From Acytostelium subglobosum LB1 (taxonomy: Eukaryota; Evosea; Eumycetozoa; Acytosteliales; Acytosteliaceae): DNA of 64,000 nt. The stretch covers positions 312,001 through 376,000 of the forward strand of contig NW_012236509.1 of NCBI RefSeq assembly GCF_000787575.1, given 5' to 3'. Of this stretch, positions 1 through 64,000 are shown piece by piece. The translations under genes were made by a program, and so were the position numbers. A model generated the notes under the pieces. It saw only the letters and a list, made by a program, of their open reading frames with translations, was not told where the DNA came from and did no database searches. Every line of letters begins with the position of its first letter. The stretch's first letter is position 1.

Positions 1-2
1 GC

Positions 3-485
3 AACTACCAGCCATTCAAGAAGTTTGGCATTGAGCTGGGTACGAAGAAGTCCGAGCAGGACGTGTTCAACAACTATTGCTGCCCGGCCGACAAAACTGT
101 CAACATCCACGCGTCGCAATACTCATCGCAGGACATTTACAGCCACAACTTTTACGCTGACTATATCAAGAACAGCGAGCAACTCAACTTTATCAACAGC
201 TCACTCAAGCCCACACCCGCCAAGGGTACGGTCAAGTGGTCGACCACACGCAATGGACAGAGACGCGCCAATGCACCCGAGGTCACCAAGCACGAGCTAC
301 AGACCGCCTTCTACTACTCATTCCTACAAACGCACAACAGCAATGCGCTGTACCCTGTATCATCAGACAACGAGTCCACCTACGTTGGCCACTCACAGAG
401 CATCAAGAACATGCTGCTACAGAAGGAGCCACCCCTCCAGTTTGGTTCACAGCGCACCAACTCATCGTACATACCGATCAGTTAG
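3..485 (+). CDS. 3' end of an unrecognised protein gene (5' part outside window)
   Basis: The frame is open from the first bases to a TAG at 483-485, giving about 160 residues of C-terminus. I do not recognise the family. The piece is hydrophilic with no membrane segment and is rich in Ser, Asn, Gln and Tyr. It starts within coding sequence (NYQPFKKFGIELG) and ends in NSSYIPIS. A Cys-Cys pair lies early (NNYCCPADK). The codon use is the GC-richer style of the other well-expressed genes here, and no GT...AG interruption is needed, so this is a terminal exon. It converges on the minus-strand lectin/TIG gene with a 45-base spacer. Confidence 0.7.
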   Translation, partial: NYQPFKKFGIELGTKKSEQDVFNNYCCPADKTVNIHASQYSSQDIYSHNFYADYIKNSEQLNFINSSLKPTPAKGTVKWSTTRNGQRRANAPEVTKHELQTAFYYSFLQTHNSNALYPVSSDNESTYVGHSQSIKNMLLQKEPPLQFGSQRTNSSYIPIS

Positions 486-530
486 TCCAATCATTCATTA
501 CATTCCATGTTGTATCATACTTCTTTATTT

Positions 531-3500
531 TTAGAGCTGTGCGTCGGTTGCCTTCATCTTCATCTGGGTCTTCATGATCTTCCTCTCTTGTTGGCTCCAT
601 ACTAACTTCTGCTTGATCAGCCATCCCGCTCCAACTGCTGCCGCCAGCAACACAGCGCCACATGTCACAGCAATGACGATGATCTTCCATTTGGGGAAGC
701 CGCTTGATGGGCACACCTCGGACTCGACACCAACCAAGCCCACCATGCTGGGATCGATTGTACATTGTTGGAAGTAGGGTAGGTTCAGAGCTGTCCAAAG
801 GGAGAATGTGTCGTTGGTGGGGGGCTGCGCGAGGATGAGCACATCGTCGCCTGATAGTTCGATAAAGTCCGATTGGACAACACGCTCATCCACAAAGAGA
901 TGGCTGGCAAACTTGACCTGAAGGATAGAGTTGCCTGCCACAACATGATATGAGTTGGTGGCCAGCTCCCCAGTGGTCGTAAGAGTCTCGCTGCATGGGC
1001 CCAGGGTAGTTCGGTTTGTCTTTGTCTCCATTATCACCTGGAGCGTGTGAAGGGTGCTGTTGAACGACCAATTGTAAAGAGATAGTACAATCTTGATTGA
1101 GTTGGCGGGGATTGGTATGAGCTGGCCTGCAAACTGGTATATTCCCGCGTCCTTGAACTGATACATGGTCATTGCAACAATGACTGGATCTTTGTTAAAC
1201 ACTCCTGTGATGACTCCCGAGCCATTGTCGGCAGTCCAAAAGATGTTGGCCATATCCAAAGTGCGCACAGTCTGACCCATGGGATTGAGTTCGCGTAGAT
1301 ACCTAATGCCTGACACAAAGTCCACACGTGATGGGTTGATCACAGTGCCATTGTTGCCAGATGGGTTGGTGTTGGTGTTGTCAGTGGGCTTGGTGCAGGC
1401 GGCCAATGTCCAGCCACTCTCACAGAAGCATGTGCCCTGTATACATCGACCATGGTCATTGCACAACGCACCACTTGGTGCCACTCTCGGACAGTTTGCG
1501 TCGTTGGCATAGTAGAACAACTGTTTGATCACTGTGAAGCCAGCCATTGTAAGATTAACAAACATCGACTTGTTGTCTGACTTGGCCAACATTCCATCAA
1601 ACTGACATGTCAGGATGGATGATGATAAGACTCGAGGGTTGTAGCATGGTGCTCTTGACACAGCTGCAGTTGTGTTGCTACCTATGGTAACTGACACATT
1701 GTTATCTGAGAAGTACCTGCCAGAGATTGTCAGTGTTGTTGAGATGTTCTCGTATCCAGGTGTAATCTCGGTCATCTCCATTGAGAGGTACTTGAAGTTG
1801 AATGCAGGTGCCTTGGTTCCATTTAATGATAGCTGAACTGATAGTGTCGTGTTGAGGCCGCCGGATGGCTTCGCCAAGGTACAGGCAATCTTGAGATGTG
1901 GTGTGATGAAGGTGATGTCTGTGCACTTGTCATGACCAATGCCCACGTCCAGGAGTGTTGGGTCGGTGTACAGGTTGGCTCCAGTGATTGTGAAACGGCC
2001 ACCATCAGGGTGCATTGACTTTATGTCTATGATCGTAGGTGGAGTGAACTTGATGTACTGTATAGATGAACGTTTGATGTCAAGACTAGTCGTCAGCACT
2101 ACTGGGAAGGGTCCTCCAAAACCAGGCGCCACGAAAAGTTTCAACTTTGGTGAATACAAGTCAATCTTGAAGTTAGACATGTTCACCGATTGATAAGTGA
2201 GTGTATAATTGGACAAGTATGTTCCACCTCTATTGATTGTCATCACCATTGGTCCACCTGAAGTTGGGAACTCTGTGACGTCAAGGGCGAAGCTAGGCTC
2301 TGTAAGTGATTGATTGATTGGTCAGTTGGGTGTGAGCAAGATTGAAACAACCTATCCCAGCATGCTTACTATCAATGTAGAACTCGGACAATGCTCCAAC
2401 ATAGTCTGATACTGGTGATGGGTAGTATGCTACAGAACTCAGGTTGAATTGATAGGGTAGTGAGCTGGTTGGAGGCAGGGCGGCAGGGTAGAGATTGACC
2501 TTTTGATAGGCCTTCGGACCGTCCATCACCTGAAAGTAGTTGGTCGTACTATTATAGTTTACAGATGTCCAGAAGAATGGTTGTGGATCATTTGGGAACG
2601 ATCGACATAGTAGTTTATACAAGTCCAGGGTACTCTGTGAGTCGATGTAGCCCTGGAAGGGTGTCAAGCCTTCAATCTTAAGACTGTGCGTGTACTTTAA
2701 AGAGCCAGTAAAGTTGCCAAACTGGGAGAAACAGGAGAAGAACCTGCCATTAGTGTCTGTGATTGGGCATCTTTGTTAGTCAAAGTAATTGATCGATTGA
2801 ATGAGTGATGTGATTGACTTACTGAAAGCAGGTTTGATTGCGGTGTGGAAGTTCTTGTCCACAGTGATGTTGATTGGGGAGAGATAGTTGTTGATGGTGC
2901 CAGAGAGTTGACATGTGATTAGTCCATCTTCGATGACATTTGGATTGATACATTGTGCTGGGTTGAGTCCAAGGTCAATGGCCAACACCAGCTTTGATGA
3001 AGTTCCAAAGTTCTTGCCAGTGATGGTCATCTGGCTGCCAGAGTTCAAGCTAAGATAGACAACGGCAATATGAGGTGATTGATATTGGAAGGTAGTCTTG
3101 AGTGTTACAGCACCATTGGACACCAATACATTGTATTGTCCCGTGCCAGCGGGGATGGATACTTGTAGCGAAGTCTTTGATATAACTCGGATGTTGGAGG
3201 CGGTGAATGATCGACCGTCTACATTCTTAAAGTTGACGGTAATCATTGCGGATGATGAAGTTGATGACAAGTTCATATTAAGTATGTTTGTGATCATTAT
3301 ATTGTCATCACCAATTGTACGAACTGGTTCGATGTATGGCAACTCCATGCCACCATACTCGCAAACGAATGGATACAACTTATTACCCTCCATATTATTC
3401 CAACAACTCTCCACTTGATCAAACCCAACATACTCCTCAACCAAGAATGGATAATCACTTGGTTCCATATAGTTGAAGTATGAATAATAAGGACTCTACA

Positions 3501-4040
3501 TTTGATTGATTTATCGAGTAAGTGTGTGAGTGGTGGGGTGGAATGATTCCAGTGTGTGATCAATCAATCAATCAATCAATTATATGATACATACCTCTCC
3601 TGTGAATGTGTTATACATTAGAGTACCTTTCTCAGGACCAGAGTTGTAGAGATAGATACCATGTTGATTAGTGTCATCACCTGATATCCAGAAATTCAAT
3701 CCATTGATATACCTTTGTTGAGCAACCAACAACAAGTCCATCTCTTGTACAGATGTCACTGTTGCAAGGTATCTAAAAGATCAATGAAGTATGTGAATAT
3801 GAGTATGAGTACGAAGTGAGATTGAGATGATACAATGACATACCCTGCTTGTCCATTGGGCAATGAGGTTGATGCACAGAACGTTAAAGCTTGGTGGACA
3901 GAGTAAGGTGTGCTGTAGATACGATAAGTATGATTATTTGTATTTAATATCTCTGTACCTGCCAAAGTTTGTGATTGGCAAAAGGAGTTGACCATGCATA
4001 ATCCAACAAAGAGTGTTATGAACATGGATTGAACAATCAT
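531..4040 (-). CDS. C-type lectin / IPT-TIG / EGF type I membrane protein
   Basis: Five exons read 4040-3844, 3772-3595, 3495-2823, 2756-2370 and 2299-531, phases consistent, for about 1067 residues. The N-terminus is a signal peptide (MIVQSMFITLFVGLCMVNS). Residues about 25-165 form a C-type lectin-like fold: an Ala/Cys helix, LNFWISGDD, then CWNN and YPFVCEYGG. After this come several IPT/TIG-type immunoglobulin-like repeats, including phrases such as SQMTITGKNFG and RFTITGANLYTDP. An EGF-like module with six cysteines lies near residue 750. One membrane helix (about 1017-1037) is followed by a short basic tail. This layout fits a cell-surface recognition or adhesion protein of the broad class that includes dictyostelid Tgr proteins, but the N-terminal lectin domain separates it from TgrB1/C1. 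The ligand is unknown. The acceptor of exon 4 was chosen because the nearer AG at 2771 breaks the frame. Confidence 0.82.
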
Positions 4041-5531
4041 ATTTGAATAAATAAATAATAAAAAATATAATAAATTGGTAAGTATTATTATCTGTTCTTT
4101 GGAATGTTGGACTGATAGAATGATTTAATGATTGATTGGCTTGGGAGTGAGTTGGCTTGGTAGTGTAAACTGATCGATCATCACATCACCCCTTCACTCA
4201 ATCAACCAAGGTCTGACCATCACTCACTCTTCTTGGACTCACCCAAGTTGTAAACATAAGGTTGACAATAGACAACACAAACATAAAATAGGAACGAGTG
4301 GAGTGGAGCTCCAACCAAGGGTTGACCAGGTATTGAGTTGAAGATATCTCCAATAATGTTAAGCTTTTGGGGTTTCATCTAAGTGATGGCGAATAAAGAT
4401 AGAGACAGACAGGGTATATTGAGCTTTGGGGTGGTCCTGATCCAGACCCGCCCCTCAAATGTAAAATAATCTTCGGGATCAGTAGGGAAGGGGTGGGGAT
4501 ATGATCAAATTCATCGGGTGTTGATGGCCATCAATCAGTCAACCCAGTCTGGGCAGGGCTATGACGTATCTGCAAACCATCTTAAGTTAGTATCACGGCA
4601 TGCATGGGTTACATGTGGCTGGCAGGGACCAACAAAGCAAAACAATATCTTTCGTAAAACAAGTGTTTGCTTACTTACTTTTTGTAATGTTCACGTGAAC
4701 ATTGTTTGTTGCCTGTTCACATCATACATTGATCAACTCGTGGAGAAGAGGAACCATGGTCAACAATATTAATAATAATAAACTCACTCTTAAGGTGAGC
4801 TTTAATGTGATGGCATTGATGGGGATTGATAGGTATTGGGCAAGGCAAGGCATTGCACAAACTAGTGATTGATTGCCGATAAAGGTTGGATGGGAACATT
4901 ACCTACTACTGTTCAATCTTTTGACTGGTATTTGGAGTGAAGTAAGACTTAGTGATGACATTGTAACCATTGGTTTTTGTACAGATCCCTGTTATTGATT
5001 GATTGATCTGATCGACTGTCATTTCTGTGTAGGTTATGTAATGGCATCATCGTTCAATAGATAGATACTATATCGTATCAATCGGTGTCTGGTCTGGCCT
5101 GTCTATTTGATTGTTTGAATGATTGATTGATTGAATGGTTGTTTGATCGATTGTTTGTTTCATTCAAACACCAACAAATATATAACTCTGATACAACAAA
5201 CATTACATTGTTTGAAGTTGATGAAGATATATGTTCATATATATAGTATACTTTATTTGTATACATTGTTGTTATCTGTTTGAACAAAAGTTGGTTGGAA
5301 TGAAACTTCATAAACTTGACCTGGGGTGTTTGGAATTCAATCAAAGAAAGACCACCAAACTTCAAAAAAATTGAGGGAAGGATTTGGATGGTCACAGGTC
5401 ACTGTCAGAGCCAGTGTGCACCGAAACTACACTCAAACAGGACAACCCTTTTGATATTATCTATTTATCACTTTACATTTATCTATATTTATATATATAT
5501 ATATATTAACATTTTTATAAAAGCATACAGG
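4041..5531. other. Divergent intergenic region between two surface-protein genes
   Basis: About 1.5 kb separates the start codons of the lectin/TIG gene (minus) and the Kelch gene (plus), so it should hold both promoters. It contains TGAT/GATT runs (about 4124-4140, 4990-5010 and 5110-5145), an AT-rich stretch with a TATATATATA run just before the Kelch start (5489-5510), and a perfect 18-base palindrome at 4686-4703. The open frames here are short, start in repeats and resemble nothing; I take none as a gene. Confidence 0.6.
4686..4703. promoter_or_regulatory. Perfect 18-base palindrome with CACGTG core
   Basis: AATGTTCACGTGAACATT equals its own reverse complement and is centred on the E-box hexamer CACGTG. 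A partial copy (GTTCACAT) follows at 4714. It lies near the middle of the divergent promoter region. A bHLH- or bZIP-like dimer site is a reasonable guess; no binding protein can be named. Confidence 0.4.
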
Positions 5532-7192
5532 ATGGCAAGACAGACTCGAATTTTGTCACTGTTAGTGTTCTCATTGGCACTGATAGGTGGAGGAATGGGT
5601 GTCCGTACGTAGACTTGCGAGGTCATGATTGATTGATTGAATGATTGAATGAATGAATGAACACTGACACACTGACACATCAATGAACAAACAAACAAAC
5701 AAACATATATATAAATATTATATATAATAGTGAACTTCTTGACAGATTCATGGATATTGATTATATTGTCGAATGCAAAGGCTGCACCAGCACCTGTAGC
5801 AGGTCACTCATCAGTGCTCAACCCTGTTAATAACACATTGGTTGTGTTTGGTGGCAACAACGCCAAGAACTACACCAACTCACTAAAGACCTACGATGTG
5901 GTCAACGATGCTTGGATCTCAATCAATGACACAACACCCAAGCCATCGAACCAGTTCATGCCGTCGCCTCGCTCGGGCCACGTCGCCATCACCACGCCCA
6001 CCAACATGATGTACGTCTTTGGTGGACGCAATGATACTACAATCTTCCAGGACATCTATAAATATGACATGGGTAAGGCTGCCGACGACATTCACCCCAA
6101 GTGATCACTCGGGTGGGCACGTGACTGACACACAACTCTCTCTCTCCGCCACACTCTAGTCGATGACATTTGGATCCAGCTCAACGTATCTGGCACACCA
6201 CCAGCACCAAGATATGGACACTCTGGTATCATGTACCCAATCACTAATGAGTTCCTGTTCTTTGGAGGCATGGGCACGACTGGCGTACTCAGCGACATTG
6301 TCAAGTTTGAGTTTGAGTCCAACACATGGTCCACGCTGCAGCCTGGCAACAACAACATCGTAGGACTTGGCGTCTATGGCCACTCAGCCGTCCTCAACAT
6401 GGCCAACCAGATGGTGGTCTTTGGCGGTATAGTCGACACCAACAACAAGACCACCGATCAGCTACAGTTCTTTGACGTCGTCCACGGCAACTGGGTCAAC
6501 CATACCCTCAACACCACCTCTGGTCACCCCGCCGCACGTTCAGGACACGCTGCGGTCATCACTCCACTCAATCAAATGCTTGTCTTTGGCGGTAACTTTG
6601 GTAACGGTGCCACTCAACAGACTTGGAAGTATGACTTTAGTAAGTTGAGTTCAATCCTGATCAATCAATCAATTCAATCACAAGTTAGAAGTATTGACTG
6701 ACACGATCATCATCCATTTAGCCTACAACACTTGGTTGACTGTCAGCCCTACTGGATATGGCCCAGATCACGGACTTTATGGACAGACTTGCACATCGAC
6801 TCTGTTCAACACAATGATGGTCTTTGGTGGCCAATCGTCTGGATCAGACTTTTACAACGACATCTTCAAGTACAACATCATCACATCAGTGCTTCGATCA
6901 CAGAGTGATGGAGTGGTGCTGGTTGTTCTGTTGACGATCGTGTGCTCCATGATCATTGGTCTTTGTTTCGCTCTTGACCTGATGGCTGAGAAGAATGAGA
7001 TTGAGCGTTTGGAGCGTCTAGAGCAGGAGGCTGCCACCAACGAATTGAAGAAGGTCACCAGTAAGTACCCTCTTTGCCTTGCAAGGCTGTCAACATGAAC
7101 ACTTCACTTACTGACACCATCACCACCAACCAGTTGCTAAGGAGAAGAAGAAGTCAAAGGAGGAGAGACAGCCACTCTTTGAAACATTTTAA
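5532..7192 (+). CDS. Kelch-repeat type I membrane protein
   Basis: Exons are 5532-5604, 5731-6072 (or 5746-6072), 6160-6639, 6722-7060 and 7134-7192, giving 430 (or 425) residues. Both acceptors of exon 2 stay in frame. The first exon is a signal peptide (MARQTRILSLLVFSLALIGG). The ectodomain has Kelch blades, seen as repeating GHS/GHA, FGG and a Trp or Tyr-Asp spaced about 50-60 residues apart (VVFGG, YVFGG, LFFGG, VVFGG, LVFGG, MVFGG). A single membrane helix (about 361-384, VVLVVLLTIVCSMIIGL) is followed by an acidic/basic heptad-like tail with Leu, Glu and Arg and a C-terminus RQPLFETF. The Kelch propeller would face outside, which is less usual than the cytosolic BTB-Kelch form. It shares a divergent promoter region with the lectin/TIG gene. 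Confidence 0.85.
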
Positions 7193-7390
7193 GATATTAA
7201 CATCAACCAATCAAACATTCAAACAATCAATCATATTGCCTGGCGGCACCATCGTCCCATCATCCCACCTTTCATCACATCACACATATGCTGATTCGAC
7301 CAAACTGGTTCAGGACACATTCATCAAGTCATACTCCAAGACAGACACAACCCTCAATGTACAAGTTGATGACGATTGGATGTAGACACA

Positions 7391-7394
7391 AGTA

Positions 7395-7438
<44 letters not shown>
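7391..7438. repeat. (AAT)n microsatellite
   Basis: About 15 AAT/ATA trinucleotides sit in the spacer between the convergent Kelch gene and the 1186-residue gene. Confidence 0.95.
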
Positions 7439-7471
7439 TTAATACTTGGATTGATTGACCGCATCCATGCA

Positions 7472-10400
7472 TTATGGGGAAGACACAGGTGAGTCGACTG
7501 GTGTAGTTGGACAGGTCCATCGTTTGAATATGTTTATGGAGGCCGCCATCTGATGGAAACCAAGAGGTTGAAGAGCTTTGATTAGCATTTGTTGATTTAG
7601 AAACAAGGTTATTGGGCTATTGGGGTTTGGGCTATTGGGGTTCGGACCAAGGTAGGGGTCATGGGTTTGTAGTGGTTCCAGGACAAATGAAATAAGAGTC
7701 AGACTGTTGAATATCGTTTGACTAAGGTGGGCCACAAGATGATCCAGATGCGTCTGGAGCGTGCCGTTGGCATCCATCGTGGCCATTGATCTAATGTCGA
7801 ACAGCCTAATGTAAAGTGATCTTAGAGGAGTGGTTACATCTGGTAGTACTTCTGACACATCTTTGAGGTCTGGCAGGGTGATGTTCAACGTGTGCAAATG
7901 TTTGAGGTCTTCGTAGATGAGTCTAGATGATTCCCCAAAGTAATTGGAATTATCATAGTATTCATAATAACTGAGTTGAAGTTCTCTTAAGTTGCCCATT
8001 CTACTTGTGACTGTGGGGAATTGGTACGAATCTGAATGCTGATCGAAACCAAAGATCAATGATGTGATGTGTTGCAGATCATCTGAAGTCATCCCGTATA
8101 CACTGAAAGAGCTCTCATTTTTGGTCATGTCCAGGACGAATGATCTCTCTATTGCATGGTTGGCAGGCAGGAGCAGGAATGGGTTTTTGGGCATGGTTGA
8201 GTGGATGTCAATCTTTTGAATGAGTGGATTGTCTTTGATGTAATGATCGTAGAGGTGTTCGAATAATTGTTCCATTGGGAAATTATGTTCGTAGGATCTA
8301 ATGGTGTTTGGACCATAGGTATCGGGGTCGATGTGATCTATTCGAGAGTTTGTAGGTGCATCGACAAATGTTATGTGTCTGATGTTTGGAACATGGACAA
8401 ATGGTACCAAAATCATTGGATAACTAGAGCACAGTGGTATTGTTATGGACTGGAGTCGTTCCAAGCATATGGGCAGATGCGCAAGGGGAATATGGACCAA
8501 GTCTTTGAAATGTAGGTGCAGGGGCGGGGTGCGAAGGAGACAGAACTCCGATCCAATGTTGATCATTGATAGAATGGGCAATGTTGGGAGGACATTGTTT
8601 GATAATGCCATGCTGACAGCCTTGTGGAGTAGTTTAGAGACAGTGGAGAGATGCACCAACGATGGAACATCATGTGGATATGCGAGCACAATGAATTCAA
8701 CGATGTATGCCATGAGCAGATGAGAGAGCATGGGGAGTGGTGCCATTGGAGTGTCTTCACTGATGATTGTTTCTTTAGATTTAGCAAACAGGTTCTCTTT
8801 GAGTATCGAGTTGTTCTTGAACTGTTTGAATATTTGTCGATGCTTGATGTACTCTGGGTGTTGCGTGTCGAACTTCTCCAACAAGCTGTGCTTTACCTCC
8901 TTGTAGTTGCTAGGGGCTGAGTGGATGGCGTCCATCAACTGAAAGGAGTAGTTATATTTGAGGAAATGGAACGTGGTAGCTGGATTGGGCTTTAGCAAGC
9001 TCTCGATGAACTTCATTTTGCGAAACTCATTGTCATGGATATGATTATTGATGTTGTTGTCAATGTATCGAAACCATATTTGGGTGGGGTTGATGGACGA
9101 GTCGATGAATTGCTGTATGAATTCCTTTGGTTCCTCTTTGAGCTTCCCAAGGATATCGTCGATGGCCGCATCGCCGAGATAGCCCAGCGCATTGATTTGT
9201 ATGAGCAGATGTATGTTGCCCACAGGAAACTGTCTCCAATTGTTGTCAATGTACTGCTTGACCTCTGTCGGGAACTGTTGCAGTATCTCGTCAGTTATAT
9301 CGGGAGCATGCTCACCTTGTAGTTGTAGAAGAATGTTCATTGCTAGCCCAAATAATGGTAGTGCTGAGCAGTGTGACAGCTGAAACAGTCCAACAGCGCC
9401 ACGAATGATGAGCGTAGAGTCCTCGTCGTCGGACACCCATAAACGACTCCAATGATAGTTAAAAATGTTGATCTGTTGAATGGACAGGGACAGTCGCTTG
9501 ATTATTTCTTGAATAGGAGATTCATCAAGGTATGCATCAGGCGTTCGTTGGAAACCTCCATTGATACTGTCGAGTAGAACAAGGGAGCAGTTTCTGGACA
9601 TTGTGTGTCTTGGTTGAATTAGCCATTTTGTGATTTGTTGTTCATATTCTATAAAGAACTATTTGATTATGGATGTGATTAGTACTCAGTTGTGGTATGA
9701 TCTTAATCCAATTGGTGGATATATTACCTTTAGGAACGATTTACACTCCAACTTGATAAGTGTGTTGCGCAATACGAATGAGTCCAAGTGGTCGAGGCAT
9801 GATTTGAGACAGGAGTCGAATGAGCGCACATAAGGGAATAATGTCGTATATACATCGTCCATGTCCTTTCGACCTGTAAACTGACTGATCATCATATCCT
9901 GGTTGTCGCCATTGTTGATGATGTCGTCACCCAAGAGTGAAAGTACTTTACTGATAACATTTGAATAGCGAGAGTATTCGTTTGTGCTTAGCTTGAATGT
10001 GACTAGGGATCTGTTGTTTGTGTTGAGTAGGGTCAGAGTACTGGAGTTGGGTCTAACGAATCAAAGAGGTTCAAGTATGCTTACTCAAAGACAGCCTGTC
10101 TGTTGGACTTGGAGACAAGATGTGGTGGCAGTGAACCCCTATTTACCACTGATGAGAAGTATTCCATCCTGTTGGCAGTGCTTGATGATGGGTCATCAAA
10201 CAACCATCGGTTCATCTCTTGATTAAACCGTTCCTCACCAAAGGCAGCGGTGATATTGTCTTGGCAGCTGAGAATTTCCTTGTAGTTCATCATGAGTTGA
10301 AAGTATAGTTCGAACATAAGCTCTACTTGTTCGTGTTGTTGATTTGCTCGCAGAGGTGTGAGCAGAGTGTTGAGAAATTCGGGATTGATAAGGACAAAGA

Positions 10401-11245
10401 GTGACCAGTGTCTAGTGTGGATGGCAGTATCGAGGAAGGCCAAGGCGTAGGCGAATGGTACACGTGCGTACAGTAGCCTGCCAATATGTTCATACACATC
10501 AGGAGAATACTCTCTACTTGGATTGGCAAGTAGCCTTGTTACCAGTGGCAACAGTTGATCTTTGAAGTAGGTCCACAGTTCATTGGGGAAAGGCGAGTTC
10601 AGCGCCAAGTCTACTAACGTCTTGAAGAGTTGAGGGTTGACCTGTTTATGAGCAAGGTGCACTCTCAAATGTGATACAATGTTGTGTAGTGGTGGTCCAA
10701 TTTCGGCACAGTTGCAATGCTTGCTCACAAGTGTCGTTGATGGACGGTTGTCATCATTGGACCATTCATTCGTTGAGATCAGTTTGACAATGGGATGAAT
10801 AGTGATTGATTGTTGTTGTTGTTGAGGAGGAGGAGGTGATGCAGGGGCTTCCAGCCTCACTTCCAATACTATAAGGAATGCCTTTTTTGTGAACCTAAAC
10901 TTTGTCAATCTAATAGTATTCCGTTTCTGTAGCAGTTGATCTTTGTTTATAGATGTCTCAAATGCTGCAGGTATAAAGTGCACCCCATCGGTAAGTGTTG
11001 CCCTATAAAGTATGTATGTATTGTTTGGTTAGTATCTCTATCATTATCTCTATCTCTATCTCTATCTTTATCTTTATCTCTATCTCTATCTCTATCTCTA
11101 TCTCTATCACTTACGTGAGTCTAGGCGGTGATGAATTACCATTGACAGGCAGGCTGTGTACTTGTAGCTGTATGTCACACTTGTGAATGATGTTGGTGTC
11201 GAGAGATATTGAGAAACTCTCGATATGGTAATCTAAGTTATCCAT
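7472..11245 (-). CDS. Large orphan protein, about 1186 residues
   Basis: Four exons join in phase: 11245-11115, 11002-10085, 10052-9728 and 9658-7472. The product starts MDNLDYHIESFSIS and ends PVDSPVSSP. I do not recognise the family. The N-terminal third is helical with a run of amphipathic helices (about residues 130-300, for example YARVPFAYALAFLDTAIHTRHW). A segment near 740-800 (LPMLSHLLMAYIVEFIVLAYP...VSKLLHKAVSMAL) looks like the F-box-like helices that open many dictyostelid leucine-rich proteins. The final 350 residues alternate Leu-rich strands (LQSITIPLC, LRELQLSYYEYYDN, LHTLNITLPDL) as in irregular LRRs. No signal peptide or membrane segment is seen. Acceptor 9659 of the last exon was chosen because the nearer AG leads to a stop. 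It faces mlh1 across a 237-base divergent spacer. Confidence 0.75.
11039..11107. repeat. (TCTATC)n / GATAGA hexanucleotide repeat in intron
   Basis: A TCTATC/TTTATC tandem array fills most of the first intron of the large orphan gene; on the sense strand it reads GATAGA. Confidence 0.9.
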
Positions 11246-11482
11246 CTCCAATCTCTTTGTGTTTGTATGTTTATGAATGATTCAGAATGTGTGTAGTTGT
11301 TACAAAAGAGATATGTGTCCCGGTTTGACACATCATTTCAAATTGCCTCATTTGGCAAGAAAGAATGAGATATCATTTCTAAGAATGACATGACTTCAAC
11401 ATTGTTGAGTAGTTCACTTTGGACTTTACTTTTGGTTCATTAATCAATTCATCAACAACAGATAATAATAATATATGTGATC

Positions 11483-14159
11483 ATGAACAATAACAATAAT
11501 TATAACTCACCTACACTATCTACTTCGAGTTCATCATCATCTACTTCAATCACAACTTCGACCTCAACCTCAAACACATCTGATAGTAATACATCACTAC
11601 AACACCAACCAAAGAAGATACATAAACTATCTGTTGATGTTATCAATAGAATCAATGCAGGCGAGGTTGTATTACGACCTAGCAATGCTCTCAAGGAGCT
11701 AATTGAGAACTCATTGGACGCTCATTCAACGATCATCACTGTCACACTGAAAGATGGAGGTCTAAAGTTATTACAGATACAAGATAATGGTTGTGGTATC
11801 AAGGTATGTGACTGCTCTATCCTTAGGTCAAGTGTCGATCAATCAACACTTGTCTAATACCTACACACTGAAACTCACTCACTCACATTGTTAGCTCGAG
11901 GATATGGATATTGTTTGCGAGAGGTTCACAACGAGCAAGTTGACATCGTTTGAAGACTTGAGAAAGATTACGACATTTGGATTCAGAGGCGAGGCACTCT
12001 CATCAATCAGTCATTGTGCACATCTCAAGATATTGACAAAGACATATGATTCGGCTTGTGCCTATCGTGCACACTATCACAATGGCAAGCTGCACTCACC
12101 CGACGCCAGACAATCGGCTGAGCCCAAGCCGTGTGCCGGTGTCAATGGCACTCAGATCACAGTGGAGGACCTGTTCTACAACAACCCTTCGAGGAAACTT
12201 GTTATCAAAAACACATTGGAGGAACACAATCGTATAGTCGATCTGATTAGGAAGTACGCCATCAACAACAGTACGATAACATTCATATTGAAGAAGTTTG
12301 GTGATCCGACACCGGACGTGCACACACCTGGCAACCTGACCGAGAAGGAGGCCATCGCCCACCTCTATGGCAGCGAGGTTGGACGCGAACTCAAAGAGCT
12401 ATCCGTGTCCAATGACAAACTAGAGTTTGACATGAAAGGATTCTTCTCCTCCACCAACTACTCTGGCAAGAAGATGACATTCATTCTCTTTATCAATAGT
12501 ATGTACATGTATTATCACAGTTCACATGAATGACTAACTAACTTTGAATGAATATGAATAGATCGTTTGGTTGAATCAAAGAATTTGAAGACTGGTATAC
12601 AGAAGATATACGAGAAGTACTTGCCAAAGGGTACACATCCATTTGCTTTTGTTCGACTGCAACTCAATCCAAAGAATGTCGATGTCAATTGTAGTCCAAC
12701 CAAGAACATGGTGCAGTTCCTCAATGAAGAGGCCATCATTGAGATGATCCAGAAGATCGTGGACCAAGACCTTGTTCAATCTATCAACTCAAGATCATTC
12801 TCAACACAAGTCACATTGCCAGACTTTGACAGCACTAGCAATGACGCTCCGTCCAACAACAACAACACGAACAAAGGAGCAACATCGACAACACAATCAA
12901 CTTCAGCTACAAGCAAATCCAACAAGGCACCCGCTATATTGCCATCACAGCTGATTCGATCAGATTCAAAGACTCAACCCATCTCTGCATTCATTGCTGA
13001 TGAAGACAATGACTCTGACTTTAGACCAAATCAACTCATCTTCACAAAAAAGTCGAACAACAAGGGAAAAGACGGTGGCGGTGGTCCACTCAATGCAAAC
13101 GACTCTGCCATGACCTCAGACATGATTGATGAAATAGAGAGCTCAGGCATGGCTCCTCCATCCCCTCAACAACCAACTACAACAACAACAACTACATCCA
13201 CGTCTACAACCACATCTTCCAACGACGACAACACCTCAGACGGCGCCAACAACAACACAAAGAAACACAAACTGGACACCGAGACAACATCAGTAGTCAA
13301 TCCAAATAGGACAAAGAGATACAAGCCTACTGAGTTGACCAGTATCAAGGACCTTCTAAAGACTGTGGACAACAACTTACATAGTGGATTGCAAGAGTTC
13401 TTCTCAGACTGTGTGTTTGTTGGCTGTCTCGATCATACATTCTCACTGGCACAACACAAGACCAAGCTCTACCTCATCAACGTTGAGATACTTAGCAAAG
13501 AGTTGATCTATCAGAGTATCCTGCGTGGCTTTGCAGCATTTGACACCATCAAGTTTGTCACACCCCTATCAATCAACACAATGATACTTACCTCCCTAGA
13601 CTCGCCTTGCTCTGGATGGCAACCTGAAGATGGTTCCAAAGAGAAGATAGCTGATGTATGTATTATGCATGAGCATGACCTGGTGCTTGTCATATCCTAA
13701 CCCAATCAATCAATCACATAGTACTTGACCAAACTATTGATATCAAAGGCATCGATGTTACACGAGTACTTCTCCATTGATATTATTGATGGTCACCTGG
13801 CGGGTATCCCTCAGATATTGGATAACTATGTGCCTTGCATGGATAACCTGCCCGTCTTTATGTTGCATCTGGCTACAGAGGTGGACTGGGAGTTTGAAAA
13901 GGAATGTTTCGATTCAATAGCCAAAGAGTTGTCTGTGTTTTACAAGATTGAAGCATCACTACCTGTCGATAACAACAACAACAACAACACGAGTACAACA
14001 CACAATGGACAGAAACGCAATGGAAGGGAATGGGTCATACAACATTTGATCTTCCCAGCACTCAAACGATTGGTGCCGCCCAAGTCATTCTCCAATGATG
14101 GCACCATCATCATGGTCACTTCCTTGGAGAAATTGTTCAAGGTATTTGAGCGATGTTAA
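11483..14159 (+). CDS. mlh1: DNA mismatch repair protein MLH1
   Basis: Exons 11483-11803, 11895-12498, 12562-13655 and 13722-14159 give 818 residues. MLH1 is the MutL subunit shared by the eukaryotic mismatch-repair heterodimers and acts in the nucleus. After an Asn/Ser/Thr-rich leader of about 50 residues comes the GHKL ATPase: [10 protein letters not shown] (Glu and Asn of motif I), DNGCGI and GFRGEAL. The transducer domain follows ([29 protein letters not shown]). A low-complexity linker of about 200 residues rich in Thr, Ser and Asn precedes the MLH1-type C-terminal dimerisation domain. The protein ends in FERC, the invariant MLH1 terminus that reaches into the partner's endonuclease site. 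This ending separates it from PMS1/PMS2. Length is close to other MLH1 proteins apart from the added leader and linker. The first ATG in frame is used; a GTG six bases upstream is not a plausible start. Confidence 0.95.
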
Positions 14160-14215
14160 TTGATGATAAAGACAGCTTGAATAATGTATATGATCGATCT
14201 GATGATGATGTATTA

Positions 14216-15687
14216 TTACTTGGACACAGCTGATGAATGTACATTCTCCTTTAACAACTCGCCGAATCTCTTGCATGCCTCGTCCATCTGCTCGGTGGTG
14301 GCTGTGGAGAAGGATGCTCGCACGTAGGTCGAGGGCACTGAAGTGTCTGGACTGAAGGCAATGCCAGGCGTCAGGATGACCTTCTTCTCGATGGCCTTGG
14401 TGCTGATGAGTGAGAATGTGTCGTTGACGCCCTTGACCTTGATCCAAACAAACATGCCGGCGACAGGCTTGTTGTACTCGATCATGTCGCCAAGATACCT
14501 GTCCAGACACTCGCAGAACGTGTCGCGTTTGGCGCGATAGAACTCTTGGATGTAAGCAACATGCTTGTTGAAGCCCTCCTTGCCCCATGCCTTGAGCAGG
14601 GTGTACGCGATCATCTGACTGACGCCACTTGCGTGCAACGATGTGGCCTGATGCATGATCTGTGTCTTCTCGACGAGGGCGGCTGGGCCCGTGACAAAGC
14701 CAATGCGCAGTCCTGATGAGAGCACCTTGCTGAGAGAGTCGAAGCGCAGGACTCGACGATCCACATCCATTGAGAGGGAAGGTCTGGCCGAGGTCTGTTG
14801 CGNCCGGCCTCGAGGAACTGGAGGAAGTAGTATGGGTCGTCCTCAAAGATGATCAGGTTGTACTTTGAACAAATCGCATAGACAGATCGCTTCCTCTCCA
14901 CTGTCATCGTGCATCCAGATGGGTTCTGTCCAGTGGGGATGGTGTACAATACTTTGGGCTTGGGCTTGCCAGCGTATCTTGTGTCCCAGTTGGCCAACAA
15001 GTCCTCCAACTGCTCGGGTACGATTCCGTGGGCGTCGACTGGTACGCCAGCCAGGGTAACACCAATTGGGTTGAATATGGATAGCGTGCCACTGTATGTC
15101 GGTGATTCAACAATCACTGAATCGCCCTCACCAAGCAATGTATCAATGGCCTCAGTCAGGCCCTCTTGGCTTCCATTCGTAACCTCAACAGTCCATTGGC
15201 GGCCTGGAGTTGTGGCTATGTGCGGGTTGATTGAATGAGTGATTGAATGGAATGATTCCAGTTCAGATGACATGATGGATTGGATGATGCTTACGATCGA
15301 CCAAGTTATGAGTGTTTTGTTGGAACTCCTTCAGCCACTTTGTGAATGATTCGATACCGTAGGACTGAGAGTATTGAAGGGCAACCTGTAAGTCTGTACC
15401 AGTGATTGACAATGACTCGCCAGTCTTTAACTCAAAGCTAATGTTCTTGAATGGGAATGTAGCGGGATTGGGTAGTCCTCCTCCAAGTGATATCTATACA
15501 TCATCCAACACCCTCAGTCAGTTAGCCATTCTTTCAGTCAACCGATCGATCGACTGAACATTCATGTCGTGGTCCATACCATATCGGGAGACATGATCTT
15601 CATCAACTCTCTGATTGGTGAAGGCTTCCTGTTCAATGCCCTTGCGGACAAGAATGGTGTATAGTCTGTGATCATCGATGAAGTCAT
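14216..15687 (-). CDS. 2-aminoadipate / kynurenine aminotransferase (AADAT type), frame disturbed at one N
   Basis: Exons 15687-15580, 15493-15295 and 15215-14216. It is a PLP-dependent class I/II aminotransferase of the AADAT/LysN group, acting on 2-aminoadipate (lysine breakdown) and kynurenine. Matching segments include LGGGLPNPATFPF, VALQYSQSYGIESF, TNGSQEGLTEA, ESPTYSGTL, LYTIPTGQNPSG, FEDDPYYFLQF, the PLP-lysine motif FDSLSKVLSSGLRIGFVTG, AGMFVWIKVKG and STYVRASFS. The order and spacing follow human AADAT along the whole chain, about 435 residues. At 14803 the sequence has an undetermined base, and the frame upstream and downstream of it differ by one base; both halves are otherwise open and well conserved. 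A sequencing or assembly fault is the simplest reading; a true mutation cannot be excluded. No mitochondrial leader is evident. Confidence 0.9.
14803..14803. other. Undetermined base (N) with local frame slip
   Basis: A single N inside the aminotransferase exon, between FLEA and the segment that reaches LSMDVDRR. Net length here is one base short (or two long) of a whole number of codons. Confidence 0.95.
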
Positions 15688-16600
15688 ATCTTGGTGTATG
15701 TATTAATGATGATTGTGTGTGATCAATTTACAATGAAGCCAATTAAAGATCACTCTCAACTTCAGCTGATCAAAATTTTATCCGTTTTTATCCATTTTTA
15801 TTCAAAGAGACCTTCTTTTGATCTTGGAACTCAAAACAAATAATGACTTAATGTCAACCTGTAGTTTTGAAATGTCTTTATAGGGAGCCAAAGGAGGCTG
15901 AGGAACTGGTAATCCGAATTAGAGTTGGCACAAACTCTCTTCAATAGATTGATATCAAATCCCAAAGCATTGCTTTGGAGGTGTCCTCCCTATCATTTAG
16001 GCCAGAGTAGTCTTATCAACTGCATGATTTCCAGGCACCATGATCAATATTTTAACGATCTTGGAAAGAGTTGATACTAACCAGGTTCATCAAAAGTTGG
16101 TAGACAAGATCAAGTCACAGGTACAGGATACTCCAATGGAGACACCAGCGCTATAAGATGAATGTGAACTCTATTTAGTACTATAACAAATAATGAATTA
16201 AAGTACTTACATGTAGATATATAAATATAACAAGAATGATTATCTCAAAATAGTGATTTGAAATGTTTGTATTTGTCTCAACTCATAATGACATGAGACA
16301 GATGTCAAGGCTCATTCACTCCATTTATGGTAATATAATAACCACACATCTTTGTTATGTTATGTCCAATGAAAGTGTATGTTCACACCCTTTTACATCC
16401 AGTGTTCAACACACACATTCATTCATTCATCCATCCAACAAACACACACACCCATTCAAGAGTATGGATGGATGGATGAAGTAAACAGAACATTAGTGTG
16501 ACTAACATCCACTTCTTGTTTGCAAGACAACTAACATATATTATTATTAGAGATAGAGATAGAAATATAGAGAAATAAAGATAGAGAAATATAAAGAGAT
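15688..16600. other. Divergent spacer, aminotransferase / trehalose synthase
   Basis: About 0.9 kb without a convincing gene. The last 50 bases before the trehalose synthase start are a purine-rich GATAGA/GAAATA tract. Otherwise it is AT-rich with a few GATT and CATT repeats. Confidence 0.6.
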
Positions 16601-19075
16601 ATGTCGACTTCATCATCATCAACAACTACTACTACTTCGACATCGACATCTACATCAAGATCACCACAACAACATTATAATAATATAAGATCATCGAATG
16701 ATGGAATGTCACCTGGCCTTGAGTCAATGTCAAACTTTGATGGTAGATTGGTAGTAATATCAAATAGATTGCCAGTGTCGTTGAAGAAGGAAGCCGATGG
16801 CACTTGGACGAGCAAGATGAGCAGTGGCGGTCTGGTCGCCGCACTCTCAGGCCTCAAATCAACTAATTACATATGGGTCGGATGGATTGGCTCCGAGATC
16901 GAAGAGGCAGACCGCGAGTTTGTCAAGAAGTTGCTCTATGAGAAGCACAGCTGCATCCCAGTGTTCCTCAGCGAGAAGGTTGCCAACGATCATTACAATG
17001 GATTCAGTAATGGAGTGCTATGGCCACTGTTCCACTACCTACCTGGCAACCTGGACTATGAAGAGAGCATCTGGGACGCCTACGTCGAGGCCAATCAACA
17101 GTTTGCCGATGTCGTGCTCTCAATCTACACGCCCGACGACTTACTCTGGGTGCATGACTACCATCTCATGCTGATGCCCGAGTATATCAAGAAGAAACAA
17201 CCCGAGGCCAAGATTGGCTTCTTCCTGCACATTCCATTCCCCTCGAGTGAGATCTTCCGTGTGTTGCCCTGTCGCAAGGAGATCCTGATGGGTGTGTTGC
17301 ACTCCAACCTCATTGGATTCCACACCTACGACTATGCCCGACACTTCTTCAAGGCGTGCACGAGGATGGTGGGCCTGGAGACCGCGCCCAACGGTGTTTA
17401 CCTCAACGGACAGTTCGTACCAGTTGGTGTGTTCCCCGTGGGCATCGATCCAGACAAGTTCTTTGAGTTGCTACAGACTGAGAAGGTCAAGAATAGGATT
17501 GAAGAGCTCAAGCAGAACTTTAAAGGACAAAAGATCATCATTGGAATTGACAGATTAGACTACATCAAGGGTCTTCCACAAAAGTTAGAAGCCATGGAGA
17601 AGTTATTCCAAAAGTATCCACAATGGAAAGGGAAGTTGGTCCTCATCCAGGTATGTCCCATCCCCGCTCGCTCACACTCATTCACTCAATCACTAACCCG
17701 ACCAATCAATCATTAGGTTGCCGTTCCATCTAGACAGGACGTTGAGGAGTACCAAAAGTTGAAACAAAACGTAGAGGAGTTGGTCGGTAGGATCAATGGA
17801 CTTTATGGCTCACTGGGACAACAGCCCATTCATTACTTGTTCCAATCTGTAGACATGTCCGAGTTGACGGCGTTGTACAGTGTCTCGGATGCATGTCTCA
17901 TCACATCGATCAGAGATGGAATGAACCTGGTCGCCCAAGAATACGTCTCATGTCAAACAGAGAAGAAAGGTGCACTCATCCTAAGTGAGTTCACAGGAGT
18001 ATGTATCTCATCGCATTATCTCATTATCAGTCATGACCCGAACTAACAATCAAACAATCAAACATAGGCCGCACAATCACTAAGTGGAGCATTAATAGTT
18101 AATCCTTGGAACACTGAGGATGTGGCCGACTCGATCAATGAGGCGTTGTTGATGTCGGACAAGGAGCGCGCAGAGAAACATAGTATGTTGTTTAACTTCA
18201 TTGTTAAACACACTGCCAGTCACTGGGGCAATGGATTCGTTAGCGAGTTGTTCAAGGCCAGTTCCAAAGCCGACAGGCTCAGCGCGACACCCGAGCTCAA
18301 TGTTGACAAGGTGGTCGCGGCATACAAAGCCAGCACCAGGAGACTTCTCGTGTTGACGTACGACGGCGCACTCATCCCTTTCTCCAACCATCCACGATCG
18401 TGCAAGCCATCTGAGGAGCTGCTCACCATGCTAAAGAAGCTGGCCGCGGACAAGGGCAACGAGATATACTTGATGAGCGGCAGGGACAAGAAGACACTGG
18501 GAGAGTGGTTCAGCGGCATCAACATTGGACTGTCGGCAGAGTTTGGCTGCTTCACCAAGAAGTGCGACTCGAATGAATGGGAGCAGATGTGCCCTCCAAT
18601 GGACCCCAACTGGAAGGAGAGCATCCGTCCACTGTTCAAGTACTTCACGATCCGCACTCCCGGCTCCTTCTTTGAGGAGAAAGAGATGCTGTTCACCTGG
18701 CACTATCGCAATGCCGACCCTGCCTTTGGTTCGATCCAGGCGCGTGAGCTGCACCTCCATCTGGACAATCTGCCGCTGGACGTGATCGTTGGCGAGAAGA
18801 CGCTGGGCGTGCGATCCAACAACATCAATCCGGCGACATCCATTCGTCGCGCAGTCTTGGACCTCGTGCCCAAGGGTCTGGACTTTGTGCTGATGATTGG
18901 CGACACGCACATCCATCAGAGTGAGTTGCCAGTGGTCAATGGCACCATGTGCACCGTATCAGTGGGTAAGAAGACGTGTAATGACTCCTTCTATCTCTCG
19001 TCAACCGATGAAGTCATTGGACTACTTAGTCAGCTTAGCCAGAATTGTCCACTTCCAGGATGTTCCAAAGAGTGA
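16601..19075 (+). CDS. tpsA: Trehalose-6-phosphate synthase with degenerate phosphatase domain
   Basis: Exons 16601-17650, 17717-17998 and 18068-19075 give 779 residues. After a Ser/Thr-rich leader, residues about 48-520 are a family GT20 glucosyltransferase that joins UDP-glucose and glucose-6-phosphate: RLVVISNRLPVS, SSGGLVAAL, WVGWIG, NGVLWPLFHY, WVHDYHLMLMP, GFFLHIPFPSSEIF, IIGIDRLDYIKGLPQKL and RDGMNLVAQEYV. The C-terminal 250 residues align in layout with trehalose-6-phosphate phosphatase (HAD fold), but the catalytic DxDGT is TYDGA (Thr541, Ala545) and the distal acidic motif reads GDTHIHQSE. This half is therefore probably not catalytic and may be regulatory, as in fused synthases whose phosphatase half is silent. 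Trehalose is a spore reserve and stress protectant in dictyostelids. The symbol follows the D. discoideum synthase name and is by similarity only. Confidence 0.92.
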
Positions 19076-19190
19076 TCCAAAGATCTGACCTTCATCAAAC
19101 TGTGAATACAATAACATGTACATTCATTCATTCATCTTCAATCATACAACATGCGCTCCACTACTCGTGTAGATGGGCCGGCATGCCTCT

Positions 19191-19731
19191 CTATTTAATA
19201 TCGTCTTCGTTGTTATCATTTGCTTGCCTTAGTTGTCGCTCCTGTTCTCTCTTTCGTTCGAGTTCAATGTGTTGTTTGTTGATTGTCAATGTCTTTTGAT
19301 CCTCTGGTGATAGTGTTGAAGCAGTGGCGTTACCACCAGCCTCCTTCTCTTGTAATCTAATCTCTATAGGTGTTGGTTCATATTCGAGTATTGTACTCAA
19401 ATGCTTTGCCTGTATCATAACTGTATCTAAATGTGTATTTCCAACTCTGTCATCCTATTGTCAATCATTCATTCAATCATCCTCATTCATTCAATCAAAC
19501 ATACATAACTAAACTCCTTATCTTCTTTGGATCAGTCAGTTCTCTTGACTCTCTAAACTCTGTTCTTGTCTTATGTAATACAAACTGTCTTCTATTCTCT
19601 GTTGGTAGCTTTAATCGTTCCTAATGATGAGGTTGAATGATTGAGTGATTGAGTGAGTGTCAATTCATCGCATGATTCCCAACAACAACATCAGTCCATA
19701 CTCTTAATAATGATCTAAATAGTTTGATCAT
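19191..19731 (-). CDS. LYR-motif mitochondrial assembly factor (LYRM7/MZM1 type)
   Basis: Three exons, 19731-19702, 19620-19510 and 19454-19191, encode 134 residues. The first 10-residue exon MIKLFRSLLR carries the LYR-type signature (LFRSLLR), followed by a three-helix body with ENRRQFVLHKTRTEFRES, a spaced Phe, and LTDPKKIRSL. The C-terminal part is charged and Gln/Glu-rich. The short first exon and the TDP-KI pattern fit LYRM7/MZM1, a matrix chaperone that helps insert the Rieske protein into complex III, better than LYRM4. The donor of exon 2 (GTTATG) is weaker than usual but is the one that keeps the frame. It is divergent from the exonuclease gene with a 216-base spacer. Confidence 0.72.
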
Positions 19732-19947
19732 CTTTGTTCTATGTTCTATACCAGTGTACATTGCCATTGTTGTTGTTGTTGTATCTGTATCACTTTATCT
19801 CTTTATCTGTTTCGCAAAATCAATGAAAATGTGGGCTTTGTCTCGAATATGTTGACCAAAAGACGACTAAACAGATTCATTCATGACAACAAGTTGATGT
19901 CACATCTTATACATATAACATATACATATACATATAACATATATAAT

Positions 19948-21087
19948 ATGATACGTTCAATAACAAGATGTATATCATCACAACAACAACATATATATAG
20001 TAATAGTAGATGTAGTAGATTGTCGACACTAACATTGGATCATCATCATCAATCAATGAGTTACTCATCATCAACTTCATCATACTCTGACGACACTGAT
20101 ACACCTTCAATCTCAAGATCAGCTCAACGTAATAGTCTTGTATACAAACGATTATCAACATTACCTGGCAAGGTAAGTGACCTTCCATAGACTCGCTCGC
20201 TCATGTTCATTCAAACATTGACTCACTCATTCATTCGCGACCGAACGATCAACAAACAGAACTTAAAGAAAGCATTGACAGATATAAAGGATGGAAAGTT
20301 GGGTACACCTAATACTACTGCACACTTTAAAGAGGATATAAGGGACAGGAGTAATCCGGCTAATACTCATGTTGTTATGTTGGACAAGGAGCATTGTTCA
20401 TTCGATGGTGTGTTCTGGATTGACTCTGAACAGCAGTTGGAGCGAACATTCAGTATAATTAGGAAGGAGCACGTCATATCGTTCGATCTGGAGGGCGTGG
20501 AGATGGGCAAGCAGGGCGAGGTCGCACTCGTCCAGGTGGCACTGATGAATGGCACCGTCTTCCTGTTTGACGTGCTGACACTGGGCCAGCGCGTGTTTGC
20601 CGCCGGGCTCAAGGACATACTCGAGTCCAACACATTCCTCAAGGTCGTGCACGACTGTCGCCGAGACAGCGAGATACTCTACCATCGACATCAAGTGTCG
20701 CTCAATCACGTGTTTGACTTGCAGGTCGCGCACGCCCTGCTGCAGAAGAAGCGCGAGGGCAATGTGCCCATTCGCCGATACGGCCTGCAGGAGCTGACGC
20801 ACATGTACATCCCCAAGCACGCATCTCAGCGCGCCGTCGACATCAAGTATCAAGTGCGCGATATCTTCAAGGAGGGCAATACAGAGGTGTGGCGACAGCG
20901 TCCACTCTCCAAACTTATGATCGACTACTCTGCACTGGATGTCATAGTCCTGCATCCCATCTACAACTCGATCGCGCCTCATCTTCAAAGCCCATTCGAC
21001 AAGCGATACCTGAGGAAGCATTTCAGCGAGCAACTCACCTACTTCAAAGACAGCATCAAGCCTCTCTACTCACGCAACTTGATCTAA
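19948..21087 (+). CDS. DEDD-family 3'-5' exonuclease (EXD1/EXD2-like)
   Basis: Exons 19948-20172 and 20260-21087, 350 residues. The domain starts near residue 120. FDLEG near residue 150 gives the first Asp-x-Glu pair; VHDCRRDSEIL supplies the second motif Asp; YSALDV provides the third with a Tyr five residues before Asp (DEDDy type). Between them VFDLQVAHALLQ and YGLQELTHMYI match the RNase D/Werner/EXD fold. The family degrades RNA or DNA from 3' ends with two metal ions. The N-terminus (MIRSITRCISSQQQHIYSN) is rich in Arg and Ser without acidic residues, like a mitochondrial presequence; that location is an inference. No HRDC or helicase domain is attached. Confidence 0.82.
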
Positions 21088-21264
21088 AAGAACGCGAGTT
21101 GGCGAGTCAATATGGTGTGGCGTGGCGGCGTGGCGCTCAACAAACAAATAACACAATCCAATCACTTTTGGTTGGAGATAAGATTACCCATTCAATCAAT
21201 TAGTTGTTTGATCGATCAATCATAGACATAGTACTTTATTTCGATTGAATAAATGAATGAATGA

Positions 21265-23698
21265 TTACTGGAATTCGAAGGAATCAAGTGTTGGTAGAGT
21301 TGGGGAAAGTCCCTTCCTGGTCCTGATGGCCTTGACGATCTTGTTGGAAGGACTGCCCTCAAAGAATGGGTTATTATCGATAACTACCCAATTACCAAAG
21401 ACAACTTGCACCTGGGCTTTGTCATTGGTGTCTGCCTGAATCTTTGGAATGAATCCGAATGAGTGAGCAACAGGTATCTGGACACGGATTACAGTCAGGT
21501 CTTTGTTGGTGTAGTGATCAAGCTCCTCTTCAAGACTACCTTGATGCTGGACTGTTATATGCATGATTGAATCGGAAATTGAATGAGGAACCGTGACTTC
21601 AATATTGTAGAATGGCTCCTTTGGACAAACGGACCCAGCCAAATGAGCTCCAAGGAGTGCACGCTTTGCAGCAGGGATGATCTGACCGTCTCCACAAAGG
21701 GCTACATCCGAGCTGATCTTGGCCTCGGTGAGGTTGAACCTGACTCCTCTCATTGGCTCATCACATAGTGATCCCTGGCTGGTGACAGATTGGAAGGATT
21801 GAATGATCGAGTCCATAACCAAATAGTTTTTAGCCAAGTTGACCAAGATGTTGGTGCCATATCCATTAGGTCCAAATGAACAAATTGCCTTGATATGATC
21901 GGCCTCCCATTCAGAATCTTGGAATCTCTTGGGTCTATCGACTATGTTAACAGCCAATTGCTCAGACTCGATGTAGGGGGCCAGCTCATTGACTATTGGT
22001 TCTGACTTAAAGGTCATACTATTCTTCTTGTTGGACGACGTGGCAATGGAAGTCATTGACTGATCGGATACCGTCTCACAGTAGCATGTCATTGGTGTAG
22101 ACGATGTGGTCTCGACACTAACTCGTAGAAGGTCAGCTAAGTATTGGTCAAGGGTCTGTTTAGTTGGACCACCGATCAAGGCCTCCCCATCACGGATGAC
22201 TGTTGTAGAAATGACATCGCTATTGCCATTGGCCTTGTATTTTTCATTGAACTTGGTCAGAGATGCTGACTTTACAGTGATGGTCATTGATACCAAAGGT
22301 GCCATTGAGTACTTGATTGTCGAAATTGTTCTTGCCTTATCAGAGTTGGTCAGGGTGCTGGTCTTAGAAACTCCAGTATCAATGCCAACCAGAGCGACGA
22401 GGTTACCAGCGGGACAGGACTCGATGGTGATCTCTCCAAGGCCATTCAACACTACAAGCTTTGATATTGTTTGTGTGGACACCACCAGAGTTGGTGACTG
22501 GGTCGTATTGTGGTGGCAACACTCTCACCTTCTGGCCTGGCAGGACAAAACCAGAGAACACACGACCATAGCTGTACACGGTACCAGTTGTCGATCGGAC
22601 GACCTTGCTCACTTGGAAGAACATAGGTCCATTTGAGTTGCATTGTTGTATGACTTGGAGGTCCACCTTATCAACCGTTCCATTGCCTCCGTACAACTTG
22701 TTAGTACGGATTCCTTGGGAGGTCACTGGTGATGGGACCTTCTGAACAACCATTCCAAGAACACATTGCTCAAGATTGAATAACTTCCTCATGACAAGTG
22801 GGGCCAGTTGGTTGGAGGGGAGTGCCTTCTCGCTCTCAGTTAAGTTGATCTTCAATCTACTCTCAACCTTTGGATTGGCTGGATCCTCTAAGAGCACTTT
22901 CAAGGAAGTGAAGAGCAAATAAGTGAAGCCACGAACCGAACCTGAAGTGAGCTTAGTAGACCATTCCTTGGCATGAATGTCAAAGTAGTTGTCGCCCCAC
23001 AACTTGGGAACACCAGAAATACCCTCAGTGGAGGTACCGATGGTCTTCTTGGCCCATATGTCCAAAGTGAAACCCCATCCTTGTTCCACGTTGCCAAATG
23101 CGACATTTAAAGCCAATGGGTCCAGTGAGGGTGAGGACAACGATGATGATGATCCAATGATATTGTTGTACTTTGACAATATGTTTGATAGTTCGAGGTA
23201 GGTATTCTCTCCATCCATCATCATTTGATAGATCAATCGATCTATTTTGTTGATGAACAATGTTGGAACGATTCCATTGTCGATGGCCTGGCGAAGTGCT
23301 TTGGAGGTGGTGGCACTCACCTCTCCAATTGGATCGACAACGAACAGGGCACCATCACTTATCGAGAGGGCGCGGGCCGACCCGCTAGAGAGGTCGAGAT
23401 GAGATTGGGCATTGATGGCATTGATCAAGAATTCTTTGCCCTTGGTCGACTCTGGTAGCTGAACAGTGGAATCATTCTCTTTGTAATGAAGCGGGATGCT
23501 GGAGAGCTCGCCAGTGGATGAACCTTGCTGACCAACTATAGTTGCAGTCTCTGAGTCACTTGTGATACTGTAATTGGCCAAGTGTCCAAACAAGATATCC
23601 TTTCTCTCACCAAAGTTATCAACTATTGCAACATTACGAACATTGTTGGTGTTGATCAACAACTCTTTCAATTTATCATTGTTAACTTTAAATACCAT
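21265..23698 (-). CDS. Degenerate eEF2-like translation factor paralogue, one apparent frame slip
   Basis: The reading frame from ATG 23698 and a second frame entering near 22500-22470 together cover the whole length of elongation factor 2 (about 810 residues; eEF2 about 840). Recognisable stretches: NVRNVAIV, SDGALFVVD, NKIDRLI, GWGFTLDIWAKK, LPSPVTSQG, FGRVFSGFVLPGQKVRV, then ESCPAGNLVALVGID, CFGPNGYGTNILV, GQIIPAAKRALLGAHLAG and VAHSFGFIPKIQADTND. The GTPase signatures are gone: the P-loop HVDHGKST position reads VDNFGERKDI, DSPGH is lost, and only NKID survives. The diphthamide loop DxIHRGGGQ reads DVALCGDGQ, so the modified His is Leu. The two frames differ by one base near 22470-22500; no intron of normal size fits. 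It is either a sequence error in a live pseudo-GTPase gene or an ageing pseudogene. Confidence 0.85.
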
Positions 23699-24169
23699 TT
23701 GATTAATAAATAATTTTAATAATATTATTATTTTATGTTTAATAATATTAATAATGAAACAATAAGTGCACTCTGAGAACAGATTTTGGATCTGGATAAT
23801 CTTGCCTCACAATCTAGAAAATGGTCAAACTACAATTTTATCTTTATTATTATTATTATTAATATTAATTTGTCCAAGGTCTGATTCTTTCAATTCAAAA
23901 GAATTGAAGCCTACTACTATCTGAATATTGTTTGTTATTGACCTCTGATTGATTGTTAATTGATAAATGATTGATATAACTATCTATTTTTAGATTGATC
24001 AAAACAAATTGGAATTTGAATGATTTTCAAAGATTTGATCTCAACAACACTTTGGATACATTTTGATGTCTTTGTTAAGTTTGAAAGATAATTGAAAAGT
24101 TATTGAATGTTGTGATATGACTCAAGGATATAGATAGAGATATAGATAGAGATAGATATAGAGATAGAT
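23699..24169. other. Divergent spacer, eEF2-like / LRR-like genes
   Basis: Strongly AT-rich, with TTATTATTATTATT and AATAATATTAATAATG tracts close to the eEF2-like start and a GATATAGATAGA array (24128-24170) running into the start codon of the next gene. No gene seen. Confidence 0.6.
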
Positions 24170-25765
24170 ATGGATGATTTACCATTCATATTAAATAATG
24201 AAGATGACAATACACAAGATATAAACAATAACAACAATAGCAACAACAATTTGTCATTGTTACCTTATAATGTACAAATGTTATTGATTGATATATTATG
24301 TACTTATAAACAATTGAGATATACATATCATGATAATAGTGGATTGAAATGGTTAAGATTCTCACTGGTCAATTGGAGTTGGTTCAGACGCGTTAGGACC
24401 ATTATGCACAATGTGTCCGCATACAACTTGGACAAAGTCACTCCAAACACAGTGGACCAGACTCTGCTGGCTCACCTCACCCATCCATACTGTCTGATCA
24501 AACAGTTCAACAGTGCCTCGTGCGGTCTCAATAGCCGAGATATGTTGATTGATATCGATGCCTTCCGTCACATCAGGTCATTGGCGCTCACATGCTCGTC
24601 GGCTGAGGATGGTCTGTTGTTCGTCACGTCCAAGTTGTTCCCGCAGCTTGAGGAGCTGGACCTCCGCTTCAACTTTAAATACCCGAGCGCCTACTTTGGG
24701 AACTATGCCCTTACAAAGGCACCTCAAAAGCCCTTGGCTGTCGACCCGACTACCCTGCCACCCTTGCTCCGCAAGCTCACGATGAATGCCGAGCTCAAGA
24801 ACCTCGACATGACCAAGTTCACTCAGCTCACTCACATCATCATCCCAGGCAACCATCGCAACATCGCCTTCCTCGACCAGCTGCCCGCATCGCTCGTCTC
24901 GTTGGATTTTGGCTGCAACTGGATCATCGAGCTCTTTGACTATTCCCAGTCGTCGTCGGGCTACATCAACTCGCACGTTAGCACGCCGCCCTCCTCCACC
25001 AGCGCCGTCGCCGAGGAATCAATCAACAAGCTGGACAGGTTCAAGTCGCTCACGGCTCTGCGAACACAAACCTTTTCAACAACCGCACTGGCAGCCTACA
25101 TATCAAAGACAACACTTCAATTGAACGAGGTCTATGGTGGATACATGATTCTGGACGACACGATGGCGCACACACTCAGCAGATTGCCACTGCGCAAGAT
25201 GCATTTGGAGCTGGACAGTCTGGCGGCTATGGACAACGCCTGTCAGCCCCAACCCCTGTCTCTCAACGCGCCCCATCTCACATTCCTCTCGCTCAAGGTA
25301 CCCTTCAAACGTCACCGTCAACACAAGTATGAGTTGTCATTCAGCAACCTGCCTCGCATTGAGTTGCTATCGATCATGTATGACTATGAGGCCGTCATTG
25401 GTGCTTTGATCAAGTTGGTCAGCACCTCGAGAACACTGCGCAAGCTCTGGGTACTCTCGCGACTCGACTCCAAATACATCACCAGCGACGACTCGTCCAA
25501 GTATCTAAAGTTGCTACAGGCACTCGTTGACAATCCAGACAACCGTGTCGAGTTCCTGTCCATTGACTACATGATCACCAACAAGAATGTAGCAGAGTTG
25601 GCCAGCTACCTCAAGCAGATACCTCAGCTGACCTTCCTACTCTGCTATTACTATCAGTACGACGACATTCATGCACTGGACGATCTTTCACTCCACTTCC
25701 CTGGATACAGAATAATGAGGGACACAAACTCTACAAAGAAAGTGATCATCAGTCGATACCTTTGA
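24170..25765 (+). CDS. F-box-like / leucine-rich protein, 531 residues
   Basis: Single exon. An Asn-rich leader is followed by LSLLPYNVQMLLIDIL...WLRFSLVNWSWFRRVRTIM (about residues 27-80), which has the pattern of the F-box-like helices found in dictyostelid leucine-rich proteins. The rest has irregular leucine-rich repeats (LEELDLRFNF, LRKLTMNAELKNLDM, LTHIIIPGNH, LVSLDFGCNW, LTFLSLKVPF, VEFLSIDYMI). Such proteins may be SCF ubiquitin-ligase adaptors, but the F-box match is weak and the target is unknown. The start codon directly follows a GATA-rich tract; no other in-frame ATG precedes it. Similar in kind to the genes at 7472 and 58527. Confidence 0.7.
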   Translation: MDDLPFILNNEDDNTQDINNNNNSNNNLSLLPYNVQMLLIDILCTYKQLRYTYHDNSGLKWLRFSLVNWSWFRRVRTIMHNVSAYNLDKVTPNTVDQTLLAHLTHPYCLIKQFNSASCGLNSRDMLIDIDAFRHIRSLALTCSSAEDGLLFVTSKLFPQLEELDLRFNFKYPSAYFGNYALTKAPQKPLAVDPTTLPPLLRKLTMNAELKNLDMTKFTQLTHIIIPGNHRNIAFLDQLPASLVSLDFGCNWIIELFDYSQSSSGYINSHVSTPPSSTSAVAEESINKLDRFKSLTALRTQTFSTTALAAYISKTTLQLNEVYGGYMILDDTMAHTLSRLPLRKMHLELDSLAAMDNACQPQPLSLNAPHLTFLSLKVPFKRHRQHKYELSFSNLPRIELLSIMYDYEAVIGALIKLVSTSRTLRKLWVLSRLDSKYITSDDSSKYLKLLQALVDNPDNRVEFLSIDYMITNKNVAELASYLKQIPQLTFLLCYYYQYDDIHALDDLSLHFPGYRIMRDTNSTKKVIISRYL

Positions 25766-27062
25766 ATCATCGTTTGATCGTTTGATCGTTAGATCATTTG
25801 ATTGATCGTTCGCAAGGCCCCAACGACGCATCATTGTGCAAGTCAATGATGATTGATTAGGTTGATCATTCGTCAAAGTTCGTAAGACATTCATACCTTA
25901 TATCAAGGACTGACTAATTTTAGACAACATTAGGGCCACTCGAGTTGCCAAGCAAGTCAGGTGAATGGGGCAACATTCATTCTCGATCTTACTATTACCT
26001 CTGGAACACCAGTTCATAGTTCTGGGCGATGGAATCGACTTCCCATCACCTTTGCCCCAAACTAACCAACAAACATCAAGCAAGCAGTAGTACTTAATAA
26101 ACTTGCATGAATGAATGAATGAATGAATGACATTGTACAAGGTATTTGGACATCTTTAGAAGTATGTGATGTTAGTGATAATTTACTCAGTACCCTGACC
26201 AGTATGACTGGTCAGATGTTCAATACACCATCCAACCAAAACTATTTTTATCCGCCGATTCGATGACCAAACGATCAATCAAACAAACACCACGCACAAC
26301 ACCACTTCGATCACACCCACCTTTTTGTTTGAAGAAGTGTGTGTATCATGATGGAAAAACGGGGGAAAGTGGGAATCCGATGCTTATGCTGATCAATAAT
26401 GAGTGAGGTAGAGCATATGGATATATAATTCGGACGAGTTAGAGCCCCCATCAATGGGTCAAACAGTGTTAGCCCCTTCTTACACAATTTGTACATGTGT
26501 TTAGTTTGGGGGCAGATCAGGAATGTTCTTGGGAACTCGTGGTAACACAACTTATCATTCATTCATTCACAGGCAGGCAACTACAACAAAGTTGAAGCCT
26601 TATGGATAGAGGTCTGATTGTTTATATTGGCACATCTGGTTAATGACATTCGTTGAAGTTGGCAGGGTTAGGGCAGACCGGGATGAGAAGTGAAGGTTCA
26701 TCATCACCCACGGACAGTCACTGATCATTCATTTATTGAAACAAACCATGAACAAGTGTTCTAACTACTTCAACCAATAATATACATAACTTTCATTTAC
26801 ATTTTTGGAAATACCAAGTCTAGTCTTTGACTTAACATTCCTACTTCTATCCCTCCATCCCTCCCTTTTTCACCAACATCCTTCCCCAATTGCACCAAAC
26901 GAATACTATTTATTCATCCTTTCAATCATCACTTAACCATTCAATCAAATATTTAATCAATTATATTGTACATACTTCTTCTAAGTTATACATTTTATCG
27001 ATCATTCTCATTCACTAAATCACTCCCTCATCCAATCAACTAATTAAATAATTTATTCCAAA
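25766..27062. other. Intergenic region upstream of the polyketide synthase
   Basis: About 1.3 kb with no supported gene. It holds GAATGAATGAATGAATGA (about 26107-26129), a perfect hairpin at 26195-26215, and an AT- and CATT-rich final 250 bases with pyrimidine tracts that probably form the synthase promoter and 5' leader. Confidence 0.55.
26195..26215. repeat. Perfect 9-base hairpin
   Basis: CTGACCAGT-ATG-ACTGGTCAG: two 9-base arms around a 3-base loop, in non-coding sequence. Role unknown. Confidence 0.5.
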
Positions 27063-30000
27063 ATGGACAACAATAATAATAATATTAATGAGAATGATAT
27101 TGCCATCATTGGAGTTGGAATGCGTTTTCCTGGAGGTGCCGACGCCTGCATAAAGAATGCTGATCAACTTTGGTCAAAATTGAAGAATGGTGAGGATTGC
27201 CTTAGTCAACTACAACCAACACGTCTTGCTAAGTCATACTACGACCAGGAGTTGATCACCAACTGTGCAGGAGGATTCTTGCCCGACGAGGAGTGGCGGA
27301 CATTTGATCCAACCTTCTTTGGAATCACCAAGATGGAGACTGAGCAGATAGATCCACAGATTCGTCTGCTTATGACGGTGGTCTGGGAGTCCATCGAGGA
27401 TGCCCAGCTCAAGTATGAGACTGTGCGTGGCAGCAACACTGCCGTGTTCATCGGTACAATGACACAAGGTTACAAACAGATTGTAAACTCAGAGATCACT
27501 GATATGGACCCGTACTCATTGGCTGGAAACATTCTTACATTCATGTCCAATCGACTGTCTTATGCATTTGACTTCCGTGGACCTTCACTCACTTTGGATA
27601 CTGCATGCTCTTCATCACTCAATGCTGCCCTTCTTGGATGTCAAGCAATCAGATCTGGAGCCAGTGAAATGGCTATCGTAGGTGGTGTTAACGATCTTCT
27701 AGAGTGCTCGCCAACAATCCTTCTCAGCAGCATTGGTAAGTCGATCACTCACTGGAATGATTCCAATCACTCTAGATCAAAATTTTTGAACCATAATATC
27801 AATCAACTTGTTGCACGACCACTCAATCATTAGAACATTCGCGAATCTAGTTCAATCACTAACATAAATCAATCAATCAAATATTCAATCAAATACATAA
27901 ATAGGTGCCCTGAGCAAGACTGGAAAGTGTCATTCATTCGATGCCTCAGCTGATGGATATGTTAGAGCTGAAGGTGCTGGTGTGTGCCTTTTGAAGAGGT
28001 ATAGCTCAGCAGTGAAGGATGGCAATAGGATATATGCTGTGATCAAGGGTGGCAGCACAAATGTTGATGGCTTCAACGACAAGTCATCACTGACTGCACC
28101 ATCGGGTACTGCTCAAGCCGAGAATGTCAAGTTTGCCTTGAAGGATGCCGCCTCATTAGCCTCTGACATCTTCTACGTCGAGGCACATGGCACTGGCACA
28201 CCTGTTGGCGACCCCACCGAGGTGGGCGCGCTGGCCAAGGTGTTTAGCGAGACTCGCAAGTCTGATGATCCACTCAACATTGGATCGATCAAGTCCAACA
28301 TGGGACATCTTGAGGCTGCTGCTGGTGTGGCCTCGCTGATCAAGGTCAGTCTAATGCTCAAGAATCGTATGCTCATGCCCAGCATCAACTTTAATCAAGC
28401 CAACCCAAGCATCAAGATGGATGAGTGGAAGGTACGCGTGGTCACTCAGCCCACGCCCTTACCCAAGGACCGCGTCATCAAGATGGGCATCAACTGCTTC
28501 GGTCTCGGTGGCTCCAACTGCCATCTCATTCTCGAGGAGCATGTTCCAACAAAGGTATGTTTGATTGATTAAGTGATTGATTGAGTGTCCCACGACTAAC
28601 TCCCCCCTTCATCAATCAAAGATGGTCCAGACTCAGACTCAGGTGATCGAATCAGTCCCACGTCAATACCTTATTCCATTCTCTGGAAACTCAAAGGTGT
28701 CTGTGGACAAGTACATTGAGTCAATGCGATTGGATGTTGACCTTCAGGCAAAGGTACCATTTGATCAATTCGTCCGCCATCAGATCGAATCAAAGTCACA
28801 CTTCCCATCAAATAGAAGAGTGTTGGTGGCCCAGTCGTGGGAGCAGCTTAGTGATCAATCGACACCAATGCAGCAGTTCAGCGCATCGTCCACACCCTCA
28901 ACATTGGCATCATTCAGTCGCAAACAATCACATCCTATTGTGTTTGTATTCTGTGGTCAAGGACCACAATGGACTGGTATGGGACTGGAGTTGTACAACA
29001 ACAGTCCAGTGTTCAAGGCTGCAGTTGATCAATGTGACTCCATGATGGCCAAGCACTTCCACTACTCCATTCTCAACACGATCAGGACGCTGCCGGACGA
29101 CCGCGCTGCCGACATCCATCACCCCATCCTCGCGCAGCCATCGATCTTCCTTATCCAAGTCGGTCTGGTCGCCCTCTACAATCACTGGGGCATTCGCCCA
29201 TCGATTGTAGTTGGACACAGCTTTGGCGAGGTCACCGCAGCTCTATGCGCCAACTTCATCAGCCTCGAGACTGCATGTATGATCGTGTATCATCGCGCCA
29301 CACTCCAGAACTCAACAATTGGCAGTGGCAGGATGTTGTCCGTGGGCATTGGCGAGGTGGCCTACAACAAGGACTACTCGGCGCGCTACCCCACACTGGA
29401 GATTGCATGCTACAACTCGCCCGACTCAATCGTACTCACTGGAGATGAGGCAGACCTCATGGCCATCACACAAGAGCTCAAGGCCCAGAGTGTGTTTGCC
29501 ATCATGCTCACCACCCCCTGCTCATTCCACTCGTCCAAGCAAGAGTCCATTCGTCAAAAAGTGATGGAGACTGCTGATCTCCAAGAAATCAACTACATGG
29601 ACAATGATGAGAATGGTGCAGTCTACTTCTCGACGGTCACTGGCGAGGTCATGACCAACAAGCAGGACTACAATGTCAAGTACATCTTTGACAACTTGCG
29701 CGAACCAGTACACTTCAACAAGGCCATCACAAACATCTATGCTCACATCGCCGAGAATAAGTTGGGCACGTCACCAGTCTTCTTGGAGATTGCACCACAT
29801 CCAACTCTGGCATTCTACATCAAGAAGGCAGTCCCAGTCCCAAGCGCATTCAACAACATCAAGTTCAACCCATTGGTCGTATCATCACTTCATCGCAAGG
29901 ATGGCGATGTAGAGACACTCCACAAAACCCTCACAAGCGTATACTTCCATGGTGTGGACATCGACTTCTCATGCCAACTCAAAGTGGCCGCAACATCAAA

Positions 30001-33000
30001 CTGGCAAGAGACCACCTCGTGCATACCAGGCTACCAGTGGGACGCCAATCAATATTGGACCGAGCCTTTGAGATCCAAGAAGACTCGTCTGGAAGGCCCA
30101 ACCAACAATCATTTAGGTCATCGCATTCAATCATCCAACGCAGGAGGCATATCATATCTCGCGTTGATCGATGTCGCCAAGCGTCCATTCGCATTCCTCA
30201 AGGGACACAAGATCAAGGGTCAGTCCCTGTTCCCAGGCACTGGATACGTGGACAACATCCTGCGCGCATTCCGCGACCGCGATGTATACATCCACTCGTT
30301 GGACTTCAAGTACCCATTCTTCCTCAAAGAGGGCACATTCAATCATCTGCAGACCAACTTCATAGAGTTGGACAACAAGTCCGTGTTCCGTGTCGAGTTC
30401 CTTATCCGCGAGAATCACAACACTGAGGAATGGACACGATCAGCACTTGGCCGCATCTCTGTCCACCAGCCCATGCAACCGCACCAGGTGCCCAAGGTCA
30501 ACGTGGCCGCCCTGCGCGCTAAATGCAACTTGGCCACACTCACACACGAGCAAGTCTACCAGAAGATCCGTCCATCGGGCATCGAGTTTGGCGAGTCATT
30601 CAGCCGTATGAAGTCAGCGGCCATGGGCAAGGACTGCTGCCTGTCCACCATCATGGTCAACCCACCAGTGTCTGAGTATGATGTGGACACATTCTTCAAC
30701 ACACCAATCTTGGACAGCTGTGCCCAGGGTCTGATCGCGCTGATCAACCCAACCGAGCTGGTATTCGAAGGTGTCTCGGGCATGAAGGTGTACAACTGCA
30801 ACCTGCCCAAGACCAGACCGGAGCACATCTACGTGTTTGTGCGCCTGCTCACCAACTCTGGCAACACATGCACTGGTGATTGTCAAGTGTTCCTAGAGGA
30901 TGGCACACTCTTGATGCAAGGTGAGCGCATGGTATGTCACTACCTCAAGCGCACCAAGGATATTGTTCCAAAGAACCCATCAAAGTACTTGTTCCAGCAA
31001 CAATGGCAGCCAAAGGAGTTGTCGCGTATGGTCACTGGCACCACTGGAGCTTCCGTCTCACAGCTGCTGGGCGATACATTGGCCTCAGTTTCCAAGACTT
31101 CATCATCACCATGTATATTCAAGATACTGGATCTCACAGACCAGACTCAACAAATCGAGTTGTTGGAGACTGCCCACCAATCAATCAAACTCAATCAATC
31201 AATCAGCATTGAGTATTCAATCCCCACGATTGATGGTCAGCCTCTTGACCTCGGCCTGTCCACGATCCAGGAGAGTGAGACATTCAAGATCAAGTTCAGG
31301 ACTGCCATCAACCATGAAGTCGACCTCACCCCTCAAGGATACCTCCCAGCCAGCTTCGACCTGATCATCACAAACAACCAACTTGTTGATCAAGACCTGT
31401 CCACACTCCTCACGCCCAGTGGACAACTCGTTACCATCACGCCCAACCTCAAGATTACCCAACGACCAAGGATTGATCAGTTGCCCGCGGTCAAGGATGT
31501 CGACAGGATTGTGTTTGTGATAGCTTGCTCGGACAACCCTGCGGTCAAGGAGCTGGAGTGCCACTTCACAGAGCAAGGCCTGCTCAGCTCAAACAAGATC
31601 GAAGTGTTCAAGTCATGCCACTTCATCGATGAGGCCACAGCAACATTGTCCGAACAACAATTGATCAAGTTCATTGGAGGTGGTGGCGAAGACTCCCAAG
31701 CACCATCCAAATGCTCAATCATATTCCTGGCGGGATTGGAACCACTTGGCTCGGACAACTACCTCAAGAGGACAATGGAGTACGTCCGAATCAATCAAAT
31801 ATTGTTGCGCAACAGAGTGACCAACACCAACGTCGTGCTCACTACGATGGGCACACAAGATCAGTCGAGCAACTACTTTAACTCATCATTGGTTGGCATC
31901 TTTAGATACTTCCTCGAGTTCCAAGATTCATTCTCATCAGTCTTTGTCGACTTGACCGAGTCCGCTGAACAGCCCTCGCTTGCCCTTGCAAAGCGCGTCA
32001 CTCTGGACTACCTCCTCCAACTCTCCCGCTTCGACCAGCTCAATGAGCGCGAGTACTCGCTCAGATTGGACACCAACAACCTGGTTGTGCCATACATCTG
32101 CAAGATCATTCCAAAGTTGGTCGCCAGTTGCTCTGCTCCAGACCGTGGTGAGGCCGACCAAGCATTGTACAGCAAGTTGAACAAACAACTCGAGTTGGAG
32201 TTCAGACCAAGGATGCAGGTGGCCAATGGACAGGTCGAGGTCAAGGTGATGGCTTCTGGTGTCCGCTCCAAGGACCGCTTGTTCGCCGATCCCAACGTCA
32301 GCCAAGACCTCATGCTCTCGGGACATGTCTACGATCCACCCTTTGGCTTTGAGTTCTCGGGCGTGATCACATCAACCTCATCAACATGCTCAAGGTTCAA
32401 GGTTGGTGATGAAGTCCTTGGTCTGGGCTTCGCCTCACTGGCATCTCATGTCGTGGTCAATGAAGAGTGGATCGTGGCTAAACCCAGGAACCTCACATTC
32501 GCACAAGCTGCATCATTCCCTGTGGACTACCTCACATCGTACATTGCAACATATGTCCAAGGCTACCTTGATGGTGACGACAGCGTGCTGATCATCGCCA
32601 ATGATGATGTGAATGCAAGTGTTGGCCGAGCCACTCTCAACCTGCTCCAACAGTCCAAGCACACTGGCAAAGTGTACATAACATGTAGCACACAACAACA
32701 TGCTCAATCACTCAAGCATCAATATGGGGCGATGTTGACCGATGTATTTGTTTGTGATCAAGATAAATCGCAACAACATAATATTGCTGGAACATACTCT
32801 GATGTGATATCTGCACGCGGTGGCGTCAACTTGGTCATCAACACAGGCAGTGGCAGTGGATCATCACTCAAGTCAACATTCGATTGTTTGGGTCAATGTG
32901 GACGCATCATTGATCTGTCCACCAGCAACTCAGTCGACAATGACAACATTAGTTGCAAGCAGTTCCAGCAACCACATGGCTACACAAGCTTCAATCTCGA

Positions 33001-34327
33001 GCAGTTGGCTATCAACAAACCCAAACTCATCCAGAGGTACCTCGGCCAGCTGACCCGCATGTTTGAGCAACAACAACTATCCATTGATAGCACACAGCTG
33101 CCCATCACTGTGTTCCCTGTCAGCGACATCAAGTTGGCATTCCAACCAATCAATGGACAAATGGGCAAGGTCGTGGTCGACTTCTCCACCTCCAGCACCA
33201 ACACCACCTCCTCGAACTACACACGTATGATGGACAGCATGCAAGGACTGCACAACATTGGCGAGACATTGTTGATCACTGGCCAGACAGGTATCGCAAT
33301 CGTTATATTGAGATGGATATTGGACAACAAGCCAAAGATGTTACGTGATGTGATTGTACTGTCACGATCAAGCCTAAAGTGGGAGTTGGAGTACATGATC
33401 AACAGCAACCTGGCAGCCAACGCTGGAATCAACATTCATTACCGATCAGTGGACATCTCAGACATTTCCGCAACACGATCAATAATTCAACAACTCTACA
33501 TCGCACATCCATTGATGGCCAAGGTCAGCTCAGTCATCCACTTTGCCGCCATGTACAACTACTCCGAGGTACAGAGCATCAGCAAGGACAGTCTGGCAAT
33601 GACCCATCAACCCAAGGCAGTCGGCGCTCACAACCTGCACACACTCTCACTCGAGTTCAAATGGGACTTGAAGAACTTTATCCTGTTCTCCTCGATCTTT
33701 GGCGTCATCGGATCATCCAATCAATCATCGTACGTGTCGTCCAACGCTGTGATGGACGGTCTTGCTCGCCATCGCCGTGCCCAAGGCCTGGCCGCAATAT
33801 CTGTCAACTGGGGCGCACTCGATGGTGGTGGCGAGGTCGTCAACAACCCCGCCGTGTCCAAGTTCCTCAGATCAATTGGCTTTGACCTGCTGTCCGTGTC
33901 CAACATACTTGGAGGCATGCAGATGTTCCTCAACAACCGCATGTCCCTGCCACAGGTGATGCTGGGACCACTCAACTTCAAGCCAATGTTCCAGATGTAT
34001 CCACACATGAGGATAGTGATGGAGTACCTGAGCAAGGTTGAGGATATCATACAATCATCCAAGGGACTATCGCTCAGTTGTAGCGAAGACGGTGCCAATG
34101 GCATCTTTGACATGATCTCAAAAAAGGTCACCGATCTACTCTCCATGGACAAGTTGGACAACAATGTATCCCTTAAGGACTATGGAGTAGACTCACTCCT
34201 AACAGTTCAACTCAAGAATTGGATCCAGCGTGAATTCAAAGTCAACTCATTCTCCACGCAACAAATAGCATCCAGCTCTATCAATTCACTCGTCCAGAGT
34301 ATCGAGTCAGCACAATCACAACAATAA
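27063..34327 (+). CDS. Type I iterative polyketide synthase, KS-AT-DH-(MT)-ER-KR-ACP
   Basis: Exons 27063-27735, 27905-28554 and 28622-34327, 2342 residues. Ketosynthase: DTACSSS (Cys), [14 protein letters not shown] and [11 protein letters not shown] (His), all present. Acyltransferase: FCGQGPQW and GHSFGE (Ser). Dehydratase: [16 protein letters not shown] (His) and DSCAQG (Asp). The next 400 residues occupy the methyltransferase place but lack a glycine-rich SAM motif; only FDLIITNNQ recalls it. Enoylreductase: [18 protein letters not shown] and the medium-chain reductase frame, but the NADPH glycine loop reads [11 protein letters not shown]. Ketoreductase: [31 protein letters not shown] (Ser, Tyr, Asn present). 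Acyl carrier: [11 protein letters not shown] (Ser) near the end. There is no thioesterase and no chalcone-synthase-like Steely domain. The product would be an unknown reduced or partly unsaturated chain. The domain order is the usual one for dictyostelid synthases. No tailoring enzymes lie beside it. Confidence 0.96.
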
Positions 34328-34627
34328 TGTTTAATGAATAATAAATAAATAAGTCAATCATTTAAAGTCATCATCTACTCCTTTATTGATCACACCAATC
34401 TAAAATTATTACTAAAAATGGTAATCTGATTGACCCTCCATTATACAAAACATTATGGTATATATTAATTAATTCCAAAAGTAGTAATGAAAGAATAAAC
34501 AATGTCCACAACAATATTAATACTTTAATCAATTTATTAGACAAATTATTTGTTCATAACTCATCATCCTACCTCATAATCCCTGATTCTCTTAAATAAA
34601 GTTCATACAAATAATTATAATTCTATA
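34328..34627. other. AT-rich spacer
   Basis: 300 bases after the polyketide synthase, strongly AT-rich, with AATAAA-type polyadenylation signals (34338-34350) and probable promoter sequence for the next gene. Confidence 0.5.
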
Positions 34628-35179
34628 ATGTATTTAGATCATAAACTTAAAGTTGATCAATATTGGTATCAGAATCAGATTATTAATACTTTTAAAAGAC
34701 TAAAGTTCCCTCTTCCAGAATGTCATGGGGAAGAACTGATATTTTACAGAATGATGAAGCTGTTGGAACTAAAGAAAATAATAGTTGTAATTGATATCAA
34801 TCACAATGGTGTAATGGCAAGAATTGATGAACAATCAGAATCACCTAGATCACAATATTCCAATATAATCCAACAGTTTGATCATATATTCGATATGGCT
34901 GGTGCCTATCGGCTCCTACCTGGATGGTACACATGTTGGGTGTTTCCAAATGAAGACCGTCTAAACACATTCTACAACTTAATCAAGAGTAATCAATATT
35001 CTTGGCTACAGCATCAGAAGAACAAAACAGACTTTGCCAACATGATTGTGATGTTCCCCAATGGAGCGGATCAATTTAGAGACCTAACAACATTCAATGG
35101 AGGGAGAATAACAAATAATTCCCCAAAAGGAAAAATAGAGATAGAGATATTACCTTTTTTAGATACTGAGATTGATTGA
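34628..35179 (+). CDS. Unrecognised small protein, 183 residues
   Basis: Single exon, starting MYLDHKLKVDQYWY. I do not recognise it. It is soluble-looking, with many aromatic residues (CHGEELIFYRMMKLLEL, GWYTCWVFPNEDRLNTFY, SWLQHQKN) and an alternating beta/alpha appearance; the C-terminus is acidic. Codon use is more AT-rich than the neighbouring polyketide synthase. It converges on the next orphan gene with about 60 bases between stop codons. A lineage-specific gene is most likely. Confidence 0.6.
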   Translation: MYLDHKLKVDQYWYQNQIINTFKRLKFPLPECHGEELIFYRMMKLLELKKIIVVIDINHNGVMARIDEQSESPRSQYSNIIQQFDHIFDMAGAYRLLPGWYTCWVFPNEDRLNTFYNLIKSNQYSWLQHQKNKTDFANMIVMFPNGADQFRDLTTFNGGRITNNSPKGKIEIEILPFLDTEID

Positions 35180-35240
35180 TTGGATTGATTGGATTTGCTT
35201 TTTGGAATAAACTTGAGGAGGAGTTGGAAGAGATACCCAT

Positions 35241-36019
35241 CTATTCTTGGTGGAATAGAAGTTGTCTGTAACATGTGATGATGTTCTTGGGGTCTCCGTT
35301 CCTGGCAAAGATAAATGCTGTGCCTGGCACTGGTCGGTGGAGGAGAGTAGATTTGAGTTGTCTCTCCATTGACTTGGAGCAATGACGGCCAAAGTATATG
35401 GTCATAACAACATAGACAATGTCATCGTCTGGAACAATATGGAAATGAGTAAAGCTCCTCCTATTGTTTCTAAAGCGATTGTTGTTTTTGTTGTTGTGAT
35501 TGACGTTCTTGTTGATGTTGTGGAATGTATTACAGATATTGTTGATGTCGAGATCCTTCCAGGGTATCTCAACTAGCTCACCAACATCATTTGGATCAAT
35601 ATCCATCTGTTGTTGCTCCTCCATCATATCTGGGCTGGCCTCAGGATGTTGATAGACAACAAACACCAGATTGTTCCTCTTCTCAAGAGTGAATGTAGAG
35701 GTACTGGCACCAGCAAATGACTCTGGTATACGTATATTGGCAGGATGAATGAGATGGATTGCCCTATTAATAATGATATTAGTATGGGTATTCATAAAGA
35801 GAGGAGGGAGACATACTGTTTGTGTTCATAATGAACTGTACCCTCTGAGAGTTCACCATCCAATGTCTTGGCCAACCTTCTGAGCTCGGTCATGTCCTCT
35901 GGAGCAAGGTAGGCATAGGAGAGATGTACTGGACCTTCATATTGTTTGGTCTGAGAGTTGATAAGCATAGGATGTGTTGGAAATCCTTGAACTTTGCAAG
36001 TATATTGAAGATTGGACAT
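35241..36019 (-). CDS. Unrecognised protein, 241 residues
   Basis: Exons 36019-35817 and 35763-35241 join in phase. The product begins MSNLQYTCKVQGFPTHPML and ends CYRQLLFHQE. No family is recognised. Residues 1-95 look like a mixed alpha/beta domain (VHLSYAYLAPEDMTELRRLA; IHLIHPANIRIPESF). An Asn/Lys/Arg-rich basic linker (about 157-175) separates it from a second folded stretch (HFHIVPDDDIVYVVMTIYFG, GTAFIFARNGDPKNIITCYRQL). No signal or membrane segment. Convergent with the 183-residue orphan. Confidence 0.65.
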
Positions 36020-36938
36020 GTTGTTGTGTATTATTATTCTTTGTTGTTGTTGTTTTAACAATGTTGAAGGTAGTGTAGTTGATTGGAATGATATGGAAAG
36101 AGACTGCACCTCTCACTTCACATTGTTAAGTAATGGATTCTCATTGAGGTCATAAGTTTACACAAAGTGGGACAGTCAATCAATTCGGCAGTCAGTCAAG
36201 TCGTTAATGTGTGTGTGGTGTGTGAGTGTTTGTGTGATTGATTGACAGAGGTATTTGAAGAAGGCTTAATCGGGGCAGTGTGATTGATTGACTGCCTGAC
36301 AAGTCCATATCAGTTGTCAACAATCATTTAAGGGTAGGTGTGTTGTGTGTATATGTGTATTCATCCATTCATTCATCCATTCATTCGGATAGCTCTAACA
36401 ACTTGATTAGGATGAATGTATTGGATTGCAATTAGTTTTGTTGATGATGAAGAATGTTAATGATTATGATCCACATTGTTATTGTTGTAGTAGTTGCTGA
36501 GAGGAGGTACTATGCCTTGTGAACTAATAAGTCAAAGACAAGTCAAACAACAAGGCTGATAGATATGTTTGAATGGAATTCGCCGAGCTCCCTTGGTTAC
36601 ACTGAACAATTTTATTTGAATCGACGACGACGCTACTTTCTGTCTTTATGATGATGTTTGAGTGTTGGTCGCATCCAATTTGAATCCAAAAGGTTACCAA
36701 ATACACACTCTCCAAACACACACTTCCAACAACATCTAATCTGCTGACCCTGGGTGGTGTCTCTCCTTCATTCATTCATTCTTTCTTTCATTCACTAATC
36801 ATTCACTCAATCATTCAGAGTAACTTATATAACCTTTATTTATATATATACATATACTTTACTATACTATACAAGTCTGATTAGCAATATACTCAAACAC
36901 AAACACACTCATTCATTGCATAATCAGTAGTTGTGGCG
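36020..36938. other. Divergent spacer upstream of the DENN gene
   Basis: About 0.9 kb with GTGTGT runs (36209-36235), CATT repeats (36361-36385, 36765-36805) and an AT-rich tail with TATATATATA (36840-36850). The open frames here have no protein-like character. Confidence 0.55.
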
Positions 36939-39900
36939 ATGATGGACAAGGATAGTAGTGATGTTGACGCTCAGATTCACTCATTGTCTGATCAGGTCAA
37001 AGATAGATGTACAGTGAATGATGATAAGCTTGAACATCAGAACAACAAGACGACTGGAAGCGGTGGTGATGTGCCTGATATCACTGCTGTAGACTTGGAG
37101 ACTACAAAGATGACTGAAGATGATGATGATGAGACTGATCAAACTGATCAGACGACTGATCATACTACTACTCATACACAAACGATTGAACCAAATGTTA
37201 CAACCTCCTCTTCTTCTTCTTCAAATGTACATCCGCACAGTCTGGAGAATAGTGGCCTGTTGAGTAGGAGGAATGTTGATGACTTGCAGTTCGCCATGTT
37301 CAGGTCCACTCCCAATCTGAAGGAAGCGATGAATGGCTTCCATTCAATGGCAGACTTGAGGACAAGTAGCACCAGCCTCGATGTTACATCAGACAGCAAC
37401 AACAACAACAATAGTACCAACAACAACAACACACTTGTTCAATCAATGTTCTCATTGATGAAGGAGACGACAGTAGTTGAATCGACGACTACTACTTCAA
37501 CCTCAACCTCAACCTCAACCTCGACAACACATACATCCACCTTAACATCAACAACATCAACATCAAACTTGGCGGAAACGATGTTGACACCGACAATGTC
37601 AACACCTTTAACAGTTACCCCGGCAATAGGAACACCCTCGACGATGGGAACACCAGTCCAACTATCACAATCACAATCATACAACCATTACAGCGACCAT
37701 TCATACTCTTCGGAAAGCCCTACATTGGAGTCGATACGCGAGGAGACACGTGACTATAACGATACAGCAGGACCATTGGTTGGCGGCGTGCGTCCCAGTC
37801 GCGTCGGCCACCTCTTCGATCACTTCCTGGTCGTTGGTCTGCCATCCACACTCAATCTCACATGCACACGCGATGAGGAACGACAGCGACACAAGCCCGA
37901 GATACTCTATAGCTACCCGCCCGACACGCCACTGCCCAACGACATGATCGCCCAGTTCTGCTTCCCCAACGGAGTCATCTCACGAAGCTCAATGCGCTCC
38001 GACAGCTCATCGTCGCTCAACTCTGTGGCCTTTTGCAACCTCTCGCACCTACTCAACCCTGCGCACTCATTCGTCTTCCTGCTCAACACGCCATCCACAC
38101 TCTACTATGGTGTGTGCATCACCAAAGAGGAAGAGTTATGTACACTGCCCACATTCATACCCGCGCCTGAGAAGACGGCCAAGGATACCGAGGAGGCCGA
38201 CACCACTGAGCAACGAAGAAAGTCATTCAGGAAGACATACGATGTAAGTATCAATGCATCGTGCCGACATCTTGCAGTGTCCATACTGACTACATCATTA
38301 AATCAATCACTGGAACCATTCCGATCACCCAATCATACATTCAATCACTGGATCATTCAATCAATGTAGTTCATCGCGCCAAGAGTATACTGCTTCCTCA
38401 GTCGATTCCCATTCTTCAATCTTCACTTCCAGATGCTCCACTCGATATTGGAGCGCGAGAGAATGTTCATGTTGTTCTCAATGACACAGGCCAAGGACCC
38501 AAGCTGTAACATTGCCACAATGGACATTATCAATATGTATTATCAAGTGAACATGGAGACCGTCAAGGACAAGATTCAGTTCAAGGTGCCTGGACAGGAC
38601 TACAAGACCGACTTCCACTGTCCCCAGGGTGGCGAGGATCGCATGATTGCCGATTGGTCACTGTTCACCATGTCCGAGTCAATGAGTCTGGAGGACATTG
38701 TAAATATATTCGCATGGGCCATGGTAGAACGATCTATCCTGGTCGTTTCCAAGGAATTAGGAAACATCTCAGCCTTCATGTATGTACCTTCATCTATGAC
38801 ACATCAATGTGGCGCCACTACTAACCTGTCCATGTCGTCGCCATCATTAGATTCTCATTCATAGCGTTGTTGAAGCCATATGTTTGGCAATGTTGTTTTA
38901 TACCCATACTCCCAGATAGTCTGTTGGAGACACTCGATGCGCCATGTAAGTCCTCCTCTCAGGCACGCGACCCTTACCCCACCTAATGGTGCCATCCCCA
39001 AGCTAACCATCCCATCCTCCCTTCCCTCCATCCACCTAGTCCCCTTCTTTATTGGAATCAATGAGTTGCCACCAGAGATACTAAAGACAAAGAAGGATTA
39101 TTTAATTGTAGATATAGATAGCAAGCGAGTGATCTATCCTGACAATCCGGTCCAGTTGCCTGGCGCCAAGAAACTGTAAGTTCGAAGCCTTCTGTACAAG
39201 GACCGACTCGATAGGTCCACCAACCCAGACTAACCAACTAACTCGCCATTCAAACAGTTTGGAAACACTTACCAATCACAGGAAAGAGACATTCAAGTTG
39301 CAGAACAAGATACCTTATGATCATCTGAAAAATAGACACGTTCAGAACATCATAGCAACGTTCAATGAGTATCACAGTTGGCTGTCGGAACAGATCAGCA
39401 GTGGAGTAATCGCATGCATCAATACCAAGGGCACGACAGCCAATGCCACCAACAATGGCACGATCGATGCGCCCTCCTCCATCGAGTTGGTCAACAAGCA
39501 GAGCATCCACTTTTTGGAGGACCAGTTCAAGCAGGTGGCCGAGTGCCTGCCCGAGAGCTATCAGAAGTTCTTTGAGCAGTTCTTCCACACGCAGATGTTT
39601 GGCGTCAACGCCGTGCGCCTGATGCTGTCCATCCAGGACCGCCACAAGACCAACATCAACCAGATCGAGCATCTCGAGTCGCTCATACAAATGGAGGAGA
39701 AGTCCAAGGAGGTGCTGATCGAGTACCAAAAGATGGCGTCGCGTGGCGGCGACAAGTCGGTGAACGTCGACCTCAGCACGCTCAAGCAGCAACTGCGCGA
39801 CTCTGAGGGCGTCATCAACGAGCTGCGCGAGTCCAAGAAGAAGCTAGAACTCGAGGCCCTGGTCGTCAGCCCGAACAAGAACAACGGTACGCTCACGTCG

Positions 39901-40245
39901 TTCCTCGGTCTGTCAGAGATCAAGAAGAAGAAGCTCGAGTTTGGACACAGGCGCAGCAGATCAGTCAGCGACCAGGTCGAGAAGAACATCCTCAAGAAGT
40001 CCATGCGTCCGCCATCGTCCACCACCATCTTTGACATGACCGGTCGTTCAGCGCTCACCAAGTCACAATACTCACCCCGATCATTCTCTCCATTGATGAC
40101 AGACGTTAGTGAAAAAGATGAAACCGATACCAATGTAGTTGTTGGATCACCTCTGAGCAGCGATCACTCTGTAGACAGTGGTGACGAGGGTTCGTCTCCA
40201 TCAACCCCAATCAAACATCAGCAACAGCCACAGTCGCAACAATAG
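36939..40245 (+). CDS. DENN-domain protein (probable Rab exchange factor)
   Basis: Exons 36939-38243, 38370-38779, 38851-38945, 39040-39175 and 39258-40245, 977 residues. The first 270 residues are acidic and Ser/Thr/Asn-rich, probably disordered. The tripartite DENN module follows: upstream part (LFDHFLVVGLP, PEILYSYPPDTPLPNDMIAQFCFPNG, FVFLLNTPSTLYYGVCI), core (RVYCFLSRFPFFNLHFQML, MSLEDIVNIFAWAMVERSILVVSKELGNIS, FIALLKPYVWQCCFIPILPDSLLETLDAP, FFIGINELP, YLIVDIDSKRV), and a helical downstream part (FHTQMFGVNAVRLML). DENN proteins load GTP on Rab GTPases in membrane traffic. A coiled coil (KQQLRDSEGVINELRESKKK) and a Ser-rich tail with RRSRSVSD complete it. The subfamily (DENND or AVL9-like) is not clear. 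Exons 3 and 4 are very short but their phases fit. Confidence 0.88.
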
Positions 40246-40319
40246 TAGTTGGTACCAATATATACATCATCAGATGTTCCCAATAATGAATGTCCGTGAC
40301 TATGTTCGTGTTAGTGTTC

Positions 40320-40370
40320 GAGGGCGAGGGTAAGGGTGAGGGCAAGAGAGGGCAAGGGTAAGGGTTGTGG
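40320..40370 (+). repeat. G-rich GGGTAAG/GGGCAAG repeat
   Basis: GAGGGCGAGGGTAAGGGTG and further GGGCAAGG/GGGTAAGG units after the DENN stop codon. Several GGG runs in one strand could form a G-quadruplex. Confidence 0.6.
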
Positions 40371-40481
40371 TTTGATTTGAATCAAAGGTTTCCCACGAAA
40401 CTTGCTTTCCGAAATCAATCATTTGCAACATTGTTGTATCACTATCTTATACATACATACTTATATACATATACATCAATC

Positions 40482-42003
40482 ATGTCAAACAACAGATCAA
40501 AGGCAAAGATTGAACAGGAGGAGGATGAGCCTAGACTCACCCTGCCACACCAGGGCGTGCTGTTTGCGATTTATGATGAGTTCGACTCGGATGAGTCCAG
40601 TCAACAGGATGAAGCAACGATATATTACTATCCCGAAGAGAAGGATCAGGAGAGGAAGGCACTGTACGGTGGTGTGCTACTGGCGTTCATGGGCACACTG
40701 ATCGATTTCTTCAACAGCAAGAGTCAGATCGACTACATGGTGTTGGAGCGACATACCATCGCCTACAAGATCGTCGGCCCCTATACAATGGGCCTGACCG
40801 CGTCCAACCTGATCCCGCCATCAACGATCAAGGCACACCTCGATCATCTCTACAACATGTTCTGCTTCCACTTCCGCAGCTTCCAAGATGTCAAGTCCAA
40901 AGAGAACAAGATACGCATGGAGCGCATCCTCAATCGAATGATGCCCAAGTTCTCAACAGAGCTCTATCAGAACAGAATGCGATCATTCATGCCCATCCCC
41001 TATACTCCACTGCCTTCTGTAAGTTGTGATCACTCCATCATTCAATCAATCATTCGCGAACATTGTACCAACATGCACACTCTCTCTCTTCCTCCTCCTC
41101 GCATAGGGATCGAACAAGACATTCTTCAAAGCATCAGACTTGATACATAATATCATCTTCCCTGAACACTTGGGCGGCGCGCTATTCATCAAGAATCATG
41201 TACTGTACACAAACATCGAGTTGGACACGACTCGTCACATCTTGGATTTGATCAATCGCGAGCGAGAAGAGAACAACTCCAACAGAACATACCCATACTC
41301 TGGCATCTGGGACGTCGACACGCTCACTGTATATATATCACCGGCACACTATAACAAGCTGGCCACCTACAAGAGGGACTATACCAATTTGAACGTACCT
41401 CTGGTCCCAGACGCGCCACCACAGGCCGCGCAACAGCAGCAGCAACAGCAACAACAGCAAGACGATCATGAGCACGTGAAGGAGAAGCAGCCAGAGCCTT
41501 CGGCCAACTTTGTCCCAGTTGAGCTGCTACTGGTGTTCTGGCCGCAGGTCACGGTCGCAGTGCTGACTAACGAGTTGGGTCACCAAGCCAACAGATACCT
41601 CAACAAGATCATGGCGCGTCCAATCTCCTCGGTTGTCGAGTCACTCGAGAAGGACACGTTCAATCAGACGGGCCTCACGTCCAACACCACAATCTCGCCA
41701 TCAGCCTTCCAGTATCACTTCCTGAGTCACAACACGCTGACGGAGCAGGCAGTGAGCAGCGGCATGTCGACCGAGATCGAGGACATCTTCATTCACACGT
41801 GCTCCAACATCCACGACACGTTCAACGAGAATCCCAACATCACGCAGATGTTCCTGAGGAATCAACAGAGCGAGATCTTCTGCAAGAAGCAATTCGGACA
41901 CGAGATATACTACCAACCAAAGAACAGCAACCAATTCGTAGAGCAATGCGAGACCATCGTCCAAAAGAATCTTCGTGAGAATCACAACATCAACATCTTG
42001 TAG
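40482..42003 (+). CDS. HPS4-like longin protein (BLOC-3 subunit)
   Basis: Exons 40482-41018 and 41107-42003, 477 residues. The N-terminus reads as a longin domain of the CCZ1/HPS4 type (GVLFAIYDEF, ATIYYYPEE, ALYGGVLLAFMGTLIDF, VLERHTIAYKIVGPYTMGLTA, HLDHLYNMFCFHFRSF). A Gln-rich insert and an acidic linker come mid-chain. The C-terminus parallels human HPS4 in layout: a helix around TQMFLRNQQSEIFCKKQFG, then EIYYQP, and an ending ENHNINIL like its HGVNLL. HPS4 with HPS1 forms BLOC-3, an exchange factor for Rab32/38 on lysosome-related organelles. CCZ1 is the main alternative, but its C-terminus is different. Assigned by eye, so moderate confidence. Confidence 0.55.
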
Positions 42004-42232
42004 TATCAGTATCAGTATCAATAACTCCGCTTCACATCATCAACTCTCACCCTCTACCAAGGTAGGCAACAACATTAATATTAATTAAACTTCATTCATT
42101 CATTCATTCTCAAAGTCTGGAATATGCCCATTAATTTTTGGAAATGTCCAACTAATATTTGATGGTGTAATAATAATATTTATTTATTATTTATTGTAAT
42201 GGTGACATGAGAGGAATATGGTTTATATCCCT

Positions 42233-42428
42233 TGTTAGTTGAGAGTAGCTGATGCACAGATCATTGTTTCACCTATGCTTCCTTGGAAATCAGCAATGAG
42301 TGCGAGGAGTCCTGAATTTAAGAGATTGGCATTCTTGTTGGACGACTGCATTCCAAAGTTGGAGGTGGAGTTAGCAGCAATTGTTGATGAGTTGGAGCCA
42401 AGTTCTTAAAGGCAGAGATTAAAGTCAT
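42233..42428 (-). pseudogene. Tiny Ser/Asn-rich gene, frame slip or remnant
   Basis: A start with AT-rich, A-preceded context (TTTAAAAAATGAC) opens MTLISAFKNL. In the next frame, from a few bases on, lies a protein-like stretch LGSNSSTIAANSTSN...NLLNSGLLALIADFQGSIGETMICASATLN before TAA. The pair suggests a protein of about 65 residues of the small Ser/Asn-rich dictyostelid type (MT-start, Ser/Asn, then a hydrophobic tail), with a one-base slip near 42400. An alternative is a spliced gene whose first exon lies upstream, with acceptor TTTAAG at 42402-42407. It is uncertain whether the gene is functional. Confidence 0.4.
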
Positions 42429-43030
42429 TTTTTAAAATATTGTTTAATTTATTGATTGATGGAAGAATGATTGATGATTGAATAAAATGTCAAATTTGAT
42501 AGTTTATTTATATTAATTAAATATATATTTATTTAAATAATTTGCTCATATAATAAAAGAATTCCTTGATACAAAATACTCGGACGTTCGTCCAATCATT
42601 AATCTTACACAATTTAACACATGTCACTAATATTCAGTGCGGGTGATCAGGAGATACAGATAATACTTATTTGTAAATATGTGGATTATTCAAATAATAA
42701 GGATAATTATATTATTATTATACAAATAAGATCCACTTTGGTACAATTGAGGTTATACAACTGTATGTTCCCAAAAACTACACACATTGTTTGGCGCCAC
42801 AGCCCCAAACGGAATCAGAGATTAATTTGAATCTTCAAGACTTCGCAACAAGGCGATCTAACACACACCACTTCAAACAAACACATGCACATTCATTCAA
42901 TTTGTTGCTTACACTATTTATATCTCTATCTCTATCTCTACTTATATATATTATATTACTTTACATACATACTTAATTACTTATATATAACATACTAGTA
43001 TGTTACAACTTTAGATCATTTGAAATAAAT
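42429..43030. other. AT-rich divergent spacer before the PWWP gene
   Basis: Contains AT-only stretches (42508-42545) with TATATATATTTATTTA and a TCTATCTCTATCTC tract (42922-42940) before the PWWP start. No convincing gene. Confidence 0.55.
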
Positions 43031-45432
43031 ATGAGTAGTGCAGAATCACCAACATCACCATCAACAGAAGAACAACAACAAAATAATACATCATCATTAT
43101 CATCACAATTACATCAATCAACACAGATTGTATATCCACCAAACGTTACAGAGATCACTGTATACTCTGTATTGTACGGACATTGGGGCTATTGGCCTGG
43201 ACGTGCCGCACGACCATCCGAAGTCGCTCAATCAGTACTTCGAGGTTGTAAGAAGGACCAATTCCTCGTCTATTTCTTTGGTTCAAACGACTAGTAAGTG
43301 ACACTCATTCACTCGCTCAATTGATCACTCGTTCGGTTCGCTCACTCACTCACATGAATCAATCAATTACATGATCCAGCGGCTTTGTAAAGGATAATCA
43401 TATCAAAGCATATTGCTCAAAAGAATTAATGCAACAAAAGTTGAAGGCAGCTGATATGAAGAAGATGACAAAGGCAATTGATTGTGCTGAGCAGTGGATC
43501 AACGCAAAGTCACATGAGTTCCCAGTGCACCACGAGGTCAGGAAGGTCAAGAAGGAGGTGGATCACGACTACTCTACACCGACCAAGCCAAGACAGCGTA
43601 GAAGAGCGCCCGCCAAGCCGAGCACGGCAGCGGCCAAACGCAAGATCTCGGCGGTCAAGCAGGAAAAGCTCTCACAGCAAAGGGATGAGGAGATTGTGGA
43701 CAACGACACGTCAGAGTCCAACGACTCGTCGTCCATGGTCACGCCCACAAAGCGATCGCCTCTGCAGTTCCTTGGCAAGAACAATCATTCTCCAACGTCA
43801 CAGTACTCGACACAAGGCTCAAGCACATCGTCCACGACCACTGCACCGGCCAACGACGGCAATCTCTTCTCTCCTCTGGCCACTCAATCAATCACACCTC
43901 TGTCTCACAAGCGCAAGCAGCTGGACTTCCATCCACCCACGCCCTACAAGCAGCCGCCAATCAAACAGGAACCTGGCGCGGCAAAGATGGACAATGAGAT
44001 GGTTGAGGCCGAGATGCTGCATCTCCTGGCTCTGCACGGTCCCATCACCATTGAGGAGCTGCGCGCCAAGGTCACGCTGCCATGTGACAACATGCAACGC
44101 ATTGTACAGGTGTGCGAGAAGATCGCCTGCAGGGATGTGAATGACAAGTGGTCGCTGACCAACGACCGATACAGCAATGTGCGCGAGTCATGGCATGGCT
44201 ATCAAAAGGATGAGGAAAAGAAGAAGATACGCAAGAGGAAGCAAGATTCATTGGCTGCACATCTAGCACAGTCGCGACAAGAAAAGGAGAATGGAAAGGA
44301 GAAGGAGCAGGCGGATATCCCGTCATTAGCCAATGTCGAACCTGTCCCTGTTGTACAGACACTCAATCTGACGACAACAACAACAACTACAACGACGACA
44401 ATGACAAAGACACCTGGCAGCAGGATACAAGTATCATCATCATTCACTCCTCTCTCGCCCAAGGCCAAGAAGAAGTTGGCCGACCCATTGTTGGACCTCA
44501 CGCCCATCAAGCCAAGGCCATCTCTCACAACAAACTCAAATACAAACACCAACACAGACAATATTGCCACGTTGGATCAATGTACAATGGACTCATTGCA
44601 GCCAAACGCTATGGATACTACAATCCCGCTGTTGGATGATGTTTCAGCACCTCAACAACAGATGACGATCGACAGCTTTGAGGAGGAAGAGGACGAGGAT
44701 GATAGGATCGTCTCTACACAGAATGGCGGGGGATCTTCGAGCCAGGGCAGTCAGAAGAGCAGCAGTGGCATCACAAGTAGTCAACAGCAACAGATCAACA
44801 CAACGATAAACAACATCTACTTTAGCAACAACAACTATTTGACACAGCAGACAACGCCAACGCCGCCAACACCACCACCCTCGCACAACCTTCGGCCGCC
44901 ATCGACACCCTACTCGTCGCCAGGCATCCCTCCTACGCTAGTAGTTGTATCGCCTTCAAACAAGAAACGCGCCAATTACTATGCCTCTCCAGACGACTCG
45001 GACGGCGACTACATCGCCCCTACCATCCCCATCAACTTTAATGACGCCCAGACATCCACCACGACCACATCGAACAAGACAGCATTCCAACATCACAATG
45101 GCTCCACTGTTATAATCGATCAAACACAACTACGTGACATTGTCAATGACTCTGATCACATCAAGTCAATACTCAAAGAGTCGCTGAAGGATCTGTTCTC
45201 CAATCACTTCAAACAACATGCTATGAAGGACCTACGTGGCATCATTGACAAAGAAGTGGCGGCCAAGATCAATCAGATCAAGGAGGACATTGTCGACGAG
45301 TTCAACAGTCAGCTGGGGCAAGAGACCAAGAAGAGGAAGAAGTCCATCCAAACAGTCATTCACTCACTCACCGACATTGAGCAATCAATATGTTCACTGA
45401 AGCAAAACCTTGAGCGACTGATCGAGCGGTAA
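43031..45432 (+). CDS. PWWP-domain chromatin protein
   Basis: Exons 43031-43293 and 43380-45432, 771 residues. After a Ser/Gln leader, residues about 38-115 form a PWWP-like domain: TVYSVLYGHWGYWPGRAA, then FLVYFFGSNDYGFVKDNHIKAY. The exon junction falls inside SNDYGF. A helical region (MKKMTKAIDCAEQWI) follows. PWWP domains bind methylated-lysine nucleosomes and DNA, so a nuclear role is expected. The middle is basic and low-complexity (Lys/Arg clusters KPRQRRRAPAKPSTAAAKRK, long Thr, Ser and Asn runs). A winged-helix-like patch sits near 320 (MLHLLALHGPITIEELRAKVTLP...IACRDVNDKWSLT). The last 90 residues form a coiled coil (IIDKEVAAKINQIKEDIVDEF, QTVIHSLTDIEQSICSLKQNL), probably for self-association. 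Confidence 0.8.
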
Positions 45433-45951
45433 GGGCTAGGGCTTGTCGTGGAAGTGACTGGCCTGGCCTCTGTCAATCCAAAAAGGAATATAGAGTCCTT
45501 TGTAAATATAAACATGGATGGCAAATCCCATTGATGTATTACATTTAACAACTCAACTACCATTATCAACATGGCCCTTGTGACCCCTCTGCTCTTGGTC
45601 CCCTTTGTCGTCTACATTAAGTTAATGGTCTCTCGAGAGAGAAGTGTCTCTCTGACCTTGTGTGTGTCTGTTTATTACATATGCTTTGATGAGGACTTAA
45701 GTTATTACACATCAGTCCCAATCAATATACAACTCGTACCAGTCTTGAATTGACTTGATCACTTCTCTCTACATGGGGATAAAAAATATACATCGGACAG
45801 TTTGATGGACGGGAATGGTTGGACGGGAATGGATGAATAGTTGCACCCTATGATTGATTGGTTGTCCAGTCCAGTCCAGTCCATCTGTATGAGAGCGAGT
45901 TGGCACCTATTGCTACAAGTGTTTGCTTGGCGCGCCAATGTTACCCTACAT
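45433..45951. other. Spacer between convergent PWWP and RGS genes
   Basis: About 0.5 kb; contains a CCAGTCCAGTCCAGTCC tandem pentamer (45868-45885) and short open frames without protein-like composition. Confidence 0.5.
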
Positions 45952-46511
45952 TTACTTGACGGTTGGTGTTGGAGTATGTGTCTGCAAGAACTCCTCCATC
46001 TCACATATTGTTACACTCCTATCTCTTTCTGATGTTGTAATCTCAAACTCATATTTGTTGTCTGTTCACATTAATGAGTGATTGGAATGTGATTGATGTT
46101 AGTCATTTTGTGATAATTATAATTATTGGATTGATCAATCATACCTAAACACTTCTTGTATGAATCGGACTTTGTGAATGATGGAATGGCATCCATCTCC
46201 ATTAGACGCCTGATGGCATTTTGGATTGGCAGGAATAGCTCGTTGGTGGGATTGGCCATGTTCTTTTCCAGATCCTTTCTTTGGCAGTGATCGATGTTTA
46301 GCTCGTATTTGCTCTCGGTATTGAAGTACTTGTTGTATATCTCCTTGGATCGCTTGATCCTGTTGTCATCTGATTCGATCAGACGGTAGTTCTCAGCTTC
46401 CAGCCAGAAGGACAGGTTCTCATTATTATATCTCTCGTACAAGAACTTGCGGAATGACAATGCCAATGCCTTGTTCCTAACAATCTGATCCAGTCCAAGC
46501 ATGTTAAACAT
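45952..46511 (-). CDS. Single-domain RGS protein
   Basis: Exons 46511-46145 and 46061-45952, 158 residues. Almost the whole protein is a regulator-of-G-protein-signalling domain: LSFRKFLYERYNNENLSFWLEAENYR, the linker helices (RSKEIYNKYFNTES), and IQNAIRRLMEMDAIPSFTKSDSYKKCL. The Asn in NENLSFW and the SYKKC end are typical Galpha-contact positions. RGS domains speed GTP hydrolysis by heterotrimeric Galpha. Unlike many amoeba RGS proteins there is no attached receptor, kinase or DEP domain. A short acidic tail (EMEEFLQTHTPTPTVK) follows in exon 2. Confidence 0.88.
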
Positions 46512-46571
46512 TCTTCTTTCTTCTTCTTCTTTAAAGTATTATATTATATAAAGTATTATTATTATCTGATG

Positions 46572-46620
<49 letters not shown>

Positions 46621-47737
46621 TGTTTGGATTGATTGATTCTTTGGAGAGGGAAGAGAGAGTGGACCTTTGAGATGGATGGCTGGAAGTGGATGTTGTTGGA
46701 GATGGTGCGCGAGATGATGTGTCCACACACTATTTTGAGTCAAAGGAGAGAGAGAAGAATGACTGACCAAAGGGTAGTGTTTAAAATGGTGTCTTGGCTG
46801 ATGAACCTGTGTTGGTGATTGAACAACGTGTGTGAGTGATTGACCTGATGGATGTTGTTGGTGAATGGGGGGTTTGTGTTTGATGGGTGAAACGGTGTTT
46901 GGTTGTAAGTGTGTGTGAGTGTGTGTGTGGCTGATTGATGGTTGATCAGTGACTTAGATATATAAGTGTGTGTGTGATGTGATGTCAATCAATGAACTTT
47001 AAAACAGAGAAGACTACGCGATACGGTGGTGTGTGGCTATATTCGATGATTAGCTCTCGCACTCTCTCTTGGCTGATATTGATATTGAATGATGTATTAT
47101 TATTGTTACTTGTTATTTATATATGTTGGGGCATTGATCAAAATGGTTGATTCTTCTTACATTCGTTTCATCATTAATTCATTGTCGCGCTCTATTCGAA
47201 GAGGATTGTGATACATCTCTATGGATGATGGATAAAGAGACGAGATCTATTTTTAAGTTACATGTAAAGGTTGTATCAATGTGATTAATCACATCACCAC
47301 CACCCGTGATCGTATTAGTATTAGACACACGAAAGAGCATTTAATTTGATGGTAGTCTTTACATCAACTAGCATGCTGTGACAACAACACGTTTTACAGT
47401 AATGCTATTGATTTCACATGATCGGGAAACTGATCAATGTTTCAGGGCAACAAGTGTGCTTTGCCGGGTACGCCCTTGACAAGCATCATCAAACACACAC
47501 ATAGGCTCACATGTTATTGATGTGGCCATCAATCACGTCTGTGGGGCATGTGGTAGGATAAGGCCTATCCTTCATGTTCTAATGAATGCGTATTCTTGTC
47601 CTTTGGATGAGGCTAAAATGGTTTAAATTTAGATACCATGACTCTTCCAACGTCAAAGTATCCACAGACAACAACCAATNCCAGTGAGTACTAAAGCGGG
47701 ATCAATCAAGAGCGTAGACGTGGAGTGTTAGTACCAG
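46512..47737. other. Intergenic region with TGAT repeats and one N
   Basis: About 1.2 kb. (TGAT)n lies at 46571-46619, a GTGTGTGAGTGTGTG tract near 46909-46930, and an N at 47680. Possible RGS promoter at the left end. No gene is supported. Confidence 0.55.
46571..46619. repeat. (TGAT)n microsatellite
   Basis: About twelve GATT/TGAT units in the leader region of the RGS gene. Confidence 0.95.
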
Positions 47738-48463
47738 TCATTTCAAACCATTCTTGTCCTTTAGTTTGTCTGAGGACATCAATTGANGGGATGGATGTAT
47801 GAAGGGTATGGCCCAGGGGAGCGTAGGGCCAGGACAGGGTAGAGTAGAGTCTCCGCATGCCTCACGCAACCGCCTCACAACCCATACATCCATCACAACA
47901 ACAATAACAAGAGTTATAATTGGCTTGACTTACTTAGAGTTAGAAACTTGGATGATGTGTAGAATGAAGCGTTGGTCAATAGTGATTCGATAGTAATGGT
48001 GTTGATGTCGTATGGTTTGTTCGTGATGTACAGAGTCAATACTGTGTATAGGGCATGGTTCTCCAACAGTTCAAAGATTAGAAATAGCAGTGGACACAGA
48101 TGTGCGAGTGCTCCAGACACTGAACCATATGGATATAACATTGATATCACGATCGTTGCATCCAAGAACATCAATATTGGCATTGTCAAGTCGAGTCCAG
48201 TGTACATTGATCTATATGTTTCAATCTCCTGCTCTGACAAGTTGGTTATCAACTGTTTGGCATAGTTCAGTTCGTAGCCAAAGATGTGTACATCAAACAA
48301 CTAGTCAGAGGAGGTATGTTAGAGGAGTATGCGTCAACATAGACAGAGATAAGGCTGTATATACCTTTGACGACACGTTTAGAGTGCAGTAATAGTTGAG
48401 TGCTACCCAGTTGACAAAGCTTAGTGCGAGCAATGCAACAAGTAGCTTGGACTTTTGTTCCAT
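47738..48463 (-). CDS. Small multi-pass membrane protein, unrecognised
   Basis: Exons 48463-48365 and 48300-47934 are well supported and join in phase. A third exon at 47769-47738 (ending NKLKDKNGLK and TGA) is a guess that closes the frame; the intron before it contains an N at 47787. Total about 165 residues. The N-terminal segment (KLLVALLALSFVNWVALNYY) and two later segments (LTMPILMFLDATIVISMLY; ALAHLCPLLFLIFELLENHALYTVLTLYI) look membrane-spanning. The middle loop LITNLSEQEIETYRSMYTG is hydrophilic. I do not recognise the family; a small organelle-membrane protein is likely. Confidence 0.55.
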
Positions 48464-49019
48464 TTATCTGTATATACAGTTGTAGTACTACTTGTTAGTC
48501 TGTCAACGAAAATGAAAGAACAGAGGGGCATCATTATTACTTGAAGATGTGGCTAATGGATGGATGGTCTTTGTGTGTGTGTGGGGCTGGAGTGATGTTC
48601 GCCTCGTCAGCACTCCACACACCATCAACGAGACTTCACACACCTTATATCAATCAATTTAGTATACAGTCTAGTGATCACTGTAAAGTGATTGAACGAT
48701 GTAAATCCGGTAAATAACTGGTGTGGGGACAAGATGTCAATGTTGCCAGCTGGCATGTCAGATTCTTAACCTTGTTGTAGATGGACAATAACATCAAAGT
48801 CTGTAAAAAGAAGTGGAAGATTCAGATTGATGAGATGTCGTGCCATGGCACCTCTCAGTACCTCTGAGGCAAAGACCCTGTCAGTGGGTCCTAGGTCCTT
48901 GAGCCCACCCCTTCTACAACAGGTCATTATCTGTTTTCGTGAACAACATTTCAAAGTTCGAGGGTGACATCTTGTCTACTTCATTCATTAATTCAGCCAA
49001 CAAGTAGTTGTATAAGAGT
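48464..49019. other. Divergent spacer
   Basis: About 0.55 kb between two membrane-protein genes. A 62-codon minus-strand frame at 48766-48954 looks faintly protein-like but has no splice context or recognisable family, so it is not called. A short TGTGTGTGTG run lies near 48571. Confidence 0.5.
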
Positions 49020-50956
49020 ATGTCACACAGCCTAACTCATTTGCTAGTACTGCTGCTACTGCTACTTGCAGTGTTGGCAAAGGGTGACACTCAATCAACA
49101 TCATATATCACCCCTGTACAACAACAACAACAACAAGAACAAGAACAACAAGTAGAAGAGCAACAGCAACAACTACAAAATAGTACAGCTAATTGGGTAC
49201 ATTGGATAACATTTGGTACAAACGATTATTATTGCAATGGAGTTGTACAGAGAGCTTCTTCATATATGATTGATGTTTGCTATCCACACACGACACAAGG
49301 ACAGGGCTCATTCATGTTTACACTCAATTACTTCAACAGCAGTGGAGACCTATCGTTCAATTACTATTACGATGGACAGTGTAGTTACTATGACCCCGAC
49401 AACAGCAACAACACCATTCTCTCTATAAATAGCTGTACAACATGGCTTCACTCCCGGTTCATCCTCACCGACGTCCCCGTCATCCCTCAAAAGAATGCAC
49501 TATACTATGAGAGATACTCATGGTCATGGGGAAAGTATGTTGGTCCTTACTCTATCATTCATTATACCTTCTCTAACTTACTTATCTCTCAATGGCTACA
49601 ACAGTTCGAACAACTTCAACAATGACACTGGATGTATAATACCAAACCCTGAACAGAATGCAAGGTACTCGGTAGTTGAGGGTGTATGCCTACCGGATGA
49701 AACAGTCATTTCACAACAACAACAACAGCAATATGTCAGGTCGGAGAGACAGGATAGATACTCACTGGCACTGACATTCGCCAGCTCATCAAGGTGCAGT
49801 GGATTTCCAGAGTACTACTCGTTGGTCTGCTCTCAATACTCGAGCTACAACATATACAACGCATTCCCAGTGATCAATGACTACAGGATCACAGTTTCAT
49901 CGATAATCATCATCGACTACAACACCATCCAGTTGAGTGGCATTGGCGGCACTGGTTGGAATGGCATGGCCCTCACGTACCAAGTCTGGTACTTCGACGG
50001 AAACACATATCAACGTGGATGTAGTCGCGTCACCGACGGAGTTTGCACCATCTATACCATCCCCTCTGGCATTGAAACACGCTTCGAGTTGACGGTGAAC
50101 GGCGCCAACTACCTTGGAGTCAGTCCAATCTTGCTCACAGAGTCCATCATAATGCCTGTGCTGCCGGCCATGCAATCTCTGTCTGTGACTGATGTCTCAG
50201 AGACATCCGTCTCATTCGCCTATCAATCATTCGGTGGACTAACACAATATCCCACCGTCTACAACATCACGGTCAATGGCGTGGCACACCCCGAGTGCTC
50301 GACAACACTTAAGTGCACTGTCACCGACCTGCCATTCAATCAGAGCGCAGTGATTCGTGTGTCGGCGAGTAACTACAACTTCTCCACGCCACCAATGAAC
50401 ATTGAGCAGACGCTTCACGAGATGGTGTCGATCTCAGTGTTCAGCATCGACACTATCCGCTCAATGACGACCACCAGCGACATCCGAGTGTCCTATACCA
50501 CGCGCGGAGGCCTCACATCGGCCTCGCGCTACTCACTCTCCATCGACGACACGCCCGTTATCAACTGTACAGAAACTCTCGAGAACACATGCGTGATCTA
50601 CAACCTCACCACGCTGCAGACCTACACATTCAAACTGATAGCCCGCAACGATGGCGAGGCAGTATACATCAGACATTCTAAAATCCGTATGTTATCTTAG
50701 CTGGGCACTCACTAGCCTGGCCTGGCCTGGTCTGGCGCGCAGCAAGCCAACTAACCATACAACAACTTACTTAGTATTCCGTGGATTCACTGTAACAACA
50801 TCATTCATTGCCTCGATTGCATTCGCCGCAGTCGGATTGGCCATCATTCTTGGTTTCGCGATCCGCTTATACATGGTACAGGCAGCAACGATCAACAACA
50901 AGAACTACAAAGGTGGCAAAAGTGGGAAAGAGTACAAGTTCCTCATCAACAAATAA
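49020..50956 (+). CDS. Secreted-type membrane protein with fibronectin III-like repeats
   Basis: Exons 49020-49533, 49605-50686 and 50775-50956, 592 residues. A signal peptide ([19 protein letters not shown]) precedes a Gln-rich segment. The ectodomain has many Tyr, Asn and Ser residues and spaced cysteines, several N-glycosylation sites, and two repeats of an Ig/fibronectin III-like pattern (VTDVSETSVSFAYQSFGG...YNITVNG, then DIRVSYTTRGG...YSLSIDD with a Cys pair in each). One membrane helix (ASIAFAAVGLAIILGFAI) and a short Lys-rich tail end the protein. No known family; likely a surface protein. The upstream ATG at 49020 is the first that leads into the signal peptide. Confidence 0.72.
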
Positions 50957-51040
50957 ACCATGTTGAGAGAGAGCGACAACATCATCTTTGGATTGTACAA
51001 TTTGGGTAGTTCTACACGAGGGTCCTGCCTGTGCCGCATC

Positions 51041-54000
51041 CTACAGGGATGGCATAGCAGTTGGCCACTTCTCGTTGTCCTCTGACAACTCAGCCTCAGC
51101 CTCGGAACTGGCCCAAAACTCTTTATTCATCTTCTCGACGATACGCTTGAACAACTTGGGCACGTGCATCGAAGTGATGGCTGAGAACAGCGCCTCTTCC
51201 TTGATGTCCTGCGGCATCGAACGCAGCAGCTGGATGGCATCGTCAAAGCTGGATGAGCCGATCAGTCGCTCGCAGCACTTGATCACACTAATGGCTGTAC
51301 GGTAGATGAATGACTCGCCCTCCAGCAAGAAGCAGTCCCAGACGCGCGCCACCACTGGCAGCGGCAGCTGCTTGGTGAACAGGGTCATGAACCACTCGAG
51401 CAGGTAGTGCTCCGATGAGAAGCCCATCTTGCGGAAGGCTGCGTGCAACTCGGGCAGATGGCGATTGAACAGCACGTCAAAGATCTTGACGTGTTTGACA
51501 ATCTGCTGCACGTCCATCATGAAGAGCGACGTGAAGAAGTGGGTGTTGACCAGGTTGACAAAGGCCACGAAGCAGTCGTATGGCTCCAGGTGCATGCAGA
51601 GCAGGCCGCCAAGGTAGGTCATGCCTTGGACGTAGCCGATCTTTGGTCGATGCAGTGTCCATGCGAGCAGCAGATGTGTGAGTTGTGTGTGGAAGGGTCC
51701 CTTGCGATTGAACAGGTTGAGTTGGGGGAATGTACGCGGCAGGTCGATTCGCAGCATGGACAATGTGGCCTTGAGCTCGGAGAAGCAGGGGATATGAGGG
51801 TTGGCGTCCTCATCAGACGTCTCGCTGTCGCTTCCAAAGTCGTCCATCATCTTTACATTCATCACTGATTGTGTCTTTAGGAATAATTCCACGATCTTTA
51901 TCTTCTCCTCATAATAAGCTGGTGTGATACCAAGTTTGTTACCAATTGCCAGTTTCCTATTTTGGTAATTGAGTTTGAGTTTGAGTATGAGTTTGAGTAT
52001 GAGTTTGAGATTGAGTTTGTGGTGATGCCCCACTTACCAGATGATTGGACGGACATCAGGTGGTATTCCACGCCTCCATATTGATCGCCACTCCTTTGAC
52101 TTGATACACTTTTCCCACTTTGGTAGGAATTTGTTCTGCCATATCTTGGCAAGGACATCTTGGTCAATGTCCAATGTCTCAATATTTGTTGGTTTCTCTT
52201 TAAATATCTTTATACTATGTATATTGTTGTTGTTAGAATTGATTGAATGAACATTGCTCAAGTTACTTACAATCTATCGTACAATGTGGCCAATGAATGT
52301 ACCACTGGCTTTCTCTTAAAGTTGACTGGTTCGTCGTCGTCATCATCGTCGTCATCCTGTTGTGCCAGCAGATCACCTTGCATTGCCTCATACTCCTTCA
52401 GACCATCATCAAACGATTGAATCATCTCCAATGATTGTTGAACATCATACTCAATCAGTAACTTCTCCAACTAAAATGATCCAGATGTGTGAGTGAGTTA
52501 ATGAGTGATTGAATGTTGTTGTAACATGAAACTTACATGTAGCATTGAGTCACTGAGCATTATTGAGTTGGATGATCGATCTACTTTGGTCATGCCCGAG
52601 CTAAAGTTGAGACTGCTGTGACTCTTCTTGATCGTGCCTCGGTTGGATATGATGGCGACAGAGTGCCACCATCCACTGGAGATAAAGTCAACAAAGTATG
52701 GTCGTAGTGATGGTATGATTATGGGTGAGAGAGTGCCAGTCTCTTTGTCTAGGCCAAGCTGTCCATACTCTCCTTGACCAAACGTCATGCACTCGCCATT
52801 GTTTGTTTGAACAAGTGTGTGTGAGAATCCACATGATATGCTCTCGATGTTCTGGCCAAGCAGTCCGGTGACCAGACGCGGAACCAGCTGATCCTCACAA
52901 TCATACTGAGTATGACCAAGGGATACGGCCAGTCCCCACGTATAGACCTCCTTGAAAGAGGTCAACACACAAGTGTGATAATGTCCACATGATATCATGG
53001 CTACTGTGTCTTCTTGTTTGAGGAATGGTTTCAACTCCTTGGGCGTTGATTCATCAGTGCGCGAGTCAAGGCCGAGCTGGCCGTCCGAGCCCTTGCCCCA
53101 TGAGTACAATGTTGTGTTGTTTGATGATAGAGCCACCGAGTGACAGAAGCCCGCGGCGACCATTGCAAGAGGCGATGTGATCTTGACCTTTGTAGGAGAG
53201 TGTGTGTTTACAGAGTTTGCGATACCAAGGCCGAGTTGGCCATTCGAGTTTGATCCCCATGTGAATAGTTGGCCATCCTTGGTCAGAGCCATTGAATGGG
53301 CCGATCCACATGCCACCTGAGTGATGACCATTCCATCCAGCTTTGATATTCTCTTTGGGAATGGACTGATCATATTCCAAGGGAAGCATGCACCTGGATC
53401 TGTTGGGGTATTTAAAAGCACGTCCAACAACAGTCCTCCACCATTGAGCTTAGACAAGTAGAGTGCCTGTTCATCATCGACCATGTTTCCAAGTTGTCCC
53501 TGGTCTCCAAGTCCCCAACTATATACAACTCCATCCCCTTTATGAATTGAATGAGCTTTGGGTCAGTCTATGTGAGTGTGTGCAGGGATGATTCCGGAAC
53601 ATACTTGTGAGGACTAGTGTGTAGTCCTTGCCCGTGGCAATGTGCTGGGGCACATCTCCACAGAATGCCTTCAACATGGAGAACTTTCGAATGGGTTGTA
53701 TTGCTGTATGTTCATCAAGATCGCCATGACCAAGCTGTCCACATGTGTTTGCTCCCCAACTATAGAGGTCACCCTTGACTGTGAATGAGTCATGTGATTG
53801 ATTGATTGAGTGAGTGGGTGTGGCAACTTGTCCGACATGAGTGTACTTACTTGTCATTACGATTGAGTGGCTTGCACCACAAGATACTTTGAATGGGTAT
53901 TTACCTGCGAGGAGGCCATCTGTGTCTAGAGTAATTGGTATACTTTGTTGTGATCGTTTTGAAAGACGACCCCAGGTCACACAACAAGTGCCCTCAAAGT

Positions 54001-54100
54001 CAACGTCCATCAAAGGGTTGATGTTACTGCCACTGTTACTCCCACTACTATGTCCGCCAAAGGGATTGTATTCAACACCATTGATACTAATACTAATCAT
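51041..54100 (-). CDS. RCC1-repeat / TBC (Rab GAP) fusion protein
   Basis: Six exons read in phase: 54100-53851, 53778-53605, 53537-52537, 52470-52271, 52214-52038 and 51956-51041, 905 residues. Residues about 30-440 form an RCC1 seven-bladed propeller (LYSWGANTCGQLGHGD, VYSWGLGDQGQLGN, LFTWGSNSNGQLGLG, LYSWGKGSDGQLGL, CMTFGQGEYGQLGL; CGASHSIVM, CGSAHSMALT, CGHYHTCVLT). A linker and an Asp run follow. The C-terminal half is a TBC domain: RGIPPDVRPIIW, LRIDLPRTFP with the Arg finger, YVQGMTYLGG with the Gln finger, and WDCFLLEG. TBC domains stimulate Rab GTP hydrolysis. The exon starting LEKLLIEYD has no ATG of its own and joins the RCC1 exon in phase 0, so one fused gene is the natural reading. 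Confidence 0.82.
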
Positions 54101-54171
54101 GTTCGATTGATCGTTTGGTCTCACTCAATGTGAGTGTATAATAGTGATTGATTGAGTGTGTGTATGATTGG

Positions 54172-54240
<69 letters not shown>

Positions 54241-54471
54241 CACTGCTAGTTGTACTTAATACACTCAACCATCTTAACTAGCTCTGTAGAACAATGATCA
54301 GTGTGCCAAGATGGGAGTGATTCTTGGACTCGACCTTGATCAAAAAAAACAAATATCTTAGGCAAAAACCTAAATATCGTGGTCCATGGGCCAATCATAA
54401 ACAAAGAGTAAGAGGGCGAGGGTTAGGGTAATGGAACAGACAATGATGGGTTGATTGATGTTGTAAGTTCT
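54101..54471. other. Spacer with long TGAT repeat
   Basis: Between the RCC1-TBC start and the WDR55 stop. It holds a (TGAT)n array at 54171-54240 and a G-rich GAGGGCGAGGGTTAGGGTAA stretch at 54414-54433. No gene. Confidence 0.6.
54171..54240. repeat. (TGAT)n microsatellite
   Basis: About seventeen tandem TGAT/GATT units, the longest such run in the window, upstream of the RCC1-TBC gene. Confidence 0.95.
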
Positions 54472-56071
54472 TTAGAGATCGCTAAAGAAGTTCTTCCGAC
54501 GAGTGGTCTTCTTGCTCTCTTTATTTGGCAGGTTGGTCCATGCTTTCTTGGCCTCCTTCTTCTTGGCCGCTTTGGACTTATACTGCTTCTTCTTCTTAAT
54601 GTCCTCGTCTGATGATGTGTCATCGTCATCATCGTCCGAATCATCATCATTGTTATTGTTATTATTGTTGATATCGTCATCACTATCATCCATCATATCA
54701 TCACTGTCATCGCTCAACTCTTCGTCGACCTGCTCCTCGCCGTCGATCTCATCCGAATCCTCCATCTCCTCCTCCTCAGCCTGCTCCTCAGCGTCCGAGT
54801 CATCGACGTCCTCATACAGATTGACGACGTTCCAGAACTTGAGTGAGAGGTCGTGCGAGATACTGCCCAGATACTTGTTGTCGCGGGTGATGGCAATGCG
54901 CTCCACGGGGAAGTTGGAATGCTCGCCAATGACGCCCAGCAGCTTCCTGGGCTTGGTGCCAACATAACGAATAATTCCATCGCTTGAGCCAGACAGGAAT
55001 GTATTCTCGCTGACCTTGACCAGCGAATCCACCGACTGTGGATGTCCAACAAACTTCTTTGGCTTCTCCAAGTTCTGTGAATCATATATCAGTATAGTTC
55101 CATCCTGTGTACCACATACCAAAGTGCTATCCTTCTGTTGTTGTTGATGATGGACAATGTGTTAGCGCATGCGCGAGCGTGATGATTGATTGATTGATCG
55201 ATCGATCATACCTCAAGTGCGACTACTGAGAGCAACTCATTGTCTGACTTCTCAGAGATGTCATCTAGTGAACGCCTGACAAAGTTGTAGATGGAGAGAC
55301 CTCCATCGCCAGAGGTGGCAACAACATGTCTGTCGTCCATTGTGATGATATCAGAGATGTAGTCGGCATGTTCCTGGAACTCGCAGACGATACTCTGTTG
55401 TCTCATGTCCCAAACCTTTACTCTTCCCTCATCATCACCTGTGAATACCATAAACTCCTTACTAATCAAACTATTGATTGGGTCACTGTTTGTTTGATTG
55501 ATTGGGATGGAGTGGCGTGGAGTGGCGTGTGTTAGGAATGGAGTTGTCCACGTTGCCAAGCCAGGATAGTGATAGTTACTCATGAGCCTCCTCTCTTGTG
55601 TACATTGTGGCTCCAGTATGAACGTCGATCACCTTTAATGAGCGGTCAGACGATGCTGTGAATATATCTAGATTGAATGAATGAATAAGTGAGTAGCCTG
55701 ATTGATTGATTGAATGATCACTCAATCAAACATACATTTGCCATCTGTTGAGAAACAAGCTTCTCTGCAACCTGAAGTATGTGGCCTAAGTGAGAGCAGG
55801 TTCTCATTCTGCTCCAATCCATATCTATATCTGTTGTTGTTGTTGTTGTTGGATGGATGAGTTTTAGAGTGTCAGTATCATCAATGTGATTACCTCATTC
55901 ACTCGTTCACTCATTCAATCATAATAAACCATACAATTTAACTCTTCCCTCTGCATCGGACACTACTACCAAGTCCTCAGTCGGATGGAAGTTGACAGAG
56001 AATAAGTTTGTTTCGAAAGATATATCGTTTGGCGCAGATATATCTACGTCGTCTGATGTGTAACTACTCAT
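54472..56071 (-). CDS. wdr55: WD40-repeat protein WDR55
   Basis: Exons 56071-55935, 55830-55736, 55667-55580, 55485-55212 and 55134-54472, 418 residues. WD40 blades are seen as VNFHPTEDLVVVSDAEGRVKLY, ACFSTDGK, ASSDRSLKVID, FTGDDEGRVKVWDMR, ATSGDGGLSIYNF, CGTQDGTILIYD, SGSSDGIIRYV and GSISHDLSLKFWNV. A long acidic run (Asp/Glu/Ser/Asn) and a Lys-rich tail end in RKNFFSDL, matching the conserved WDR55/JIP5 C-terminus. The family works in the nucleolus in rRNA processing and large-subunit formation. The acidic/basic tail is longer than in animals, as expected for this genome's homopolymers. Confidence 0.85.
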
Positions 56072-56774
56072 TGTTGTTTTACCTGTCCTTTCGTTCTTTC
56101 GTTCTTTCGTTCGTTCGTTCGGGCTCTGTACAATATATATATACTTTTATATAATATTATTATTTGTTTAATAACAAATACTTCAATTTGAAATGAATGA
56201 GTGAGGAGTGAGTGCACTTTCACTCGGTTTGTTCGACAAATCGCGACACACACAAAGTCTCGAGACTCGTTTTTTTTGTCTTCACCTCCATTTCATTTGA
56301 TTTCTTCCCCTCTTTGTAATGTTGGTATGCTTTGGTCCAAAGAGGTTTGACAAGTTGTTGGTAAGGTGTATCATTTGACAACAACATCGTGTCAATCCGA
56401 CAACACAACAACAACCAAAGACAACAACCAACATCACAAATCGAAATGATTGAATGAGTTGATCATGTTTGGACAAAACCAATGTCCATTGGTTGGTCTC
56501 TGGTACATAGTCATGATGTGTGTATATATATATATAAATACATTATCATCATCATCAATAATACATAGTGTAATATGTGTTTGATTGATTGATTGATGGA
56601 ATAAGTGTTACTCTCGAGAATGATGATCATGTCATTGATTGAAGGAAGGACATTCCATTCATTTTTATGATTTTATTTGATTTTATTCATTTTTGAAGTC
56701 CATTCTCCAAAGAACTTGCCAAACAATCCAATCAAAAGAAGCAAGATCATTCCATTCATGCATTAGTCAAGGAC
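56072..56774. other. Divergent spacer, WDR55 / glutathione reductase
   Basis: About 0.7 kb. Contains a TTCGTTCTTTCGTTCGTTCG repeat just upstream of the WDR55 start (56091-56120), a TATATATATATA run (56523-56536) and TGATTGATTGAT (56582-56597). No gene seen. Confidence 0.55.
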
Positions 56775-58480
56775 ATGTTTAGACCAACACTTCATTTATT
56801 CAAAAGTCGACATCATCATTCATTCATTATTACTACAACTCAATTATCATCATCATCATCTATTTATTTGTTTTCCAGACTACACTACTCTTCACATTCA
56901 TTCAATAACAAAATGTCAACAGATACATCATCAAACAATCACTTCAACTTCTTGGTACTCGGAGGTGGAAGTGGAGGCATTGCTACAGCAAGACGCGCTG
57001 CAAAGTATGGAGTCAAGGTGGGACTTATTGAGCAGACTCGCATGGGTGGCACGTGTGTCAATGTAGGTTGTGTCCCAAAGAAGGTTATGTGGAACACTGC
57101 CTCCATCATGGAAGCATTGCACGCTGCACCATTCTACGGATTTGAGGGCGCCGACAAGGTCTCCCACTCATGGCCTGTCATCAAGAAGGCCCGTGACGCA
57201 TACATTCTGCGTCTGAACGGCATCTACGAGAACATGTTGAAGGGATCAAGCGTCACCTCGATCAATGGATGGGGCAAGTTCGTCGGACCAAAGGCCATCG
57301 ACGTGTCGGGCACAACCTACACTGCCGACCACATCTTGATCGCCACTGGCGGTCGCCCCACCGTGCCCAACGTGCCAGGCTCAGAGCTGGGCATCACCTC
57401 GGACGGCTTCTTCGAGCTGGAGACCCTCCCCAAGAGCGTCGTGGTCATTGGTGCTGGATACATCGCTGTCGAGCTCGCAGGAATCCTCAATGCTCTCGGC
57501 TCCAAGACCTCTCTGGTCATCCGCCACGAGCACTTCCTCCGCACCTTTGACGACATGCTCGCCCACAGACTCCAGGAGCAGATGGTCGCCGACGGCGTCA
57601 CCATCGTCGGAAACTCGACCATCTCCTCGCTCAAGAAGACTGACGCCGGTATCGTCGTCCAAACCAACAGCCAGGAGTTGCCCCCCGCCGATGTCGTCAT
57701 CTGGGCCATCGGACGTGACCCCATCGTCAAGGAGATCGGACTCGAGGCTGCTGGCGTCGCCCTCAACAACCAGGGCTACATCCACGTCGATGAGTTCCAG
57801 TCAACCACCACTCCAGGCGTCTACGCCGTCGGAGATGTCATTGGCAAGCTGCAGCTCACACCCGTCGCCATTGCTGCCGGTCGTCGTCTGGCCGAGCGTC
57901 TGTTCAACGGCAAGGACGGCCTCAAGTTTGACTACACCAACGTTCCAACCGTCATCTTCAGTCATCCACCCATTGGTACCGTCGGTCTCTCTGAGAAGGA
58001 GGCCATCGAAAAGCATGGCAAGGACAATGTCAAGGTCTACAACTCATCGTAAGTGTTAATTTCCACAAAGTCACGTGATCAAAGTGATGTCACGTGATCA
58101 AATATGTATCACGTGATCGCCAACTTTAGAGTATCCACTAACTCATACCTCACGAACATCCATCTAGCTTCACCAACATGTACTGGTCTGTCGTCGATAA
58201 CTACAAGCCAAAGACTTATATGAAGTTGGTGACCGTTGGAGCTGACGAGAAGGTTGTTGGAATTCACACCCTTGGTGCTGGAAGTGATGAGATGGTTCAA
58301 GGCTTTGCCGTCGCTGTCAAGATGGGGTAAGTTGGACAATCATGGATCATGACGAATATTATCAATGGGATCACTAACATACATCAAATCAAACATAAAT
58401 ATAGCGCCAAGAAGGAAGACCTGGATAACACATGTGCCATCCATCCAACTGCCTCTGAGGAGTTGGTCCTGTTCATGTAA
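56775..58480 (+). CDS. gsr: Glutathione reductase, probably with two targeting forms
   Basis: Exons 56775-58048, 58168-58326 and 58405-58480, 502 residues. This FAD enzyme reduces glutathione disulfide with NADPH. Visible are the FAD-binding [17 protein letters not shown], the redox pair [13 protein letters not shown] (Cys94, Cys99), the NADPH-domain [19 protein letters not shown] site [20 protein letters not shown], and the dimer-interface [11 protein letters not shown] with the catalytic His-Glu. The Arg positions after the NADPH loop (VIRHEHFLR) support NADPH use. The first 46 residues are Ser/His/Thr-rich with Arg and Lys but no acid, like a mitochondrial leader. Met47 ([11 protein letters not shown]) begins a cytosolic-length enzyme. 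Intron 1 holds three CACGTG sites. Confidence 0.95.
58071..58118. promoter_or_regulatory. Three CACGTG boxes at 19-base period in gsr intron 1
   Basis: TCACGTGATC starts at 58071, 58090 and 58109. The first two units are 19 bases long and differ only in their last bases. The core TCACGTGA is the classic bHLH-type target. Placement inside the first intron suggests an enhancer or a recent tandem duplication. Confidence 0.5.
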
Positions 58481-58526
58481 GATAAATAATAATAAAGCAA
58501 ACGTTTGATTATTAAGCTAAATATTA

Positions 58527-59801
58527 CTAGGTTGACGTTGAGGTCGAGGAGGTAGTTGTGGTTGTTGTAGTGGATGTTGTCGCGACTGAGAGCTTGAGAC
58601 CTGGCACTCGAACAAAGGTGTGTTTGTACTTTGGACCATCTGATCTTTGTACAATCACTGTGGATCGAAGTGCAAAGTCTGTGTGATAGGCAAGTGTGTC
58701 ACTGCCCTTGGTACTGTTTTCGATAAAGTCCAGAGTGTTGGTGAAGAGTACTAGTCGCTGGACATAGACGGCCCTTTGTAAATCCTCCAAGATGGTGGTC
58801 AGAGAGCTCAGGTTTGGAGGAATGATCTTAATGCAAGTGATGCGGGGCTCTTGGTTGAGGCCTACGCTCATTCCACTAAAGTCCCCAGTGCCAAATATGC
58901 ACATTGTGTTGGTGACATTGCCACGCAAGATGCTTTGTAGACTGCTCATGACTCGCAGGTATTGAGGCGTGCCACCAAATCCAACACGAGGTGGCGAGTC
59001 GAACTTGTAATATGACATTATGTTTCTGCCTGTGACATAGTCGCGTGTGTACAATGCCTTTAGAGGCCGGACAAAGTTGATCTCGGAGAGTCGGTAGTAG
59101 CCACGGAGGTTGGTAAAGTCGAGCTTGTCGATTGTAGAGGTATTGGCGTTCATTACTTGATTGAATACCTCGCGAATGATACGACCATGGAGTGTGAGTG
59201 ATCGGACATTGTTGAATACATGCTGTACATTGGGCTTCTTCCATTCGAATCGCGGAGCTGCATGGAGTATGAGCGTTTGCACTTCTTGACTCAATTGATT
59301 GTCTGGTTGGACGACCAGTGAGAGTCGTCGGAGATCATACTCGTTCAGTTCAAGTGTTGTTATGTGATTGAGTGGGCAACATGGATTGGCAAGGTGTTGC
59401 ATAAGGAGGGGATCGGTGTATTCGTCGTAGCATAGATTGACTTTGGTGAACAGTTTGGAGATGATAAAGAAACATTCTTTTGATACAAATGCCAAGGATG
59501 TACGCCAGCGACAATGTTCAATCATCTCGTTGGCGTCAATCACAAGGTAGTCCCAGGTCAACTTGAGAATAGATGATATTATGCTTATGGGCAAGTTGTA
59601 ATGGACTAGTCCACGATGGTATTGTGTCATTTGTGTTGCCAACTTTGAAGCCAATGCCAGATCTGATTGATACTTCAAGATCAACTTTACCAATGTACTT
59701 CTAAACATTGACTTTGTCTCAGTATTCCTCTCTTTACACATCTCCTTCAAATCTATTGGTTCCAATTGCATCAACTGTTTCTCAGTCCATACTTTCTCCA
59801 T
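58527..59801 (-). CDS. SAP-like / leucine-rich protein, 424 residues
   Basis: Single exon. The N-terminus LMQLEPIDLKEMCKERNTETKSMFRSTLVKLILKY fits a SAP-type helix-turn-helix motif (Leu spacing, Lys, final Leu-Val/Ile). Then LPISIISSILKLTWDYLV...CRWRTSLAFVSKECFFIIS recalls F-box-like helices. The remainder has irregular leucine-rich segments (ITTLELNEYDLRRLSLV, VRSLTLHGRII, IDKLDFTNLRGYYRLSEI, YVQRLVLFTNTLDF). The end is a Thr/Ser run. Similar dictyostelid proteins are numerous and of unknown role. It converges on the gsr gene with only 46 bases between stops. Confidence 0.68.
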   Translation of the reverse strand: MEKVWTEKQLMQLEPIDLKEMCKERNTETKSMFRSTLVKLILKYQSDLALASKLATQMTQYHRGLVHYNLPISIISSILKLTWDYLVIDANEMIEHCRWRTSLAFVSKECFFIISKLFTKVNLCYDEYTDPLLMQHLANPCCPLNHITTLELNEYDLRRLSLVVQPDNQLSQEVQTLILHAAPRFEWKKPNVQHVFNNVRSLTLHGRIIREVFNQVMNANTSTIDKLDFTNLRGYYRLSEINFVRPLKALYTRDYVTGRNIMSYYKFDSPPRVGFGGTPQYLRVMSSLQSILRGNVTNTMCIFGTGDFSGMSVGLNQEPRITCIKIIPPNLSSLTTILEDLQRAVYVQRLVLFTNTLDFIENSTKGSDTLAYHTDFALRSTVIVQRSDGPKYKHTFVRVPGLKLSVATTSTTTTTTTSSTSTST

Positions 59802-60621
59802 TGATGTTTGTTTTGGTTGTACTCCTTCTTCTGGTCATATTATTTGTATTGTATATTTGTCTCTTATTTAATGAAACAGAATCTAGATGAGCTCAACAAT
59901 TATCTGACTGGTGGATTGATCGAAACGATTTGATTGTTTCGAGGAATTTAATTTTAATTAATCAATCCTTAACCTTGGATTATTACATGATATTTTTGTA
60001 CTTGCCAAAGGCACCTAATATTGGATACTGTTAGCATTCTTCGATACCCTTTATTAACATACTACTGATCCGACAGTCCAGAACCCTCAATGTAGGTTTT
60101 CAACAACAACAATACAAAGTTCATTATATTATGACTATTATTATTATTATTAATACTTACAAATAATGGATGAATGGATAAATGAATGAATGAATGAGTA
60201 AAGCAAACACAATAACAACTACTACAACAACAACAACAATGTTTACAAATTGGAAATAGGATGAAGTTCAACACTTACCTATTTAGGGTTGTAGTGATGG
60301 GCTATCAATTAATTTTAATTTTTTCAAATCAATCCCATTGGAAGTGAATGTGTGAATGAAACAAAGAGAGAGAGTAGTGAGAGTGAGAGAGAAACAACAC
60401 CACATCAACACAACAAACACAACTTCACAATCCTTCGCTCATTCACTTCACTTCATCATCATCTTGAGTCACACTCACCACAAATAATAAATAACATACA
60501 TCCTAAAGGTAATAATATAATAACTAGTTATATATAAAATACACATAATACTAACTCAACATTATAACTCTTTAGTTTCAACTTTAAGAACTATTAATAG
60601 AATCAATTAATCAAATCAAGA
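59802..60621. other. Divergent spacer with probable 5' UTR intron
   Basis: About 0.8 kb. Contains AATGAATGAATGAATG (60180-60196), an AGAGAGAGAGTAGTGAG tract (60365-60390) and, near the right end, a probable leader intron (60509-60575). No protein gene is supported. Confidence 0.5.
60509..60575 (+). other. Probable 5' UTR intron of the 85-residue gene
   Basis: AAAG|GTAATA at 60509, a CTAAC branch-like motif at 60551-60555 and CTCTTTAG ending at 60575. Size 67 bases, like the coding introns here. Confidence 0.45.
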
Positions 60622-60879
60622 ATGGGTTTTGGATCATTTATCTTTAGTTTGATTTACTACATTGTAGCCATCCCTCTGTGCACAGTATGGTGGTTGGTCA
60701 CATTGCTCTTCCATCCAATCACTATTCTGGTTGGTTTGATCACCCTTTATGTTTACTACAGCTCCTGCAATGAGAAGCCAGATATCCCCTTTATCTCAAA
60801 ATTGGCTCCAGTGTCTAAGCCACCAGTTCCAGCCTCTGGAGCTGCCAACAAGGGCAAGAACGCTGCAAAGGTCAAGTAA
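60622..60879 (+). CDS. Tiny two-helix membrane protein, 85 residues
   Basis: Single coding exon. Two adjacent hydrophobic segments (about 5-26 and 29-46; FIFSLIYYIVAIPLCTVWWL and ITILVGLITLYVYYSS) form a membrane hairpin, followed by a Pro/Ala/Lys-rich tail (PVSKPPVPASGAANKGKNAAKVK). I do not recognise it. Codon choice is that of an expressed gene and the start has a purine-rich context (CAAGAATGGG). A small ER or organelle membrane protein is likely. Confidence 0.65.
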   Translation: MGFGSFIFSLIYYIVAIPLCTVWWLVTLLFHPITILVGLITLYVYYSSCNEKPDIPFISKLAPVSKPPVPASGAANKGKNAAKVK

Positions 60880-61462
60880 ACCATAACTAGTAATAGAGTA
60901 GTAGTAGTAGTAGCAGTAGTATATCAATCATCAAACAATACAACACAATTACAACCAACAACAACAGACAGCGCAGACCATCAAACAGTCTTGACCCCCA
61001 ACCAACCATCAACCAATATTATTATGTCCAACTATCAACCATGTACAAATGATCATCCACGAGTTATCCCCCCAAGCTTTCTTTCATCACCAAGTCAGCA
61101 TACAATATAAACAGTCTTCTCAATGTTTCTATCTACATCCATCCGTTCGAACGAATCATCATTATCCAATCAAAACACGATTGTTGATGATGATTATCTG
61201 TTCCCTGAACATATAAATGTATGATTGAATAAACTCTTTGTTCGTGAATATAGTCTACCTTGGGAAGAGTGATTCCCAACGTGTGACAATGATGACACCT
61301 ACGTAGGGATGGTATCATGAACTTCAATAGGGTGGGCAAAGGTAAGGGTAGGCAGGGCAAGGGCAAGGGTAGGGTTCGAAAAGGCATTCGTGAACATCAT
61401 TCATTCATTCAAACTTGCGAATTCGCAAACAGATAAAGATACACATAACAAGAAGAACGAAG
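60880..61462. other. Intergenic region before KAE1
   Basis: Contains GTAGTAGTAGTAGTAG (60898-60912) and a G-rich GGGTGGGCAAAGGTAAGGGT stretch (61330-61349 and on to 61376). No gene seen. Confidence 0.5.
61329..61376 (+). repeat. G-rich GGGTAGG/GGGCAAG repeat
   Basis: Six or more GGG runs spaced by 3-4 bases, similar in type to those at 40320-40370 and 54414-54433. Confidence 0.6.
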
Positions 61463-62571
61463 ATGACTATTATAATGGGATTCGAAGGCAGTGCCAATAA
61501 ACTTGGTATTGGCATTGTAAAGGATGACGGAACAATCCTTTCAAACATTAGACATACATATATCACTCCGCCGGGCGAGGGATTCCTTCCAAAGGACACA
61601 GCAAAGCATCATCGCTCATTCATACTGGCATTGGTACAACGCTCACTCAAGGAATCACAATTGACACCTAATGATATAGACTGCTTGGCATATACAAAGG
61701 GTCCAGGCATGGGCCCACCCCTGCGCTCAGTGGCAGTCGTCGTTCGAATGCTCTCACAGCTCTGGGGCAAGCCTATCGTCGCAGTCAATCACTGCATTGC
61801 ACATATCGAGATGGGTCGACTGATCACTGGCGCCAAGGACCCTACGGTGCTCTACGTCAGTGGTGGCAACACACAAGTCATCTCATACTCACTCAAGAAG
61901 TATCGCATCTTTGGAGAGACCATCGACATTGCTGTGGGCAACTGTTTAGACAGGTTCGCCCGTGTCATCTCCATTCCAAATGATCCATCACCTGGCTACA
62001 ACATTGAACAACTCGCAAAGAAGTAGGTATTAGTAGTATAGCACATGTAATGGACATCGCGGCGGTGCTAACATCCTTCATCCATTCATTGCACTCGCAA
62101 CACAGAGGAAAAGAGTTCATCGAACTACCTTACGTAACAAAGGGCATGGATGTGTCCTTCTCTGGTATATTGTCAGCGGTGGAGGGCATTGCGAACAATG
62201 GATTCAAGCATGGAGACAATGGAAAGGTGTATACAATGGAGGATCTATGCTACTCATTGCAGGAGACAGTGTTCTCAATGCTTGTCGAGACGGCGGAGCG
62301 TGCCATGGCTCACTGTGGCCAGACCGAGGTGCTGGCCGTCGGCGGAGTCGGTTGCAATGAGCGACTGCAACGTATGATCACCGAGATGGTCGAGCAGCGC
62401 AATGGCAAGTCATTCGCCATCGATGAGCGCTACTGCATTGACAACGGCGCGATGATTGCCTGGGCCGGCTATCTCATCTTCAAGAATGGAACGACCACAC
62501 CAATGTCCGACACATGGTGCACGCAACGCTTCCGAACAGACGAGGTTGATGTCACTTGGCGTGATGACTAG
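61463..62571 (+). CDS. tRNA N6-threonylcarbamoyladenosine synthase KAE1/OSGEP
   Basis: Exons 61463-62022 and 62106-62571, 341 residues, close to the usual 335. It transfers threonylcarbamoyl to A37 of ANN-reading tRNAs within the KEOPS complex. Diagnostic pieces: [42 protein letters not shown], the metal site [11 protein letters not shown] (two His), [65 protein letters not shown] and the last metal Asp in [12 protein letters not shown]. The absence of an organellar leader and the GEGFLP version mark the cytosolic/nuclear KAE1 rather than the mitochondrial OSGEPL1 form. Confidence 0.95.
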
Positions 62572-62878
62572 TCTCGTCGTCGTCATTAAATGTTGATCAG
62601 CACTGTGCTATATATATCATTTGAGTTGTAATCAATAACAAGTTGGTATTATGTTTGAGTTGTTTATTCGCCTGCCTCTGATCGGTCGCGACCAGAGGGA
62701 TGTTCGAACTATCCTGTGTGTTTTGTTGCTTCATCAGCAACAATCTCCTGCCTGCGCTATCGCTATCGCTCAATCATTTACTCCATGTTTGTTGTTGGTG
62801 GTCTATATTATATAATGTAATGTGAATGTATGTATAGTATGGTATGTAGGTGTAGTGTCTACTGTTACTACACCTTGT
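62572..62878. other. Spacer between convergent KAE1 and NDUFS6 genes
   Basis: 307 bases, 3' flanks of both genes, with no gene-like content. A CGCTATCGCTATCGC repeat is at 62755-62769. Confidence 0.5.
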
Positions 62879-63377
62879 TTAGTGGTGATGATGTCCGTCC
62901 TTCTTGACGAAACGAACGCCACAGTATCCACATGCCTGAGGCTCGTGATTGTCCAAGTTGATGTAAACCATTGGGTGGCCCAGTGGTCCATTACCTATGT
63001 TGATCCGTTCATCCATTGTAAGTTGACCTGTCCTATCATGTCCACACGATCGCCGCTCCTCTCATCGTCAACATACCTCCATCACATCCAACCTTGTTTG
63101 AAGTGATCTCTATTGGCTTAAAAGTATGTATAAGATCCTCTGCAGTTGTCTTTAGCTGTATATATTATGAAAGAGTAGAGGTACGTTGTCGTTGTAGTTA
63201 GTACTTGTACTTGGTACTCAAGCATTGAATGAATGAATGAATGAGGGTATGAGAGAGAGAGAGTCATACATTAACATTGAATTTAGGTGGAGGGATCTGA
63301 CTCTTAACAGCTACAGGGCCAGCTGATTTGAGAGCAGTTGCAATACGCTGTGAGAGGTTGCTAAAGTATGAAGTCAT
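62879..63377 (-). CDS. ndufs6: NADH dehydrogenase iron-sulfur protein 6 (complex I, NDUFS6)
   Basis: Exons 63377-63270, 63155-63077 and 63027-62879, 111 residues. The zinc-binding C-terminus is clear: [26 protein letters not shown] and a final His run (GHHHH), as in human NDUFS6. The Zn ligands are the Cys of VGCDGG, the His of GHP and the two Cys of CGYC. The first exon ([20 protein letters not shown]) is a plausible mitochondrial presequence. The subunit sits in the peripheral arm of complex I at the N-module junction. It is divergent from ppil1 with a 217-base spacer. Confidence 0.92.
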
Positions 63378-63594
63378 TGTTATTATATATTATACAGAGA
63401 TATTGAGAGATAGAGACAAGTTGATATGATTGAATGAATGAATAAGTGCACGGCCTATGCCGTGCATTCTTGAAAAAAAGTGTGTCAAAGATTGACAAGT
63501 GAGTGATTCGTGTGAATCTGACTTCAACTTCATTATTCAATCATTCATCATACATATAATACAACATATACAATACATATACAACCATATAGCA

Positions 63595-64000
63595 ATGTCG
63601 AATAATAATAATAGAACAGTAGTATTGGAGACTACCATGGGAGAAATTACAATAGAGTTGTATTGGCAACATGCTCCAAGAACCTGTAAGAATGTTTACG
63701 AGTTGGCAAAGAAAGGTTACTACAACAATACAATCTTTCATCGTTTGATAAAGGTATGTATACATTGCAATGTACATATACAAGACTCAAGACTAACTCA
63801 TCGATTGATCATACATACAACAGGACTTTATGATACAGGGAGGAGATCCAACAGGAACTGGAAAGGGAGGCGAAAGCATATATGGGTAGGTTGGTTGGAT
63901 GTTTGACTTAGCTATCTTTCTTATAACGCAAACATACTTACTTGCCCATTGTCTGACCTTTTTTTAGTCCAAAGTTCGAAGACGAGATTACAAAGGAACT
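63595..64000 (+). CDS. ppil1: Cyclophilin PPIL1 (partial, runs off window)
   Basis: Exons 63595-63753, 63824-63885 and 63968 onward; the 3' part is outside the window. The reading VVLETTMGEITIELYWQHAPRTCKNVYELAKKGYYNNTIFHRLIK, then DFMIQGGDPTGTGKGGESIYG and PKFEDEITKEL (shown in pieces) matches PPIL1 closely. FHR supplies the catalytic Arg of the prolyl isomerase. PPIL1 is a small cyclophilin recruited to the active spliceosome through SKIP. The human protein has the same GDPTGTGRGG loop and the ASIYG-KQFEDE junction. Confidence 0.9.

What the first reader, a model, noticed from the sequence alone, without database searches (positions are those of the whole stretch)
21265..23698. eEF2-like protein lacking P-loop and diphthamide histidine
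Along its whole length this gene follows elongation factor 2, yet the parts that make eEF2 work are replaced: HVDHGKST reads VDNFGERKDI, the switch regions are lost, and the diphthamide His is Leu (DVALCGDGQ). Only NKID of the G motifs remains. The domain II-V scaffold is well kept. A non-GTPase, non-diphthamide eEF2 mimic could act as a ribosome-binding regulator or hibernation-like factor. The frame slip near 22470-22500 leaves a pseudogene as the rival view.
Basis: partly seen in the sequence, partly recalled or inferred. Interest (0 to 1): 0.72.

Follow-up and report, generated by a model that had tools for sequence, protein, structure and literature searches.

The report
eEF2 relative without its GTPase
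This social-amoeba gene is a far-diverged copy of the ribosome motor protein eEF2 that lost its GTP-binding and diphthamide sites while natural selection was still keeping it readable as a protein; in this assembly one extra base now breaks its frame, so whether it still works today is open.

Summary
Minus-strand 23698-21265 encodes a full-length eEF2 homologue whose P-loop reads DNFGERKDI, whose G3 reads NAQSH and whose diphthamide His is Leu. One net +1 frameshift lies near 22470-22493.

The genome (it fits Acytostelium subglobosum) also holds a canonical eEF2 and, 65 and 81 kb away on the same contig, two open-frame eEF2 paralogues 94% identical to each other. The window gene groups with those two (support 81/92) on a very long branch (2.17; canonical 0.20).

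It is not an old decaying copy. It has no in-frame stop in 809 codons although 65% of residues differ from the nearest paralogue; neutral simulation gave 4.5 stops at only 10% amino-acid change. A codon model rejects neutrality (2 delta lnL 37.5), though synonymous sites are saturated. The GTPase motifs were thus lost while the gene was still selected as a protein.

Corrections: domains II-V are only slightly better kept than the GTPase side (55% of shared residues in II+IV+V, 44% in G+III). A hibernation role is untested. V28F, seen here, is lethal in yeast eEF2, so a translocase role is unlikely.

Open: assembly error, recent death, or bypass of the shift. No orthologue or RNA data were available.

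The parts
21265..23698 (-). eEF2-like gene (ATG at 23698, TAA at 21265-21267), 810 codons if read through one +1 step
22403..23698 (-). frame 1: G domain, G'' insert, first part of domain II (431 aa, P0001)
21265..22524 (-). frame 2: rest of domain II, domains III, IV, V (P0002, 419 aa; homology starts near 22490-22470)
22470..22493 (-). zone of the frameshift: net +1 nt against L009, L010 and L013; no run of one base longer than three
23594..23620 (-). degenerate P-loop DNFGERKDI (eEF2 AHVDHGKST); of 8 invariant residues only the Lys is kept
23507..23578 (-). remains of switch I: in-frame deletion of about 14-15 residues and 6-residue insertion
23399..23413 (-). degenerate G3, NAQSH in place of DSPGH; the switch II His is kept
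23240..23251 (-). intact G4 motif NKID
21697..21699 (-). Leu codon at the place of the diphthamide His (H699 in yeast)
   Evidence: position counted by hand
22459..22528 (-). possible but unproven 70-nt GT-AG segment (AAG|GTGAGAGT ... TATCAAAG|CTT) whose removal would restore the frame and delete 23 residues of domain II; one of 66 such pairs
21235..21240 (-). AATAAA about 25 nt after the stop, poly(A)-signal-like
   Evidence: sequence; may be chance in AT-rich DNA

Best explanation
The gene is an old member of an eEF2 expansion in this genome. It lost the nucleotide-binding motifs and the diphthamide site while the rest was still selected as an eEF2-shaped protein: a pseudo-GTPase eEF2 paralogue. 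Shown here: full-length homology, the motif losses, long survival as a coding frame. Likely: kinship with the two open-frame paralogues. Inferred: it cannot run a GTP cycle and cannot act as the translocase (V28F and L536Q sit at sarcin-ricin-loop contacts). Its likely way of working was, and may still be, nucleotide-independent: a fixed eEF2-shaped body that sits on the ribosome through the partly kept domains II and IV, or that binds an eEF2 partner, rather than a motor. I put the ribosome-sitting form at about 0.3 and another protein-binding role at about 0.3. The single frameshift is recent or an assembly error, so present activity is about even odds.
For: Homology end to end; the 50 Foldseek matches listed are, by their titles, eEF2 or spliceosomal chains that I read as Snu114. 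No stop in 809 codons: neutral simulation starting from the window gene gave mean 4.5 stops and 0 of 60 stop-free runs at 0.05 substitutions per site, where 10% of residues had changed, whereas 65% differ from L009. With that figure, and residues taken as independent, the chance of losing 7 of 8 P-loop invariants is 7e-7. omega = 1 rejected, 2 delta lnL 37.5 over 787 codons. Differences from L009 by codon position .48/.39/.62, alike before and after the shift, so the second half is not more decayed. GC3 0.51 lies inside the range of ten neighbouring ORFs (0.48-0.68), against 0.24 and 0.38 GC in the two flanking intergenic stretches. It shares 16 of 107 states derived in L009, against 3 of 77 derived in four other rows (p 0.015). 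Canonical eEF2 with its His and two loci of the DPH1/DPH2 family are in the genome, so the cell probably makes diphthamide.
Against: One out-of-frame base in the only assembly seen. No expression, no orthologue tested. Synonymous sites are saturated (branch times at or near their bounds), so the omega values themselves (0.05 on the window branch) mean little. Losses are spread over the whole protein: nucleotide motifs 14 of 38 kept against 49 of 97 elsewhere in the G domain, p 0.18; only without NKxDR does it reach 0.028. The domain IV tip is not specially lost: 9 of 14 kept against 76 of 142, p 0.58. Of the same 107 L009-derived columns the window has the canonical residue in 25, so it left the L009 line early if at all. 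Sister grouping is moderate: 81/92, and 74/78 without Snu114; AU does not reject a union with Snu114 (p 0.070) and only just rejects one with canonical eEF2 (0.040). AlphaFold is poor in domains III-IV (mean pLDDT 62.3, pTM 0.56, 7 sequences), so a stable fold is not shown.
Confidence: 0.6

Rival explanations
1. Recently killed pseudogene: a divergent paralogue that was functional until a +1 frameshift, now without product or with a truncated 431-residue fragment. (This and the assembly-error and bypass rivals concern the gene's present state and are not exclusive of the best explanation, which concerns how it came to be.)
For: The frameshift is present. Four stretches with frame breaks in conserved neighbours were looked at and none needed a coding error: two hold an intron with both ends, 67 and 69 nt, that rejoins the frame, and in the other two only an acceptor-like end lies in the stretch printed. 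That is a small sample.
Against: No second disabling change in 809 codons; the half after the shift is as conserved as the half before. It does not explain the motif losses, which must be older.
Confidence: 0.33
2. Old pseudogene decaying freely, as in the reader's rival view.
For: Half of the invariant eEF2 residues are gone across all domains.
Against: No stops, omega = 1 rejected, codon-position pattern, GC3 like genes.
Confidence: 0.03
3. The extra base is an assembly or sequencing error and the frame is intact.
For: The rest of the gene reads in frame. The published A. subglobosum assembly mixes Sanger and Illumina reads (passages of PMC4334915).
Against: No run of one base longer than three in the zone; no such break in the four neighbouring stretches looked at. 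That the window is this species is inferred, and the published assembly has 106 supercontigs against 56 contigs here.
Confidence: 0.3
4. The shift is bypassed in the cell, by splicing out 70 nt (22528-22459) or by ribosomal +1 frameshifting.
For: AAG|GTGAGAGT is, to my eye and from general knowledge (not scored), the donor nearest the usual consensus among the 66 pairs; 70 nt is close to the two neighbouring introns of 67 and 69 nt.
Against: 66 frame-restoring GT-AG pairs of 40-160 nt occur there; the segment still reads as domain II; both neighbouring introns carry CTAAC and this one does not; it would delete 23 residues of domain II. Reading through, by contrast, lets Pfam domain II pass its cut-off (32.2 bits against 30.3; 16.0 for frame 1 alone). 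No tool was run for slippery sites.
Confidence: 0.08

Closest known systems
Canonical eEF2 (own genome L013, C44; yeast 1n0u)
   Same: same five-domain chain, end to end; NKID, P-loop Lys, switch II His, S579 kept
   Different: P-loop, G3 and switch I lost; diphthamide His is Leu; 33% identity to L013; one frameshift
eEF2 paralogues L009 and L010 of the same contig (C33, 65 and 81 kb away)
   Same: nearest relatives in the tree; 35% and 34% identity; 16 shared derived residues with L009
   Different: both have open full-length frames and the diphthamide His; L009 has an intact P-loop and DSPGH; L010 has V28E, DLPGH and a rewritten switch I block
aSelBL, archaeal SelB-like proteins (PMC3037878: abstract and section 10 read)
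   Same: translation-factor paralogue whose G1-G5 motifs are degraded while the chain is kept
   Different: SelB family; orthologues across archaea; authors argue that ribosome and aminoacyl-tRNA binding are kept
Bacteroides EF-G2 (FusA2), described as lacking GTPase activity (title in the reference list and a passage of PMC12775393; passages of PMC6989115)
   Same: second EF-G-type factor without GTPase activity
   Different: bacterial; said to catalyse translocation without GTP hydrolysis; conserved across Bacteroides; its motifs were not compared here
Second archaeal EF-2 copies lacking diphthamide residues (passage of PMC10307638 citing Narrowe 2018, which is not held)
   Same: EF2 paralogue without the residues for diphthamide
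   Different: archaeal; the three Heimdall rows used here as outgroup keep HVDHGKTT, so the P-loop is intact there
Snu114
   Same: eEF2-derived protein whose reported role is not in translation (passage of PMC4342817); present in this genome (L014)
   Different: window gene starts at the eEF2 N-terminus and groups with L009/L010, though AU does not exclude a Snu114 union (p 0.070)

Membership tests
eEF2 (GTP-driven translocase) | G, II, III, IV, V domain chain of about 840 residues | tested here: met
   Pfam GTP_EFTU, GTP_EFTU_D2, EFG_IV, EFG_C over cut-off; EFG_III is not listed even at E 0.1
eEF2 (GTP-driven translocase) | P-loop AHVDHGK[ST]T and G3 DSPGH | tested here: not met
   1 of 8 invariant residues kept in the P-loop, 4 of 12 in the G3 stretch
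eEF2 (GTP-driven translocase) | NKxD (G4) | tested here: met
   4 of 4 invariant residues of NKxDR
eEF2 (GTP-driven translocase) | diphthamide His 699 | tested here: not met
   Leu
eEF2 (GTP-driven translocase) | sarcin-ricin-loop contacts V28, L536 | tested here: not met
   F and Q by alignment; V28F lethal in yeast (passages of PMC9830224)
eEF2 (GTP-driven translocase) | GTP hydrolysis and translocation | not testable with these tools
   needs biochemistry
Pseudo-GTPase translation-factor paralogue (aSelBL-like, EF-G2-like) | G motifs degraded with the chain kept under selection | tested here: met
   selection shown for the past, not for today
Pseudo-GTPase translation-factor paralogue (aSelBL-like, EF-G2-like) | conserved orthologues with the same losses | not testable with these tools
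   no other amoeba genome at hand; no match in 50,697 phage records with P0002 (P0001 not tried) or in viral contigs with the intact-eEF2 alignment A2
Pseudogene | at least one disabling change | tested here: met
   net +1 nt, if the base is real
Pseudogene | neutral evolution, many stops and frameshifts | tested here: not met
Pseudogene | no transcript or product | not testable with these tools
   no RNA or protein data
Snu114 | grouping with Snu114 in a tree | tested here: inconclusive
   groups with L009/L010; AU p 0.070 for a Snu114 union

The most novel reading that the evidence does not exclude
A eukaryotic eEF2 paralogue that works today without GTP and without diphthamide, reached by stepwise GTPase loss among related copies on one contig: intact L009, switch-damaged L010, fully degenerate window gene. 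If the window protein binds the 80S ribosome it would be a natural nucleotide-free eEF2 mimic in a eukaryote.
Probability: 0.2. Interest if true: 0.72.

Novelty: new variant of a known kind. Interest (0 to 1): 0.47.

Why it matters
eEF2 is among the most constrained proteins of eukaryotes, and its GTPase and diphthamide are usually taken as inseparable from it (general knowledge). A copy that shed both while staying a selected protein gives a natural test of what the eEF2 body can do without its motor. The intact, half-damaged and fully degenerate copies on one contig could let the order of losses be read.

Tried and rejected
Gene conversion at the frameshift: 17 bases next to it are identical with L009, but identical runs of 18 and 15 occur elsewhere in the gene, so I dropped it. 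A 5-nt slippage deletion as the cause was dropped after counting: the net change is +1. An intron explaining the shift: 66 candidate GT-AG pairs, none decisive. Targeted loss of the GTPase alone: weak, p 0.18 to 0.028 by choice of motifs. In-frame indels as evidence of selection: 21 gap runs lie between window and L009 (2 in the shift zone, 1 at the C-terminal end), but a protein-guided alignment makes every gap a whole codon, so I do not count them as evidence. Relatives in viral contigs and phages: none. Repeats around L009/L010 to explain the duplication: nothing useful. First genome-contig scan with canonical eEF2: no relatives; the second with alignment A2 kept 80 of 572 loci, of which I used 5 (L051, L052, L084, L101, L121) and left 75, at 24-29% identity and nearly all bacterial by title. 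AlphaFold gave too weak a model to judge the nucleotide pocket. Literature: four searches (listings only) showed no title or abstract opening about such an eEF2 copy in dictyostelids; they cover open-licence papers only, and the listings were capped. The EMBO J 2023 paper on EF-G2 and Narrowe 2018 are not held, so they are cited only through other papers.

The codon model used 4 taxa and 787 of 898 alignment columns; 111 columns with a gap or N in any of the four were dropped. Branch times ran to or near their bounds. The invariant-residue counts used five rows (L009, L013 canonical, yeast, Chaetomium, L052); L051 (partial), L010 and Snu114 were left out.

Full report
WHAT IS THERE. On the minus strand from ATG at 23698 to TAA at 21265 lies a chain of two overlapping frames, 431 and 419 residues. 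Each piece matches eEF2 of solved structures along its length (E 1e-49 and 2.8e-59). Read through one +1 step, the 810-residue protein matches eEF2 at E 4.5e-112 over residues 57-807 in the best chain and over 9-806 in the next. Between two conserved points around the shift the window has 52 nt, while canonical eEF2 and both paralogues have 51.

WHERE IT COMES FROM. The window is C33:312001-376000 of a genome of 30.7 Mb in 56 contigs; the window's G+C is 44.4%. Size and composition fit Acytostelium subglobosum (30.9 Mb, 55% A+T, passages of PMC4334915), although the published assembly has 106 supercontigs and no tool named the species. The same genome holds canonical eEF2 (L013), Snu114 (L014), EFL1 (L012), two EF-G genes that I read as mitochondrial (L015, L011), and two further eEF2 paralogues on contig C33: L009 (401132-403645) and L010 (416505-419018), 65 and 81 kb from the window gene, 94% identical to each other and 53% and 50% to canonical eEF2. 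Over 787 codons the window gene is 35% identical to L009, 34% to L010 and 33% to canonical eEF2. A tree of 12 rows puts it with L009 and L010 (81/92) on an end branch of 2.17, against 0.20 for canonical eEF2. Without Snu114 the support is 74/78; AU p is 0.070 for a union with Snu114 and 0.040 for one with canonical eEF2. Sixteen of 107 residues derived in L009 are shared by the window, against 3 of 77 derived in four other rows; in 25 of the 107 the window keeps the canonical residue. I take the sister position as likely, not proven.

WHAT IS LOST AND KEPT. Of 291 residues invariant in five eEF2 rows the window keeps 148: P-loop 1 of 8, switch I 3 of 10 (alignment unsure), G3 stretch 4 of 12, NKxDR 4 of 4, G5 stretch 2 of 4, domain III GELHLEI 1 of 6, the two domain IV tip loops 7 of 11. 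His 699 is Leu; Lys 32 and His 108 are kept. The loss is general with a tilt to the GTPase side: G+III keep 101 of 231 shared residues, II+IV+V 103 of 187 (p 0.024, grouping chosen after looking; with the motifs taken out 89 of 189, p 0.12; five domains p 0.17). In a yeast study V28F, V28K and V28D are lethal, and L536 and R66 also touch the sarcin-ricin loop (passages of PMC9830224). The window has F at 28 and Q at 536; G at 66 depends on the uncertain switch I alignment. A translocase role is therefore very unlikely. S579, where all attempted substitutions were lethal, is kept.

WAS IT SELECTED. Codon positions differ from L009 by 0.48, 0.39 and 0.62, with the same pattern before and after the shift. 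A four-taxon codon model rejects omega = 1 on the window branch, 2 delta lnL 37.5, but synonymous time is saturated and the fitted 0.05 should not be quoted as a rate. The firmer argument is the open frame: neutral drift starting from the window sequence gives a mean of 4.5 stops at 0.05 substitutions per site, with 0 of 60 runs stop-free and 10% of residues changed; at 0.03 about 2 of 60 runs were stop-free. The gene has 0 stops in 809 codons. With the 10% figure, losing 7 of 8 P-loop invariants after inactivation has probability 7e-7. So the motifs were lost while the gene was still a selected protein. GC3 is 0.51, within the 0.48-0.68 of ten neighbouring ORFs and above the 0.24 and 0.38 GC of the two flanking intergenic stretches.

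THE FRAMESHIFT. It can be an error, a recent null change or something bypassed. Four stretches with frame breaks in conserved neighbours (two in a polyketide synthase, one in MLH1, one in trehalose phosphate synthase) look like ordinary introns: two hold introns with both ends, 67 and 69 nt, that rejoin the frame, and in the other two only an acceptor-like end was printed. Sixty-six GT-AG pairs of 40-160 nt would restore the frame in the window gene; the one with, to my eye, the most typical donor removes 70 nt and 23 residues of domain II. Reading through instead lets Pfam's domain II pass its cut-off, 32.2 bits against 16.0 for frame 1 alone. That favours an intact protein in the recent past and says nothing of the present.

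STRUCTURE. AlphaFold with 7 sequences gave pLDDT 62.3 and pTM 0.56, good in much of the G domain and part of II, poor in III and IV. The 50 Foldseek matches listed are, by their titles, eEF2 or spliceosomal chains that I read as Snu114, with query TM 0.51-0.59. This agrees with homology; it does not show stability.

L010 AS A MIDDLE STATE. L010 has V28E, S103L (DLPGH) and a block of about 33 bases in switch I unlike L009, in an otherwise near-identical open frame. Outside residues 46-61 there are 61 base differences in synonymous codons and 48 in 40 residue-changing codons, and the duplicate pair's fitted omega is 0.18 (0.29 in the G domain). It may be a second copy on the way to losing its GTPase. 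This is an inference from one pair.

KNOWN PARALLELS. aSelBL in archaea is a translation-factor paralogue with degraded G1-G5 (PMC3037878, abstract and section 10). A Bacteroides EF-G paralogue without GTPase activity is cited in PMC12775393 (passages). Archaeal second EF-2 copies lack diphthamide residues (passage of PMC10307638). Several, often highly divergent eEF1A and eEF2 versions are mentioned for Naegleria (passage of PMC4342817). The window gene combines both losses in a eukaryotic eEF2. Four searches of open papers listed no report of it (listings only).

VERDICT. The pseudo-GTPase reading is right for the gene's past; its present state and any ribosome role are open.

Noticed in passing
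L010:2006-4519 (C33:416505-419018): Near-copy of L009 with V28E, DLPGH and a rewritten block of about 33 bases in switch I, yet a full open frame; V28D and V28K are lethal in yeast eEF2 (V28E itself was not seen in the passages).
   Followed up: partly
L009:4690-5040 and L010:536-1435: hAT/BED-type transposase-like reading frames (named from memory by look, no search run) lie beside the L009/L010 pair, with a long N stretch after L009; a mobile element may have helped the duplication.
   Followed up: no
window 27048-34324 (+): Polyketide synthase gene in three reading-frame pieces (ketosynthase, acyltransferase, dehydratase, ketoreductase, ACP by Pfam) with short introns.
   Followed up: partly
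L084:2586-4577, L101:2580-4568, L121:2589-4574: Heimdallarchaeal EF-2 copies whose domain IV lacks the diphthamide motif as read by eye, with HVDHGKTT intact; probably the known second archaeal EF-2.
   Followed up: no
L051 and L052: Contigs of about 3 kb filed under Gluconobacter and a Bacteroidetes MAG encode eukaryotic-looking eEF2, so they look like contaminants; in L052 the C-terminal half precedes the N-terminal half, as in a tandem gene array or a circular join.
   Followed up: no
G000:C25:284445-285692 and C39:586930-588308: Two loci of the DPH1/DPH2 family (PF01866), so diphthamide synthesis is probably intact in this genome.
   Followed up: partly
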